DNA of 64,000 nucleotides. It comes from Imbricaverruca yamaguchii. Lineage: Eukaryota > Arthropoda > Thecostraca > Neoverrucidae. The position numbers were made by a program, and so were the translations under genes. Below are positions 1-64,000 of the stretch, piece after piece. Position 1 is the first letter of the stretch. Each line of letters starts with the position of its first letter. Location: NCBI GenBank assembly GCA_034440575.1, contig JAOTOL010001455.1, positions 991,001 to 1,055,000 of the forward strand, read 5' to 3'. The notes under the pieces are model-generated. The model was not told where the DNA came from. It saw only the letters and a list, made by a program, of their open reading frames with translations, and made no database searches.

Positions 1-72
1 GAAGTTTATAATAGTGTATAAGAATTAATTTGAAGGCTCGTCTGCGTAATGCCACCCATTATCGACTTCAGC

Positions 73-165
73 TGCATATGCCGACGCTCAGGTGGTGCAA
101 GTGCATATTCATACGCCGCTCTGTTGGTACAGATGCATATACATACGCCGCTCAATTGGTTAGAG
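73..165 (+). repeat. Three diverged ~30-bp tandem units
   Basis: The block gcatat-(n)-acgc(c)gctc recurs at 73, 102 and 134. The last copy runs into the tRNA-like stretch. Confidence 0.5.
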
Positions 166-222
166 CGCTGTCCTGCATTGGTCTCTTCTGCCTGGCAAGA
201 CAGGGTTCGAGTCGCTTCACGC
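144..222 (+). other. tRNA-like stretch (possible SINE head or tRNA pseudogene)
   Basis: A perfect D-arm-like hairpin (gctc-aattggtta-gagc) is followed by a ctgtc/gacag pair and a B-box-like ggttcgagtc. The T-stem does not pair and the ctgtc/gacag loop is far too long, so this is not a functional tRNA gene. It may be the head of a tRNA-derived SINE. Confidence 0.35.
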
Positions 223-251
223 GCTCACATTTAGCCTCCGGCTGGAAGGGC

Positions 252-677
252 CCTGTCTGACTCCCGCCAGGCGCCGCAGCACCGTCAGGGCAGGAGCATC
301 CTGTCTGACTCCAGCCAGGCACCCCAGCACTGTCGAAGCAGGAGCCCCCTGTCTGACTCCCGCCAGGTGCCCCAGCACTGTCGGAGCAGGAGCCCCCTGT
401 CTGACTCCAGCCAGGCGCCGCAGCACCGTCAGGGCAGGAGCGCCGTGTCTGACCAGGCGTCACATCACCGTCAGGGCAGGAGCATCCTGTCTGACTCCAG
501 CCAGGCACCCCAGCACTGTCGGGGCAGGAGCGCCCTGTCTGACTCCCGCCAGGTGCCCCAGCACCGTCAGGGCAGGAGCGCCCTGTCTGACTCCCGCCAG
601 GTGCCCCAGCACCGTCAGGGCAGGAGCGCCCTGTCTGACTCCAGCCAGGCACCCCAGCACTGTCGGAGCAGGAGTGT
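252..677. repeat. 48-bp minisatellite, about nine units
   Basis: The unit starts cctgtctgactcc and ends gggcaggagcgc; one unit near 442-487 is shortened. The 48-bp period is 16 codons, which makes artificial repetitive frames on both strands. There is no sign of a real gene. Confidence 0.9.
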
Positions 678-840
678 CGCAGTCGTCAGATCTCCGCAGC
701 AGCCCTGCTTGCATGCGTGCAGCGCTCTGGCTAATGCATGCGACAAACTGGTCGGTCGGCGACGGTGGGCTCGTGTGGGCAGCTCATCTGCGTACGGCCA
801 GGCCACGGCGAGACTTGCACGCCGCACAAGACGCCGCACA

Positions 841-1000
841 GCAGGCCGGGTCATGGCGTCGGCGGTACTGGGCGGCTGGGGGTGGTCGGGGCTCGTGCGA
901 GCATCTCATCACCACGTCGTACACGACATTACAGCGGGCCAGGTCACAGTCACGGCGGTGTTGGACGGCTGGGGGCGGTGCGACCGACAGGTTCTATTGA
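841..1000 (+). repeat. Imperfect ~95-bp direct duplication, GC-rich
   Basis: The segment starting gcaggccgggtca at 841 recurs as gcgggccaggtca at 936. Both are followed by a ggcggt...ggcggctggggg block. Confidence 0.55.
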
Positions 1001-1070
1001 GGCGGCGCCGGCCGTCGTCTTTTGTAATGGACGGCGCGCGGTGGAGACGAGGCGCATCGCGGTGATGATC

Positions 1071-1362
<292 letters not shown>

Positions 1363-1732
1363 TTGAAACGGCAACAAATCAGCCAATGCTTCAGCTATTC
1401 TGCTTTGCATAGTCTGGCCCTCTCAGATCAGTAGGGCAGTTGTGTGTATCAGGGCACCAGTAGGCAGTGATGTGTATGTTAACAGTAACAATGGTTGGGT
1501 ATCGCACTGTAGCTGTGACGCGGTACCCGGAGACACCTGTGTCGCTGAAATGTCGTGACCGATGGCGTGATATGGTCGCACCTCATTGCCGAGTCAAGTC
1601 TTATACGTACAGGAAAAACGGTCCAACGTGAAATACTGGACGGCGTCGGGCGGCTCCGGAGCTCCGTCGGCGAATACTGGACACGACCAAATGTGGCGCC
1701 GGCTCGGCTGTTTCAGCCACAGCTGCCTACCG

Positions 1733-2794
1733 CCCGGCAGGCTGCTCCGTGGTCGGTGGCCCACCGCCCGGCAGGCTGCTCCGTGGTCGGTGGCCCGCCG
1801 GCAGGCTGTCCGGGTGCGGCCCACTGCCCGGCAGGCTGCTCCGTGGTCGGTGGCCTACTGCCCGGCAGGCTGCTCCGTGGTCGGCGGCCGGCCCACTGCC
1901 CGGCAGGCTGCTCCGTGGTCGGCGGCCGGCCGACTGCCCGGCAGGCTGCTCCGTGGTCGGTGGCCTACTGCCCGGCAGGCTGCTCCGTGGTCGGTGGCCC
2001 ACTGCCCGGCAGGCTGCTCCGTGGTCGGTGGCCTACTGCCCGGCAGGCTGCTCCGTGGTCGGTGGCCCACTGCCCGGCAGGCTGCTCCGTGGTCGGTGGC
2101 CTACTGCCCGGCAGGCTGCTCCGTGGTCGGCGGCCGGCCCACTGCCCGGCAGGCTGCTCCGTGGTCGGTGGCCTACTGCCCGGCAGGCTGCTCCGTGGTC
2201 GGCGGCCGGCCCACTGCCCGGCAGGCTGCTCCGTGGTCGGTGGCCTACTGCCCGGCAGGCTGCTCCGTGGTCGGCGGCGGCCCGGCAGGCTGCCCGTGGC
2301 GGTACTGCCCGGCAGGCTGCTCCGTGGTCGGGTGTGGGCCACTGCCCGGCAGGCTGCTCCGTGGTCGGTGGCCCACTGCCCGGCAGGCTGCTCCGTGGTC
2401 GGCGGCCGGCCGACTGCCCGGCAGGCTGTTCCGTGGTCGGTGGCCATGCCCGGCAGGCTGCTCCGTGGTGGCGGCCGGGAGGGTGCTCCGTGGTCGGTGG
2501 CCCACTGCCCGGCAGGCTGCTCCGTGGTCGGTGGCCCACTGCCCGGCAGGCTGCTCCGTGGTCGGCGGCCGGCCCACTGCCCGGCAGGCTGCTCCGTGGT
2601 CGGTGGCCTACTGCCCGGCAGGCTGCTCCGTGGTCGGCGGCCGGCCCACTGCCCGGCAGGCTGCTCCGTGGTCGGCGGCCGGCCCACTGACCGGCAGGCT
2701 GCTCCGTGGTCGGTGGCCTACTGCCCGGCAGGCTGCTCCGTGGTCGGCGGCCGGCCCACTGACCGGCAGGCTGCTCCGTGGTCGGCGGCCCAGT
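1733..2794. repeat. 34/38-bp GC-rich minisatellite, about 29 units
   Basis: The core cccggcaggctgctccgtgg is followed by tcggtggcctactg (34 bp) or tcggcggccggcccactg (38 bp); a few units are truncated near 2280 and 2450-2490. Neither period is a multiple of three and the unit lacks stops, so several frames on both strands stay open for hundreds of codons. No start, splice context or codon bias supports a protein. Confidence 0.93.
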
Positions 2795-2944
2795 GACTCG
2801 CGCAATCAGCGAAACACTGATTGCGCATTTCGCAAGCAGTCCATCATGATGGCCAAACCGAGACGTGCATTAGGGCCTAGGCATCCCTTGAAATCATGCA
2901 AATGAACAAGTCATTGGCTGATTCGAATCCGCCTGAAAGCTTTA

Positions 2945-4221
<1,277 letters not shown>

Positions 4222-4224
4222 GAC

Positions 4225-4412
4225 AGTACCGATGATGGTGGTGGTGGTTGTTGGTTTTACGACACGTCGACCGTCGAGTCATGTAGCGTCGCCAATCTCT
4301 CCCACCGATTGGTGGCGGGCGAAGAGTAGCGACAAGCGAGACTCGAACCCACAGTATTTCGATTGTGAGACGGGTAACTTACTCCTAGACTACACGTCCC
4401 CGGGCAGTGTCA
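4225..4412 (-). mobile_element. tRNA-derived SINE, copy 1
   Basis: On the minus strand, a tRNA-like head (tagtctaggag as a weak A-box; B-box gggttcgagtc, complement of 4340-4351) is followed by a unique tail ending at acgacacgtcgaccg (4260-4275 on the plus strand). Nearly the same sequence occurs on the plus strand at 62085-62245. Two copies sharing head and tail support a SINE rather than a tRNA gene. Confidence 0.72.
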
Positions 4413-4627
4413 ATGAATGTTAACCTCTCACCACATGCTTCATGTTTCCTGAGATGCGTTATCACTTCATAGCAACTTTATACAGTGTTGTTATGAACTT
4501 TATACAGTGTACTGTCAGTTTCGTGCGCCGATTCGCAAGTTTACACCACACAATGTTAAATACTAACCACTTTCATGGATGCTGTGATGCACACCTCAAA
4601 CATTAAAAGACAAAATCGACCCAGTAG

Positions 4628-4765
4628 CATACTGCATCCACTGGCTGCGATTTACAACACTCCTGCCATCACTACTTGATCCACTGGCCGCGATTTACAA
4701 AACTCCCGTCACCACTACTTGATCCACCGACCGCGATTTGCAAGACTCTCCGTCACCACTGTATT
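4628..4765. repeat. Three units of a 43-44-bp repeat
   Basis: The units start tccactggctgcgattt, tccactggccgcgattt and tccaccgaccgcgattt, near 4637, 4680 and 4724. Confidence 0.8.
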
Positions 4766-4769
4766 TCGC

Positions 4770-5204
4770 GTGCCTGGAGCACAGCCTGTAACCCACACAA
4801 GCGTCCACCTCGGATGACAGCAGCGCCTCAGTTGGATCGACAGCCGGCACCATCGTTCAGCGGTTCCTAGTCGGCCGTTGCCGCTCAAGGTCGCCGGGCC
4901 CGTCCGTCGTGCCGTGTTCAGGACATTACCGTGCACTGCGGACGGCGGGTGGGCGCGACGCTGGCAGGGCAGTTGGGTGCCGAGCTGGTGTCGATACAGC
5001 CTTGAGAGTGGCAGCGGGAGGTGTAGGTCGATGGTCTCGTGATGCGGCCGCCGCCGCAAGGGATGCTGCTATTACCGGCCGTGCTGCCATGGCACTGCTC
5101 TACCGTCAAGCGTCTCCGGGGTGAGACCGTGTCTTTGGTATGCTAAACCGTGGACGACTAGCAGAGGCACTCGAGCACATTCGTTGTCACGTTTGAACGG
5201 GAAA
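4770..5204. other. GC-rich unique stretch, no recognisable gene
   Basis: The GC content is higher than in the flanks. Overlapping frames of up to 114 codons (4715-5059, minus) look fortuitous; no domain was recognised. Confidence 0.45.
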
Positions 5205-5773
5205 GATAACGAATTTTTGGCGCTTGCTTATATTAAGGTAAGTAACAAAATGCACGCGATAATTTTTATTTTTACGCTTTTCATGGCTTATTTGTTTTCA
5301 TATTTACCCATTAGAGATAAAATCGAAGATTCTAGCTACAATAAGCACTTTTATGAGGCTACATTTGTTCAAAACAACTTTTCTCGGTGCGCTTGATCAA
5401 TTAGAACACGAAAAGCTTGAAAAATCGAAAGCTCAACATTTTGCGACTTAAAAGAACGTGCGCAAACATTTTGGGATCATGGTTGACTTCGCCATCGTTT
5501 TCTGATACCAAATAAGTTATACTTTTACAACCTTACCCGAGATGAACGTCCCAGAGCCAAAGACATAACGTCAGTTGCGACCACATAGACCCCCAAGTGA
5601 CGTCACGTTTTAAGGGGAGCGAATTTGTGGGATGGTTTCTGGCCGTAATAGTCGAGCGTTTTCCGATGGCACATCTTTCGTTTTCGTGCGACTCTTGGTT
5701 TGGAAATTAGAGTGGTTATATAGTGCCCTCCCCCGAGAAGGGGTGTGATGGTCTGCTCGGGGAGACGGGTTAA
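5205..5773 (-). mobile_element. MITE family A, copy 1 (truncated)
   Basis: Homologous to 37119-37953 (same orientation) and to the reverse complement of 59569-60382. Shared blocks include the polyT/A-rich centre, the line around ttctgataccaa, a ...gtgacgtca... block, and the terminal gagacgggttaa at 5762-5773. The other end, carrying the inverted terminal repeat, is missing. It has no coding capacity. Confidence 0.72.
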
Positions 5774-7253
5774 GTTAGTCGAAGGTACGGCTTCAAAGAG
5801 TCACAAGTTAGCTGCATCTGTGATTTCCATGTGTTTCAGGTAACTCCAAATTTCCTGAAAATAATGCCCTCCACACATTTGTGGGCAAGTTTGAGAAGTA
5901 TTGGTCGGGCCAAATGCATGGACGCAATGAGTGGGAACAGTTTGGTTGGTGGACACCATCCCAAGGGGTTTCATGCTTAGTGATCGCAAGAGTTCGAAGG
6001 GCCAGGGTGGGGCCCGGCTTCACCAAACGCATATATGACTTCACCCCTATTTCACACCTACATGGGCATCGTTAATGTTGGCAATGCGCCCATTAAATTA
6101 TCACTGGTCCTTCCGATTAGCACCCTGCAATGATCCCAAGCCTCGTCAACAGTCATACGCAAAGACCGCCAACGATCAATGCTGTGCCACTCTTCCAGGC
6201 TAGGGGGCGTTAGAAGAGGGTCCTGATATGAGGATCTTGGTTGACATGCGTGAAAAGGGGCGAGAACCAATCCATTATAAGGAGTAGTATTCAAAGCTGG
6301 AGGAGTGACGGATCGAATGGTTGAAGATGCATCGAAACTGCCTACAGCAACATTAAAATTGCTAACGGTATTTCATGCACATTTTCATAAAAAGCAGTGA
6401 ACTGGGAGCACGAAGGAAATACTACAAGTAGGACACGTTGGCTGAAGACATACATGCTATTCAAAATTCTTATATAAAAATCCCAGAATAACTCATATGT
6501 GGCCAAAAAAGAGAGAATATTTGGGATCAAAAGGCAGGAACGGTGGTAAGGCGGTGTTTGTGTCTCAAAGCACGTTCGTCTACCACAAATTTCCAGCAGA
6601 AAGAAGCGAACGCCCCAGCAGAAAGAATGGAATGCCACGGTCCTCCAGGCTGGATGGATGCGGCTCGACACCAGCCCAGAATGTAATAATTATCCATCAC
6701 CGATACTTTGTCGTATGAGGCAGTAGTATTGTGAAAATACACAGGTCATTACCAACCTTATGCCACTGGCCATCGCCTAAAACAGCTAGGCTACGCCTTA
6801 GAAGAAAGATAAGTGCCAGATTGTTTCATGTCACATTAAAATTACGTCATGAAGTCATTTATTGGTGCGAACATTTCGACAACAATTTCGATTAATGAAA
6901 TACTTAAATGAATGAATACGCGTTACTGAGAGCACCTTTAGATATGGTTATACGGTTATAATCTCTTCATGACTGTCAGGTAAATCTGACCTACCCATGA
7001 CCCGATTTAATGTCCTGCTGGGACAATTCATTATTTTGAGAAAAAATATTATTTTTAGACAGTGTGTCTTGCCTGTAGTCCTTCATTCGAACCGTCAATT
7101 AATTGTTGTGCTTTTAACGTGTATGTGCATGCAGCACTGATTGCAATCTTCATGTTGCTGTAGCCAGCCATTCGATTCGTCACGCACCAGCTTTATCACT
7201 CTTAACTGGTTCTCGTCCCTTTTCACGCATGGCGTGTGGTGTCTGCACTTTGA
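5774..7253. other. No recognisable gene
   Basis: Several frames of 60-110 codons occur on both strands, with no domain, repeat family or splice pattern that I recognise. Confidence 0.5.
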
Positions 7254-7407
7254 GATTAAATGTCATCCTCGAAAAATATGTGCATGCTGGCATTCATAAT
7301 GTTATCCAGTTTCGTTTTTCGTGCTTACTGATTAAATGACATCCTCGAAAAATATGTGCATGCTGGCATTCATAATGTTATCCAGTTTCGTTTTTCGTGC
7401 TTGCTGA
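7254..7407. repeat. 77-bp tandem duplication
   Basis: The segment from gattaaatg to tttttcgtgcttactg occurs twice back to back (7254 and 7331) with about two differences, so the duplication is recent. Confidence 0.95.
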
Positions 7408-9835
7408 TGACGACAAAGTGCTCATTTTTAGATCCTACACCTTCCAGTGACCCGAAACATGGCAACTATTATCTCTGAGGTCATTGGGTCGCTTGGGTTG
7501 TGTTCGATTTCTTAAGTCCCACTGAAATGCTCTTCCTCTCGCTTTTGTGGGATCAAAATTGACCCTAAGTTCTAATTTAGTACTGCAGATTGCATCAGAA
7601 TGACTTGGCCATTCTGGCCAGGTCATGTATTGCTCTGTGGTAGAAGCACAACTAAAGACGTTGTGTAGCGCGCCGCACTGTGTGACAGAACTGTGGTTGC
7701 GTTTTGAGCCGGTATTTTTTTTCGATTACGTACTGTTTGATTTTCTTATTCAGCTTGTTTTTACCAACAAATATGCATCGCATGCAGCAGGTCAATAAAA
7801 ATGCGCGGTTACTTGTCATGACCTGGCTTAACCATAAACATGATTTCACCACAAGCGTATGACATATAACAATGATAATTCATGCCATTTATTGTGAACA
7901 TTCACTTGTTGAACCGTTTGACAAATATTTTTGGAGCTAGCCAATGATTCAGAAATATACAAACTTGCTTTTGCTTCCCAGGATTTGTGACGTCATTGGT
8001 GACCTCGGGGTCAACAAAACGAATTCCCCCGATTCATTTTACGAGGATTTTCATTGCAGTTAGTTTCATTTCGATCTGTCTGTTGGTTCTGAAGTTGCCA
8101 GGCGGGCCAAAAAGGCTCTCCACAAGCATCGACCAGTGAGTACACCAATGATTGCTGTATTACTTTTAAGCTCTACCAAAAAAAAAACAGCAATGACAAG
8201 ACCACGAACTACAATGATATTGTTGCGCGGCGTCAGCACTCTGAGATTGCACTCTGTGTGCGCCTGTTCGCTACACGTGTTCAAGTGTGCCAGCAGCAAG
8301 AATCCCAAGAAGCGCCGGCTCCGCTGCAGCTGCAATGAAGAGCCGGTGCTGCGCTAACTGTTCTCATATGACGGTTTGACAGTCTGCGTACGAATCCGGT
8401 TTCAGTCTGCAGACCACTGCACCGATCGCCTGCTCGAAATCCTTGCTACTTTTTTTCGACAGGTTGCCTGCGATAGCCGTACGATGGAAAGACTTGCCAC
8501 AAAGAAGCGGGAGCCGGGAGGGGGAGGGGACAGAGAGCACAGCGACCTCACACCCAACTTTGGACGGGCTGACCATCGACGCTATTGATGTTTCAATGAA
8601 ATAATTGACTTCAAATTGGCTCTTCATTATCTCCTTCAACTTTGGGATATTTCCCGTGCCACCGGCTTGCAACGTGGCAGTGTCGAACTTACCTCTGCCA
8701 GCTGAAATGCATGCTTTCATGTGTGGAAAAGGCGGAAAAGGTGACACTGGTCGTGTCAGCCTCCTATACATTGAGAATCACCGCGGTAGTGACAAGTGCC
8801 AGTCTGTCACATACATAGCATCAGACACCAGCAAGGTGTTACATGTTGATGGCTAACAGTACGGCTCCTAAGAAATCGTGAAAACGTAGATTGTCACCAA
8901 GATGTATGCTAAAGTGGTCCAAATATGTATGTTTCGATCTCGATACGATCTTCAACTTGATATCCAATCCTTTATCTGTCACAGTTCACCAGCAGGTGTA
9001 ACTGCAGGGCGAGGAGACGGGCTCACTCTTCTCTACATCCGTGCAGGCTGCCAAAAACACTGATTTGGTGATCAACCAGATTGAGGGCCAGTCATAGGCA
9101 TGGAAACGAGACCAGGCTGGGATTAGCAAGACAATGATCAATGTTAGACAAACTCAATTTGCTGCCAAAATATTACATTTCCCAGAAGTGAGACCCACAC
9201 AAGAACGCACAGCCATCGACAAAGTCAACAACATAGTTATATAATGATTTCACCGAGCATGCCTGGTGTATGAAACCATCAGACTAGTGAGGCGATACAA
9301 AAACTGATCGGCCTGTTCAAAAGTTCAGGAAGAGACACTTGATGCAGCTCCTTGTCCATCATGACAGCGATTAAATGTTTTCACGTTCCATCAATAATGG
9401 AGTGAAAAACTGCACTTGTATCCTATGTAGTGTACCAAATACTGGGAGTGCTGTGTGGCATGAAGCTGGAAAGAAGCTTTATTTACACCTGCAATTCGTC
9501 AGGAGTCCTCCATTACTGTTCATGATCTTAACAGTAGCGTACCTAGGATTTGCGTCCGGGTGGAAAACTGAATTGGAGTGAGCACACCTCACCCACTAAA
9601 GGCCCAAATTTCAACCACTACTTATCAATAGTTCATTTTTATTTAAATGTCCTCGAAGTAATTGGTGGCAACTTTTCCCCTGAAGGGGGATTCCTACCAC
9701 CATCGTGGACATGTCGTTGGAATTTCAACCCCCCGCTCGAACATTTTTTCGCCTTGCATGCTTTTTTTGGCAATGCGGCTCAACTTTTTCTGGCCTCAAT
9801 ACGATATTCAACCCTTGTCTCTCTTGTCAGATACT
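7408..9835. other. No recognisable gene
   Basis: The longest frame (8364-8771, minus, 135 codons) has no recognised motif. Around 9020-9240 the plus strand shows a gene-like but stop-broken stretch that I cannot assign. Nothing else is supported. Confidence 0.45.
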
Positions 9836-10463
9836 CACACCTCGTCCGGAGGGGGGGGGGGATCGTTAGGAATCCATATTAGGAATCTCCACGAAACTAA
9901 GCGTCGCACGAAAACGAAATAGGTGTCATCGGAAAGCGCTCGACGAGTAGGGCCAGACATCATCCCTAAATAAATTTTATACACAAAGTAACCTCACTAG
10001 GGGGCCTAGGTTTTCACTACTTGCATCATGTTTGTGGCTCTGGGAGTTCATTTTGAGTGAAATTTGATTAGTTTTTGGGGAATTAGAAACGAAAAGCGAA
10101 ATCAACTCGGACTATACAACATTTGGCCACATTTGAAAAAAAATGAAAAATTCCTCTCGTGCGTTTTGTTGCATCCCTAAAGATAGGCAAACGCTGAAAG
10201 TTTTATTAAAATATCTTTATTCGCTAAAGCTTGGCGACTGGTTGAACGCTTTTGGAGGTGACCTCACTTGACCTTGACTAACTCGTTGATCCTAAATGGC
10301 CTGACTTCAAAATATTGAAACAATATGCCAATTTGATGGGGGAACAGGCATGCCAAATTGATGGGGGAAAGGTATGCCAAATTTCGGCGCACCGCCGTTC
10401 TTTCAGTGTCCGCGGAAAACCTTAGGAGGCTTCATCAACGACCCCCCGGGACGGCGCGGGTTA
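9836..10463 (+). mobile_element. MITE family A, copy 2
   Basis: Starts with the family end (tcacacctcgtccggagg) and ends acccccc-gggacggcgcgggtt. Inside, it shares with 59569-60382 the stretch gtcgcacgaaaacgaaa, ggtgtcatcggaaagcgctc and acctcacttgaccttgacta. The copy is shortened relative to 59569-60382 and is non-coding. Confidence 0.78.
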
Positions 10464-10694
10464 GCACGCGCCCTGGAGGGGGAGAGAAATTCATCCACCC
10501 CTTCGGTTTTTCGCACATCACACCAGATTTTACAGGTCGATATACGCCATGTTTGCGTACCTGCTTAGAAATGATCGGCACGTTGTTTAAAGTAAGAAAA
10601 ACGAAAATTAGCCGAAAAGTTTTCGATTTAGGGGCCGTTAAAATAAAAATAAAATTCGCAGTGTCAGACCACAAAAATCGGCGCTGACGCCCTT

Positions 10695-10744
10695 CCCGTA
10701 TATTACCAAAATGGAAGTGTTCTTCCATTTTGCTAATATACGGG
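10695..10744. repeat. 23-bp hairpin
   Basis: Arms 10695-10717 and 10722-10744 pair with a single mismatch around a 4-nt loop (tgtt). The arms begin cccgtatatta and end aatggaag. Confidence 0.95.
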
Positions 10745-11559
10745 AACACTAGCGACTTGTTTCATGCATATTGTCATGCCATATGGTTTCAAAGTCATGT
10801 TAGGTCACCGAGGTCAAGTCAGGTCATGTTCATGACAGGCTAATGGAACCAAACTTGGTCGACTGGAATGTTGTCATAAATGTAAATGACTGTCATGCGA
10901 TTGATGTCACTTTGCACGCTACTCCCTACAAGTCCTGAAAATTACCGTTTGTCATTGTGTATCTAAGCGTTTCCATATTTTATTCATATATTTCACTCCT
11001 TTCTTTGCGAAGCCGATTGCGCCAAGCCGCCCAACGGAGCAGTCGGGCGGGCGGCCCGACTCGGGAAAGGGAGCAGATAATTACCTGATAAAGTGCTGCT
11101 ATATAGGTGACCTAAGGTTAAATGTCGGGTTTAGCATCTGCATTGGATCATTAGTAATGTCCAAAACATCATCGATGTACATTTTTAGCGTTTCGGGAAA
11201 AGGTCCTAACGGTGGGGGGAATCCCACATTTGATTGAAACTGGGGGCTTTGCGGACAGTCATGGTAGCTCTGTAGGCATCGTGGCATCGCCACCACCGGT
11301 TGTGGACAAACCAGCAGACGAGAATGAAGGGGAAGATGGCCTCGTCACTGGCAGGGACGCGACGGTGCAGGACGTGCCTGGATACGTGGACGCCCATATC
11401 CATTCGGAGCTGGACAAAACAAATAATCAACCGGATCTCTAAAGCAAACGGCCCAGGGTTGCATCAACCGATCCCCGTTGGCCCAAGAAGTTAATTGAAT
11501 ACACTGGGCTTTCGGCAACAATAGCCGGAGCTAACGGTGCTTACAAGCACTGAGGAAAA
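10745..11559. other. No clear gene
   Basis: Includes AGGTCA-rich sequence (10790-10830) and unassigned frames at 11206-11442. The latter may belong to the same decayed transposon as the piggyBac remnant that follows, but I see no motif to prove it. Confidence 0.4.
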
Positions 11560-12354
11560 CTCTGCAAGACACGTCTGCAGGCCGGTGGTTCTAGGAAATG
11601 TTCACTTAGAATGTGCAGGTACACGTCATGAACGAAGCTCTGCGGTATGTGCTCAAAACCAAAAATTTTCAGCTGTTCAGATAACGGCTGTTGAGCTCAA
11701 GACGTTCATCGGCATTCTCAGCCATTCTGAACGCCATCAACTCGCCAATGGACTCTAATACTGGTCAAAGGCCCATGATCTGGAAGGGGAGTAGAAACAG
11801 CGCCATGGCACGACAAAGATATCTGAAACGGAAGGTGTACGTCCACTTCCAGAACAATGAGAACGCGTTTAAGGGTGGGGCTAATCTCAACGAGCCCACA
11901 GGTTCGTGAATCAACCGCGTATGATACACAACTACAAAACAGTTCATGGGTGGTGTCAACAAACGTGACTGTCTGTGCGGCAAGTACAGCACCAGCATCC
12001 GTGGGAAGAAGTGGTATTGGTGCCTCTTCATGCGGATGCTGGACATGGGGGTGGTGAACGCTTGGATCGTCCACCTCTATGTAGCGGACAGCCCCCTGAG
12101 CCTGCTGGAATTCTGGAGGAAAATCGCTGTCGCCGACCTGAGACTGCCTACCTGACTCCGCACCTGTGCGCCCGCTATCGTCATCCAGGGCTATCCGGGA
12201 CATGTGGTGCGACCCGGTGGGCCACTTCATCAATATGGCAGACAAGCAGCGGCGCTGCCAAGGATCTGCACGCACCGGCAAGCCTCGCTCGTACTGCGAG
12301 AAGTGTCGGCTCGTGCTCTGCATCCTCTGTTTTGAACCGTACTGTACCGAATAG
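11560..12354 (+). pseudogene. piggyBac-type transposase relic (PGBD), internally deleted
   Basis: Three blocks in three frames follow the order of a piggyBac transposase. An N-terminal block near 11660-11765 reads ITAVELKTFIGIL, then a stop and YWS, as at the start of DDE_Tnp_1_7. A C-terminal core block (11946-12152) reads MGGVNKRD...KKWYWCLFMRMLDM..VNAW, the usual MGGVD and KKWYW region. A cysteine-rich tail (12166-12354) reads RRCQ..., CEKC, LCILCF. Between the first and second blocks about 60 codons remain where the family has several hundred, so the catalytic Asp region is largely deleted. Stops and frameshifts (for example near 12155) show that it is dead. Confidence 0.75.
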
Positions 12355-13195
12355 TGCTTAGTCGGTAGCAGTAGCCAAGAAGTACTCGGCTTTCATCACT
12401 GCCCTTGTGTGTAGTGAATCATACAGATTGTTTCATTGTAAATTTGATGGCGATTCAAGTGGCGGATAATTTACTGACCGACTATGTCCACTGTTCGCAG
12501 CCAAGAAGTATGTATTTTGGTCACTGAAGTGTGGGTAATACATATTAAACCGTGATTTTTAATCATAGTGTTTTCACGACTGATTGCACAGAATGGATAT
12601 TTCTTAGCTAATATTATCCAAAGGGTTTCAGGGAGACCAAAGTTCTTATCTCTTATGCGCATAGCGATGCCTACACGTTAATAAATATGCATTCAATGAT
12701 GTATGCATGAACACGCGCATTCATGCAACGGTACATCCACTTCCATGTTTGTAAGCGCAATTATTTGTTGAATAAGCATTTGCATCATTGCTGCCGTTGA
12801 ACTTCGTTATAAGCGATGCGCAAACTGTTCTAAAACACAGCACTTCCTGCTACGATTTCCTCGCCAAAACATCCAACTTCTGCCCGGTGTCCTGAAATGA
12901 GGACAGTCTGGAAAATAAACATAGGATAAAAGAGAGCTTATGAAACTTCCAGAATACCTGCACAGCGATGACATTATGTATGTCAATATGTTTGAAAATA
13001 ATAACTAAAATATGTATTCTACCCGGCGATAACATTGGCCTGCGTTTCAAAACTTTCTTCAAAAGGTCGGAAGTTTCTCAGCTGTTCTAATACAAGTTTC
13101 GTGTGCTGAATCCGAAAATACTATCCATTTTTCTCCATTAGCTCAAGTTTTCACACTACGTCAAAGAAAACAACTCACACACTGATGTATCAGTA
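12355..13195. other. No recognisable gene
   Basis: AT-rich unique sequence with frames of at most about 70 codons. Confidence 0.5.
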
Positions 13196-14215
13196 TGCAT
13201 AGTGCAGTATGATATATCAGTAACGGAGATAAGTGAGAATTGGGACGCGGGCCTAGTAGAAGCAATGGGTACAGAGTACAACCCGGCAGAATGGAGGCTG
13301 TTCATAGACTCCTCGAGTAGGAGCCTGAAGGCAGTTGTTCTGAACAACGGCAATAAGTTCGCGTCGATTCCTGTTGGACACTCCGTGCAACTGAGGAGAC
13401 GCATAACAGCATGGAACTTTTGTTGTCTGCTTTGAACTACAAAGAGCATGGTTGGCTGATCTGTAGTGACCTGAAGGTAGTAGGTCTCGTCCTTGGGCTT
13501 CAGGGCGGCTACACGAAATATCCATGCATTCTATGCCTCTGGAACAGTCGGGCTGACAAACAGCACTATGCACAACGCGACTGGCCATCCAGGCATGCAC
13601 TTGAACCTGGCTCCAACAACGTGCAGTCACGCCCCCTGGTTGAACCACAGAAAATCCTACTTCCACCACTCCATATCAAACTCGGTTTGATGAAAAAAAT
13701 TGTGAAAGCACTGGATAAAGAAGGACGAGGATTTGCATTTTTGGACAGAAATTTCTTCATGTGAGCAGAGAGATGCTGAAGGCTGGTGTATTCGACGGTC
13801 CTCAGATAAGGGAGCTCATGAAGGATACTCGATTCCAAGAATGTCTGGAACAGTCTGCGCTCTCTGCATGGCTGGCCTTGAAGCCAATCATCACCAACTT
13901 CCTGGGTAATCACAGAAGTGCGGAATACGTGAAGGTCGTCGATGAGTTGATGGACAGTTTTCAGCAACTTGGTGATCGAATGTCGGTAAAATGCACTTCG
14001 TTAGGTCCCATCTATATTATTTCCCAGATAACTGTGGAGATTACAGTGAAGAGCAGGGAGAACGCTTCCACAAAGACATACGGGTGATGGAAAAACGCTA
14101 CCAAGGTCGGTGGGATGTGAACTTTCTGGCGGACTGTTGTTGGTGCCTGAAGAGGGATGTCCCATCTGCTCAACACAGTCGGAAGTCCCCCAAAAGGCCA
14201 TTTATTCCGCAGTAG
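13196..14215 (+). pseudogene. Frameshifted copy of a multi-copy, TE-like protein family of unknown function
   Basis: One continuous protein-like sequence is spread over four blocks: 13202-13405, 13411-13743, 13761-13985 and 13991-14215. Frameshifts lie near 13408 and 13988, and a stop plus frame change lies near 13760. Recognisable stretches are LLNN/VLNNGNKFASIPVGHS, WLICSDLKVVG, YPCILCLWNSR, LPPLHIKLGLMK, GVFDGPQIRELM and EEQGERFHKDI, then ME-RYQGRWD and the basic end KSPKRPF. From memory, this pattern recurs as uncharacterised multi-copy proteins in arthropod and cnidarian genomes, suggesting transposon origin. I know no assigned function. The C-x2-C in YPCILC could bind metal. Confidence 0.65.
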
Positions 14216-15108
14216 TATGTACTGTTGGGATGCGCTCTGAATACACTTATGATCCATCTGTTTGGAGTTTAAACCTTTATTTATGCTTCTGTTGGATTCA
14301 CTAGTAAACCAGTCAGAGCAATGTTTTGGTTCATATGAGTGAAATAACATATTTTTAAAAATCGAACTAATCGAGCAAAACGGATGCCATTTTCGGAATC
14401 AACATGAAAAACTGACCAAAAAACAGCTGAGACACCCTTGACCTTATAAATCACGCAGACCAGTATAATGGGTTAATTTTCGGCACGGCGATTGATATGA
14501 GAGCTACAATCTGGGACAACTTGGTTCGGCGGCGAGGTTGCGGTTATCGGAGCAGATTGCGCCGACGTTAGCCCAGCGAAAGTAGACGGTACGGTGATTA
14601 TTTTAGATGTGCAATGGGAAGCTGTCCATTGGTTTATTTGTCAACTACATTCGAAAAAGTTCATTCTGAGGTAACTCTTCTGCAGTTTGAACGATTCAAC
14701 GACCGGGCCTAATCGCCTGATGGCCCGCTAGGTAAGCTGCTGTCTAAAGACATAGAAACCATGCTGATTGTTGATTTTCAATCCTCGCGTGGTCAAATTG
14801 CCGATATGAGGAAAATATCTGAACTTGTATCAGAAAATAACATGCAGACTGCCTCCATCTGTTCAGGATAGGGGCATATCTTCGGACCTAGCCAAGATGA
14901 AAATTGGCTTCTAAACATGGCACGATGGCTGAACCCAGCTGCTCGGCCGCTGCGACTGTGAATATATGCAAACACTTCACCAGATGCTCTTCAGATTCTG
15001 GCTCGATTCCTTGTGGGCCACTGCACAGACCTGAGTAGTCAGGTCAAACGTAACCCAACCTATTCCAGCGATTCTGAACACCAGCACTACGATGTGCAGC
15101 TTTTGAAA
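14216..15108. other. No recognisable gene
   Basis: Unique sequence; short frames only. Confidence 0.5.
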
Positions 15109-15285
15109 CACCAATCTGCCACCGTGCAACACAGCGTGCAGCCTGTGGGACACCAATCTGCCACCACCGTGCAACACAGCGTGCAGCCTGTGGGACACCA
15201 ATCTGCCACCACCGTGCAACACAGCGTGCAGCCTGTGGGACACCAATCTGCCACCACCGTGCATCACAGTGTACAGCCTGTGAAT
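15109..15285 (+). repeat. 42/45-bp minisatellite, four units
   Basis: Units starting caccaatctgcc lie at 15109, 15151, 15196 and 15241. The first lacks one cac triplet (42 bp instead of 45), so the period stays a multiple of three. Confidence 0.92.
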
Positions 15286-15345
15286 GAGCGTAACAGCTTC
15301 GGGACTTCACCGGAATCACTTCTGTTGGCCATGCCGTTGGTCTCT

Positions 15346-15552
15346 GACCTGCAGCTTTTAATCTGACCTGCAGCTGCTCATCTGACCTGCAGCTGTTCAT
15401 CTGACCTGCAGCTGTTCATCTGACCAGCAGCTATTCATCTGGCCTGCAGGCTGCTCATCTGGCCTACAGCTGTTCATCTGACCTGCAGCTTTTCATCTGA
15501 CCTCCAGCTGTTCATCTGACCTGCAGGTGTCCATCTGACCTGCAGCTGTTCA
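15346..15552. repeat. ~20-bp degenerate repeat with PstI/PvuII-like palindromes
   Basis: The unit atctgacctgcagctgttc is repeated about ten times with small length changes. Most units contain ctgcag and cagctg. Confidence 0.88.
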
Positions 15553-15650
15553 GCTGCTCCGAGAGGCTCGGCTCCAGAGCCGGGAGCCGGTAACACGACA
15601 ACACATGCTGCCAGCAGTAAACTGCGTGCGCAGAACTACAGAGCTCACTG

Positions 15651-16508
15651 GCTGGCACACTGATCTCATTGCCTGGCACACGGAGCTCACTGCCTGGCAC
15701 ACGGAGCTCACTGGCTGGCACACGGAGCTCACTGGCTGGCACACGGAGCTCACTGGCTGGCACACGGAGCTCACTGCCTGGCACACGGAGCTCACTGCCT
15801 AGCACGCGGAGCTCACTGGCTGGCACACGGAGCTCACTGGCTGGCACACGGAGCTCACTGCCTGGCACACGGAGCTCACTGCCTGGCACACGGAGCTCAC
15901 TGGCTGGCAAACGGAGCTCACTGGCTGGCAAACGGAGCTCACTGGCTGGCAAACGGAGCTCACTGGCTGGCACACGGAGCTCACTGGCTGGCACACGGAG
16001 CTCACTGGCTGGCACACGGAGCTCACTGGCTGGCACACGGAGCTCACTGCCTGGCACACGGAGCTCACTGCCTGGCACGCGGAGCTCACTGCCTGGCACA
16101 CGGAGCTCACTGGCTGGCACACGGAGCTCACTGGCTGGCACACGGAGCTCACTGGCTGGCACACGGAGCTCACTGCCTGGCACGCGGAGCTCACTGCCTG
16201 GCACACGGAGCTCACTGGCTGGCAAACGGAGCTCACTGGCTGGCACACGGAGCTCACTGGCTGGCACACGGAGCTCACTGCCTGGCACACGGAGCTCACT
16301 GCCTGGCACACGGAGCTCACTGGCTGGCACACGGAGCTCACTGGCTGGCACACGGAGCTCACTGCCTGGCACGCGGAGCTCACTGCCTGGCACACGGAGC
16401 TCACTGCCTGGCACACGGAGCTCACTGGCTGGCACACGGAGCTCACTGCCTGGCACGCGGAGCTCACTGCCTGGCACACGGAGCTCACTGGCTGGCAAAC
16501 GGAGCTCA
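15651..16508. repeat. 21-bp minisatellite, about 41 units
   Basis: The unit is gagctcactggctggcacacg, with alternatives ctgcctgg, gcaaacg and gcacgcg. A period of seven codons keeps frames open on both strands, giving seven-residue peptide repeats. Every unit holds a GAGCTC palindrome. No host-gene signal is seen. Confidence 0.95.
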
Positions 16509-17426
16509 TCACAGAATCGTAACTGATGGCTGAGCTTAGAGACTCGGAACCAGTGGTAGAACCCTGTCCAAAAATCGATTGGTGTTCAGGGACATCCGAC
16601 TAATCTCCCCTCCTTCCTTCCCTCCCCACCAAAATAAGAAGAATTTTGGGCAGTCCAGTTCCAGATTTGGAAATTCCCTTTGCCCAAGAAAGTGCAAAAC
16701 ATTCAGACCTTGGCTGTTCACAATCTGGGATTTCGCTATTTTTATTTTATTTTGCTTTAAGAAAGATTAATATCTCGTCATTGGCAAAGGACAGGATCCC
16801 AAACAAAGTTGAAAGACCAGTAGTGACGGACTTAGCTGAAATATTCTTGGCAAGAAATATATCACTGTCTGCTGTTTAGAAAGTATCTAGAACAAAAGGA
16901 GGCTGCATACAGTTCGCAGTTGAAAACAAATAGATGGATGACATCCACTTTACCTATTTTGTATGGCAATTATGATGACTTGTTTCATTGAGACATTAAC
17001 ATTAAACTGATAAAGACTGTGAACATTAAAAATTCCTTTATCGTTGGCTTCAAAATTTGATTTTTCTGGTAGTCTTAGAAGATAACGGTTGTCACTGACT
17101 GGGTCATTGTTATATATCTAACATACACCCATGCAATATATATTTAGCTCATCTAGCCATGATTGATTCATAAATACCCGGGGTGGTTAGTCAAAATCTT
17201 GGTAGTGCTCTGAAGAAAGTTGTTAGCCCCCGAAGGAAAGTTCAGGGTGCTCGAGCTCACCCAGCCAAATTCGACGTTCCGCTACTGCTAAAAGAGCGGC
17301 AGAGCTGTGCGTGCAATTGCGCAATGTGTCTTCAATGTGCCGACCTAACCGGCTCTCACTCCAGTGGCCGCATGCGTTATGCGGCCAATCACGGAGGCAT
17401 CGACCGCAGATGGCCTCTATAAGGGG
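16509..17426. other. No recognisable gene
   Basis: Unique AT-rich sequence; short frames only. Confidence 0.5.
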
Positions 17427-18350
17427 GCTCGTAGCAACAGGAGACTCGTCATAGGAGGAGATCCGTAACAACAGGAGACTCGTCATAGGAGGAGACTCGT
17501 AATAACAGCAGACTCCCAACAACAGTGGACTCGCAACAACAGAAGACTCGTAGCAACAAGAGACTCGCAACAATAGAAGACTCGCAACAATAGAAGACTC
17601 GCAACAACAGGAGACTCGCAACAACAGGAGACTCGTAGCAACAGGAGACTCGTAGCAACAAGAGACTCGAAGCAACAGGAGACTCGTCATGGAGGAGATT
17701 CGTAACAACAAGAGACTAGCAACAACCGGAGACTCGCCATAGGTGATTCGTAACAACAGGAGACTCGCAACAACAGGAAACTCGTCATAGGAGGAGATTC
17801 GTAACAACAGGAGACACTAGAAGACTCGCGACAACAGGAGACTCGCAACAACAGGAGACTCGCGACAACAGGAGACTCGCAACAACAGGATGCTCGTAGC
17901 AACAGGAGACTCGTAACAACAGTAGACTCCCGACAACAGGAGACTCGCAACAACAGGAGACTCGTAGCAACAAGAGACCCGAAACAATAGAAGACTCGCA
18001 ACAACAGGAGACTCGTAGCAACAGAAGACTCGTAGCAACAGGAGACTCGTAACAGCAGTAGACTTCCAACAACAGGAGACTCGTAACACAGGAAACTTGT
18101 AATAACAGGAGACTCGTATAACAGGAGACTCGTAACAACAGGATACTTACAACAACCGGAGGCTCAAAATAACAGGTGATGCACGACAGCAACATATTCA
18201 TTGCAACAGGAGATACGTCACAACAAAAGACTCGTGACAACAGAAGTCACGTAACAACAGGATACTCGTCACAGCAGGAGACTCGTAACAATGTAAGACT
18301 CTTAGCAACATGAAACTCGTAGCAACAGGAGAATTCCCACAACATGGACT
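17427..18350. repeat. 17-18-bp minisatellite, about 50 diverged units
   Basis: The core is acaggagactcg followed by tagcaa, caacaa or tcatagg variants. Units are more diverged than in neighbouring arrays, and divergence grows towards the high-coordinate end, as expected for an older array. Confidence 0.92.
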
Positions 18351-18419
18351 CATACTGTCACACTTGTAGGATAGTGGATCCAGAATAGTACGAATCCCAC
18401 ACATTTTCTGATCGTCATA

Positions 18420-19021
18420 TGTTGTATTTGAAGCGTTCTGTGCAGCTCACGTAGAAATCCCGAGAGCGTGGAAACCGCACGATGGCGACCACGATGGGTG
18501 CGTGTAGTCGCGAAAAGTGACGAGATGAAATAATGGCTGTGCTGAGACTGAATTTTCATGCCGTAACGAAGAAGTTGGTAGCAACGACGATGGGCAGGAC
18601 TGAGCACTTTGGTTTCGACATCCAATGTTCAACACTTGAGTGATGCGGAAACCACTGGTGACAAGACGGAGATCATTATTTTGGACGGCTTCAAGCCGTT
18701 GTACCAGGCTGGCAGATAAACTGACGAGGAGGATACATCCAGCATAATTGGCATGCGTGAAATGTATAGCTCCAGCAATGTGTTCATGTCGGCTTCCCAT
18801 TGTCACTCAGAAATGGCTCGGAAAATGCTGAATCGTGGTAGACATTCTGGACAAATGTAGTTAACGTGAGAAGTGAAACGCAAAGCACAGTCAAGAATAT
18901 AGCGTACATATTTTAATTGTGGGACAGTTGTAAACGGTATATCTTTGCTCGTTAATTGATAGCGCAGGGAAATACTCGCTGCCAGTTCGGCTGCGAGCAC
19001 AGAACAGGGATGCATACTTAT

Positions 19022-19068
<47 letters not shown>

Positions 19069-20115
19069 TCCCATTAATTACACCATATATCCACTTCATC
19101 GAATGCTCTCTGAATTAACCAATTTGCTGTATCCTTGTGCGTGCGTACACCATATCACCAAGTCATATGTATGTAGCGAATATTGCAATTCTAAAGAAAT
19201 ATGTCATCGAGTCCAATATGTCACATATAAACACGAACACAAGATTGGAGACAACACACTCCCCTGAGGGAGCCTCTGTTCTTGGATGGCCACCGAAGAA
19301 GAAACATTGCCACACCGAACAGCGATGGATCGAGGTCGTCGAAAAATCTGCAGGAACGCCGTCATTTGGCCTCGGATTCCAAGTTTATGAAATTTTACTC
19401 AGAGTGCCGACCGATGCTATGTGTCGAACGCGGTTTTCGAGTCGAAAAAGAGGGCTACACTAATTTTCATCTTCTTGAAACCAAGCAGGATGCCACTGAT
19501 GTTTGCTAGATTGTTATTATGTTACGGGCAGACCGAAAACCATGTCAACGTGACGAAAACGAATGATATAATTCCAGATATGCTTGGAGTTTGACATCAA
19601 CCATTGTTTCGAATAATTTGCAAGCACCTCTGGTGAGGGAAATGAGACTATAACTTCCGGGATCTATGCGTGGTTTGCCTAGTTTTTGGATGGGTACGAT
19701 GCAACTCAGGCGCGTCGGGGAGGTGGGCCTCTACAGATATTATTAAAATCGTCAATGAGTTAGTTTTTGATTGATGGGAAACGTTGCAGAAAGAGGAATA
19801 CGAAATATGATCGGGACACATTGATGACACATTTAAATATCGTGAGTATCGATTCTTATAATGCGAATAGAACGTTCTACGCTGCGAATTTGTCAGAAAT
19901 AAAGCGGTACTGAAGTAATTTCTGATTAATGTGGTTAGTGGCACCAGAGTTGTATTGATCAGTCGCAGGGACATCGTAGTGATGATGCGCAAACATTCTC
20001 ACAACATCCGCAGGGCTAGCATAGATGGCGGTGCTGACAGTTAGCTGTGGGGGCACTATGGCTGCAGGCCGTCGTCGGCTACGGGCGTTTGATACATCGA
20101 ATTTGCGTGATGACA
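18420..20115 (-). pseudogene. Old LINE (Jockey-like) reverse transcriptase relic
   Basis: Read on the minus strand from about 20115 down, decayed reverse transcriptase motifs occur in the right order. They are VPIQKLGKPR (about 19700-19672), SLTRGACKLFE, FFDSKTAFDT, PQGSVLSP (about 19275-19250), then the post-RT pattern LKYVRYILDCALRFTSHVNY (about 18930-18870) and WEADMNTLLELY (about 18800). Many stops and frameshifts separate them, and a (TA)n tract (19026-19066) interrupts the region. The element is dead. It differs from the LINE at 43.8-49 kb in wording and age. The exact clade is unclear. Confidence 0.62.
19026..19066. repeat. (TA)n microsatellite
   Basis: About 20 uninterrupted TA units within the LINE relic. 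Confidence 0.97.
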
Positions 20116-20924
20116 ATATGCCAGTTAAATTGTTTGCTAAAGGAAGCTTTTTCGCGACATTAATGACTGCTTACTGAAATCATGCAGAAATGTATTCGTG
20201 TACGTATATATGTTCATTGGTTAAACTTCGGCATCAATGGGAGATTAATGATGGAGCGGGCAAGTGGGCCTCTTAGCGTACATAAAGTAACCACCGTTCC
20301 CAATCTTTCAGCTGACGCATTTGCATTTCGTCGAGGATGTGTGGGGCGGAATTTTGGTGGCACGCCATTTTTCGTGCACTCGAGTGGCCTTCAACGCCTT
20401 TCCTATATAAAGGGGAGCTTCGGTTGAAAATGCAAGATAAGGGGTTCATCCGAGCATCCTGGAGGAACGCCTAATCCCCATGGGGCGTCCAAGGGAGGAG
20501 GGCGATCCCCGCCCTATTCGCCCCGTGGATCCGTCACGGGATCCGTCCCTGTCCCCCTTCCAGGTGATATGAAAATTTGACATACACTTTGGTTGACGAC
20601 CATATCGGATGTGACTGTATAATCGCACCCACATAATGACGCCTTATTGGTAGGTCCCAAGCTTGCTCACGTCTATTCGATTGTCATGCCGCCACCAGCA
20701 GCATGTTGGTGAAGGTTGTGGGTTCTGAGTCTAAAGTTGGCATCACTAGTGGACACGAGCAGACGGTCGTGTTATGCCGGTGGAGCCTGGCCCAGCGGTT
20801 GCGAAACACCTCTCGTTAGCATGGGCACCACGCGTCGTTCGAATTGAAGGTGTCCAGATTTGCATGAGGATATTTATCGCTTGTTTTTGCGCTATACCTG
20901 TTGGTGGTACAGTGGCCTCCCCAC
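20116..20924. other. No recognisable gene
   Basis: Contains a GC-rich patch at 20450-20560 with near-palindromic ggatccgtcacgggatcc, but no gene or known element. Confidence 0.45.
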
Positions 20925-21715
20925 ACAGACACACAAAAGCAATGTGATGTACTACTACCACCGACCTAACACGGGCACAGACACACCAGCAATGTGATGA
21001 ACTACCACCGCCGACCTAGCACGGGCACAGACACACCAACAATGTGATGTACTACTACCACCGACCTAACACGGGCACAAAAACACAAAATGATGTACTA
21101 CTACTACTACCGACATAACACGGGCACAGACACACCAGCAATGTGATGAACTACCACCGCCGACCTAGCACGGGCACAGACACACCAACAATGTGATGTA
21201 CTACTACCGCCGACCTAGCACGGGCACAGACACACCAACAATGTGATGTACTACTACTACCGACATAACACGGGCACAGACACACCAGCAATGTGATGAA
21301 CAACCACCCCCCACCCAGCACGGGCAAAAAAAAACCAAAAATGAATAAAAACCCCAAAAACGAAAAAAAACAACAATGTGATGTACTACTACTACCGACA
21401 TAACACGGGCACAGACACACCAACAATGTGATGTACTACTACCACCGACCTAACACGGGCACAGACACACCAGCAATGTGATGAACTACCACCGCCGACC
21501 TAGCACGGGCACAGACACACCAACAATGTGATGTACTACTACTACCGACATAACACCGACAATGATACTCCACCGGCAACAATGTGATGTACTACTACTA
21601 CCGACATAACACGGGCACAGACACACCAGCAATGTGATGTATTACCACCGCCGACCTAGCACGGGCACAGACACGCACAAGAAATGTGATGCACTGCCAC
21701 CACCGACATAACATG
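20925..21715. repeat. 50-bp minisatellite, about 15 units
   Basis: The unit aatgtgatgtactactacca continues with ccgacctaacacgggcacag and acacaccagc. Early units are exactly 50 bp apart (20941, 20991, 21041). Some lose or gain a tac triplet, and one unit near 21300-21370 is degraded into an A-rich stretch. Confidence 0.93.
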
Positions 21716-22029
21716 GGACATCGTCGTGTCCGAAATGCATTTGAAGCATAACGCCGATGGGGATCTGTGGTCCGACTGGTCTGAGGCACGGATGGGGAAT
21801 GAAGTGCGACAGGAATTGCAACGCTAACAACAAAAGTATCGCATATCTCAATGGTGTTGTATATTCCAACGATGTTGAATATTTCATCGGAATTGTAAAT
21901 TCGAATGGCGTTGCATATATCTATGATGTTGCATACGGGGATCCGTAGTGGCAACTTCCAACTTTCGTCCAGTTCGCAATTTCCCACTTTGCAAACATAA
22001 TTACTCCAGCTAGTCTTCAATTGGTAGCA

Positions 22030-22400
22030 TAACTAATTAATCATAATCATAATATTAACCACAATCATAGAGATAAGCATAACCACAATGATACCCACAA
22101 TCATAATGAGTCATGACTATTATTATAATCCATCGGAATTGTAATCATCATCAATAATAAGTATAATTGCCATCATAATAGTAACTATAATCATAGCGAT
22201 AGCCATACTCATTGAATAATGAAAGCCGCAATGGTACCCATTATCGTAAACACAACCTTGACCAAAATTAGAACCATAATGATATATAATCATAGAACCA
22301 TAATCAAATAACCTTAACCATATAGCCATAACCATAATCATATAACCATAAGCATAATCATATAACCATACCATAATTATATTACCATAACCATAATCAT
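22030..22400. repeat. ATAACC/ATAATC simple-sequence region
   Basis: Degenerate cataatcataaccata repeats, densest at 22030-22130 and 22290-22400. Confidence 0.85.
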
Positions 22401-22552
22401 AACCTATACGTAGATAACAGCTTGCAACACCAAATTTGTTGGAAATATCTGGCCTGCGGGTACCTTAGAGGTATCCTTAGAGGGACGAGGGCAGACGTCC
22501 CCATCCTGCTGACGTCCCGAACAGCTGATATGCAGCATCTTCGGCCATAGCT

Positions 22553-22930
22553 GGTCCGGTCACTTCCTCTGCTCAGGATACCACCGTCCCTAACAGTCGA
22601 CGTGAACCATTGTGAGTCAGAGTTTGCCCAGTCACTTCCTCTGCTCAGGATACCACCGTCCCTAACAGTCGATGTGTACCATTGTGAGTCAGAGTTTGCC
22701 CAGTCACTTCCTCTGCTCAGGATACCACCGTCCCTAACAGTCGACGTGAACCATTGTGAGTCAGAGTTTGCCCAGTCACTTCCTCTGCTCAGGATACCAC
22801 CGTCCCTAACAGTCGATGTGTACCATTGTGAGTCAGAGTTTGCCCAGTCACTTCCTCTGCTCAGGATACCACCGTCCCTAACAGTCGACGTGAACCATTG
22901 TGAGCCAGAGTGTGTCCAGTCACTTTCTCT
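22553..22930. repeat. 72-bp minisatellite with 144-bp dimer order
   Basis: Five to six units of 72 bp (cacttcctctgctcaggata at 22561, 22633, 22705 and so on). Units alternate strictly between a gacgtgaacc and a gatgtgtacc variant, so the true repeat is a 144-bp dimer. On the minus strand the 24-codon period gives a clean repetitive frame ending in unique sequence (22397-22936). With no splice or homology support I treat it as fortuitous. Confidence 0.92.
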
Positions 22931-24454
22931 GAACATTCCGTAATCCGAATTCGATTCCTTGTGGAAATCCAGTCCAAATTCAAACCTGCCATGGAAACAA
23001 GTCCACTGTCCAGGCTGGGATTATGAGAATGAATCAGGCAAGGGTGTTGATTTCTGAGAGAAAAAAAAATGTTTGGACAAAAAACATGAAGGTAATGGCC
23101 AGCCAGAAATGGTTGGGGGAGGGGCACACTCCATAAGATTCCATGTCAAAGGTTGAAATTATGTGGTGGTGGGGCAAAGCTAACATTCAGGGAACATTTG
23201 CCATTCAACAGTATTAAAACAACGCCCCTTGAACTAGGTACAGAACCGAATCCTAAATGTTGGAATGAGGTTCCATTTTCAGGGCCAGGCTCGGGACCAG
23301 CCCAGCGCCAAATTTGAGAACGACAACCCCACTCGACGTGGCGACGGGTCAAATCCGTAGTTACCTATATTCCGTGCGTCAATTCCGAAGGTACGTCCCT
23401 ACTATCATTACGAAATACCGATGTAAGCTAGATAGTTTTTTTCTGTAGTTAAATATGATGTCATGTTCCATGGTTGTATAATACCTTCATGACAAGATAT
23501 GTATGTTCATCCATGATTAGGACGGGAATGTGCTTCACCATTGGGCGGAGGAGGGGTGGGGGTACTAATGTTTGGACTTATTGCAACCTACTGAGGAGAT
23601 GCAAATATACCCTTAGCACACATTCAGAATAACGAGGAAGCTCATAAAGCTCCTGAGGTGGACGGTGCCGGCAAAATCTCATGTAGATAGATATCCGACT
23701 AATGTTCAGCTAGCGTGCAATACTCGCCGCAAAGTTAGCGAGATCCTTTGAATGGCGCGTGCTCACTGTTAGTGAGCCACATTCCAAGCGTCCCAGCCAT
23801 AGTGATGAACGCGCCGACATTCCGGTGCGCCGGGACTTCCAGTGCGTGGTAGGTAAGCGGATTTGTGTGTTTGGCCTGGTCTGGCCACAATGGGACGCCA
23901 CGAACCGGGAATCTTCTGCCACCAGATGGCAATCCAGGCTACTGTGACGTGAGAGTGAGGAAACTGCTCCCCGCTACCATGGAAGTGTGTGGTGAGGTAT
24001 TGTTCATACTGGCTTTTAAGAGCTTAGCGCGTAATATTCCAGAAGCCATTTAAAGACCTGGGTGTTTGCTGTGATAATTAATCCTGGGGAGCAGGTAGAC
24101 ATTAGTTGCCAGCCAAGGAATCCCCCCAAAAAACAGATGTGGGCAATTTCCATAAAAACTGTCCCTAATGCTAATTAAACACCTCCGTGTGTGTGCGACA
24201 TTTTCGAGGAATGAAGGAGCGTATGTCGGCATGTCAATAAAGCGTAGCACTATTATTTGTTCTTGACAAACATTAAATATACTGATTGGATTCCGATAGG
24301 TGACGATCTTCCACATGATATCTGATTGCCATGCTGTATGGTTAGGGTGGTGACGGTTGTTTGGCTGGAGTTAAAACATGTTGCACATCGGGATGGGCTC
24401 CAGACAGATACCGGGGACGTTATTGTATGTACGTTTAGAGGACACGGTCTCCAG
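22931..24454. other. No recognisable gene
   Basis: Unique sequence with short frames; nothing supported. Confidence 0.45.
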
Positions 24455-26095
24455 GGGCAGATACAAGGAGGGCACTGGGGGCACTCGCATGGAAAGGTGG
24501 TGCCCTTCTTACCGAAAAGGTGCCCCCTGGGCAGGCTAGGGTGAAACCCGCCTCTCCCAAAGAATATCTCAGCCAGTGACGCGTTTTAGGGCTGCAGACA
24601 ATTTTTGTTAGTGACTCGGTACATTTTTGAAACCTTGGCTTTGTAGAGCTTCATTTTTGTAGAGCTTTGTTGCTTTTTTGGTGCACCGACGATATTTTTT
24701 AGGTACAACACGTTTTCGAAGGTAGTGATGTTCATTTAGTGCCCGGTCTTTTTGTTCATTTCCTAGGATCTTGTCGCTTTTGGAGGGTCCACCGGTTTTT
24801 GGGCCCACGTGCGGTGTCATGACACGGTGTGCTTAGAGGGCTTCCGTTGTGTTACTTAAGAGTTCCCGGTGTGTTTGCTTAGAGCTGCAACGCATCTCTT
24901 ATGACCCATCACCTTTTGCAGGACGCGGTGCGCTTTGGAATGCCCGGTGCATTTCCGGCCTTAGTGACCTGATGCGCTTATTTGGGGTTCCCCAGACACA
25001 TTTGTGGAATACTATCACAGTTTGGGGTGGGGTGGGGCTCAGGTATAGTTTCTCGAGGTTTCAGCGAGAGCTTTCCGCCCCAAGTGCATAATTCCTGGGG
25101 TGGGGGTCCCGACACAAGTTTTCTGTGGTCCACATAATCTGTTGTGGCTTTTGACTGTTTTTTTTTTTTAAAGTCCGAGACTCGGCCGGTTGTTTGGGGT
25201 TTCCAGTGCCATAATTTGGTATCCCACCTCAATTTTGTTTCGTTCACCGTTACGTTTTTACGGGATCTTACGCGATTTTTGTAAGCATCTAGTAGTATGC
25301 ATGGGTCTCCGGGGCGATCTTCCTCGCTCGGAAATTAATTTGTCGGCCTCTCTCCCTACCTTGGAGGCCTCTGGCCTAATTTTTGTCGCGTCCCGATGCG
25401 ATGCTTTGGGACGAAGGTCGCAAATTTGACGCAAATGTTTTTGACGCGATTTTTTTTGGGGGTACCGAGGGGAGTGTTTGATGCCTGGCTCAGAATGTAT
25501 GGAACTACCGGTGGGAATGTTGGGCCCAAGCGCGATGTTTTGGTGGCTCGGCGCCTGTCCACAAGGCGCTTTGTACTTAGCTGACCCCAGCGCCTTGCGA
25601 GGGACAGCGATACGATTTCTTTTGGCTGTAAGTGCGGACTTTTGGAACCCCGTCGTCATTTGTTGGGATTCCTGGCCCATGCTTTAGTGGCCTCCACACA
25701 TGAATTTCGGCCGGTACGATATTGTGGCTTGCGCGACTTTGAGCCCCTGATGTGATTTTTTAACAGCCCCGGCGATATTTTTTTGGAGGGCTCAGCTTCA
25801 TTTTCAGGGGCCCCTCCGCGACTTCTTGGGGCCCCGATGTGAACTTTATGGCCCCGGCCGATTTTTGGGGATCCCAGCGTCATTTTCGTAGATCACTGCG
25901 CGAGTTTTTGTGAATATAATGTTGATTTTTAGGACCCTGCAGGGATCCAAAAAATAACTTGCGATTTTTGGGAACCAGCGGATATTTTTGGGAGCCTTGC
26001 GAAATTTTTCCGAACACTGCCGCGATTCTTCGGGGGTCCCAGAACCTCTCGGGGGACGCCCAATGCCCCCTCTCCATTTGGCACGTCACTGCATA
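24455..26095. mobile_element. Non-coding element with degenerate internal repeats and related inverted ends
   Basis: The interior (about 24590-26050) is a long run of badly diverged units, each a G/C block such as ggggcccc followed by gcgattttttgggg; the spacing is roughly 25-40 bp. The left edge (gcagatacaaggagggcact, 24457-24476) and the inverse of the right edge (gtgccaaatggagagggggcattggg) are similar. That suggests one inserted unit with imperfect terminal inverted repeats. It has no coding capacity. The class is uncertain. Confidence 0.45.
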
Positions 26096-26218
26096 CTGCA
26101 TCTTACAAGTTACCAATCTGTTCCATAGTACAGCACAATACTGCTTGAAGTTATGCTATGATATTTGATGTGTTTCACGACAGATGGACGATATATTTTC
26201 ATATTATCCCGCGCACTT

Positions 26219-27145
26219 CCGGGGGGGGGGGCAGATATCTGCCCCTCCGGTTTTTCCTCATTTGCCGCCAAACTAAACGGGTTAGCAAGGCCAAACCTCG
26301 TATTGGTCATTGGTCTTTTCCACATACCCTCATACATTTTAACCATGGGTCATCTCAGGTCAGGTCACCAGGTCAGGCGAAGTGACCCAACATCCCTCGG
26401 AGTTTTAGGTGGCATAACTTCCACAATAATTGGGCGATTTATTTCAAACTTATAACACGTCATGATCTCATCAGGGACCATCATATGCATCTCGTTTTTT
26501 TTCGTACCATTGACATTAGGTCAGGTCGCGGCCATGGCTTCCCCATTATAGGGCTATGGTAAAATATACAAATGCTTCCTGGTTACATATTTGCGCTCGG
26601 AATGATCTCACAACGGTTGTGGCATGTAGATGGAAGCTATGCTCAATGTTACCGCTGAAATTTGTGCTGAGTGACCTCACCAAGGTCTCTGAGGTCATCT
26701 GAAATCACTACACATTTCTGCGCATTATATCGCACTGCATTGAGCTAGAAGGCTGAAAGTACCGTAATTGTGCTTCTATCGCCAAGACGTGTGGATTGAT
26801 ACATTACATGACCTCTCTAGGCGACTTCATGACCTTGACCAGAGGTCATGACTTCATGACCTTGACCTGAGTTTCGGTTGACCTGACCGTACTGTCGAAT
26901 AACGTTCGCCGTTTGTTTCTATCTGTTGCAGGTCCTGAGATATGTGTCAATATCTGAGTCCCACCTGATCTGGTCGAATTTGAACTATGATGACCCAGTG
27001 ACCTGAATTCTGACCTGAGCGAAAAAAAAATTACCGAAACACTTTCGATGGAGCCCGTCACCAGCTATCCGACACCGATTTCCGTTTATCGCTAGCTAGC
27101 ATAGTTCTAGAGATCTTAAGGGGCAGACATCTGCCCCCCCCCCCC
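26219..27145. mobile_element. Non-coding element with palindromic ends and many AGGTCA/TGACCT motifs
   Basis: Each end carries a G-run or C-run next to an 18-bp palindrome: ggggcagatatctgcccc on the left and ggggcagacatctgcccc (one mismatch) on the right. Together they form terminal inverted repeats about 0.9 kb apart. The interior is dense in aggtca and tgacct hexamers (26350-26400, 26670-26700, 26810-26890, 27000). I infer a MITE-like element; no target duplication was identified. Confidence 0.55.
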
Positions 27146-27929
27146 AGACATGTGAAGTTAGAGCGGACCTCCGGACGTGCGAGTGTTATACACCCAATTA
27201 TGACATATTTAAGAGACTTCTCAAAATGATAGCCAGCAGCTTACGAGATATAGCGAAGACCAAGTCTAGTTGATGCACTTTTGCCGAAACCCAAAATAAC
27301 TTCATCACTTTGAAGGGATAACGAAGAGATAGCCATACCTTTATCAAGCCTAAACTGTCTAGTATCATTCCAAATAACGTTTCTTTCGTGGCATCCTCTG
27401 GGCTTTGCATCAGCAGCTGCGGGTCGAAAAGACTTGAGCTTGTTCTTGCCGCGAGAAGAGGGTGCCCATAGCAGCTTGTGTGGTAACCATGGCAACCGAC
27501 TTAATGTTTTGGAAAAAAATGTTATATCAACTATCCCGTGAATCACAAAGCCCCGGTCTCATATTCTCTTTCATGGAAAGCCAATTTTGAGTCGAAACAT
27601 TTCCGCCATAATAATATTATACATTTGTAGATTTTCTCATGATCTTTGCGTTCTAAGCCTGCCAGAGGTTTGAATTTCATTTTCATTAGATTTTCTTTCG
27701 GTGCATCCTTTTTATTTCTATCCTCATTTTGTGAGGAAAAAATAATCGGAGAGGCTAAAGAGAAACTACTTCGAAAAATACCCAATCGGACATTGAGCAT
27801 ACAATATCACACCTCTCGTAATACGGAATCGTTCACGTTTTCAATGTGGTTTGCTGACACTTTAGGACTTTTATTTTGTTATTCGCTTTGTATGGCGAAT
27901 AACAAAAAAAATGTTATTCGCTTTATATT
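27146..27929. other. No clear gene
   Basis: Two minus-strand frames (27241-27546 and 27543-27800) of about 100 and 85 codons meet end to end, but I recognise no domain. Confidence 0.4.
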
Positions 27930-29540
27930 GTACATTATAAACTGTGCCACATCCGACCACCTTGCCACTTCCAACATCTATCCGCTCTGGTGATGTAAAA
28001 AGGAAATAGGTTTGCGCCGTGAAGGCCACCATCGGCATGCCGTTTACCCAGGCTCGGCGAACTGGCGAGGCCGTCTCCCCGTCCACAAATACTTGCGCCC
28101 AGACGGTCAGCATCACTCCCCCACCCACATCGTCAACACCACTTCTACTTCCATTCCAACTGACATGAATCTCAGCTTAGTTGCATTAAAAATTAAAAAA
28201 AATTAAAACACTGACCACACGGGCACAAACATCTCCGGGTCCCAACATGCAGACCACTCCGGCACGGAACAGGCAAACCACTCCGGCTCCCATCACCCGG
28301 ACTGTTCCCACGAAGACTAATCGATCCGACAGCCACTCAGTCGTCGCGCAGCCACGCTCGAAGTTAGCAGGCCAGCGGGAAAACCCGGCGCGTCCAGCGC
28401 CGGCCGGCACCCACTTGACCCGACCGACCCCGCCCAACGGACGGGCATCCCTCGCGGCTGTGAGTGGCCGCCGTGATGACCTTTCCAAGGTCACTGGTCG
28501 GACAGTCGGCTCGGGCGGATCCGCCGTGGCCGTCTGCACCTAACCCACATGCCCGCCTGAACTGCACGCTTGGCACCGACATGCACCAAAAGGTTCCGAG
28601 AAACGCTAATTAAAAATTTTCCAAAACATGTTCTTTGTTGTTGTTGGAATTGTAGAATATTATCCAAAGGAGCAGAAATGAAATAATTATTTAGTTTGCT
28701 CACTCCCCTTCCCATCACACTTGAGTAAACCTGGCTCTTGCCCACCAATTCATACGAGGTCAATATTTTCAATTATTGGCTGTACTGTCACGCCGCGGTC
28801 CGCGGACCACACCGCAGTGCCGGCACATCGCTTCACATCAAGAGAACGATTTTCGTACATACAACTTACACTCAATTCACCTTTGCAGGCAGTAGCCACA
28901 CTTCACGCCTGCATGTTCTGAACATCAACGTATGTTCCATTTATATTCCATCTCACACAGATAGCATACATTTTTGACACACTTAGAAAACCTGATAGCA
29001 CCTGTCAAAAACCACTTCGTTGTGTTTGGCGATTTTTACGCACAAAGTCGGGAATGAGATAAAACGCCAAGACACTCAGGCAGTCACGGACGCATTTTTT
29101 AGGTTATCCTAGACCAACACAATGTATTATTACTGAACACGGGTGAGGCAACATTTTTATTTAACCTGGAACACAACACAGAATCTGCACCTGATAATAA
29201 ATTTGCTCTTTATGTTTGGCTCACGGCTTTGACTGGGGAATCGACATTGGCAATCTTGAAAGTCATCATGATCCAATCAAATTAACACCCACGTTTTCAA
29301 CTGCGGCCGATACCACACCAGGTCTTATCCCTCGCTGGAAGCTTTCGAGACCCATCTGGACACAATCTCAGGAACTATGCAACTCAGAAATACCGCACCT
29401 TAGCCCCGATAAATTGAAGGCTCAGAAATCAACGGGCGGACGAATACAAAACCACCATGCTTATGATCACATCTTAGAACACTGCGAGGTTGAAAGGTAT
29501 CGCTACTGGGAAGCAACAAGCTTGACAGCATGACCAAGAT
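27930..29540 (+). pseudogene. LINE copy 2 (same family as the 43.8-49 kb element), truncated at both ends
   Basis: Begins inside ORF1 at the last zinc-knuckle remnant (NCATSDHLATS, about 27937) and follows LINE copy 1 through the ORF1 tail. A shared block includes PCASSAG/PGASSAG and the tgacctttccaagg region at 28477. It then reaches the start of the endonuclease (about 28620-29300; CSIYIPSHTD at about 28935). Stops and shifts are frequent. The similarity fades by 29540, so the reverse transcriptase is absent. It is older than, or at least as decayed as, copy 1. Confidence 0.7.
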
Positions 29541-30208
29541 ATAAATGCAGTATGCGTATAAAGAGGCTGGCGAAAATCCAGTCTGCCCATGCCTACAACT
29601 ATTAGACCATAATGTTATATGTCCGAACTTATTGTGTGACTTCAGGGTATGTGGTTCAGAGACCATTGCATCTCAAATGTGTATGACGGAGCTGGGTCCG
29701 TCGCTCAAGAATACTATGTTTTTGTTTCTGGCGGTCAACGAAAGACGCACTCGGTACATGGTCTCTCGTGGCAAATTAACGTCACGAACATATTTATCAA
29801 CTTTAGCTTTCTTCTTATATGTTGGTTTCCCAAAACTCATCTTATGGCTGAGCCCCTGCACCATTGACACGAACTCATCTTTGCCGTATCATGACGCTAG
29901 ATAAAATTTGTGGCCGGTGGTAGCCACAGGGCTTCGCACGGCTTGAGTGAGGGCTGGTGAGACCTTGGCTGGTACGCGAATACCTCGACTCAAAGAGCTA
30001 CTTGCTGACTGTTGCATTTTGTTCGACTTTAGCAATGGACCACGGGCGGCAGCACGGCACCGCGCTTACGTACCCGACTGGAAACTCACAATGGCTGCCT
30101 CATCAGAGCCGACTGGCAGTCGGACTCCGGCGACAACTGGTCCGCGTGACCACCGCTGTCAGCGGCGGCCAGCCGCAGTTCTCAGTATCGGGCGCCGAGT
30201 TACCTCCT
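29541..30208. other. No clear gene
   Basis: The minus strand at 29870-29400 shows two protein-like frames of about 65 and 88 codons, with a lysine-rich start in the first, but no recognised domain. Confidence 0.4.
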
Positions 30209-31420
30209 CCGCCGGGCGGCGGCTGCACCCTGCCATCGCCGGGCGGAGGTGGCTGCACCCTGACATCGCCGGGCGGCGGCTGCACCCTGCCATTGCCGGG
30301 CGATGGCTGCACCCTGACATCGCCGGGCGGCGGCTGCACCCTGCCATTGCCGGGCGGCGGCTGCACCCTGCCATCGTCGGGCGGTGGCTGTACCCTGCCA
30401 TCGCCGGGCAGCGGCTGCACCCCGCCATCGCCGGGCGGAGGTGGCTGCACCCTTCCATCGCCGGGCGGTGGCTGTACCCTGCCATCGCCGGGCGGTGGCT
30501 GCACCCTGCCATCGCCGGGCGGAGGTGGCTGCACCCTGCCATCGCCGGGCGGTGGCTGCACCCTGCCATCGCCGGGCGGAGGTGGCTGCACCCTGCCATC
30601 GCCGGGCGGAGGTGGCTGCACCCTGCCATCGCCGGGCGGAGGTGGCTGCACCCTGCCATCGCCGGGCGGAGGTGGCTGCACCCTGCCATCGCCGGGCGGA
30701 GGTGGCTGCACCCTGCCATCGCCGGGCGGGTGGCTGCACCCTGCCATCGCCGGGCGGAGGTGGCTGTACCCTGCCATCGCCGGGCGGTGGCTGCACCCTG
30801 CCATCGCCGGGCGGAGGTGGCTGCACCCTGCCATCGCCGGGCGGTGGCTGCACCCTGCCATCGCCGGGCGGAGGTGGCTGCACCCTGCCATCGCCGGGCG
30901 GAGGTGGCTGCACCCTGCCATCGCCGGGCGGGTGGCTGCACCCTGCCATCGCCGGGCGGTGGCTGCACCCTGCCATCGCCGGGCGGAGGTGGCTGCACCC
31001 TGCCATCGCCGGGCGGAGGTGGCTGCACCCTGCCATCGCCGGGCGGAGGTGGCTGCACCCTGCCATCGCCGGGCGGAGGTGGCTGCACCCTGCCATCGCC
31101 GGGCGGTGGCTGCACCCTGCCATCGCCGGGCGGAGGTGGCTGCACCCTGCCATCGCCGGGCGGAGGTGGCTGCACCCTGCCATCGCCGGGCGGAGGTGGC
31201 TGCACCCTGCCATCGTCGGGCGGTGGCTGCACCCTGCCATCGCCGGGCGGTGGCTGCACCCTGCCATCGCCGGGCGGAGGTGGCTGCACCCTGCCATCGC
31301 CGGGCGGAGGTGGCTGCACCCTGCCATCGCCGGGCGGAGGTGGCTGCACCCTGCCATCGCCGGGCGGAGGTGGCTGCACCCTGCCATCGCCGGGCGGTGG
31401 CTGCACCCTGCCATCGCCGG
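30209..31420. repeat. 27/30-bp GC-rich minisatellite, about 43 units
   Basis: The unit ggctgcaccctgccatcgcc continues gggcggt (27 bp) or gggcggaggt (30 bp); a few units are 28 bp. The 28-bp units make the frame jump, so three plus frames and three minus frames are open. It lies about 0.5 kb before exon A of the CD109-like gene. I could not show that its unit comes from an exon. Confidence 0.94.
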
Positions 31421-31667
31421 ACAGACAGTCCGGCTGACGAAGTAGTCATCTGACAGACGCTATGTTGCAGAACAGAGGTCAGTTAGTCATAGTAGTGAGC
31501 CAGAGTGAGGCTAGACGGACTATCACCTACGCTGTCAGCGCAGTCGGATGGTGTCGTCCGGAGGCTGGGTCTGAGACAGGGTCTTGGCAGGCTAGATCAC
31601 ATAACATACATGTACATCAATAAATTGGCTGCCTATTGTGCTTAGAAGGCTGCAACCAGATTTGAAT
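31421..31667. other. Unique stretch before the exon A repeats
   Basis: No gene seen; probably intron of the CD109-like gene. Confidence 0.45.
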
Positions 31668-31920
31668 TAACTGCAAAGTACTCTGATGCATCACCATCAG
31701 GGTGGTGTCGTCCACAGACGATGTCTGGTGCTGTCCTCTGAGTTGGTGAGGTCAGGCACTAAATATCGGGTGTTCTTGTCCAAAGACGATGTCTGATGCT
31801 GGTCTCTGAGTTAGTGATGTCAGGCACCACATATCAGGTGTCCTCGTCCACAGACGATGCCTGATGATGGCCTCTGAGCTAATGTGGCGGAGCGTCACTT
31901 ACCGGGTGTGACCCTCGCTC
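31668..31920 (+). repeat. Diverged 68-bp tandem units resembling the exon A acceptor and exon start
   Basis: Units begin with TCC(A)CAG-type heptamers at 31711, 31779 and 31847 (third base pair CA or AA), spaced exactly 68 bp, with a partial unit before. The real exon A acceptor follows 71 bp after the last. Aligned without gaps, each unit resembles exon A's first ~60 nt at roughly 60% identity by eye, with shared blocks such as TGGTGCTG, CCTC, AGCT, GGCACC and GGTG. I infer old tandem duplications of the acceptor plus exon start that have since decayed. Stops interrupt the coding frame in the copies. The similarity is moderate and needs an alignment score. Confidence 0.55.
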
Positions 31921-31924
31921 ACAG

Positions 31925-32132
31925 ACGGTACATGGTGCTGGCCTCCAAGCTGGTACGGCCGGGCACCATTTTCCGCGTGCTGGCCGTGCTACTGGGCCTG
32001 TCCAGCACAGTGACGTCCGACAGCCTCCAGTACCCGCTGGACGTGCGAGCCTCCGTGTCCAGAGATGGCGTCGAAGTGGCGTCCGCCAAGAAGACGATGA
32101 CCCGCGGCGACATTCAGATGATGATGATGCAG
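31925..32132 (+). CDS. CD109-like / thioester-containing protein, exon A (start of MG1 domain)
   Basis: Internal coding exon of about 69 codons, bounded by an acceptor (ctcacag at 31918-31924) and a donor (CAG|GTACTG at 32132/32133). The product begins RYMVLASKLVRPG and contains VRASVSRDGVEVAS, the pattern at the start of the first macroglobulin domain of CD109 and insect TEP proteins. These are large secreted or GPI-anchored alpha-2-macroglobulin relatives involved in protease trapping and innate immunity. The exon ends in phase 0, and the next exon continues the family pattern directly. The last codons are a run of four ATG and a CAG, an odd Met-rich end where relatives usually have a Leu/Met-Arg stretch. 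The downstream tandem array starts within these codons. The family is fairly certain; the exact member (CD109, TEP or Mcr-like) is not. The thioester motif would lie far downstream and is not in view. Confidence 0.82.
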
Positions 32133-33970
32133 GTACTGGGCCTGGTATTGGCGCGTCACGCCCCAGATGATGATGATGATGATGCAGGTACTGGGCCTGG
32201 TATTGGCGCGTCACGCCCCAGATGATGATGATGATGATGCAGGTACTGGGCCTGGTATTGGCGCGTCACGCCCCAGATGATGATGATGATGATGCAGGTA
32301 CTGGGCCTGGTATTGGCGCGTCACGCCCCAGATGATGATGATGATGATGCAGGTACTGGGCCTGGTATTGGCGCGTCACGCCCCAGATGATGATGATGAT
32401 GATGCAGGTACTGGGCCTGGTATTGGCGCGTCACGCCCCAGATGATGATGATGATGATGCAGGTACTGGGCCTGATATTGGCGCGTCACGCCCCAGATGA
32501 TGATGATGATGATGCAGGTACTGGGCCTGGTATTGGCGCGTCACGCCCCAGATGATGATGATGATGATGCAGGTACTGGGCCTGGTATTGGCGCGTCACG
32601 CCCCAGATGATGATGATGATGATGCAGGTACTGGGCCTGGTATTGGCGCGTCACGCCCCAGATTGGGGGTGATGATGATGATGATGCAGGTACTGGGCCT
32701 GGTATTGGCGCGTCACGCCCCAGATGATGATGATGATGATGCAGGTACTGGGCCTGGTATTGGCGCGTCACGCCCCAGATGATGATGATGATGATGCAGG
32801 TACTGGGCCTGGTATTGGCGCGTCACGCCCCAGATGATGATGATGATGATGCAGGTACTGGGCCTGGTATTGGCGCGTCACGCCCCAGATGATGATGATG
32901 ATGATGCAGGTACTGGGCCTGGTATTGGCGCGTCACGCCCCAGATGATGATGATGATGATGCAGGTACTGGGCCTGGTATTGGCGCGTCACGCCCCAGAT
33001 GATGATGATGATGATGCAGGTACTGGGCCTGGTATTGGCGCGTCACGCCCCAGATGATGATGATGATGATGCAGGTACTGGGCCTGGTGTTGGCGCGTCA
33101 CGCCCCAGATGATGATGATGATGATGCAGGTACTGGGCCTGGTATTGGCGCGTCACGCCCCAGATGATGATGATGATGCAAATACTGGGCCTGGTGTTGG
33201 CGTGTCACGCCCCAGATGATGATGATGATGATGCAGGTACTGGGCCTGGTATTGGCGCGTCACGCCCCAGATGATGATGATGATGATGCAGGTACTGGGC
33301 CTGGTATTGGCGCGTCACGCCCCAGATGATGATGATGATGATGCAGGTACTGGGCCTGGTATTGGCGCGTCACGCCCCAGATGATGATGATGATGATGCA
33401 GGTACTGGGCCTGGTATTGGCGCGTCACGCCCCAGATGATGATGATGATGATGCAGGTACTGGGCCTGGTATTGGCGCGTCACGCCCCAGATGATGATGA
33501 TGATGATGCAGGTATTGGGCCTGGTGTTGGCGCGTCACGCCCCAGATGATAATGATGATGATGCAGGTACTGGGCCTGGTATTGGCGCGTCACGCCCCAG
33601 ATGATGATGATGATGATGCAGGTACTGGGCCTGGTATTGGCGCGTCACGCCCCAGATGATGATGATGATGATGCAGGTACTGGGCCTTGTGTTGGCGTGT
33701 CACGCCCGGTACCGGCATGGTTCAGATGATGATGATGCAGATACTGGGCCTGGTGTTGGCGTGTCACGCCCGGTGCCGGCATGGTTCAGATGATGATGAT
33801 GCAGGTATTGGGCCTTGTGTTGGCGTGTCACGCCCGGTACCGGCATGGTTCAGATGATGATGATGCAGGTATTGGGCCTGGTGTTGGCGTGTCACGCCCG
33901 GTACCGGCATGGTTCAGATGATGATGATGCAGATACTGGGCCTGATATTGGCGCGTCACACCCGGTGCGG
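32116..33970 (+). repeat. 55-bp (then 64-bp) minisatellite carrying the exon A donor site
   Basis: About 28 units of 55 bp are followed by about five 64-bp variants from roughly 33690. Each unit has an (ATG)n run, then CAG|GTACTGGGCCTGGTATTGG and a segment ending gtcacgccccag. The CAG|GTACTG of every unit is the same as the real exon A donor at 32132. The 64-bp units end ttcagatgatgatgatgcag, which also closes exon A, so sequence from the exon edge is found at both ends of the array. The units are nearly identical, which indicates recent expansion or homogenisation. Because 55 is not a multiple of three, the units rotate through the frames and keep short frames open on both strands; those are not genes. 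Confidence 0.92.
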
Positions 33971-34254
33971 CATGGTCCAGTTGTCAGCCCTGTTGAATGT
34001 GATCTGACGCCAAAAATTGACGGTTTAGTTGCAATTTGTATTCGAAGTGTGCAATCCTGCATTGTTTCGTCATGCATGACAACCCGACTCAATTCAAGCC
34101 ATACTTAAATATGCAGGTTTTCAGCATTCAACCCGTGACTGGCCTTTGAAATGATTTGACGTTGTATGTCGGCAACGTTGGCCGTAACAGACTGGCGAAA
34201 GAGCCCAAAAGAGCCCGACGCTGATCTAAGATTTAAGGCTGTTTGACTCGGCAG
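33971..34254 (+). other. End of the A-B intron of the CD109-like gene
   Basis: Unique sequence ending in the exon B acceptor (gtttgactcggcag). Confidence 0.7.
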
Positions 34255-34423
34255 ATCCCGGGCACCTCCACCCCGGGCCAGTACCGGCTGAGGGTGGAGG
34301 GCGACCACCATGGATCGGTCGGCGGCAGCATCTTCGTCAACGAGACGCATCTCGAGTTCGCCCAGCGCTTCCTCACTGTGCTCATCCAGACCAACCGACC
34401 TATCTTCAGCTTCGGGCAGCGGG
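34255..34423 (+). CDS. CD109-like / thioester-containing protein, exon B (MG1-MG2 border)
   Basis: Coding exon of 56 codons plus one base, from acceptor gactcggcag (ending 34254) to donor gtaagt (34424). It starts IPGTSTPGQYRLRVEG and contains GGSIFVNETHLEF and LIQTNRPIF, followed by GQR. These match the conserved end of MG1 and start of MG2 in CD109/TEP proteins, where the usual pattern is PG-Y-LRVEG, VNET-LEF and IQTDKP-Y. Phase 0 at its start matches the end of exon A, and phase 1 at its end matches the start of exon C. There is no stop or frameshift, and this is the best-conserved stretch of the gene here. The exon lies about 2.1 kb after exon A, separated mainly by the 55/64-bp array. 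Confidence 0.87.
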
Positions 34424-34440
34424 GTAAGTGCACAACCAAC

Positions 34441-34645
34441 AGCAGACTAGAAAGAGAGGAAAGAGGAAACTAGAGATAGAGACATAGAGATAAAGAGTTA
34501 GAGATATAAATTATGAGATCGAGACAGAAAAGGATAGATCCATCAAAGTAAGACAGAAGGTAGAGGAAGGGCGAGGGAGAATGAGGGAGACAGAGTAAGA
34601 CAAAGGAAGACCGAAAGAAAGAGAGGAGGCGTCGAAAACGAATAT
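34441..34645. repeat. Purine-rich (GAGA-type) low-complexity tract in intron B
   Basis: Degenerate AGAGA/GATAGAGA repeats follow the exon B donor and keep the plus strand purine-rich for about 200 nt. Confidence 0.75.
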
Positions 34646-35774
34646 AACTGGATTTATATGCAGTTCTACGTTCAGGTCCATCGGATACGTGCCGACTGAG
34701 ATTGCAACCCGTTGCTTTCTCAGCACACTCGCCTTGCAACTTGTGCAAAGCTACCCACATTATAAACCGACGATCATGACTCAATGCGAGATGAGAATTT
34801 GGTCTGCATGCATTCTGGATGAGAAGATTGATGAAAAGCGATGCAGACCTATAAATGTTTCGACTGAGATTGTCGGAATTGCCAGGTCAAACGCACATCA
34901 CTATTCAGTGGTGACTAATCCTGGGGTGGGGGCAACTGGCCACATGTGGCTCCCTGATAAAGATGTGGAGCTCCGACAAGACGCTTCAGTTCATCCCTCA
35001 TTCCGTTCGACGAGTTTTTTTTTGTTAAGCCGATGGTCACATCCGGAAATCTTTTAGCGCAAGTGCCCCAAACCAAAATTCCTGGGCCCGTCCATGCTGT
35101 CGTGATACCCCCTTTCAGGTATTGGTATGTGACATGTTATTCACATGATACTTTTTGGCACATAGGTACATATCAAGAGTCTCGAAGTTTGCACGAGGGC
35201 AATTAGGAAATGTATAGTATTAAAAGCTATTAGGGGGGTCACATGATGCTCATTTGTGGTAATTGCTGCTCCAGGCGTCTGCGTGTCCACGTTGTATGGG
35301 CCTAGGTTCATCACGCGGATGGCTTGTGAACTACGCAGACGTTGCTTGTCATTGGTCAATGAACAGCATGGTGGGTATCGATCAGTTTCGTGCCACTAAG
35401 TCTCGACAACGACCCGGAAGGGGTTGCAAAGTCGCGCTTGGGCGACGGGAAGTGCAAACAGAAGACTATGGTGCACACGATATTGGCTGGAGACTGCCAT
35501 GGTTTCCAGCATGCGATCAGCTCGCATATAGCAGCTGAAGACTGGGGTGCGATGATGTGCTCCTTTGTTCCTCCACTACCACATCGTTAGTACCGATTAT
35601 GCTCTGTTCAGTTCTACTGTAATACGAAAGGCAGCTGTGACGCCAACCGCCCGGCCAGTCCACAATGTTACTATGCCGCTTGGGCGGAGAGTGTGACTGT
35701 GAGTATTTACTGGAAACTGTAAGTGGCACTGAGTGCTGACTGACGGCTATCTGCATACAACCCAGGGGGGGGGG
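34646..35774 (+). other. Remainder of the B-C intron
   Basis: Unique sequence with frames of up to 122 codons (34689-35057) and no recognised domain. 35260-35590 has several overlapping open frames that I cannot assign. Confidence 0.5.
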
Positions 35775-36112
35775 GTGGAGCTCAGGACCGATGTCTGCCC
35801 ACGGTCCAGTTCCGGGTGGCAGTGCTCAGGACCGATGCCTGTCCACAATCCAGTTCCGGGTGGTGATGCTCAGGACCGATGTCTGCCTACAGTCCAGTTC
35901 CAGGTGGTGGTGCTCAGAACCGGTGTCTGTCCACAGTCCAGTTCCGAGTGGTGATGCTCAGGACCGATGTCTGCCTACAGTCCAGTTCCGGGTGGTGGTG
36001 CTCAGAACCGGTGTCTGTCCACAGTCCAGTTCCGAGTGGTGATGCTCAGGACCGATGTCTGCCTACAGTCCAGTTCCGGGTGGTGGTGCTCAGAACCGGT
36101 GTCTGTCCACAG
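35775..36112 (+). repeat. 44-bp minisatellite carrying the exon C acceptor and first 31 nt
   Basis: About eight units of 44 bp run directly into exon C. Each unit contains TCCAGTTCCGGGTGG, then a CTCAG-ACCG block identical or nearly identical to exon C nt 1-31, then a linker such as tgtctgcctacag that forms the next acceptor. Most units keep an AG at the acceptor; the first two have cacgg and cacaat instead. Two linker types, one with gcctacag and one with gtccacag, alternate through much of the array, giving an 88-bp dimer period. The array therefore offers a series of competing 3' splice sites. Three units (132 nt) would keep the frame, while one or two would shift it. Confidence 0.9.
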
Positions 36113-36183
36113 TCCAGTTCCGGGTGGTGATGCTCAGGACCGACCTGAAGCCGTTCGACGACCCGATCGACGTGTATGTTCTG
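36113..36183 (+). CDS. CD109-like / thioester-containing protein, exon C (MG2 domain)
   Basis: A 71-nt exon between acceptor tgtccacag (ending 36112) and donor gtgagt (36184). With the single base carried from exon B it reads VQFRVVMLRTDLKPFDDPIDVY, then VL. This fits the second strand of MG2 in CD109/TEP proteins, where a V-FR pattern is followed by a DP-DVY motif. The phase fit and the fit to the family pattern are both exact. The first 31 nt of the exon, together with its acceptor, are repeated upstream as the 44-bp array, so the real acceptor is the last of a row of near-identical sites. It was chosen because only this copy runs on into KPFDDP. I could not find the next exon in the remaining 28 kb, which is filled with TEs and satellites. 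Confidence 0.82.
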
Positions 36184-37118
36184 GTGAGTCGCAGAGGTCG
36201 CAGGTGGCTCAACCGCATTTAGTCGCCGTGAAGTTCACAACACGTGTGCGTACACTTCCACATGTATTGACTGCTACCACGCATCGTATTTCTTTCACTT
36301 GTGCTCATGCAGACTAGTACTTTCATAAGCTCACCGAAGGGGGCTGAATTCGCCATTCCCTCCTGCTTTTTCTACAATATCTCACCAATTATAGCGGATA
36401 TATTGCAATAGTATCGATGACCTGGTAAGAAATTTACCATCACATTCTATGCACAATGCACCATTTTAAAATCTGTTGGTAAATATAGGAAGGGCAGGGG
36501 TGCAAAGTGCACTGACCGGCCGGCGACCGCAAAACGTTCAAGGTCACAAAGGTTTCGTTGGTGCAGTAGCGCAATGGTGGCAAATCTCGACCTCATTTGA
36601 TTATGAAGACATTGGCAGAGTGTCATAAAATTGATTTTTAAGCGAGGACTCTACAGACGTAAACCACCCGCCAAATTGTATGCTTCTAGCTCGAGTCGTT
36701 TCCGAGATCTTAGTTGGGGAGCCGAATCCCCCATCCGGTGCGCATTATGTGAAAGACTCCGGCGCGATTGTTAAGTTTGGGTTCGACCACTCGATAGGCC
36801 ATGGGGTTTGACAACTTGTTGAAATGGAACCATGAGTGAATTGCACCGTTTTGTTTCTGTTCAGCGCCATAGTTGTCTAGTTACGTGGTTGACACGTCTT
36901 TTCGAGTGTTCAGGGGAGGCATGCAAAACCATCAAAGACGAAGGGTGCACGACCTAAACAGCTCGACAGGGAGCTGTCCTGAGCCGCCTGAGAACTACAC
37001 CAAAGCCACCACCACGGTACCATTTCCTGGAGTAAAAACAATTCGCGATGTCTTACATCCAAAGCTGTGTTGCACATCCGAACCGAAAGCCCACCTCTCT
37101 CGGACTCTTGACCCTGAT
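36184..37118. other. Downstream of exon C; no further exon recognised
   Basis: Starts with the exon C donor gtgagt. Scanning for the next CD109/TEP pattern gave nothing. Confidence 0.5.
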
Positions 37119-37953
37119 TAACCCGCGCTGTCTCGAGGATCTATAAATGCCCCCTAATGTTTTTAGCGGATATTGAAGGAACGGCGCGAGGCAGTGTGCC
37201 GAAACTTGGCATTTCCTTTCTCCACATCAATTTGGCATATCGTGTCCACGTTTGGAAGTTAGGTAACCTAGGGTCAACGAATTAGTCTAGGTCAAGTGAG
37301 GTCACCTCCAAAAAAGTTAAACCAGTCACGCTTTAACGGATGCGGGCATTTTAATGAAACTTTTAGCGTTTGCTTATCGTTAGGGACGAAACAAAACACG
37401 CCGGAGTCATTTTTTCCGCTTTTGATTGTTTATTAGTTTTGCATATTTGCTTAATAGAGTTCAAATCAAAGATTATGGCTAAAGTGAGGATTTTTCATCG
37501 AAGCAAGTTGACTTCGAACAACGTTTTCTTTTCGGTCCGCTCTACCCATTAGAAAATAAAAATTGAAGTACTCGAAAACTCAAAATGTTGAGATTCAAAA
37601 ATACTATTTTCATTTTTGGCTGGCCAAAAATTTGTATGGTCCCGGTCGATTTCGCTGTTCTTTTCTGATACCAATTTTTTAAACTGAAATTTCCCCCAAA
37701 ATTAACTCCCCAGAGCCAAAAACATGATCAAGTCATGATCAAGATGAGCAAGTAGTGAAAACCTAGGACCCCTAGTGACATCACTTTTGGGTTAATTTTT
37801 TTTCGGGTGGTGTCGGACCCTATTCGTCGAGCGCTTTTCGGTGACACCCCTTTCGTTTTCGTACATCGCTTAGTTTGATTATTACAGGAAGTTCCTATCA
37901 ACCTCCCAGTAGCGGGGTGTGAAGATCTGAACGGAGAGACGGTTAACCGGGTT
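37119..37953 (-). mobile_element. MITE family A, copy 3 (complete)
   Basis: The two ends are inverted: taacccgcgctgtctcgagg (37119-37138) and acggagagacggttaa (37938-37953). The interior matches the reverse complement of 59569-60382, including the aaggaacggcgcg, catttggc/aatttggca and tcaagtgaggtcac blocks. At about 835 bp with no coding frame, it is a non-autonomous DNA-transposon-like element. Confidence 0.8.
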
Positions 37954-38473
37954 AACCCACATGCAACTGGAATTATCGCACCGAGAACACTGCATTTTAA
38001 ATTTCGGCGTTCACTACAAATACTTACAAGAGCCACGTCTTTTCAGCACATTGCGACAGCACATCTACATTGCCTCTCCCCAATGAAATTAGCATTGTGA
38101 TGCGTGGCTGCAACATAGGTCCCAGTGATATCGACAAAGTGACACATGCTTTTCAAAACTGCATACTGGCTTCTAAGGCACCGGCACACTGACCCACAAG
38201 ATGTGCTTTGTGTTGCGAATATGAAGAATATGAACGAATTTAATCGAATAAAGCCCTCGTCCTGATCACGTGGAAGCGGCAGTAGCATTCGTGGCTCTTG
38301 TAGCCAGTATGCTTACCTCCATTCTTTCCAGCGTTGTATCAACTACGTCATCCAGATCTGCCTATAGAACATACTGGTACGAATTTGATGCCTTAGCTCG
38401 CAGACGGATACCAAAAATGCCCAGTGATTCACCAAATTGTCTGGGAGCTAGTGCCGACATTTGCCGATACCAC
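37954..38473. other. No recognisable gene
   Basis: Unique sequence between the MITE and the LTR element. Confidence 0.5.
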
Positions 38474-38695
38474 TGTACTGTATTTACGTATCTATATTTT
38501 CGAACGTCAGCGTTACAACTTCACGGCTCCGAACATGGGCACTCGAGAGCGGCCACACCCCAACCACGCGCTGCGGGACCCACACAAAGAGTGCCCGCCA
38601 AGCCAGTACCACCGCTCTGGCGGTGTCACTCGGAGACACGCCATATTCCAAGTGTTGTGGCCGCTATCTAGATGTCGCCACTGCGCCACACAACA
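38474..38695 (-). repeat. 3' LTR of the gypsy element
   Basis: Shares with 41486-41708 the blocks cgaacgtcagcgttacaact, ccatattccaagtgttg and gatgtcgccactgcg; roughly 80-85% identity by eye. Confidence 0.87.
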
Positions 38696-38976
38696 CTACA
38701 TTCTCCTCGTCTACGAAATAATCATTGGAGCTTGCTTACATAGACAACACAATTACAAGTGCTACAATTACCAATGAAGCGCTACCCAATAACATCGCAA
38801 ATACTTTCGGTACAATTGAAAATAACTGACATGTACTGCAAAATGACAAGTACTCGTATCAATGCATCACCTCGCGGCATAACAGCATGCCTAAATATGC
38901 ACATTAATCAAACCCCTATCGTACAGGAGCCCGACTGACTCGCCCAGATATGATTCTCACTGTTGTCTCGCGCCTG

Positions 38977-40397
38977 CTAGACGGCGTTTCCTCCATTTCT
39001 TGCCGCGCCTGGTGATGCAGCCGCACCTGCTGACCCAGCTGCGCATGTTGGCCTCCGCCAGGCATCTCGTCCCCCTGGGTCCAACAGGGTCGGCGTCTGC
39101 TCCCTTGAGACAGTCTCAGCTTCGGGCCTCTGATGCTTCTCGCACCCTCTGCTGCTGCTTCCGGTACTTCTCGTAAGTTGATCGGCGTACACTGTAGTAC
39201 AGTCATCGAGCACGAAGCTCGCCGGTCCGCACCGCTCTAAGACTCTCCTCGGCCGCGAGAACCTCAACCACCCTTTACGTGCCTGTGGCGGGAGACGGTG
39301 TCGTACGGCGTCCCCCACGGCGAAGTCGGGAACCTTCACACGATGTGTGCGGTCGAAGTAGGCCCTCTGACGAGCTTGTCTCTGCGACACACGGTCCCGC
39401 AGGTCAGTCGGCTTCAGTCGTAGTCGCCCTTCGACGTTCACCGCCGCGCTGAGCTTGTTGCGCATCGGACGTCCGTACAGCAGCTCGGCTGGGCTGCGAC
39501 CAGTGGTTGTTTGGATCGTGCTCCTGTAGGACAGCAGAAACAGCTGGAGATAATGAGAATGGCCAACCTTCTCCAGATCTACTGTTTGGAGTGTTGCCTT
39601 GACCGTCTTGTTCACCCGCTCCACCTGGCCCGATGACTGCGGATGATAAGGCGACACTTTTATGTGAGCGACCCCCACACTTCGCAGGTACGAGGCGAAT
39701 CATTCAGACGTGAAAGCAGATCCACAACTTGACACTATTTCTTTCGGGTAACCTTCTCGACACGCGGACTTCTCAGTGAACTGCACGACCACGTCAGATG
39801 TCGGGTGCTCACAAAACCCAACCTCAATCCATGCCAAAAAGAAGTCGATGCCAACGATGGGAAATATCTGTCCATGGCGACCACATGCTATGGGAGCGAT
39901 GAAATCAAGCTCCAGCTTAGGCCATGGCTCGACCAGCAGTGGGACGGGCTGCAGAAGCGCATGCCTAGGCACCGCCGTCTTGTCTGCCACCGAACATATC
40001 CTCCAGCCTGGATATTCCGCACCACTGCCTGATCCACACCAGGCCATCAGTACAGTTCACGCAGTCTCTGTTTGGTGCGAACTATACCCTGATACCCCTC
40101 GTGAGCTAGTTCTGCCAGTCGTGTCTGTAGATCTGCTGGAACCAGAACCCGGCCACCGCGCAGGACGACGTCGTTCCTCATAGTCAGCTCGTCTCTGGAG
40201 CGCCAAAACTGTTGTAGTTCCAGCATACACACACGATAGTGTCCGGGCCACGGATGAGGAATCCGATGTCTCAGCTTCCCGAGACCAGGGTCCACCTGTG
40301 ACGCTGTCTTCAACTTCGTGCCGCTCACAGCTGCTCGCTCCCTCGTGAGCATAGCTACGACCAGCTGGTCCTCGTCTGTCGCCTCCTGCACTGGCAC
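38977..40397 (-). pseudogene. Gypsy zinc-binding linker and integrase, broken
   Basis: The linker (40397-40048) contains LAELAHEGYQGIVRTKQRL, like the HHCC arm before integrase. A stop and a frame change lie near 40047. The integrase core (40047-39700) reads WPKLELDFIAPI with the first catalytic Asp. The second Asp is lost: the usual SDNG-x-F-TSE box reads SSCGSAFTSE. One in-frame stop lies near 39698. After it, HPQSSGQVERVNKT carries the catalytic Glu, and RSTIQTTTGRSPAELLYGR and a basic C-terminus follow to 38977. The loss of the Asp and the stops make it inactive. Confidence 0.82.
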
Positions 40398-40559
40398 TGG
40401 GAGCTGAGAAAACCCATCTGCCGTGTTGAGGTTTCCCTTGACGTACTACACCGTGAAGGAGTACTCGATCAATCAATCAATCGACACACCCAGCGACAAA
40501 TACGCATCCCCGCCCTGCCAATTCCTCGCGACGTCATCATAGTCTTAAGCGACTGGCGA

Positions 40560-40880
40560 TCTGCGCTCAGGAAAACTTGCTGCCCCACATATACCCGTGC
40601 CACTTCTCAATTGACCAAACACAGGCCAACGCCTATTTCTCTCAGTGACGCTGTAGCGACGCTGAGCCTCAGACAACGTACTGCATGCAAACGCCACCAC
40701 TTGCTCGCCATCGGGATGCAGCTGCGTGAGCACTGTTCCAATGCCCACGTCACTGGCGTCTGATGTCACAGCTGTGGGCGGAGTTCGATGGCATCTGCTC
40801 AGCTGACGGCATTGCTGAGTCGTGACGCCTCCCCCGAACAACCACTGTCGGTCCACCGCTCGATCCTCAGCAAGCGCTAT
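40560..40880 (-). pseudogene. Gypsy RNase H domain, broken
   Basis: The pattern PPTAVTSDASDVGIGTVLTQ (about 40795-40730), then VVAFACSTLSEAQRRYSVTE, is the start of a gypsy RNase H with its first catalytic Asp and Glu. The frame breaks soon after TERN, and the rest of the domain is not readable. Confidence 0.75.
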
Positions 40881-41170
40881 GGACTCAGACGATGCAGAGT
40901 TGGGTGGTCCTCCACACACAGGCGATCACGGAGATAATTATAAACACATGCCTCTACAAACTGGTCCCATATCATGTCATCTTCCAAGGCTCCAAATGCA
41001 CATAACTTGCTCTGCTCCCCTTAAGTTTGTCAAAAACGTGGCGACGGATTCATCAACCGTCAGACGACACCTACGGAACATGACCCGCTCAAACATGACG
41101 TCTTCGGGCTTTTCAAACAGTGATGAAGCAATGAAAGGCATTCTCTCATCGTATTGCCCTCCGACTTAAC
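40880..41170 (-). pseudogene. gag remnant of the gypsy element
   Basis: The minus strand reads MPFIASSLFEKPEDVMFE, then a DESVATFLTNL stretch. After a frame change near 41010 it has a GALEDDMIWDQFVEACV-like segment followed by LRDRLCVEDHPTLHRL. This is the typical end of a gypsy capsid region, just before where the CCHC knuckle should be. The knuckle, protease and most of the reverse transcriptase are missing; the RNase H region follows directly. Confidence 0.65.
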
Positions 41171-41485
41171 CTGTTGCGGCTGAGTTCCGCCGCTGTCACC
41201 TGAGCGTGGCGTGTCTCGGAGCTCCTCCCCAGTCGCCGCTGTCTCTACCACACGATACCGCTGCCGGCCCTCCTGACCCAGGCAGTGTAGCGGGAGCGCT
41301 CTCTGTCTGTGCTGGTCCCACTGTGACCCGCCGATAGCCAATGCACACAGCTAAAAATCTGCATACCAGACAGACCGATGGATAGTCGCAGTCGCCGTCG
41401 TGGCCAAAAATGGCCCTGGCAGACGAATACCTTCCATGGCCGCCGAGTCAATGCAATTGCGTGCTTTATCCTAGTCGCGAATTAC

Positions 41486-41708
41486 TGTACTTTCTTTTCG
41501 TATCTATATTCTCGAACGTCAGCGTTACAACTACACGGCTCCGAACAAGGTCAACTCGGGAGCGGTCACGCCCCGACCACGCGCCGCAGGACTCACACAA
41601 ACGGTGTCCGCCAAGCCCGTGCCGCCGCTCCGGTGGTGTCACTCGGCGACACCCCATATTCCAAGTGTTGCGGCCGCTACCTAGATGTCGCCACTGCGGC
41701 ACACAACA
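41486..41708 (-). repeat. 5' LTR of the gypsy element
   Basis: Counterpart of 38474-38695. The element reads leftward from here. Confidence 0.87.
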
Positions 41709-43852
41709 CAGCGGCTGCACATACTGCACATTTACTACACATATACTGAAATTTTGGGTCTGCAATTCGGTGTACGCAGTACTCGGAATTGCCGCTTCTC
41801 GTAAATTCAATTTGTATCTCGCTTTGCTTTTTGCCCCACTTAGTTGCAGAATTGACCCACCTTCAGACTGTATGCACTTTGTCGACGGTTTCACTATAGC
41901 AGAAGCTAAGGAGTTGCTGAAGGCTGATTCTTCCTGAATATGTCCTTGATTACCTCTGTAATTCTTGCTGTAAGACTGTCTGACAGCTTACTATTGCTGA
42001 CCACGACAATGTGTTGAAATCTATCAGCTAACGGCGATTCTTAACTGGAATTCATAAATGGCCTGCTGGAGCGATATTCCGCAGTGCCACACAATAGGAG
42101 CAAATATGGCTCGGAGCTCCATGTCGGGCCGTCAGACGTACGCCCGGATTCAAAGCCGGCTCTTCTGCATCGGGAGCGTGCGCTTGCCGTTAATGTGATT
42201 CAAGAAGCATGCATTAAGCATGTGCTGGGCCTTGAGCCCGGGGCCCTCCGGCCTTGTGGTCGAAACAGTCTCCGCCTACCGCCGAAATGTGATCGGCACT
42301 GGACTCTCCGGGACGCCGCCGCGGCCCGTCGCAGCCATGGCATGCGGTCGACGCAGATCCCACTCAGGACTTTCATTCATTACGCTGCTCCAACCAAACT
42401 GGCACGAGCATGCTCTCAGGGTAAATACATAAACCTACTGCAATGCTCGAAGCAGACATTAAAAAAAATTAAACGAGGTATCCTGGTAGCTACGATCATG
42501 GGCGTGACTTGTGAAGTTTATTTGGGGGGATCATCGATGTTTTCATTCCATTTTTATCCGGAGAGGGGCGCCGTCGGCTGAAAGGAAAGCATTGACCGGG
42601 GGATGGGTGCACTGAAGCGTTCCGAAAGGCGCCTCCATATGCTCAATGGATACGCTTCGGCATGATTGAGGGCAAATTAATGATTGGGTGGGGAGTTTCC
42701 CCCTTGGCGCATACGAAATGGCACCAGACAACACTGAAAGAACATAAATATGGTCAACACCCCATTTACAATACACAAGGGTGCCTGTGATGACTTCCGT
42801 TCTACCAACGGCTGGTAGCAAACGTGTAGTCGGAGAAATATCGATCCATTCCATTTCAATCCAATTCATATGGGTGCAATTTCCCTTGTGTGACATAGTA
42901 GTAACGCCTCTCAGCTCCCCTTTCTTTTGTCCTCCCTTTAACGACACATCTGCGTATAGTCATAAATAGCACAGGAAGCAATGTATCTACCTACTTATAC
43001 CATTGTCTAGCACCATCTAATGCCGCCTTTTTGGTCGCGGCAACCGCAGGCCTGGTGAACAGGGTCCTGCCGATGTTATTCGATAGCATGGCAGATCTGT
43101 CTTGGGTGGTGGAATCTTTTGTAATCACCCTGGAATCCGCTTGCATATGCGAAATTAATTGTCGCAAATAGGTAACTTATCATTCCGTGGGATTTCATCC
43201 ATGCCTTGATTACAGTCGACATTTTGAGGAAATTTAACAATTTAACTCGGTTCCGGTCGGCTTAGAGAGGGGAACGCACTGATTGATATAGGCAGTGCTT
43301 ATGCATCCATGGACCACTGAGTTCTGAAACGGCCATGCTTGGCTTACGTTTGTCGCGATATAACAGGGTGGATACATTTTATATGCTACGATAGTATTAG
43401 GATGCGATATTATTGATACTGCAGCGCTATTTGATAAGTCATACCTCTTGTGCCGCACCACCGGACGTGATCACACAAATATCATGCATTCTGCGATTGC
43501 GGGTCCTTGATCCGCATTGACTGCCCCGTTGTCCTCGTTGGAAAGATGCGTATCTATATTGAAATATCTAAGGCGTGGTTCGTGCAAGGAAGACCAGTAC
43601 TATTCGTGTACACCCCGACTGTTGCCGAAGCTCGCTGGATACTCCGCCCCGCCGATTGGCACGACCGACCGCTGGTTTTCGCGGTTCGTTATTTTTCATT
43701 TTAATGGGGCAACACCCGTCGCTCTTTTCGTTCATTTCCAGGGGTGACACCTGTCTCCCCGCGTGATTTTTTTCTCGTCGTATTTCCGTTCCCTGTGTTT
43801 TCGCGTGTTCTTGTTCATTTATATTTCATTCGGTAGGCTTTTTTGCCCGCGA
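41709..43852. other. No clear gene
   Basis: The longest frame (42084-42581, plus, 165 codons) has no recognised domain. Other frames are 60-134 codons. No repeat structure. Confidence 0.45.
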
Positions 43853-44942
43853 TGTGAAAAAAAAAACTAAAAAAGACACCGACCCCAGCTCGCCAGCGGA
43901 CTCAGAATCGGAATTTCCCCGCTGACGACGTCTGCTGACCATCGCTCGACTCCAGACTCGGCCCCTGATGCTCCACCACTGGATACAACTGTTGATGACC
44001 AACGCTGAACAATTCCCCTTGACGACGCCATGGAAGCCCTTTGCGCTTCACCGACCCCTGCCCGTCCAAAGACCACGACCTCGTCCCTTAATTTGGACCA
44101 GACCATCACTCTCCACGCCGTCGACCCATGCTTGAACCAGACCACGCCTTCTCCACCTGAACCCATCGAACCCATCGAGCCCTACCTCGTTTGTGCTGGC
44201 TCGTACATAGTCGTTAAGCCTGTAGAGGGATCCGTTTCCTTTCGTCGTGCCAATGTTTTCTGGCCGACTAAACAACTCCTTGCCACCTGCTCCTTAATCA
44301 ATCCCGATATTGAATCCCCAACCAACAGAACCCTAGTCATCAAAATCCAATCCGGAGTCCAGACCAAAGCCCTCCTCCGTTCCACATTATGTGGAAAATT
44401 CGTTACCATCACTTTCCATTCGGACCGCAATACCAACAAGGGCACCGTCTTCGCGCCGGAGCTCCGCTTCATGTCTGAGGCAAACATTCAGGCCGAGCTC
44501 AGGCCGGATGGGGTGACCCACGTCCGCCGCATAACTTCCTTTAAAGACGACCAGAAACGTGACACGAGCCTCCTTGTCCTTTAATTATGCCACTCTTCCC
44601 AATACCCTCCTCGCCGGATGCCTACGCTTCCAAGCCCGAGCCCTTATACCCAATTATCGCCGCTGTTTTAACTGTCAGCGCTTTGGCCATGGCAGCAAAA
44701 CATGCCGCCAACCAGCCCCATACCCCAAATGCGGTGATGCACCTTATCCCGAATCCACCTTCTCCAAACCTCCCCACTGCCTTAACTGTCACACTTCCGA
44801 TCATCTGACTACATCACCCCTTTGTCCAGTTTGGCGCAAGGAGAAGGAGGTCTGCGCTGTAAAGGCAACGACCGGAGTTTCGTATCCCCAAGCCCGACGG
44901 TCTGCCGAAGCCACATCCTCGTCAACCAAGACTTATGCCTAG
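43853..44942 (+). pseudogene. LINE ORF1, gag-like with CCHC zinc knuckles
   Basis: An RNA-binding ORF1 protein. The longest intact block, 44030-44584, holds the N-terminal and middle parts (VRRITSFKDDQKRD near its end). A one-base shift near 44575 moves the frame to a block running to 44942. That block carries RCFNCQRFGHGSKTCR (C-x2-C-x4-H-x4-C) and, further on, HCLNCHTSDH...CP, the typical knuckles of I/Jockey ORF1. The sequence upstream of 44030 stays protein-like back to about 43853, with one stop (near 44007). Confidence 0.8.
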
Positions 44943-45394
44943 GCGACAACCGTTGCTCCCGCCACACGTTGCGTCAACACTACTTCTACATTGATTCAAA
45001 CTCACATGATTTCCGGTTCAGCTCCACTAAAAACTCACACCACTGACCACACCGACACAAAACACCTTCAGTGCCAACACCCAGACCACTCTGGCTTCCA
45101 ACAAGCGTACCACTCCAGGCAGAAGTGACAGGCCTCGCAGTCATTCGGCTAAGGGAGACAATTATCGTTCCCCGTCAGCGGGCCATCGGTCGAGCCCTGC
45201 GCGTCCAGCGCCGGCCGGCGCCCACGTGATCCGACCGACTCCCAGCCGACGGGCATCGCCCGCGGCACTGACCGTCCTCTGTGACCTTTCCAAGGCCACT
45301 GGTCGGCCAGACGGATCGGCCGGGTCCACCTCGGCCGTCCACACCCAACCCACATGACCGCCTCAGCTGCAATCATGGCTGGGCTATGCACCGA

Positions 45395-48300
45395 AAGGTG
45401 CTGACAAACATTAATTTTCCTCTATCATGTCCGTATGTTTACAATGAAATTGCTGCAGCTTGATCTCCAAATGGACCGAAATGAAATCATTCTTTAGTTT
45501 ACTCATTCCAATTATCATTGCGCTTCAGGAAACTTGGTTCTTACTGACCGATGCATATCATTTCAATTATTCGGTGTACTTTTAACTATCTTTCCAAATA
45601 TTCACTGTACCGTCACGACGAGGTCCGTGGACCACACCGCGGTGGCGGTACAACACTTCACATAAGCAACGGTTACATACACACAAATTACACTTATTTC
45701 ACCTTTACAAGCCGCAGCTTGTACATTACGTTTGCGTGGTAGGGATATAGATGTATGTTCTATTTATATTCCACCACACACAGACAACACAAATATTTTA
45801 GCACACATAGAGAACCTTATAGCAAATTTCAGGTATCATTCATATTACTCGGAGACTTTAATGCACATAGCTCAGCCTGGGATCAACTACGTACACATGG
45901 AGACAATCGCGGCCGCGTCATCGAACAAATCTGAGACCGACACAATTTAATACTACTCAATGCCGGACAACCAACTTTTTTACCTTGGACATAATTCCGA
46001 AACAGCTATTGATTTATCAATATGCTCTCTGACCACAGCCAATGATTTTGACTGGACCATTGACACCGACATTCATGACAGCGACCACTACCCCATCAAA
46101 TTAACACACACACATTTCAACTGCGACCGATACCACACCCAAGTTCCGTCGCTGGAAAATTTCGAAGGCCGATTGGACAATATTTCAACAACTTTCACGT
46201 ATGTCATGTAACTCCAACATATCTGCCGTCAAAAACATTAACGAAATTACAAAAACACTTATCGAATCAGCATCTACTACAATTCAGCTCACAAAACCTT
46301 TTGCAAAACGAACGCCAATACCTTGGTGGACTCCCGAAATAGTACGTGCCATTGCTGTAAGAAAACGAGCAATTAGGAAATGCCTAAGACACCCTGATCA
46401 ACAAAACTTAATTATGCGCCACCATGAACGAGCGAGGACACGCCGCTCTTATCAGCGAGGCTGCGCGTCATTCATGGTCCGAATATTTAAAACAGCTCAC
46501 CTTTCGAACATCAATTACCCAAATCTGGAAATTAATCCTCCGATTGTCCGAACGCATTCGAATCATTTCCAGCCCTCAAAATCCAAAACATCACCATTAC
46601 AGAACCAATAGCAGAAGTAAAGAAAATTGCGGACACCATGGCTCCAAGTAGCTCGGATAACAATTACAGACCCGAATTATTGCATCATGCACAATCCATT
46701 TTTTCGCACTAATTTAGCACAATTCCATTCTGCCAACACTGAAACATACAATGTTCAATTTCAGATTTCAGAACTAGAGACAGCCATTTCCTCCGCCGGC
46801 AATACATCCGTAGGGCCCGGCCATTTGCATTATTCATTTTTCAGACATTTACCTGAGACATTTACCCACACCAAACATTGCATTTTGCACACATTTAATG
46901 CACTATGGACGACACACGCTTTCCCCGAAACTTGGACAGAATCTTTTGTTATGCGCATCCTGAAACCTGGCAAGGATCGCAGTAACCCCACTCATTTTCG
47001 ACCCATTTCACTCACCAGTTGTTTAGAAAACATTTTGAACGCATGACAATCAAAAGACTTACTTGGCACTTCAAAACAAATTCCCTTCTATCTTCATTTC
47101 AATGTGGTTTTCGCCGTGGACGTATTACAATAGATCACCTTATTCGGCTTGAAACAGACATCCGCCTAGGTTACAAAAAAAAAACATGAATACACAGTCG
47201 CAGTATTTTTAGGCAAGCTTACGATATGGTTTTCAAACCAGCATTACTTTTCAAAATTCAGCACCTCGGTATAAAAGGACATTTAGCTCATTATTTAGCA
47301 GGTATTGATCCGGTACTCGTCCATTCCACATCAGTTGCCAGTCAGCCATCTCTGATCAACATACTCTGCAAAATGGACTACTACAGGGAAGGTGCATTTC
47401 ACCAGTTTTATTCAACCTCATCATTGGCGACCTTTTCACTGACATGCCTATAAATATATCACGCTGTATATTTGCCGATGACAGCGCAATTTTGTGTTCA
47501 ATAAAAAAATACGAGCATCGTTTGTTTCACCTCCAAAACGCACTAAGCAAAATATATCGATTGTCTCTAAAGAATGGTTTCATTTTTCCGCTATAAAATA
47601 TGCAGCGATGATACTTAGTAAATCATTTCCCCGCGGAAATCAAGAAATAACGCTTCACTTCGGAAACAATGACATACCTTTTGTAAGGTTCATTTAAATT
47701 TCTTGGGGATTATTTTTTACCGTAGGCTTTCAATGCATAAACACATCAAACATGTTCGGAACAAATGTTTTCACCGACTCAATTTATTTCAATACATAAC
47801 GTCTTCAGCATTTGGAGCCGACCGTCATACAGTTCTACTACTTTACAAATCTTTAGTTCTACCCATAATTGAGTATGGATTCATAGTATATGCCGGTGCC
47901 AGCACATCCTCCTTACACATTTTAGCACCATTCAAAATACATTTACTCGTATCGCACTCGCCGCAATGACAACATCAACCATCATCTCTTTAGAAGCAGA
48001 ATCGGAAATTCCTCCACTAGCTCTCCGTATAATGCAACACACATTTAGGCACGTCTCCAAAATTAAATTTCAGGCAAATCACCTCACACACGCTTTAATA
48101 CAAGTCCTCCCAAATATACATCATGATTATTTAGTCCCATCCGAAAAACGAACTGGTCTCACTATAGCTTCTCGAATCAAAACATTTTCTGAACAACTGC
48201 ATTCACTATTCCACCCATTATTTTTCTTTTTACACCAACTACACCACCGTGGCAAATAGTAGGACATATTTTTTAGTTAACCACCACTCCAAAATCAAAG

Positions 48301-48740
48301 CTTTGTCCAGGATATGCGAAATAAAAATTTCCAAAAATTTCGGTCTCGTTATTCCCATCTTCCTTTTGTTCTTACTGACGGTTCGAAAGATTCTAACCTT
48401 ACAGGAAATGCCATAGTTTCCGGAACACACAAAAACAACATCGATTACCAGACGGGACATCAATTTTCGTCGCTGAACTACATGCCATCCTCGTTGCCCT
48501 CCGTTATATTCGCAACCGTATTTTCTGTCACCCCATGCGCAGTGTAGTCATATGTTCGGACTCCAAATGTATTTGACAATTTCTTTCGTCACCCTCTTTT
48601 TCACATCATTCCCATATTTCTATTTGTGAAACATTAGGAACACTTTATCTGATGGGCGTCAAGGTCCATTTCCTGTGGGTGCCCAGTCACTGCAGCATCC
48701 CAGGAAACGCAGGAGCCGACACACTAGCGAAATAATCATC
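45395..48740 (+). pseudogene. LINE ORF2: endonuclease, reverse transcriptase, RNase H (many breaks)
   Basis: Endonuclease: an LQxNC-like start near 45440, ALQETW near 45525, LLGDFNAHS near 45846-45872 and DSDHYPI near 46077-46097 (catalytic Asp-His). Reverse transcriptase: ILKPGKDRS then RPISLTSCLE (46960-47030), an RQ/GFRRGR-like block near 47105, LLQG-CISPVLFN near 47370-47410 and the catalytic FADD at 47471-47482. RNase H: TDGSK at about 48374 and WVPSH followed by GNAGADTLAK at about 48676-48735. Numerous stops and frameshifts split it into at least ten pieces. Confidence 0.8.
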
Positions 48741-48887
48741 ACACCTCCAAAACATTACAAAAGTTCCACCACGTTTTGAAGGTACTAAATTATGAATGCT
48801 ACAGAGCATACCACACTTTTGGACACAAAATTGGACACAAATCACGAACCATACACAATTACTTATCGTCAAGCCTGTCGTCGATAC

Positions 48888-48947
48888 TTGGACCACATCC
48901 CATTAAAAAAAACCAACACCAAGTGTTTTTTATGGGATGTGGTCCAA
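48888..48947. repeat. Hairpin with 22-23-bp arms near the LINE 3' end
   Basis: Arms ttggaccacatcccatt+A6 and T6+atgggatgtggtccaa pair with one unpaired base around a 15-nt loop (48911-48925). Confidence 0.93.
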
Positions 48948-48985
48948 TTCCCAACTGTTCTGACTGCATCTTTGACCAAATAAGC

Positions 48986-51900
48986 TACCACACTAACCAC
49001 TGACGACCGCTGGGGTGGGTGGGACCTGCCCTGGCTGCACCTCTGACCAGAATTGGTCATCTGGCAGCGCACGACGCGCTGCTCGTGCTCCGCCGAGGGC
49101 AGAGTGGCGCTGTGCCTCGCCGTTGCGATAGCATCAACTCATGCACATGCAAAGGCGCCTCCAGGCACTCGCGTCGCCGGCTACCGGCATTGAGTGGAAA
49201 TTATACCAGATGGAGGTCATCGGACGAAGCTCGTTGAGGCTCGAGCAGCGCTGTTGCTTCGACGTGCGTGAACGTTGTCACGTAGTTAGTGCTGTGTTTA
49301 CTACGACATATCCACAGACCATGGTGACTACAGACAGACAGACATTCAGACATTATGTACAGTACAGACATTCCCGTTCCCGTCCCGAAATGAGTGAGAT
49401 ATAAACAGGAATAGGAATATGATACGCGATAAGACATAGCAGGATGCAAGGCTAGGAGTTGATACTAGGTCAGGTAAGGATGCTGCAGCTTGGACCGTCC
49501 CACTCAGTATCGGCGCCAGAGGTGCACCAATGTGGCATTCGAATACCTTCTCTTGATTCCGAACGCCAGTTTGGCTACCTATCATGTGCCACCCTACCTA
49601 GGAGATTTATCTTTCGAAGCTTACATTCCATCGCACAGTACCTCCTCTGAAGATGCAGATCAGCAGGAACAATTATAACCAGTGTCTCCACATTCATTTT
49701 CATTTGGTCGCCATATGCAAACAACGAGCACCACATTCCTATACTGAATTAAGCATCCTTATATTTGGTAACTCGGCAGTGAACGATGAGGGTGTCGTAA
49801 AAGGGCAGCTGATATTTGTTCAACGTGCATATACACATGGGAGGTGCCTATTGATCAGTAATTATCGACGAAACTTTGTACTGCATCATCTTGAGCAGAA
49901 CCAGATTCCTTAACCAGAAAACCAGATCCTGTGCCATTTGAAGCCTAGAGGATGCAAATTGTGTCATATCATGTTACAATGCAGGACCATGGTGCTGCCT
50001 TTGGCATCCCTGCTGCTTTTATGTATCATCATCAGGACAGCGCAGCTCTTATCAGCCATAACGTGTTTAAGGGCATTTGATCTCCTTCAAAACATAGTAT
50101 AAAAAAAATTGTTCCAAGTGGTGGAGGAAGGAACAACGTCTTAAAGGCTGTCATTAAGTGCAAATTTCAAACATTCAGGGCACTAATTGCAGATGTAACT
50201 TAAGTAGCTTCATACCCATTCAATGTGTACAGTCGTAGGAAACAATTGTGGTTACGTGTAACTGCACAGCTGCACCATGACTGTACTGAGACAGCAGAGC
50301 AAGTGGCTGTACTATTGCACTGTGTTGCAACGATAAATCACAGTGCCTTAGGTGCAACTGATATAGTGAAAGTCAGTAATACAAGTGATTGCAATAGCCA
50401 AGTTACGTATACTGTTTCAGATGCGCATAATAGTGAATGCATGGACTAAGCTACAGATCTGCCGCAATTATGGATTGTTTTTCCCCACAGTTTCTGAATT
50501 TAGCCACCTTGGTTCCAAGGCTTCCCACACATTATCTTCACCGAAGACTAAAATAGGCAATGACTTTTCAGTACATGCAATGCCAGCAAACAAGCATTAA
50601 GCAACAAGCACAATCACAACACACAATCTTCTACACAATCCAAATTGTTCCTCAAAACAGTAAATGTCCGCCGCCTACCCGAAAGAAAAACAGCATATTT
50701 GATACCGTTTTGTTAGATTTGCATACCACATAGCATTGTTAAATGCATCAAATCTACGCTAGTTTATCAGGTCACTTTGTTTGTATTAGCTGTTAAAAGA
50801 GGCGCACGGTACACACCGGTCTGGTAACGAAGTGAAAATGAGCAACACTATAGGAAGAATTATCACCTACTTGTCCAATAATAAGTACATGTTACAAGCA
50901 TGGCTAATTCATTGTTTGAGTTAAAGGGTGGTTTGGCCGAACTGAGAAGTATGTGTGTCATAAAACCCACTGGTTTTAATATGCTGGCTCCTTTTCTGGA
51001 ACATTTCAGACCGAGACTGATCTATAAACTATGTGGAGAGGCGAAACATCTGGTGGAATATTGTACTTGAGTTTTTATGTCTAACTTTTGTCATCGTTTT
51101 ACCAGCTTTGTGCGGTATTCGGCGTGTGTATCCCATGGAATTCAGACCCCGGATGCCCGATAAACGATGGCGAAGTAACGCTGGGAATGTTTGTAGTTGA
51201 GAGCAAATGTGCACTTCGTGTGCACCCTATATCCTAATCAGGGTCAGATCCAGGAATTGTCATGGGAGAGAGTTATTTGTCTGGGGGCGCCATTTCTTAG
51301 GAGGTGCACCATGTGAAAATACCTGAAGGCGCCTGCGGCCGAAAATCAGTTTCACAGGGTAGGGGGCGTGTACTTCAGCACACTGAAGGGGTGCTTCTGG
51401 CTGAAAAAAATGAAGGGAGGCACTCGAGCCTTCCCAGAGGGACGCAGGTTCCAAATTACATGGGGACATGTCCCCGAATCCGCCGACCATCCCTGAATCC
51501 GCACGACCATTCTGCAAGGCACGGGTTGACGCTAAGGTAGAGGGGTGTTGCTTTATATACTTTCGAAGGGACAAGTGCCACATCAATGTTAGCTTTGCCC
51601 TCGCCAATAATTTCAAGCTTTAACATGGGACTCTATGGAGTGTGCTCCCCAATCAATTTGGGCCTGCTCATTCCCGTCATGTCATAAACCCGAGCTCGAG
51701 ATTCGTTTCGTGATGAGTGGCTCTTAGCCGGGATGTAATTGAAGCTGAGATGACTCTGCACAAGTGCATATTGCATGCAGCACTGCAATGTGTAGCTGGT
51801 TTGCAGTTTGTGGAAATGTTGACCACGGACAATTTATCTTATGGTTCGGAGCTATTCTTGCTGCGTGGTCATCATACTCCTCCCGGATCTGTGAATTGCC

Positions 51901-52354
51901 CGGTAAATAATTGCGTAATATTCATTCATGTGCTTGAAATTTCGTTAAATCTTCTCTTGCGGTCTAGTTTCGCTATTTTCTTGTAAAAGTAAAATCTCAC
52001 TAAAATAAATGTCCGTTGATTATTGTACAATATTGACCTTCTCTTATCCTAAATCTTCTTTAAAAGAAAGAAAACACACCAAACAGCAGCTCGTAGTCAG
52101 GGAAAAGCACGTTTCGCACGTTTCTAGTAAAGCAACACAAAAAAACGAAGTGAGAGGACACACTTAGGACATTGAAAAAGACACACCCAAAGCTTGTGCA
52201 AGACTCGACTCAACGTCTTGTTAGTCTGTCACTCAATGTCTTGCTAGGCACTTAAGGTCTGCTTTCAGCACTTATTGATTTCTGTATGCAATAGATTCCC
52301 GTTTGTTCTGTGTGTGAGCCGCGCTTCAGTGCGGCGCGATGAGGTTTGTTGCCG
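48986..52354. other. No recognisable gene
   Basis: Over 3 kb of unique sequence with frames of at most about 118 codons. A plus-strand stretch at 49460-49920 looks weakly protein-like but matches nothing I know. Confidence 0.45.
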
Positions 52355-52495
52355 ATGTCTCGTCCGACGTGGAATCTGCCCGACATTCAGAGCAAACCCG
52401 CCAACAACCTGTTCCTGGTCGGCCGGCACGACGGACGTATGCCAGGCTTTCCGCCGGGGAATCTCATCCCTGGCTGCCACGTGAGGCGCTGTTGA
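52355..52495 (+). other. Possible short exon with a DM9-like motif
   Basis: The plus strand reads NNLFLVGRHDGRMPGF, then PPGNLIPGCH. This recalls the VGR-x-HxG-x-LPGK core of DM9 repeats, found in arthropod proteins of unclear, partly immune, function. A potential acceptor (gacattcag, ending about 52401) and donor (CAC|gtgagg at about 52481) bracket the motif. Only one repeat is seen and the usual Lys of PGK is missing. Weak call. Confidence 0.22.
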
Positions 52496-54007
52496 CCTTC
52501 CACGTGGCGATCGCTTCAAGTGAGAGGAGCCACCCGGCAAGTGCTCCGGTCACTGAACGCGAGCGTGTCTCGGTCACTGAACAATTATAGTATGAGCCTC
52601 CAGTGGCACGCTTTTTTCTACTGATGAAGTCCACACATCCAGTGATGGCGCACCTGCCCGCCTGGGTGCCCCCAGCCATCTCGACAAAGGTGTAGCGCAT
52701 CGAAATCAACCGTCAAGTTAGCAATGTATTCAAAGCCGACCACGATATAATCCTGGCTCAATTCGCCGTAGGTACGACGGTGTCGCGATACATAGAATGC
52801 TCTCCATCAACTGGCGTCTTTGCGCGAATAGCAGAAGCCATGACATAGATATACTCTAGCCCGTACCATCGAACACGCCGATGGCGATGGTACGTGCTTC
52901 ATGTTTTCCTGTATGTCTGTTCCGTCGATTTAAAAATCCTCTTACCTCAGTTCCACATCGTCCTTCCCAGCAAAGAGAGCTTGGTGTTCTTGGCTGCTGT
53001 GTGGCCTGACAATCCCTTGACCACGAGCAATCGTTTTCCGGTATCGGGAGCAGCCATCCTATCATAGCAGTCTTGTTTCAAAATGTGCACCAAAGACCAT
53101 GATATGATTGCCTGCCAATCGTTTGCAGTTGTGTCATAAAATGACACGGATACATATATTGACGCGTACCATCAAACATTTACGACGCGCTAACCCAGCT
53201 TTCACAATGCATGTGTTACTTTTTACTGCATCCTTTTCACAAGGGGGAGGACATTTTGGCTACCCATTGCTTACAAAACCACAGAGCAGGTCTGGTGGAC
53301 CCTTTGCCGTTCTCATATTGGCACAAATCTACCTTTAATTTAAATTAGCGCAGATTTACGAACATTTATTAATGGCCTGGAGATGTAAAATTTCAAGAGG
53401 GCACTAATTATTTCCATATATGTGCTATGCTACAACATATTGTAGAAATTCCGGGGGTACTGATCCATGTTCAAAGCATTGGAATGAATTATATTTTGAT
53501 TCCATAGTGCACAGAGCACTCTAAGAGCACACATTCTGTGAGCACTCTAAGTCTGCGGGAAACGAAATTTGCACACCTGCATGTTATTGACACAATTGCA
53601 GCCGAGCAATACACCGCAACAACGTCGAGTTGGACTGCTGTCAGCAGCTGACTGCTGCAGGCAGCGAGTGGTCGAGGGCATGTTCGCATGTACCGCGAAC
53701 ATGCAAATACAGTAAATATTGCGAGTGTTTAGCTTCGCGCTGCAAATCAAACGGCAAGTCACAACGCGTGCAGATTCATACAACGTCGCGTATCGGAAGC
53801 AGTTTGGCATTGCACGACTGTGGCACGGTTTTCGCCCCCTCGTCTCTGCACAACATTAAACTTCACCGCAAGATGGGCAACCACCCGCTCAAACGAGCCG
53901 CAATGGGTAACTCGGCGAACCGCACTATTTCCAAGCAGCTTTTACGTGCTGAATTGGCCACAAAGTCGGCTGTTCCACTCACATGTTCGGTTATCAACAG
54001 TGGCTAC
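52496..54007. other. No clear gene
   Basis: Minus-strand frames at 52464-52709 and 52856-53147 look protein-like but cannot be assigned. The frame open at 53630 on the plus strand is open only because it runs into the 27-bp array. Confidence 0.4.
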
Positions 54008-56700
54008 TGCAGCAGTGAGAGGACACGCGAGGGCTGCAGTCAGCAGAGGACACGTGAGAGCTGCAGTCAGCAGAGGACACATGATGGCTGCGGTCAGCAG
54101 AGGACACATGATGGCTGCGATCAGCAGAGAACACGTGAGAGCTGCAGTCAGCAGAGGACACGTGAGAGCTGCGGTCAGCAGAGGACACGTGAGGGCTGCG
54201 GTCAGCAGAGGACACGTGGGGGCTACGGTCAGCAGAGGACACGTGATGGCTGCGGTCAGCAGAGGACACGTGATGGCTGCGGTCAGCAGAGGACACATGA
54301 TGGCTGCGGTCAGCAGAGGACACGTGAGAGCTGCAGTCAGCAGAGGACACGTGAGAGCTGCGGTCAGCAGAGGACACGTGAGGGCTGCGGTCAGCAGAGG
54401 ACACGTGGGGGCTACGGTCAGCAGAGGACACGTGATGGCTGCGGTCAGCAGAGGACACGTGATGGCTGCGGTCAGCAGAGGACACATGATGGCTGCGGTC
54501 AGCAGAGGACACGTGAGAGCTGCAGTCAGCAGAGGACACGTGAGAGCTGCGGTCAGCAGAGGACACGTGAGGGCTGCGGTCAGCAGAGGACACGTGATGG
54601 CTGCGGTCAGCAGAGGACACGTGATGGCTGCGGTCAGCAGAGGACACATGATGGCTGCGGTCAGCAGAGGACACGTGAGAGCTGCAGTCAGCAGAGGACA
54701 CGTGAGAGCTGCGGTCAGCAGAGGACACGTGAGGGCTGCGGTCAGCAGAGGACACGTGAGGGCTGCGGTCAGCAGAGGACACCTGATGGCTGCGATCAGC
54801 AGAGAACACGTGAGAGCTGCAGTCAGCAGAGGACACCTGAGGGCTGCGGTCAGCAGAGGACACGTGAGGGCTGCGGTCAGCAGAGGACACGTGAGGGCTG
54901 CGGTCAGCAGAGGACACCTGAGGGCTGCGGTCAGTAGAGGACACATGATGGCTGCGGTCAGCAGAGGACACCTGAGGGCTGCGGTCAGCAGAGGACACCT
55001 GAGGGCTGCGGTCAGCAGAGGACACGTGAGAGCTGCGGTCAGCAGAGGACACGTGAGGGCTACGGTCAGCAGAGGACACGTGATGGCTGCGGTCAACAGA
55101 GGACACGTGATGGCTGCGGTCAGCAGAGGACACGTGAGAGCTGCGGTCAGCAGAGGACACGTGGGGGCTGCGGTCAGCAGAGGACACGTGATGGCTGCGG
55201 TCAGCAGAGGACACCTGAGGGCTGCGGTCAGCAGAGGACACGTGAGGGCTGCGGTCAGCAGAGGACACGTGATGGCTGCGGTCAGCAGAGGACACGTGAT
55301 GGCTGCGGTCAGCAGAGGACACATGATGGCTGCGGTCAGCAGAGGACACGTGAGAGCTGCGGTCAGCAGAGGACACGTGAGGGCTGCGGTCAGCAGAGGA
55401 CACGTGATGGCTGCGGTCAGCAGAGGACACGTGATGGCTGCGGTCAGCAGAGGACACGTGATGGCTGCGGTCAGCAGAGGACACGTGTGCTGCGGTCAGC
55501 AGAGGACACGTGAGGGCTGCGGTCAGCAGAGGACACTGAGGGCTGCGGTCAGCAGAGGACACGTGATGGCTGCGGTCAGCAGAGACACGTGAGAGCTGCG
55601 GTCAGAGAGGACACTGGCTGCGGTCAGCAGAGGACACGTGATGGCTGCGGTCAGCAGAGGACACGTGAGGGCTGCGGTCAGCAGAGGACACGTGAGGGCT
55701 GCGGTCAGCAGAGGACACGTGATGGCTGCGGTCAGCAGAGGACACGTGATGGCTGCGGTCAGCAGAGGACACGTGAGGGCTGCGGTCAGCAGAGGACACG
55801 TGATGGCTGCGGTCAGCAGAGGACACGTGATGGCTGCGGTCAGCAGAGGACACGTGATGGCTGCGGTCAGCAGAGGACACGTGAGGGCTGCGGTCAGCAG
55901 AGGACACGTGAGGGCTGCGGTGGCTCGGTCAGCAGAGGACACTGAGGGCTGCGGTCAGCAGAGGACACGTGAGAGCTGCGGTCGCAGAGCGGTCAGCAGA
56001 GGACACGTGGGGGCTGCGGTCAGCAGAGGACACGTGATGGCTGCGGTCAGCAGAGGACACATGATGGCTGCGGTCAGCAGAGGACACGTGAGGGCTGCGG
56101 TCAGCAGAGGACACGTGAGGGCTGCGGTCAGCAGAGGACACATGATGGCTGCGGTCAGCAGAGGACACGTGGGGGCTACGGTCAGCAGAGGACACGTGGG
56201 GGCTACGGTCAGCAGAGGACACATGATGGCTGCGGTCAACAGAGGACACGTGATGGCTGCGGTCAGCAGAGGACACATGATGGCTGCGGTCAGCAGAGGA
56301 CACGTGGGGGCTACGGTCAGCAGAGGACACGTGGGGGCTACGGTCAGCAGAGGACACGTGATGGCTGCGGTCAGCAGAGGACACATGATGGCTGCGGTCA
56401 GCAGAGGACACGTGAGAGCTGCAGTCAGCAGAGGACACGTGAGAGCTGCGGTCAGCAGAGGACACGTGAGAGCTGCGGTCAGCAGAGGACACATCATGGC
56501 TGCGGTCAGCAGAGGACACGTGAGAGCTGCGGTCAGCAGAGGACACGTGGGGGCTACGGTCAGCAGAGGACACGTGGGGGCTGCGGTCAGCAGAGGACAC
56601 GTGGGGGCTGCGGTCAGCAGAGGACACGTGATGGCTGCGGTCAGCAGAGGACACGTGGGGGCTACGGTCAGCAGAGGACACGTGGGGGCTACGGTCAGCT
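54008..56700. repeat. 27-bp minisatellite, about 100 units, with higher-order structure
   Basis: The unit is ggtcagcagaggacacgtga followed by tggctgc. Two to three positions vary: cacgtg, cacatg or cacctg, then atggctgc, gagagctgc, gagggctgc or ggggctac. Between about 54030 and 54700 a block of seven variants recurs (189 bp), the third time shortened to six. Short units near 55490-55620 and 55920-55990 break the phase. The nine-codon period leaves long frames open on both strands; no host-gene support exists. Confidence 0.96.
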
Positions 56701-56789
56701 CTCGTGTCCGACTACTTTATCCGCCGGCAGAGCGTACACCGAAACTGCCTTTCGTATGTCTGTTGTCAAGGCAGCCAACAGATCACCAG

Positions 56790-57060
56790 CAATGTAATGT
56801 GCCAACCACTGGTTGTGTGCCGACCGTCGGCCATATGCCGACCACGGGTCATGATGCCAACCGTCGGCCATATGCCGACCACGGGTTAAGTGCCGACCTT
56901 CGGCCATATGCCGACCACGGGTTATGTGCCGACCACGGGTTATGTGCCGACCATGAACTATGTGCCGACCGTGGGCTACATACCGACGGTCGGCTATGTG
57001 TCGACCATGGGCTTTATGCCGACCGGCGACTGCATACCAAAGGTCCGGCTGTGATATGTC
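56790..57060. repeat. ~18-36-bp degenerate repeat
   Basis: Units of tatgtgccgaccacgggt and cggccatatgccgacc are mixed. All contain the tgccgacc core. Confidence 0.82.
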
Positions 57061-57145
57061 GGCTATAGCCGACCGGCTGTGCTATGCCGGCTATAGCCGA
57101 CCGGCTGTGATATACCGGCTATAGCCGACCGGCTGTCATATGCCG
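57061..57145. repeat. 28-bp repeat, three units
   Basis: ggctatagccgaccggctgt occurs at 57061, 57089 and 57117. ggctatagcc is itself a palindrome, and so is gaccggc-type sequence in part. Confidence 0.9.
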
Positions 57146-58317
57146 ATCACGCGTTATGTGCTATATAGGATATATCGGCATCGGCTATATTCCGACCGTC
57201 GGCAATCGTAGATGTTTTTGACGTATTCCTATCATTACAAATAGCTATCTGAATTAGCCACGGATTAAAAAATTTCAATTGGCAACCAATATCGTAATCA
57301 GCCACGGATTATACATCAAATCACCATCGTGCAGGGCGTAGGATCTGTTCCAAAGTCGGAGGAGGAGGATAAAAAGAGCCATTTTGAGGACGATTATTTC
57401 CATACAACGCCAAGAGGGTCAATGCTTAGCTTATCAAATTGGAGGGGGACGCTGCCTCGTCTGCCCCCCCCCCACCGATTCCTGGCGCGCAAGGGGCGGT
57501 GGCGGGCAGAACTCATGACAAGAATGAGCCCATGCAAAAATAACAGTGTCAACTATGACAAGAAAACTTTCTAACGGAAGATTGTTGTGTCCAGTAATGG
57601 TGTGTAATGAACGCTTTTGCATGGTTTGCACATAATCACACCAAAATATTCCTAATTTGAGGACAACTTTGCCACGAGATGTACTGCGCTACACTGAGGA
57701 TTTCATCTAGGACTCGAAATTTGTTGACTCGAAAGTTATTGTAGGTTAGGCGAATTTGATGTCTTAATGTCTTCTAAGGATGCTCAAATTTCGGGCCAAG
57801 TTCTCCGGTTAATGGAAGGTTAAAGATAATGAAATTTTCGCGACTAACAACACATTTACATATGGTTGTCGTGTTATAAGGAGGGCGAGGTCAGCCTGAA
57901 GCACCGATGACCTAATTCAAGATCACATCATGTCAAATGCGCGCGACTGAGAACACATGGCTGTCATGTCTTAAAGTATGTCAGATCAATCGGACGCACT
58001 GCTGACCTAACTGAAGGTCATACCACGTCAAATGTGTATACTTTATACGCCTAAATTTCTTGTATTTTGTGGGTGCCTTGGTAATCTGACGACGACAAAT
58101 GTCCAGTTGTGGGCATACACCTACCGATTACCCAGGACATGAACGCAGGCATCACCCCGAAGGTAAATTGGCGACATGGGTTTTCCCACAATATATTAAA
58201 ATGTTGCTAAGAACCTTTTCCCTACTTATCGAGGATCAATGTAGTCTGAATTCAAATACAGAACTTAATATTACTGTGGAGTTACTATGGACTATTACCC
58301 CAGAACGGGAGCCCCAT
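57146..58317. other. No clear gene
   Basis: Unique sequence. 57885-58030 has a loose duplication around catgtcaaatg/acgtcaaatg with gacctaa blocks, possibly an old MITE. Confidence 0.4.
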
Positions 58318-59205
58318 TAGACATAAAGACATAAGACATAAAATATTAGTGCAACTATCAGCCACAAGGGCCCTTCTTGGTTGCACTCTGTACACTGAAA
58401 CAGTTGCCCACCAAATCTGTCAATCAGCCCTCCCTGTAATACTGAAAAGTAAGCCCTCTATTCTTATAATGATTGTCTATGCCGTTTTTAAAGATGTTCA
58501 ATGTGCTGCTACTGACAATGTTTTCTGGCAGCTGGTTCCAGTGTTCCACTACTCTGTTGGTGAAGAAAGTCTGCCTTAACCTTGTTCTGCTGTGGTTAAC
58601 TTTAATTTTGAATTTATGACCTCTAATTGCATCATTTCTGTTCAATTCAAACATTTCCCCAAGATATCCCCTCTCCAGACCATGGACAAATGTAAAGACC
58701 TCGATGAGATTTCCTCTCAGCCTTCTATATCTAAGTGAAAACACATTCAATTTCTTAAATCTTTCCTCATATGCCAGGTTGCTTATGCCATTAACCATTT
58801 TTGTAGCCCTCTTTTGTACTCTCTCTAAAAGCCAACAATCTTTTTCATAGCAAGGAGACCAAGCTTGGATGCAGTATTCCAAATGTGGCCTGACATATGC
58901 ACAGTAAAGCTTCCTGATCACTTCCTCACTTATGTATGATACATTCCTATTTATTGCCCCGAGCATTCTCAGTGCCTTCTTCCTGGCTTCCTTGGTCTGT
59001 TCTGAGGCCCCAATTTTGTGTTTCGAATAACACCTAAATCCTTCTCCTGTTGACTCACTGATAGCACTTGACCACCCATCAAGTCTGTAGCCTCCATATG
59101 CTGCTTACCTACATGCATCATTTTGCACTTATCAAAATTAAATTTCATTTGCCATTCTTCGGACCACTTCACAAGTTCGTCTAAGTCTTTTTGCAGCGAG
59201 ATATG
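58318..59205 (-). pseudogene. CR1-like LINE 3' part (end of reverse transcriptase ORF), copy 1
   Basis: The minus strand from 59205 reads LQKDLDELVKWSEEWQMKFN, then KCKMMHVG and the short EKDLGV motif. After a frameshift near 59010 it runs RMLGAINRNVSYI, LYCAYVRPHLEY, RVQKRATKMV and a basic C-terminus to the stop near 58424. This is the region after the FxDD box in CR1/Rex-type LINEs. The 5' part is missing, as is usual for truncated insertions. The 3' end is a short (agacataa)n tail at 58318-58346. Copy 2 at 63285 is very similar. Confidence 0.85.
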
Positions 59206-59216
59206 CTATCTTGGTA

Positions 59217-59260
59217 GTATAGTATGGCAGAACTTGGAGATAAGTTCTGCCATACTATAC
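59217..59260. repeat. 19-bp perfect hairpin
   Basis: Arms gtatagtatggcagaactt (59217-59235) and its exact complement (59242-59260) are separated by 6 nt (ggagat). A third partial copy, gtgtggcagaacttgg, follows at about 59273. Confidence 0.96.
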
Positions 59261-59568
59261 GCCGTGGCGTAGTGTGGCAGAACTTGGATGAAGATTTGAG
59301 CTCCTTGTGGTTAGGTATGCGACTATATGATATCGATTTTTTATTATTATTCAGCACGCGTTTTCGCTGATAAGCATAAATCGCATGGCGCAGGTCTATT
59401 CGAATGCACAGTGACCTCACTCACCTTTCTTGACCTCATCTGACCTGAACATGAATGGCATGATGGAGCCGGGGATGTATGTGTGACTGGTTATAGCTTA
59501 AATGATACGACGAACCTCAGAGAGATGTTAGGAGAGCTTAACCACCGCCGTCTTTCCGGTCAAATCCT
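59261..59568. other. No recognisable gene
   Basis: Short unique stretch with several tgacct hexamers (59410-59450). Confidence 0.5.
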
Positions 59569-60382
59569 CACACCCCGTCTCGGGAGGGGGGGAGGGGTTG
59601 AAGACCCACCCTCTAAAATACAAACTAAGCATCGCACGAAAACGAAAGAGGTGTCATCGGAAAGCGCTCGATGAATAGGGTCCAGGTCCACCCTCCAAAA
59701 CAATTTCCCCAAAAGTGACGTCACTAGGGTGCTAGATTTTCACGACTTTTCACGAATTACATTATGTTTTTGACTCTGGAGAGTTCACTTTGGGGATATA
59801 TGAAAAAACAAAATGTATTTGGAATGAGAAAAGGACAGCGAAATTGACAAGTGCTATAATTTTTTGCCTCCCCAAAATAACAATTTCTTTTCTTTCAAAA
59901 TTCAAAATTTTGAGTTTTCAAATTTTCTTTAATTTTCCTTTTCCAATGGGTAGAGCAGACCGAGAAACGTTGTTCGAAGTCAACTTGCCCCAATAAAAAT
60001 GCTTACTTTAGCCAGAATCCTGTATTTGAACTGTAATTTGGCAAATGAGCAAAACTTATATGTAGTCAAAACCGAAAAAAAGAAAAATTCCACGCATACG
60101 TTTTGTTGCATCCGTAAAGGTAAGCAAACGCTGAAAGTTTCATTAAAATAACTGTATCCGTTAAAGCGTGACGACTGGTTGAACTTTTTGGACGAGACCT
60201 CACTTGACCTTGACTAACTCGTTGACCCTGGAAGACCTGACCTAAAAGTTTTGAATCAGCATGTAAAATTGATGTGGGAAAAGGTATGCCAAATTTGGGC
60301 GCGCTACCGCGCGCCGTTCCTCCGCTATCCACGAAAAGGCTGAGGGGGCGGTTGAAGACCCCCCCGAGACGGGACGGGTTAA
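59569..60382 (+). mobile_element. MITE family A, copy 4 (best-preserved)
   Basis: About 814 bp. The left end, caccccgtctcgggaggggg (59571-59590) plus ggttgaagaccc, is inverted at the right end, gttgaagaccccccc...gagacgggacgggttaa. The terminal inverted repeats are therefore about 30 bp with small gaps. No coding capacity. Copies 1 and 3 and the fragment at 63885 lie in the opposite orientation, and copy 2 in the same. Confidence 0.82.
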
Positions 60383-60436
60383 TAATCAAACGAATCCAAA
60401 GCCGTTGGAGTTATCCAGGCTGTTGACTCGATTGCG

Positions 60437-61400
60437 TGATGGAACCCACCATCCATATGCGACTGATGGAACCAACCATCCATATGTGACTGATGCAACC
60501 AACCATCCATATGTGACTGATGGAACCAACCATACATGTGCGACTGATGGAGCCAACCATCCATGTGCGACTGATGGAGCCAACCATACATGTGCGACTG
60601 ATGGAGCCAACCATACATGTGCGACTGATGGAGCCAACCATACATGTGCGACTGATGGGTGCGACTGATGGAGCCAACCATACATGTGCGACTGATGGAA
60701 ACCAACCATACATGTGCGACTGATGGAGCCAACCATACATGTGGACTGATGGAGCCAGCCATACATGTGCGACTGATGGAGCCAACCATACATGTGCGAC
60801 TGATGGAGCCAACCATACATGTGCGACTGATGGAGCCAACCATACATGTGCGACTGATGGAGCCAACCATACATGTGCGACTGATGGAGCCAACCATACA
60901 TGTGCGACTGATGGAGCCAACCATACATGTGCGACTGATGGAGCCAACCATACATGTGCGACTGATGGAGCCAACCATACATGTGCAATGTGCGACTGAT
61001 GGAGCCAACCATACATGTGCGACTGATGGAGCCAACCATACATGTGCGACTGATGGAGCCAACCATACATGTGCGACTGATGGAGCCAACCATACATGTG
61101 CGACTGATGGAGCCAACCATACATGTGCGACTGATGGAGCCAACCATACATGTGCGACTGATGGAGCCAACCATACATGTGCGACTGATGGAGCCAACCA
61201 TACATGTGCGACTGATGGAGCCGACCATACATGTGCGACTGATGGAGCCGACCATACCTGTGCGACTGATGGAGCCGACCATACATGTGCGACTGATGGA
61301 GCTTGCCATTCATATGCGACTGGTGGAGCCCGCCATCCATATGGGAATAATGGAGCCCGTCATCCATATGCAGCTGATGGAGCTGACTATACATGTGTGA
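60437..61400. repeat. 27-bp minisatellite, about 35 units
   Basis: The unit gactgatggagccaaccata is followed by catgtgc and is very uniform in the centre; units at both edges are diverged (ccatatg for acatgtg), as expected when central units are homogenised. Slips near 60655, 60740 and 60985 shift the phase. Each central unit holds an ACATGT palindrome. The nine-codon period opens frames on both strands without meaning. Confidence 0.95.
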
Positions 61401-61984
61401 CTAATTATAAATTAAAATTATATCAATGATGCCTTTCGATTGGATAAAAGCGTTCAGTGGTGGTCTGGTTCTTACACAAAGGATTCCATATCTCGCTAAA
61501 TGAGATTGGGTTCAGAATATGCGATGAGCTAAGTATGATCCGCTAACATGTTTTTTTTTGTATATCGTGGTGTCATCATGTGCCATGCCATGCACGTGAT
61601 GTTCAGGGTATTCAAAGGCTAGTTTATCTGCCTGAATAGCATGAAGGCAAGGCTGGAGACCTTATTATATTGATCTTGTAGTGAGTGAAGGATCGCAGCC
61701 AACGTTGGTCGGGCAGATAGCGTTTGTGATACGGTTCTTTCAAGTAAATTTAATGCCAGCAACATTGGTGTAGCCACACCTGCCCAATGCTGTTTTTCAC
61801 TCATGCCTCAGCTGCTCCTATTACTACGGATTATTTTGTCTTCATTCTGACCTGGGTCTTAATTCGGGGCACAAAGTGCATTTCTGAGTTGCCCTTTGAA
61901 CATGTTTTTAATTAAATATTGACTGTCAAAGCGCTCGCGCGAAAGTGCAAACCAAGATCAATACCTGGCGAATGCGGCTGGTGA
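61401..61984. other. No recognisable gene
   Basis: Unique AT-rich stretch. Confidence 0.5.
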
Positions 61985-61989
61985 TTATT

Positions 61990-62035
61990 GATTGGCTTTA
62001 CGACACGTCGATTGCCTTGAGTTGTGTAGCATCGC
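61990..62035 (-). mobile_element. SINE tail fragment, inverted to the next SINE
   Basis: ttggctttacgacacgtcga plus the following gtgtagcatcgcca match the tail of SINE copy 1 in reverse orientation to copy 2. Confidence 0.6.
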
Positions 62036-62084
62036 CATTTTTTCACGCCTTTTAACCCTTGAACTACTCGCTCTCTGCATGGTG

Positions 62085-62245
62085 AACCATCCCAAGTTAT
62101 GCATATAAGTTGCCCGTCTCACAATCGAAAGGTTGTGGGTTTGAGTCTCGCCTGTCGCAACTCTTCACCCGCGGCCAATCAGCGTGAGAGATTGGCGACG
62201 CTACATGACTCAACGGTCGATGTGTCGTAAAACCAATAACCATCC
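62085..62245 (+). mobile_element. tRNA-derived SINE, copy 2
   Basis: B-box-like gggtttgagtc at 62137-62147 within a tRNA-like head (gcccgtctcacaatcgaaag before it). The tail ends atgtgtcgtaaaaccaat. Close match to the minus strand of 4225-4412. Confidence 0.72.
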
Positions 62246-63284
62246 AACCAAGTTATGCATAGTCTATTGCTCACCCACCAATTGTATTCACATGATCTGC
62301 TTATTACGTCCAATTTTCAGAGTCGTGTGCGAATTTTTTGTTTAACCTAGAAATAACGCAAAAAAATACAAGACCCATAGCTACCATAAACATGTAAGAC
62401 CCGATTATGGCGTTTTATTCCAAGGCTGTGCTGGGCACCATTCTCACGTAATCATAAGCCTATTGTCGAAGGTTTCCTTTTGCATGCGGAAAGTATACCG
62501 GACCTTCGTCTGCTTTCCTCATTTACATAATTTTCCGCTGCATCTTGGTGGTATTTAGTTCGCTTGCAACTAAACAGACAAGGCAAACCTGCTCTCGGGA
62601 AGAGCAGGCACTTCGCTGACGGAAGATGGTGAAACAATTGCAATGAACTGGTGAAATTGCCGCTCATTTGGACCAGGTTGCAAATGGGTGTATATTATAT
62701 AGGGATATACGCTTTCTGGCGGCAACCATAACCGGTTCTTGATGGGATTTACAGCAGAGCATGATGCAAGTAATCTCTCAACCGCCCTTGTGCTTGTTGC
62801 CAGCTCCAATATTCACGATGTGACCTTGGGAAACGCGAGCAAGGAGCGGGCATAGCAACTGGTGGTCCTAAACAGTGGCCTCTTGGAAATGCCACAGCCG
62901 GGTCCCGCAGAGTAGTGACATCGTAGAATGCGGCCACGGCTATCAGTATCTGGCCGCCTGGTGCTGAGCTATGACCGGGTATGTGCTCTCCTGGACCGTG
63001 GTTATTGCTGGTTCGGCCGGGTGAGACTGAAGCAGCTGATTATGGAATCCTGGCTGGATCCGTAATATGGGCCAGGACACGCAGCTCAGCATTGTTGGAT
63101 CAAAACTAACACTTAATACTCGGCTCAATATTTCTATTACCAATTTCGATTGGTGCGGTACGAGGTAAATTGTTGGTACCTTGCAAGTGCAATTCACTTC
63201 ATTGCTCGTCCAACTTAATCTATCTGGAGGACTGGAAATGTTCAATCATGAAATAACCCCCGGAAAAACTGAAGTGTCATTTCC
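62246..63284. other. No recognisable gene
   Basis: Unique sequence with frames of up to 100 codons (62943-63245, minus), none recognised. Confidence 0.5.
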
Positions 63285-63868
63285 AAGACATAAAGACATT
63301 TTTACATTAAAGGCTAGTGCAACTATGAGCCACAAGGGCCCTTCTTGGTTGCACTCTGTACACTGAACCAGTTGCCCAACAAATCTGTCAATCAGCCCTC
63401 CCTGTAATATTGAAAAGCAAGCCCTCTATTCTTATAATGATTGTATATGCTGTTTTTAAAGATGTTCAGTGTGCTGCTACCTACAATGTTTTCTGGCAGC
63501 TGGTTCCAGTGTTCTACTCCCCTGTTGGTGAAGAAAGTCTGCCTTAACCTTGTTCTGCTGTGATTAACTTTAACTTTGAATTTATGACCTCTAATTGCAT
63601 CATTTCTGTTAAATTCAAACATTTCCCATAAATATCCCCTCTCTAGACCATGGACAAATTTAAAGACCTCGATGAGATCTCCTCACAGCCTTCTATATCT
63701 AAGTGAAAACATATTCAATCTTTCCTCATATGCCAGGTTGCTTATACCATTAACCATTTTTGTAGCCATATTTTGTACTCTCTCTAAAAGCCAACAATCT
63801 TTTTCGTAGCTAGGAGACCAAGCTTGGATGCAGTATTCCAAATGTGGCCTGACATATGCACAGTAAAC
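63285..63868 (-). pseudogene. CR1-like LINE 3' part, copy 2
   Basis: Nearly the same as 58340-58905, with the same tail (agacataaagacat near 63288). The open block 63622-63392 encodes the same C-terminus (FFTNRGVEHWNQLPENI). It has a short deletion near 63715 relative to copy 1. Truncated at 63868, where MITE family A sequence begins about 17 nt later. Confidence 0.84.
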
Positions 63869-63884
63869 TACTTATACTATTTAC

Positions 63885-64000
63885 TACTTATAAATTTTGC
63901 ATATTTGCCTATTAGAGTTCAAATCGAAGGTTCTGGCTTAAGTAAGCATTTTTTTATTAGTGCAAGTTGATTTCCAACAACATTTCTCGGTCTGTTCTTC
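63885..64000 (-). mobile_element. MITE family A, copy 5, cut by window end
   Basis: Matches 37435-37550 (tttgcatatttgc, ttagagttcaaatc, gcaagttgatttc, tcggtc blocks). Starts inside the element next to the CR1-like fragment and continues past the window. Confidence 0.72.

Follow-up and report, generated by a model that had tools for sequence, protein, structure and literature searches.

According to two reports on amphioxus (PMC3087553, PMC3902484), the mirages found in Adh3, the globins BflGb6 and BflGb9, TnC and PGBD5 are minisatellite-like tandem copies that reach across the boundary of exon and intron, at either end of the exon (5' or 3'). Their units are about 10 to 160 bp long, AG or GT is present in many, not all, of the units, the interior copies are homogenised, and splicing is reported to be undisturbed. 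Related repeats are described for human segmental duplications (PMC2812944), where internal tandem repeats lie at exon-intron boundaries; this minisatellite expansion makes paralogs differ in exon or intron structure and can give rise to new introns. Similarly, work on the gain of introns through tandem genomic duplication (PMC4974935; the Rogers model via PMC3087553) describes duplication of sequence carrying splice signals.

Comparison of these systems with a locus of Imbricaverruca yamaguchii, in a window of 64,000 nucleotides (the whole stretch of DNA that was analysed), revealed tandem copies of the same layout in an immune-type, CD109/TEP-like gene. The kind is that of the lancelet mirages; the new features are the arthropod host, the presence of several arrays per gene (6 of 26 borders) and a single row of 33 donors. 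Thus, the original prediction, which knew of no described family of such satellites, was mistaken on this point. No report of mirages from a crustacean or other arthropod was found among the papers listed, mostly from journals open without subscription.

Arrays at the exon borders of the CD109-like gene

The following features, all on the forward strand, were described in the window.

31708..31911: 68-bp array, three diverged copies of intron end, AG and the first ~57 nt of exon A
31925-32132: exon A of the CD109/TEP-like gene, from reading frame and homology
32111..33980: 55/64-bp array, units of the last 16-20 nt of exon A, donor and 39-44 nt of intron (exon part included in the coordinates)
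34255-34423: exon B, both borders free of arrays
35780..36144: 44-bp array, units of 12 nt of intron end with AG and the first 32 nt of exon C
36113-36183: exon C, start of the MG2 domain, 3' border free of arrays

Exons A, B and C join to 149 codons without a stop, and their product resembles the start of CD109 and TEP1 (PDB phmmer 5e-8 and 3e-7) and matches the Pfam MG2 domain at 6e-7, with 30.1 bits, below the cut-off of 32.8.

The copies of the 68-bp array begin at 31708, 31776 and 31844, and a fourth copy, reaching to ~31981, is exon A itself. Read in the exon frame, the three copies give RCLVLSSELVRSGTKYRVF, RCLMLVSELVMSGTTYQVS and RCLMMASELMWRSVTYRV*. When the opening 57 nt of exon A are compared with every place in the window on both strands, these copies rank as the top three non-self matches (38, 37 and 34 of 57 positions, against a background mean of 14.2, sd 3.4), and all three retain the acceptor AG. 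As candidates for alternative exons they were rejected: they are partial copies of a 208-bp exon, the frame is shifted in two of them, and in the third, which is in frame, a stop occurs at 31794.

The 55/64-bp row comprises 33 donor positions, including the real donor at 32132; the first 28 spacings measure 52-62 bp and the last four 64 bp. The end of exon A is identical to the 64-bp unit at 20/20 exon nucleotides and to the 55-bp unit at 16/16, and GT is kept at 30 of the 33 sites (29 of 32 copies when the real one is left out). Possible 21-nt micro-exons (CAG|ATG..CAG|GT) were noticed by eye within the 55-bp units, with an intervening gap of just 34 nt.

In the 44-bp array, the units follow an 88-bp two-unit order and the last copy is exon C, which the array overlaps for 32 nt; 31 of these 32 are identical to the copy at 35849. 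AG is kept at six of the eight sites including the real one, that is, in 5/7 copies.

The three arrays share the features of mirages: (i) each unit holds a piece of exon (about 57, 16-20 and 32 nt), the splice site and a piece of intron, (ii) the splice dinucleotides are retained in many but not all of the copies (29/32 donors, 5/7 and 3/3 acceptors), and (iii) the interior is homogenised while the boundary is diverged, a pattern that is clear for the 55/64-bp array only, in which 22 of 33 units are identical and the far-end units differ.

Alignment of units to the exon edges gave scores of 62 (44 bp), 40 (64 bp), 32 (55 bp) and 28 (68 bp, copy 1), none of which was reached by any of 300 dinucleotide shuffles. 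For the second and third 68-bp copies the scores are just 17 and 20, equalled by 9 and 4 of 300 shuffles. Hence the predicted advantage of units over shuffled units held for the 44-, 64- and 55-bp units and the first 68-bp copy and was weaker for the other two. Together with the window-wide matching, these alignments and shuffles confirm that the three arrays are copies of exon edges including the splice site, as originally predicted, and they support local tandem duplication across exon edges that leaves rows of near-identical donors or acceptors. Separately, a 72-bp array at 22559 resembles exon B with a score of 28, the best of 3620 tiles (66 unit-edge pairs compared).

The exon as the source

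By comparison with related sequences, the exon edge preceded the array, because the exon parts of the units encode residues conserved in CD109 and TEP1, and because the relatives match in their exon ends and in a Tyr codon. The exon ends in MMMM plus R or K in P0003 and P0007 and in MLMMK in P0008; all three relatives have Tyr where exon A of the window has Phe, and Tyr is also encoded by all three 68-bp copies.

The paralog on C1224 has the intron between exons A and B at the same codon, and this intron thus predates the array. Joining exon A to exon B from the exon-proximal donor gives a gap-free alignment to P0004 and P0006. This alignment and the codon shared with the C1224 paralog contradict intron gain inside a former exon. 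Unlike the products of tandem duplication that gain introns, no new intron arose here, and in contrast to the human boundary repeats, the intron pre-existed and the protein frame is unchanged. A dispersed introner-like element found no support either, since 16 of 17 matches to the 3' part of exon A plus units fall at the locus, in a search that skips simple or very common repeats; the remaining match is exon A of the C1224 paralog and covers the exon part of the query only.

Recurrence at other borders and in other genes

The border survey used a longer gene of 13 exons (A-M) with 26 borders, in which exons D, E, H, K and L were placed by weak tblastn matches to an approximate human CD109 sequence (E 0.001 to 3.5), exon M by two weak matches (E 3-10), and F, G, I and J were placed from frame, GC3 and GT/AG alone; the 5' border of H is uncertain. 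Arrays matching borders recur at J3, L5 (weak) and L3, in two paralogs and at one myosin exon. The paralog on C1387 carries 53-bp units at the exon A donor, and in the one on C1224 a 63-bp array starts at this donor (judged by eye, no exon nucleotides included). Myosin has an edge repeat in 1 of 15 exons (L059), or 1 of 30 ends, in a sample taken without an intronic control. The P450 genes are single-exon and so inform on coding ends only, being unsuitable for a splice survey; one has an edge repeat at its stop codon (L031). Array cover around them is just 5.2%, thus array density varies over the genome. As a side observation, a cuticle-protein family typical of arthropods was matched by all 150 scored candidates from the 767 Mb genome, which supports an arthropod host but no narrower assignment.

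The exon A 5' edge is also arrayed on a separate public contig, P0010, which encodes it at least four times; 26 of 26 codons read in two frames fit a single DNA repeat. Misassembly is common in tandem arrays, and the three arrays could be artefacts of this sort; we regard this as extremely improbable, because the same edge is arrayed in this separate contig and the unit differences are ordered, with the 64-bp type at the far end, the 55-bp type inside and the 88-bp two-unit order.

Frequency at borders and elsewhere

Near-copies occur at borders as often as in introns. They were found at 6 of the 26 borders, against 27% of random intronic positions (n=4000, near-copy within 2 kb) and 28% of a second intronic set located 60-400 nt away from exons (n=3000); the binomial P of 6 or more is 0.75. 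In exon interiors the rate is zero (0/534). Arrays with a period of 10 or more occupy 21.5% of the window; under circular shifting, three or more of the six borders came to lie inside or within 20 bp of an array in 22% of the shifts. The claim that three such arrays in one gene are hard to explain by chance is therefore not sustained.

An alternative is that borders are preferred seeds because tandem duplication is drawn to exon ends by splice signals, R-loops or nucleosome edges there. Six borders touch three distinct arrays in just 2.0% of shifts, and 3 of 52 array edges in the window lie inside exons against 0.36 expected (Poisson P 0.006, with array ends extended by the analyst to the limit of exon likeness). 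Both lean toward enrichment, which the intronic controls do not bear out. We read the excess of edges as exons stopping arrays; border bias is also compatible with it. Exon A was located in three genes, each of which has an array at the donor of this exon, with intron sequence that appears unrelated by eye, and this donor could be a hot spot. Against preferred seeding stand the equal border and intronic rates and the P450 repeat, which lies at a stop codon and not at a splice site, and we consider it unlikely.

Splicing and reading frame

Only the exon-proximal sites keep the frame; splicing from any of the remaining donors, or to any of the remaining acceptors of exons A and C, would bring a frameshift or a stop. 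On this frame argument, splicing at the arrayed borders would be regular, and splice variation from the spare sites is possible. Retention of the arrays as rows of weak sites that regulate splicing, through redundancy or through noise lowering expression, has some points in its favor: the real exon A donor has 26 identical counterparts among its 32 copies, 5/7 copied exon C acceptors equal the real one in score, and the exon A donor is weak (4.1, versus 9.4 and 10.4 for the B and C donors, on a simple, approximate weight matrix). This function is nevertheless very unlikely, since use of any alternative site of A or C would disrupt the reading frame and normal mRNA is reported for the amphioxus mirages (PMC3087553, PMC3902484).

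Proposed origin and significance

Most probably, the arrays are junction-spanning minisatellites of the mirage kind that form blindly with respect to position and survive as long as one exon edge stays intact. If a tandem duplication had its two breakpoints in an exon and in the intron beside it, the splice junction would be copied. The copy adjoining the exon body would still yield the right protein, so the change would be nearly neutral, and the intron-side copies would then be free to expand, homogenise and decay via slippage or unequal exchange. Duplication of this type would be blind to exons, in a gene with a near-copy within 2 kb for ~27% of its intronic positions; exon interiors would be purged of arrays, and arrays would have to stop at exon edges because one intact copy has to remain. 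Both the duplication mechanism and its near-neutrality are our reading of these patterns, by which the arrays are apparently a harmless by-product of a repeat-rich genome.

A more far-reaching proposal is that in this lineage a sizeable share of exon edges carry arrays, that only units of a length not divisible by three persist, with selection keeping mirages whose misuse would break the frame and end in degradation, and that some arrays are perhaps older than a species split, a point that leans on the exon A 5' edge array provided that the P0010 contig comes from another species. None of the 8 exon-containing arrays has a unit divisible by three, versus 10 of 21 other arrays in the window (hypergeometric 0.018; 10 of 23 and 0.026 after adding two short arrays), in a post hoc comparison with periods chosen by the analyst. 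We hold this proposal to be rather doubtful; if it is true, such arrays would amount to a lasting stock of spare splice sites from which exon-border shifts and new introns could arise.

For the mirage kind as found here, the presence of several arrays per gene provides abundant natural material for testing how splicing selects one of several near-identical adjacent sites, and whether such duplications feed intron and exon-edge evolution. In genomes of this type, annotation may misplace exon ends.

Arrays at the exon borders of the CD109-like gene

The window part of this CD109/TEP-like gene comprises three exons supported by frame and homology, at whose borders three arrays were detected by Tandem Repeats Finder:

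31708-31909, 68-bp array
31925-32132, plus strand, exon A
32117-33980, 55/64-bp array
34255-34423, plus strand, exon B
35780-36143, 44/88-bp array
36113-36183, plus strand, exon C

The joined exons form 149 stop-free codons that match CD109 (5e-8) and TEP1 (3e-7) in a PDB search and include the start of an MG2 domain (6e-7, a little under the Pfam cut-off). Edge matching confirmed the original prediction that the units of all three arrays are exon edges of this gene: (i) the three 68-bp copies rank above all other non-self matches of the exon A 5' edge on either strand of the window (38, 37 and 34 of 57; background mean 14.2, sd 3.4), (ii) the 64-bp unit repeats 20 nt of the exon A 3' edge and the start of the intron, and (iii) 31 of 32 nt of the exon C 5' edge are found again at 35849. 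Upon scoring against shuffled units, none of 300 shuffles was as good for the 44-, 64- and 55-bp units and the first 68-bp copy; the second and third 68-bp copies are weak in this test, with 9 and 4 of 300 shuffles as good.

The 55/64-bp array has 22 identical units out of 33. Its 64-bp unit, located at the far end, contains four ATG, as does exon A; in the 55-bp unit there are six, and about 15 nt of intron are missing. The 44-bp array shows an 88-bp two-unit order that includes the exon C copy.

Further repeats were observed nearby. A GC-rich 30-bp array of about 42 copies (30210-31420) directly precedes the 68-bp array and shows no resemblance to the edges of exons A-C. A five-copy 72-bp array (22559-22931), with two of its frames open, is similar to exon B (GAGTTYGCCCAG.. 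/ EFAQ); its unit matches exon B best among 3620 window tiles, this being one of 66 unit-edge pairs compared. Remains named by eye as a Gypsy-like polyprotein (38977-40900, minus strand) and a LINE-like gag with zinc knuckles (43900-46200, plus strand) sit in the intron of ~39 kb that separates exon C from exon D.

Direction of copying

The arrays derive from the exon edges. The edges of exons A and C encode residues conserved in CD109/TEP. Exon A ends in MMMM followed by Q in the window, by R in the related protein P0003 and by K in P0007, and P0008 has the similar MLMMK; thus, this exon end is older than the 55/64-bp array. All three 68-bp copies have a Tyr codon where exon A has Phe, and Tyr is also found in P0003, P0007 and P0008, so the copies preserve an earlier state of the exon. 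Beyond the exon A end, P0007 reads MMMMKVRRQSDDDDNKVRKSD; at the protein level, this resembles a duplication of the exon A donor region into two copies.

P0010, a protein from a separate public contig (ENA), encodes the exon A 5' edge at least four times; P0009, for which the longest contig has the same length (6953), carries an intact exon A. One DNA repeat accounts for 26 of 26 codons of P0010 in a second frame and for 25 of 26 in another copy, whereas 5000 shuffles reach 9 at most, and part of a further copy stands in the third frame. P0010 does not correspond to any exon A locus identified in this genome and may therefore come from another species. The codon at which its copies depart from the exon (YRVL) is almost the one at which the 68-bp units do, so this array may be old and shared.

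Predicted consequences for splicing

Splice sites were scored with a simple, generic weight matrix. Counting the real site, the 33 donors of the 55/64-bp row include 27 CAGGTACTG, three CAGGTATTG and three without GT, and six of the eight exon C acceptors have AG, all with equal score. The three exon A acceptor copies all have AG and score 1.5, 3.1 and 6.0; the real site scores 4.1. It had been suggested that the arrays could create splice variation or hide the true site; when donors one to eight and each of the eight exon C acceptors were spliced in silico, an unbroken, correct frame resulted from the exon-proximal site only. Every donor from the third onward includes a stop at 32223; of the three exon A acceptor copies, two are out of frame and the third, in frame, runs into a stop at 31794. 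P0004 and P0006 align gaplessly across the A-B junction made with the exon-proximal donor. The true site is therefore not hidden, and in-frame splice variants would not be expected from these frames. A splicing role, under which the copied sites would be used, is a less likely reading of these rows of donors and acceptors. An assembly artefact is less likely too.

Exon borders compared with introns

Three arrays at one gene had been considered hard to explain by chance. Arrays with periods of at least 10 cover 21.5% of the window and 57% of 30000-36500, and touch three of six borders at 20 bp tolerance (two at none). As many borders are touched in 22% of circular shifts, which does not support that view, but three distinct arrays are touched in only 2.0% of shifts.

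To enlarge the border sample, ten exons (D-M) were placed on the adjoining contig stretch: D, E, H, K and L by weak tblastn matches (E 0.001 to 3.5) and M by two weak matches (3 to 10), all to a human CD109 sequence, and F, G, I and J by frame, GC3 and GT/AG alone, with an uncertain 5' border for H. A near-copy was defined as a match to 28 nt of border sequence (18 exonic, 10 intronic) with at least 21 identities, lying at most 2 kb away on the intron side. Near-copies occur at 6 of 26 borders (5' of A, C and L; 3' of A, J and L), compared with 27.2% of 4000 random intronic positions and 28.0% of a separate intronic set lying 60-400 nt from exons; at 22/28, the figures are 5 of 26 and 26.5%. 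Borders are therefore not preferred over introns. The 5' border of L is the weakest case: the 34-bp array that holds its best copy lies 1.4 kb upstream, the copy sharing 16 of 21 exon nt, and an adjoining 38-bp array has about ten exon nt in common by eye. At exon E, a 66-bp array extends up to the acceptor with hardly any exon nt in common and was not counted.

The view that borders are favored as seeds draws on the three distinct arrays and on array edges inside exons (3 of 52 within 448 exon nt where 0.36 would be expected, P 0.006; array ends were extended by hand to the limit of exon likeness). The intronic rates argue against it, as does a repeat spanning a stop codon in a P450 locus, and we regard it as less likely. 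Of 534 positions inside exons, 40 nt or more from a border, none has a near-copy; arrays are thus absent from exon interiors, and their growth stops at the exon.

Other genes of the genome

In this genome (767 Mb, 1430 contigs), border-matching arrays were indeed found at other exons, namely in the same gene, in a paralog and at one myosin end. In the paralog on contig C1387, about 29 copies of a 53-bp unit form an array with an overall match of 75%; the units combine ~34 nt from the end of exon A with the donor GTCAGT. In the C1224 paralog, a 63-bp array, by eye unrelated to those of the window, starts at the exon A donor, which is of the GC type (AAG/GCAAGT, L009 4896); by eye, a downstream array copy has GTAAGT there. 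Exon A was not identified at two other related places, on C1352 and C1424.

Among 72 myosin-head places, 15 of the top 21 were fetched, leaving out the first (apparently intronless) and five with an internal stop. With exon ends as the only positions counted, a junction array occurs at one of 30: at L059, a 32-bp unit with ~21 exon nt and GTGAGT. At four more ends, arrays end less than 40 bp from the matched stretch or overlap it by less than 10 bp, and exon sequence in them is not clear. Open frames of 490-1080 aa surround short myosin exons (e.g., G000:C1376:1866589, C1171:291249, C1307:921267, C1082:452662), perhaps because stop-free repeats adjoin them. Three such places were looked at: L072 carries a 42-bp array next to the acceptor, L061 shows by eye a short CACCCCGT repeat, and L066 has nothing of note.

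Among 30 P450 loci, the stop-codon repeat (two copies, L031 2827-3086) has no splice site, so splice signals are not required, and L032 has a repeat close to where its frame ends. In the P450 flanks, array cover is only 5.2%; array density thus varies across the genome. Chitin_bind_4, a cuticle-protein family typical of arthropods, scored above the Pfam cut-off in all 150 candidates scored of 340.

Exon-containing arrays have units of 68, 55/64, 44, 32, 38, 73, 53 and 32 bp (window 31708-36144, L013, L014, L028, L059). In a post hoc comparison, none of these eight is divisible by 3; among the other arrays of the window, 10 of 21 are, or 10 of 23 once two omitted ones are counted.

Relation to known repeats and proposed origin

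Junction-seeded satellites had been thought undescribed; however, amphioxus mirages, minisatellites spanning exon-intron borders, are such a family. PMC3087553 and PMC3902484 report that they do not interfere with splicing and that globin and Adh3 mirages are unstable in length; mirages in TnC and PGBD5 appear in the latter, and human repeats at exon-intron boundaries in PMC2812944. The window arrays share the structural features of mirages.

The arrays probably arose by tandem duplication that takes no account of exons, and by slippage, in a genome rich in repeats. Arrays so formed would be purged save where one intact exon edge stays beside the exon body, and the remaining copies would expand freely on the intron side, presumably as neutral sequence that leaves splicing normal.
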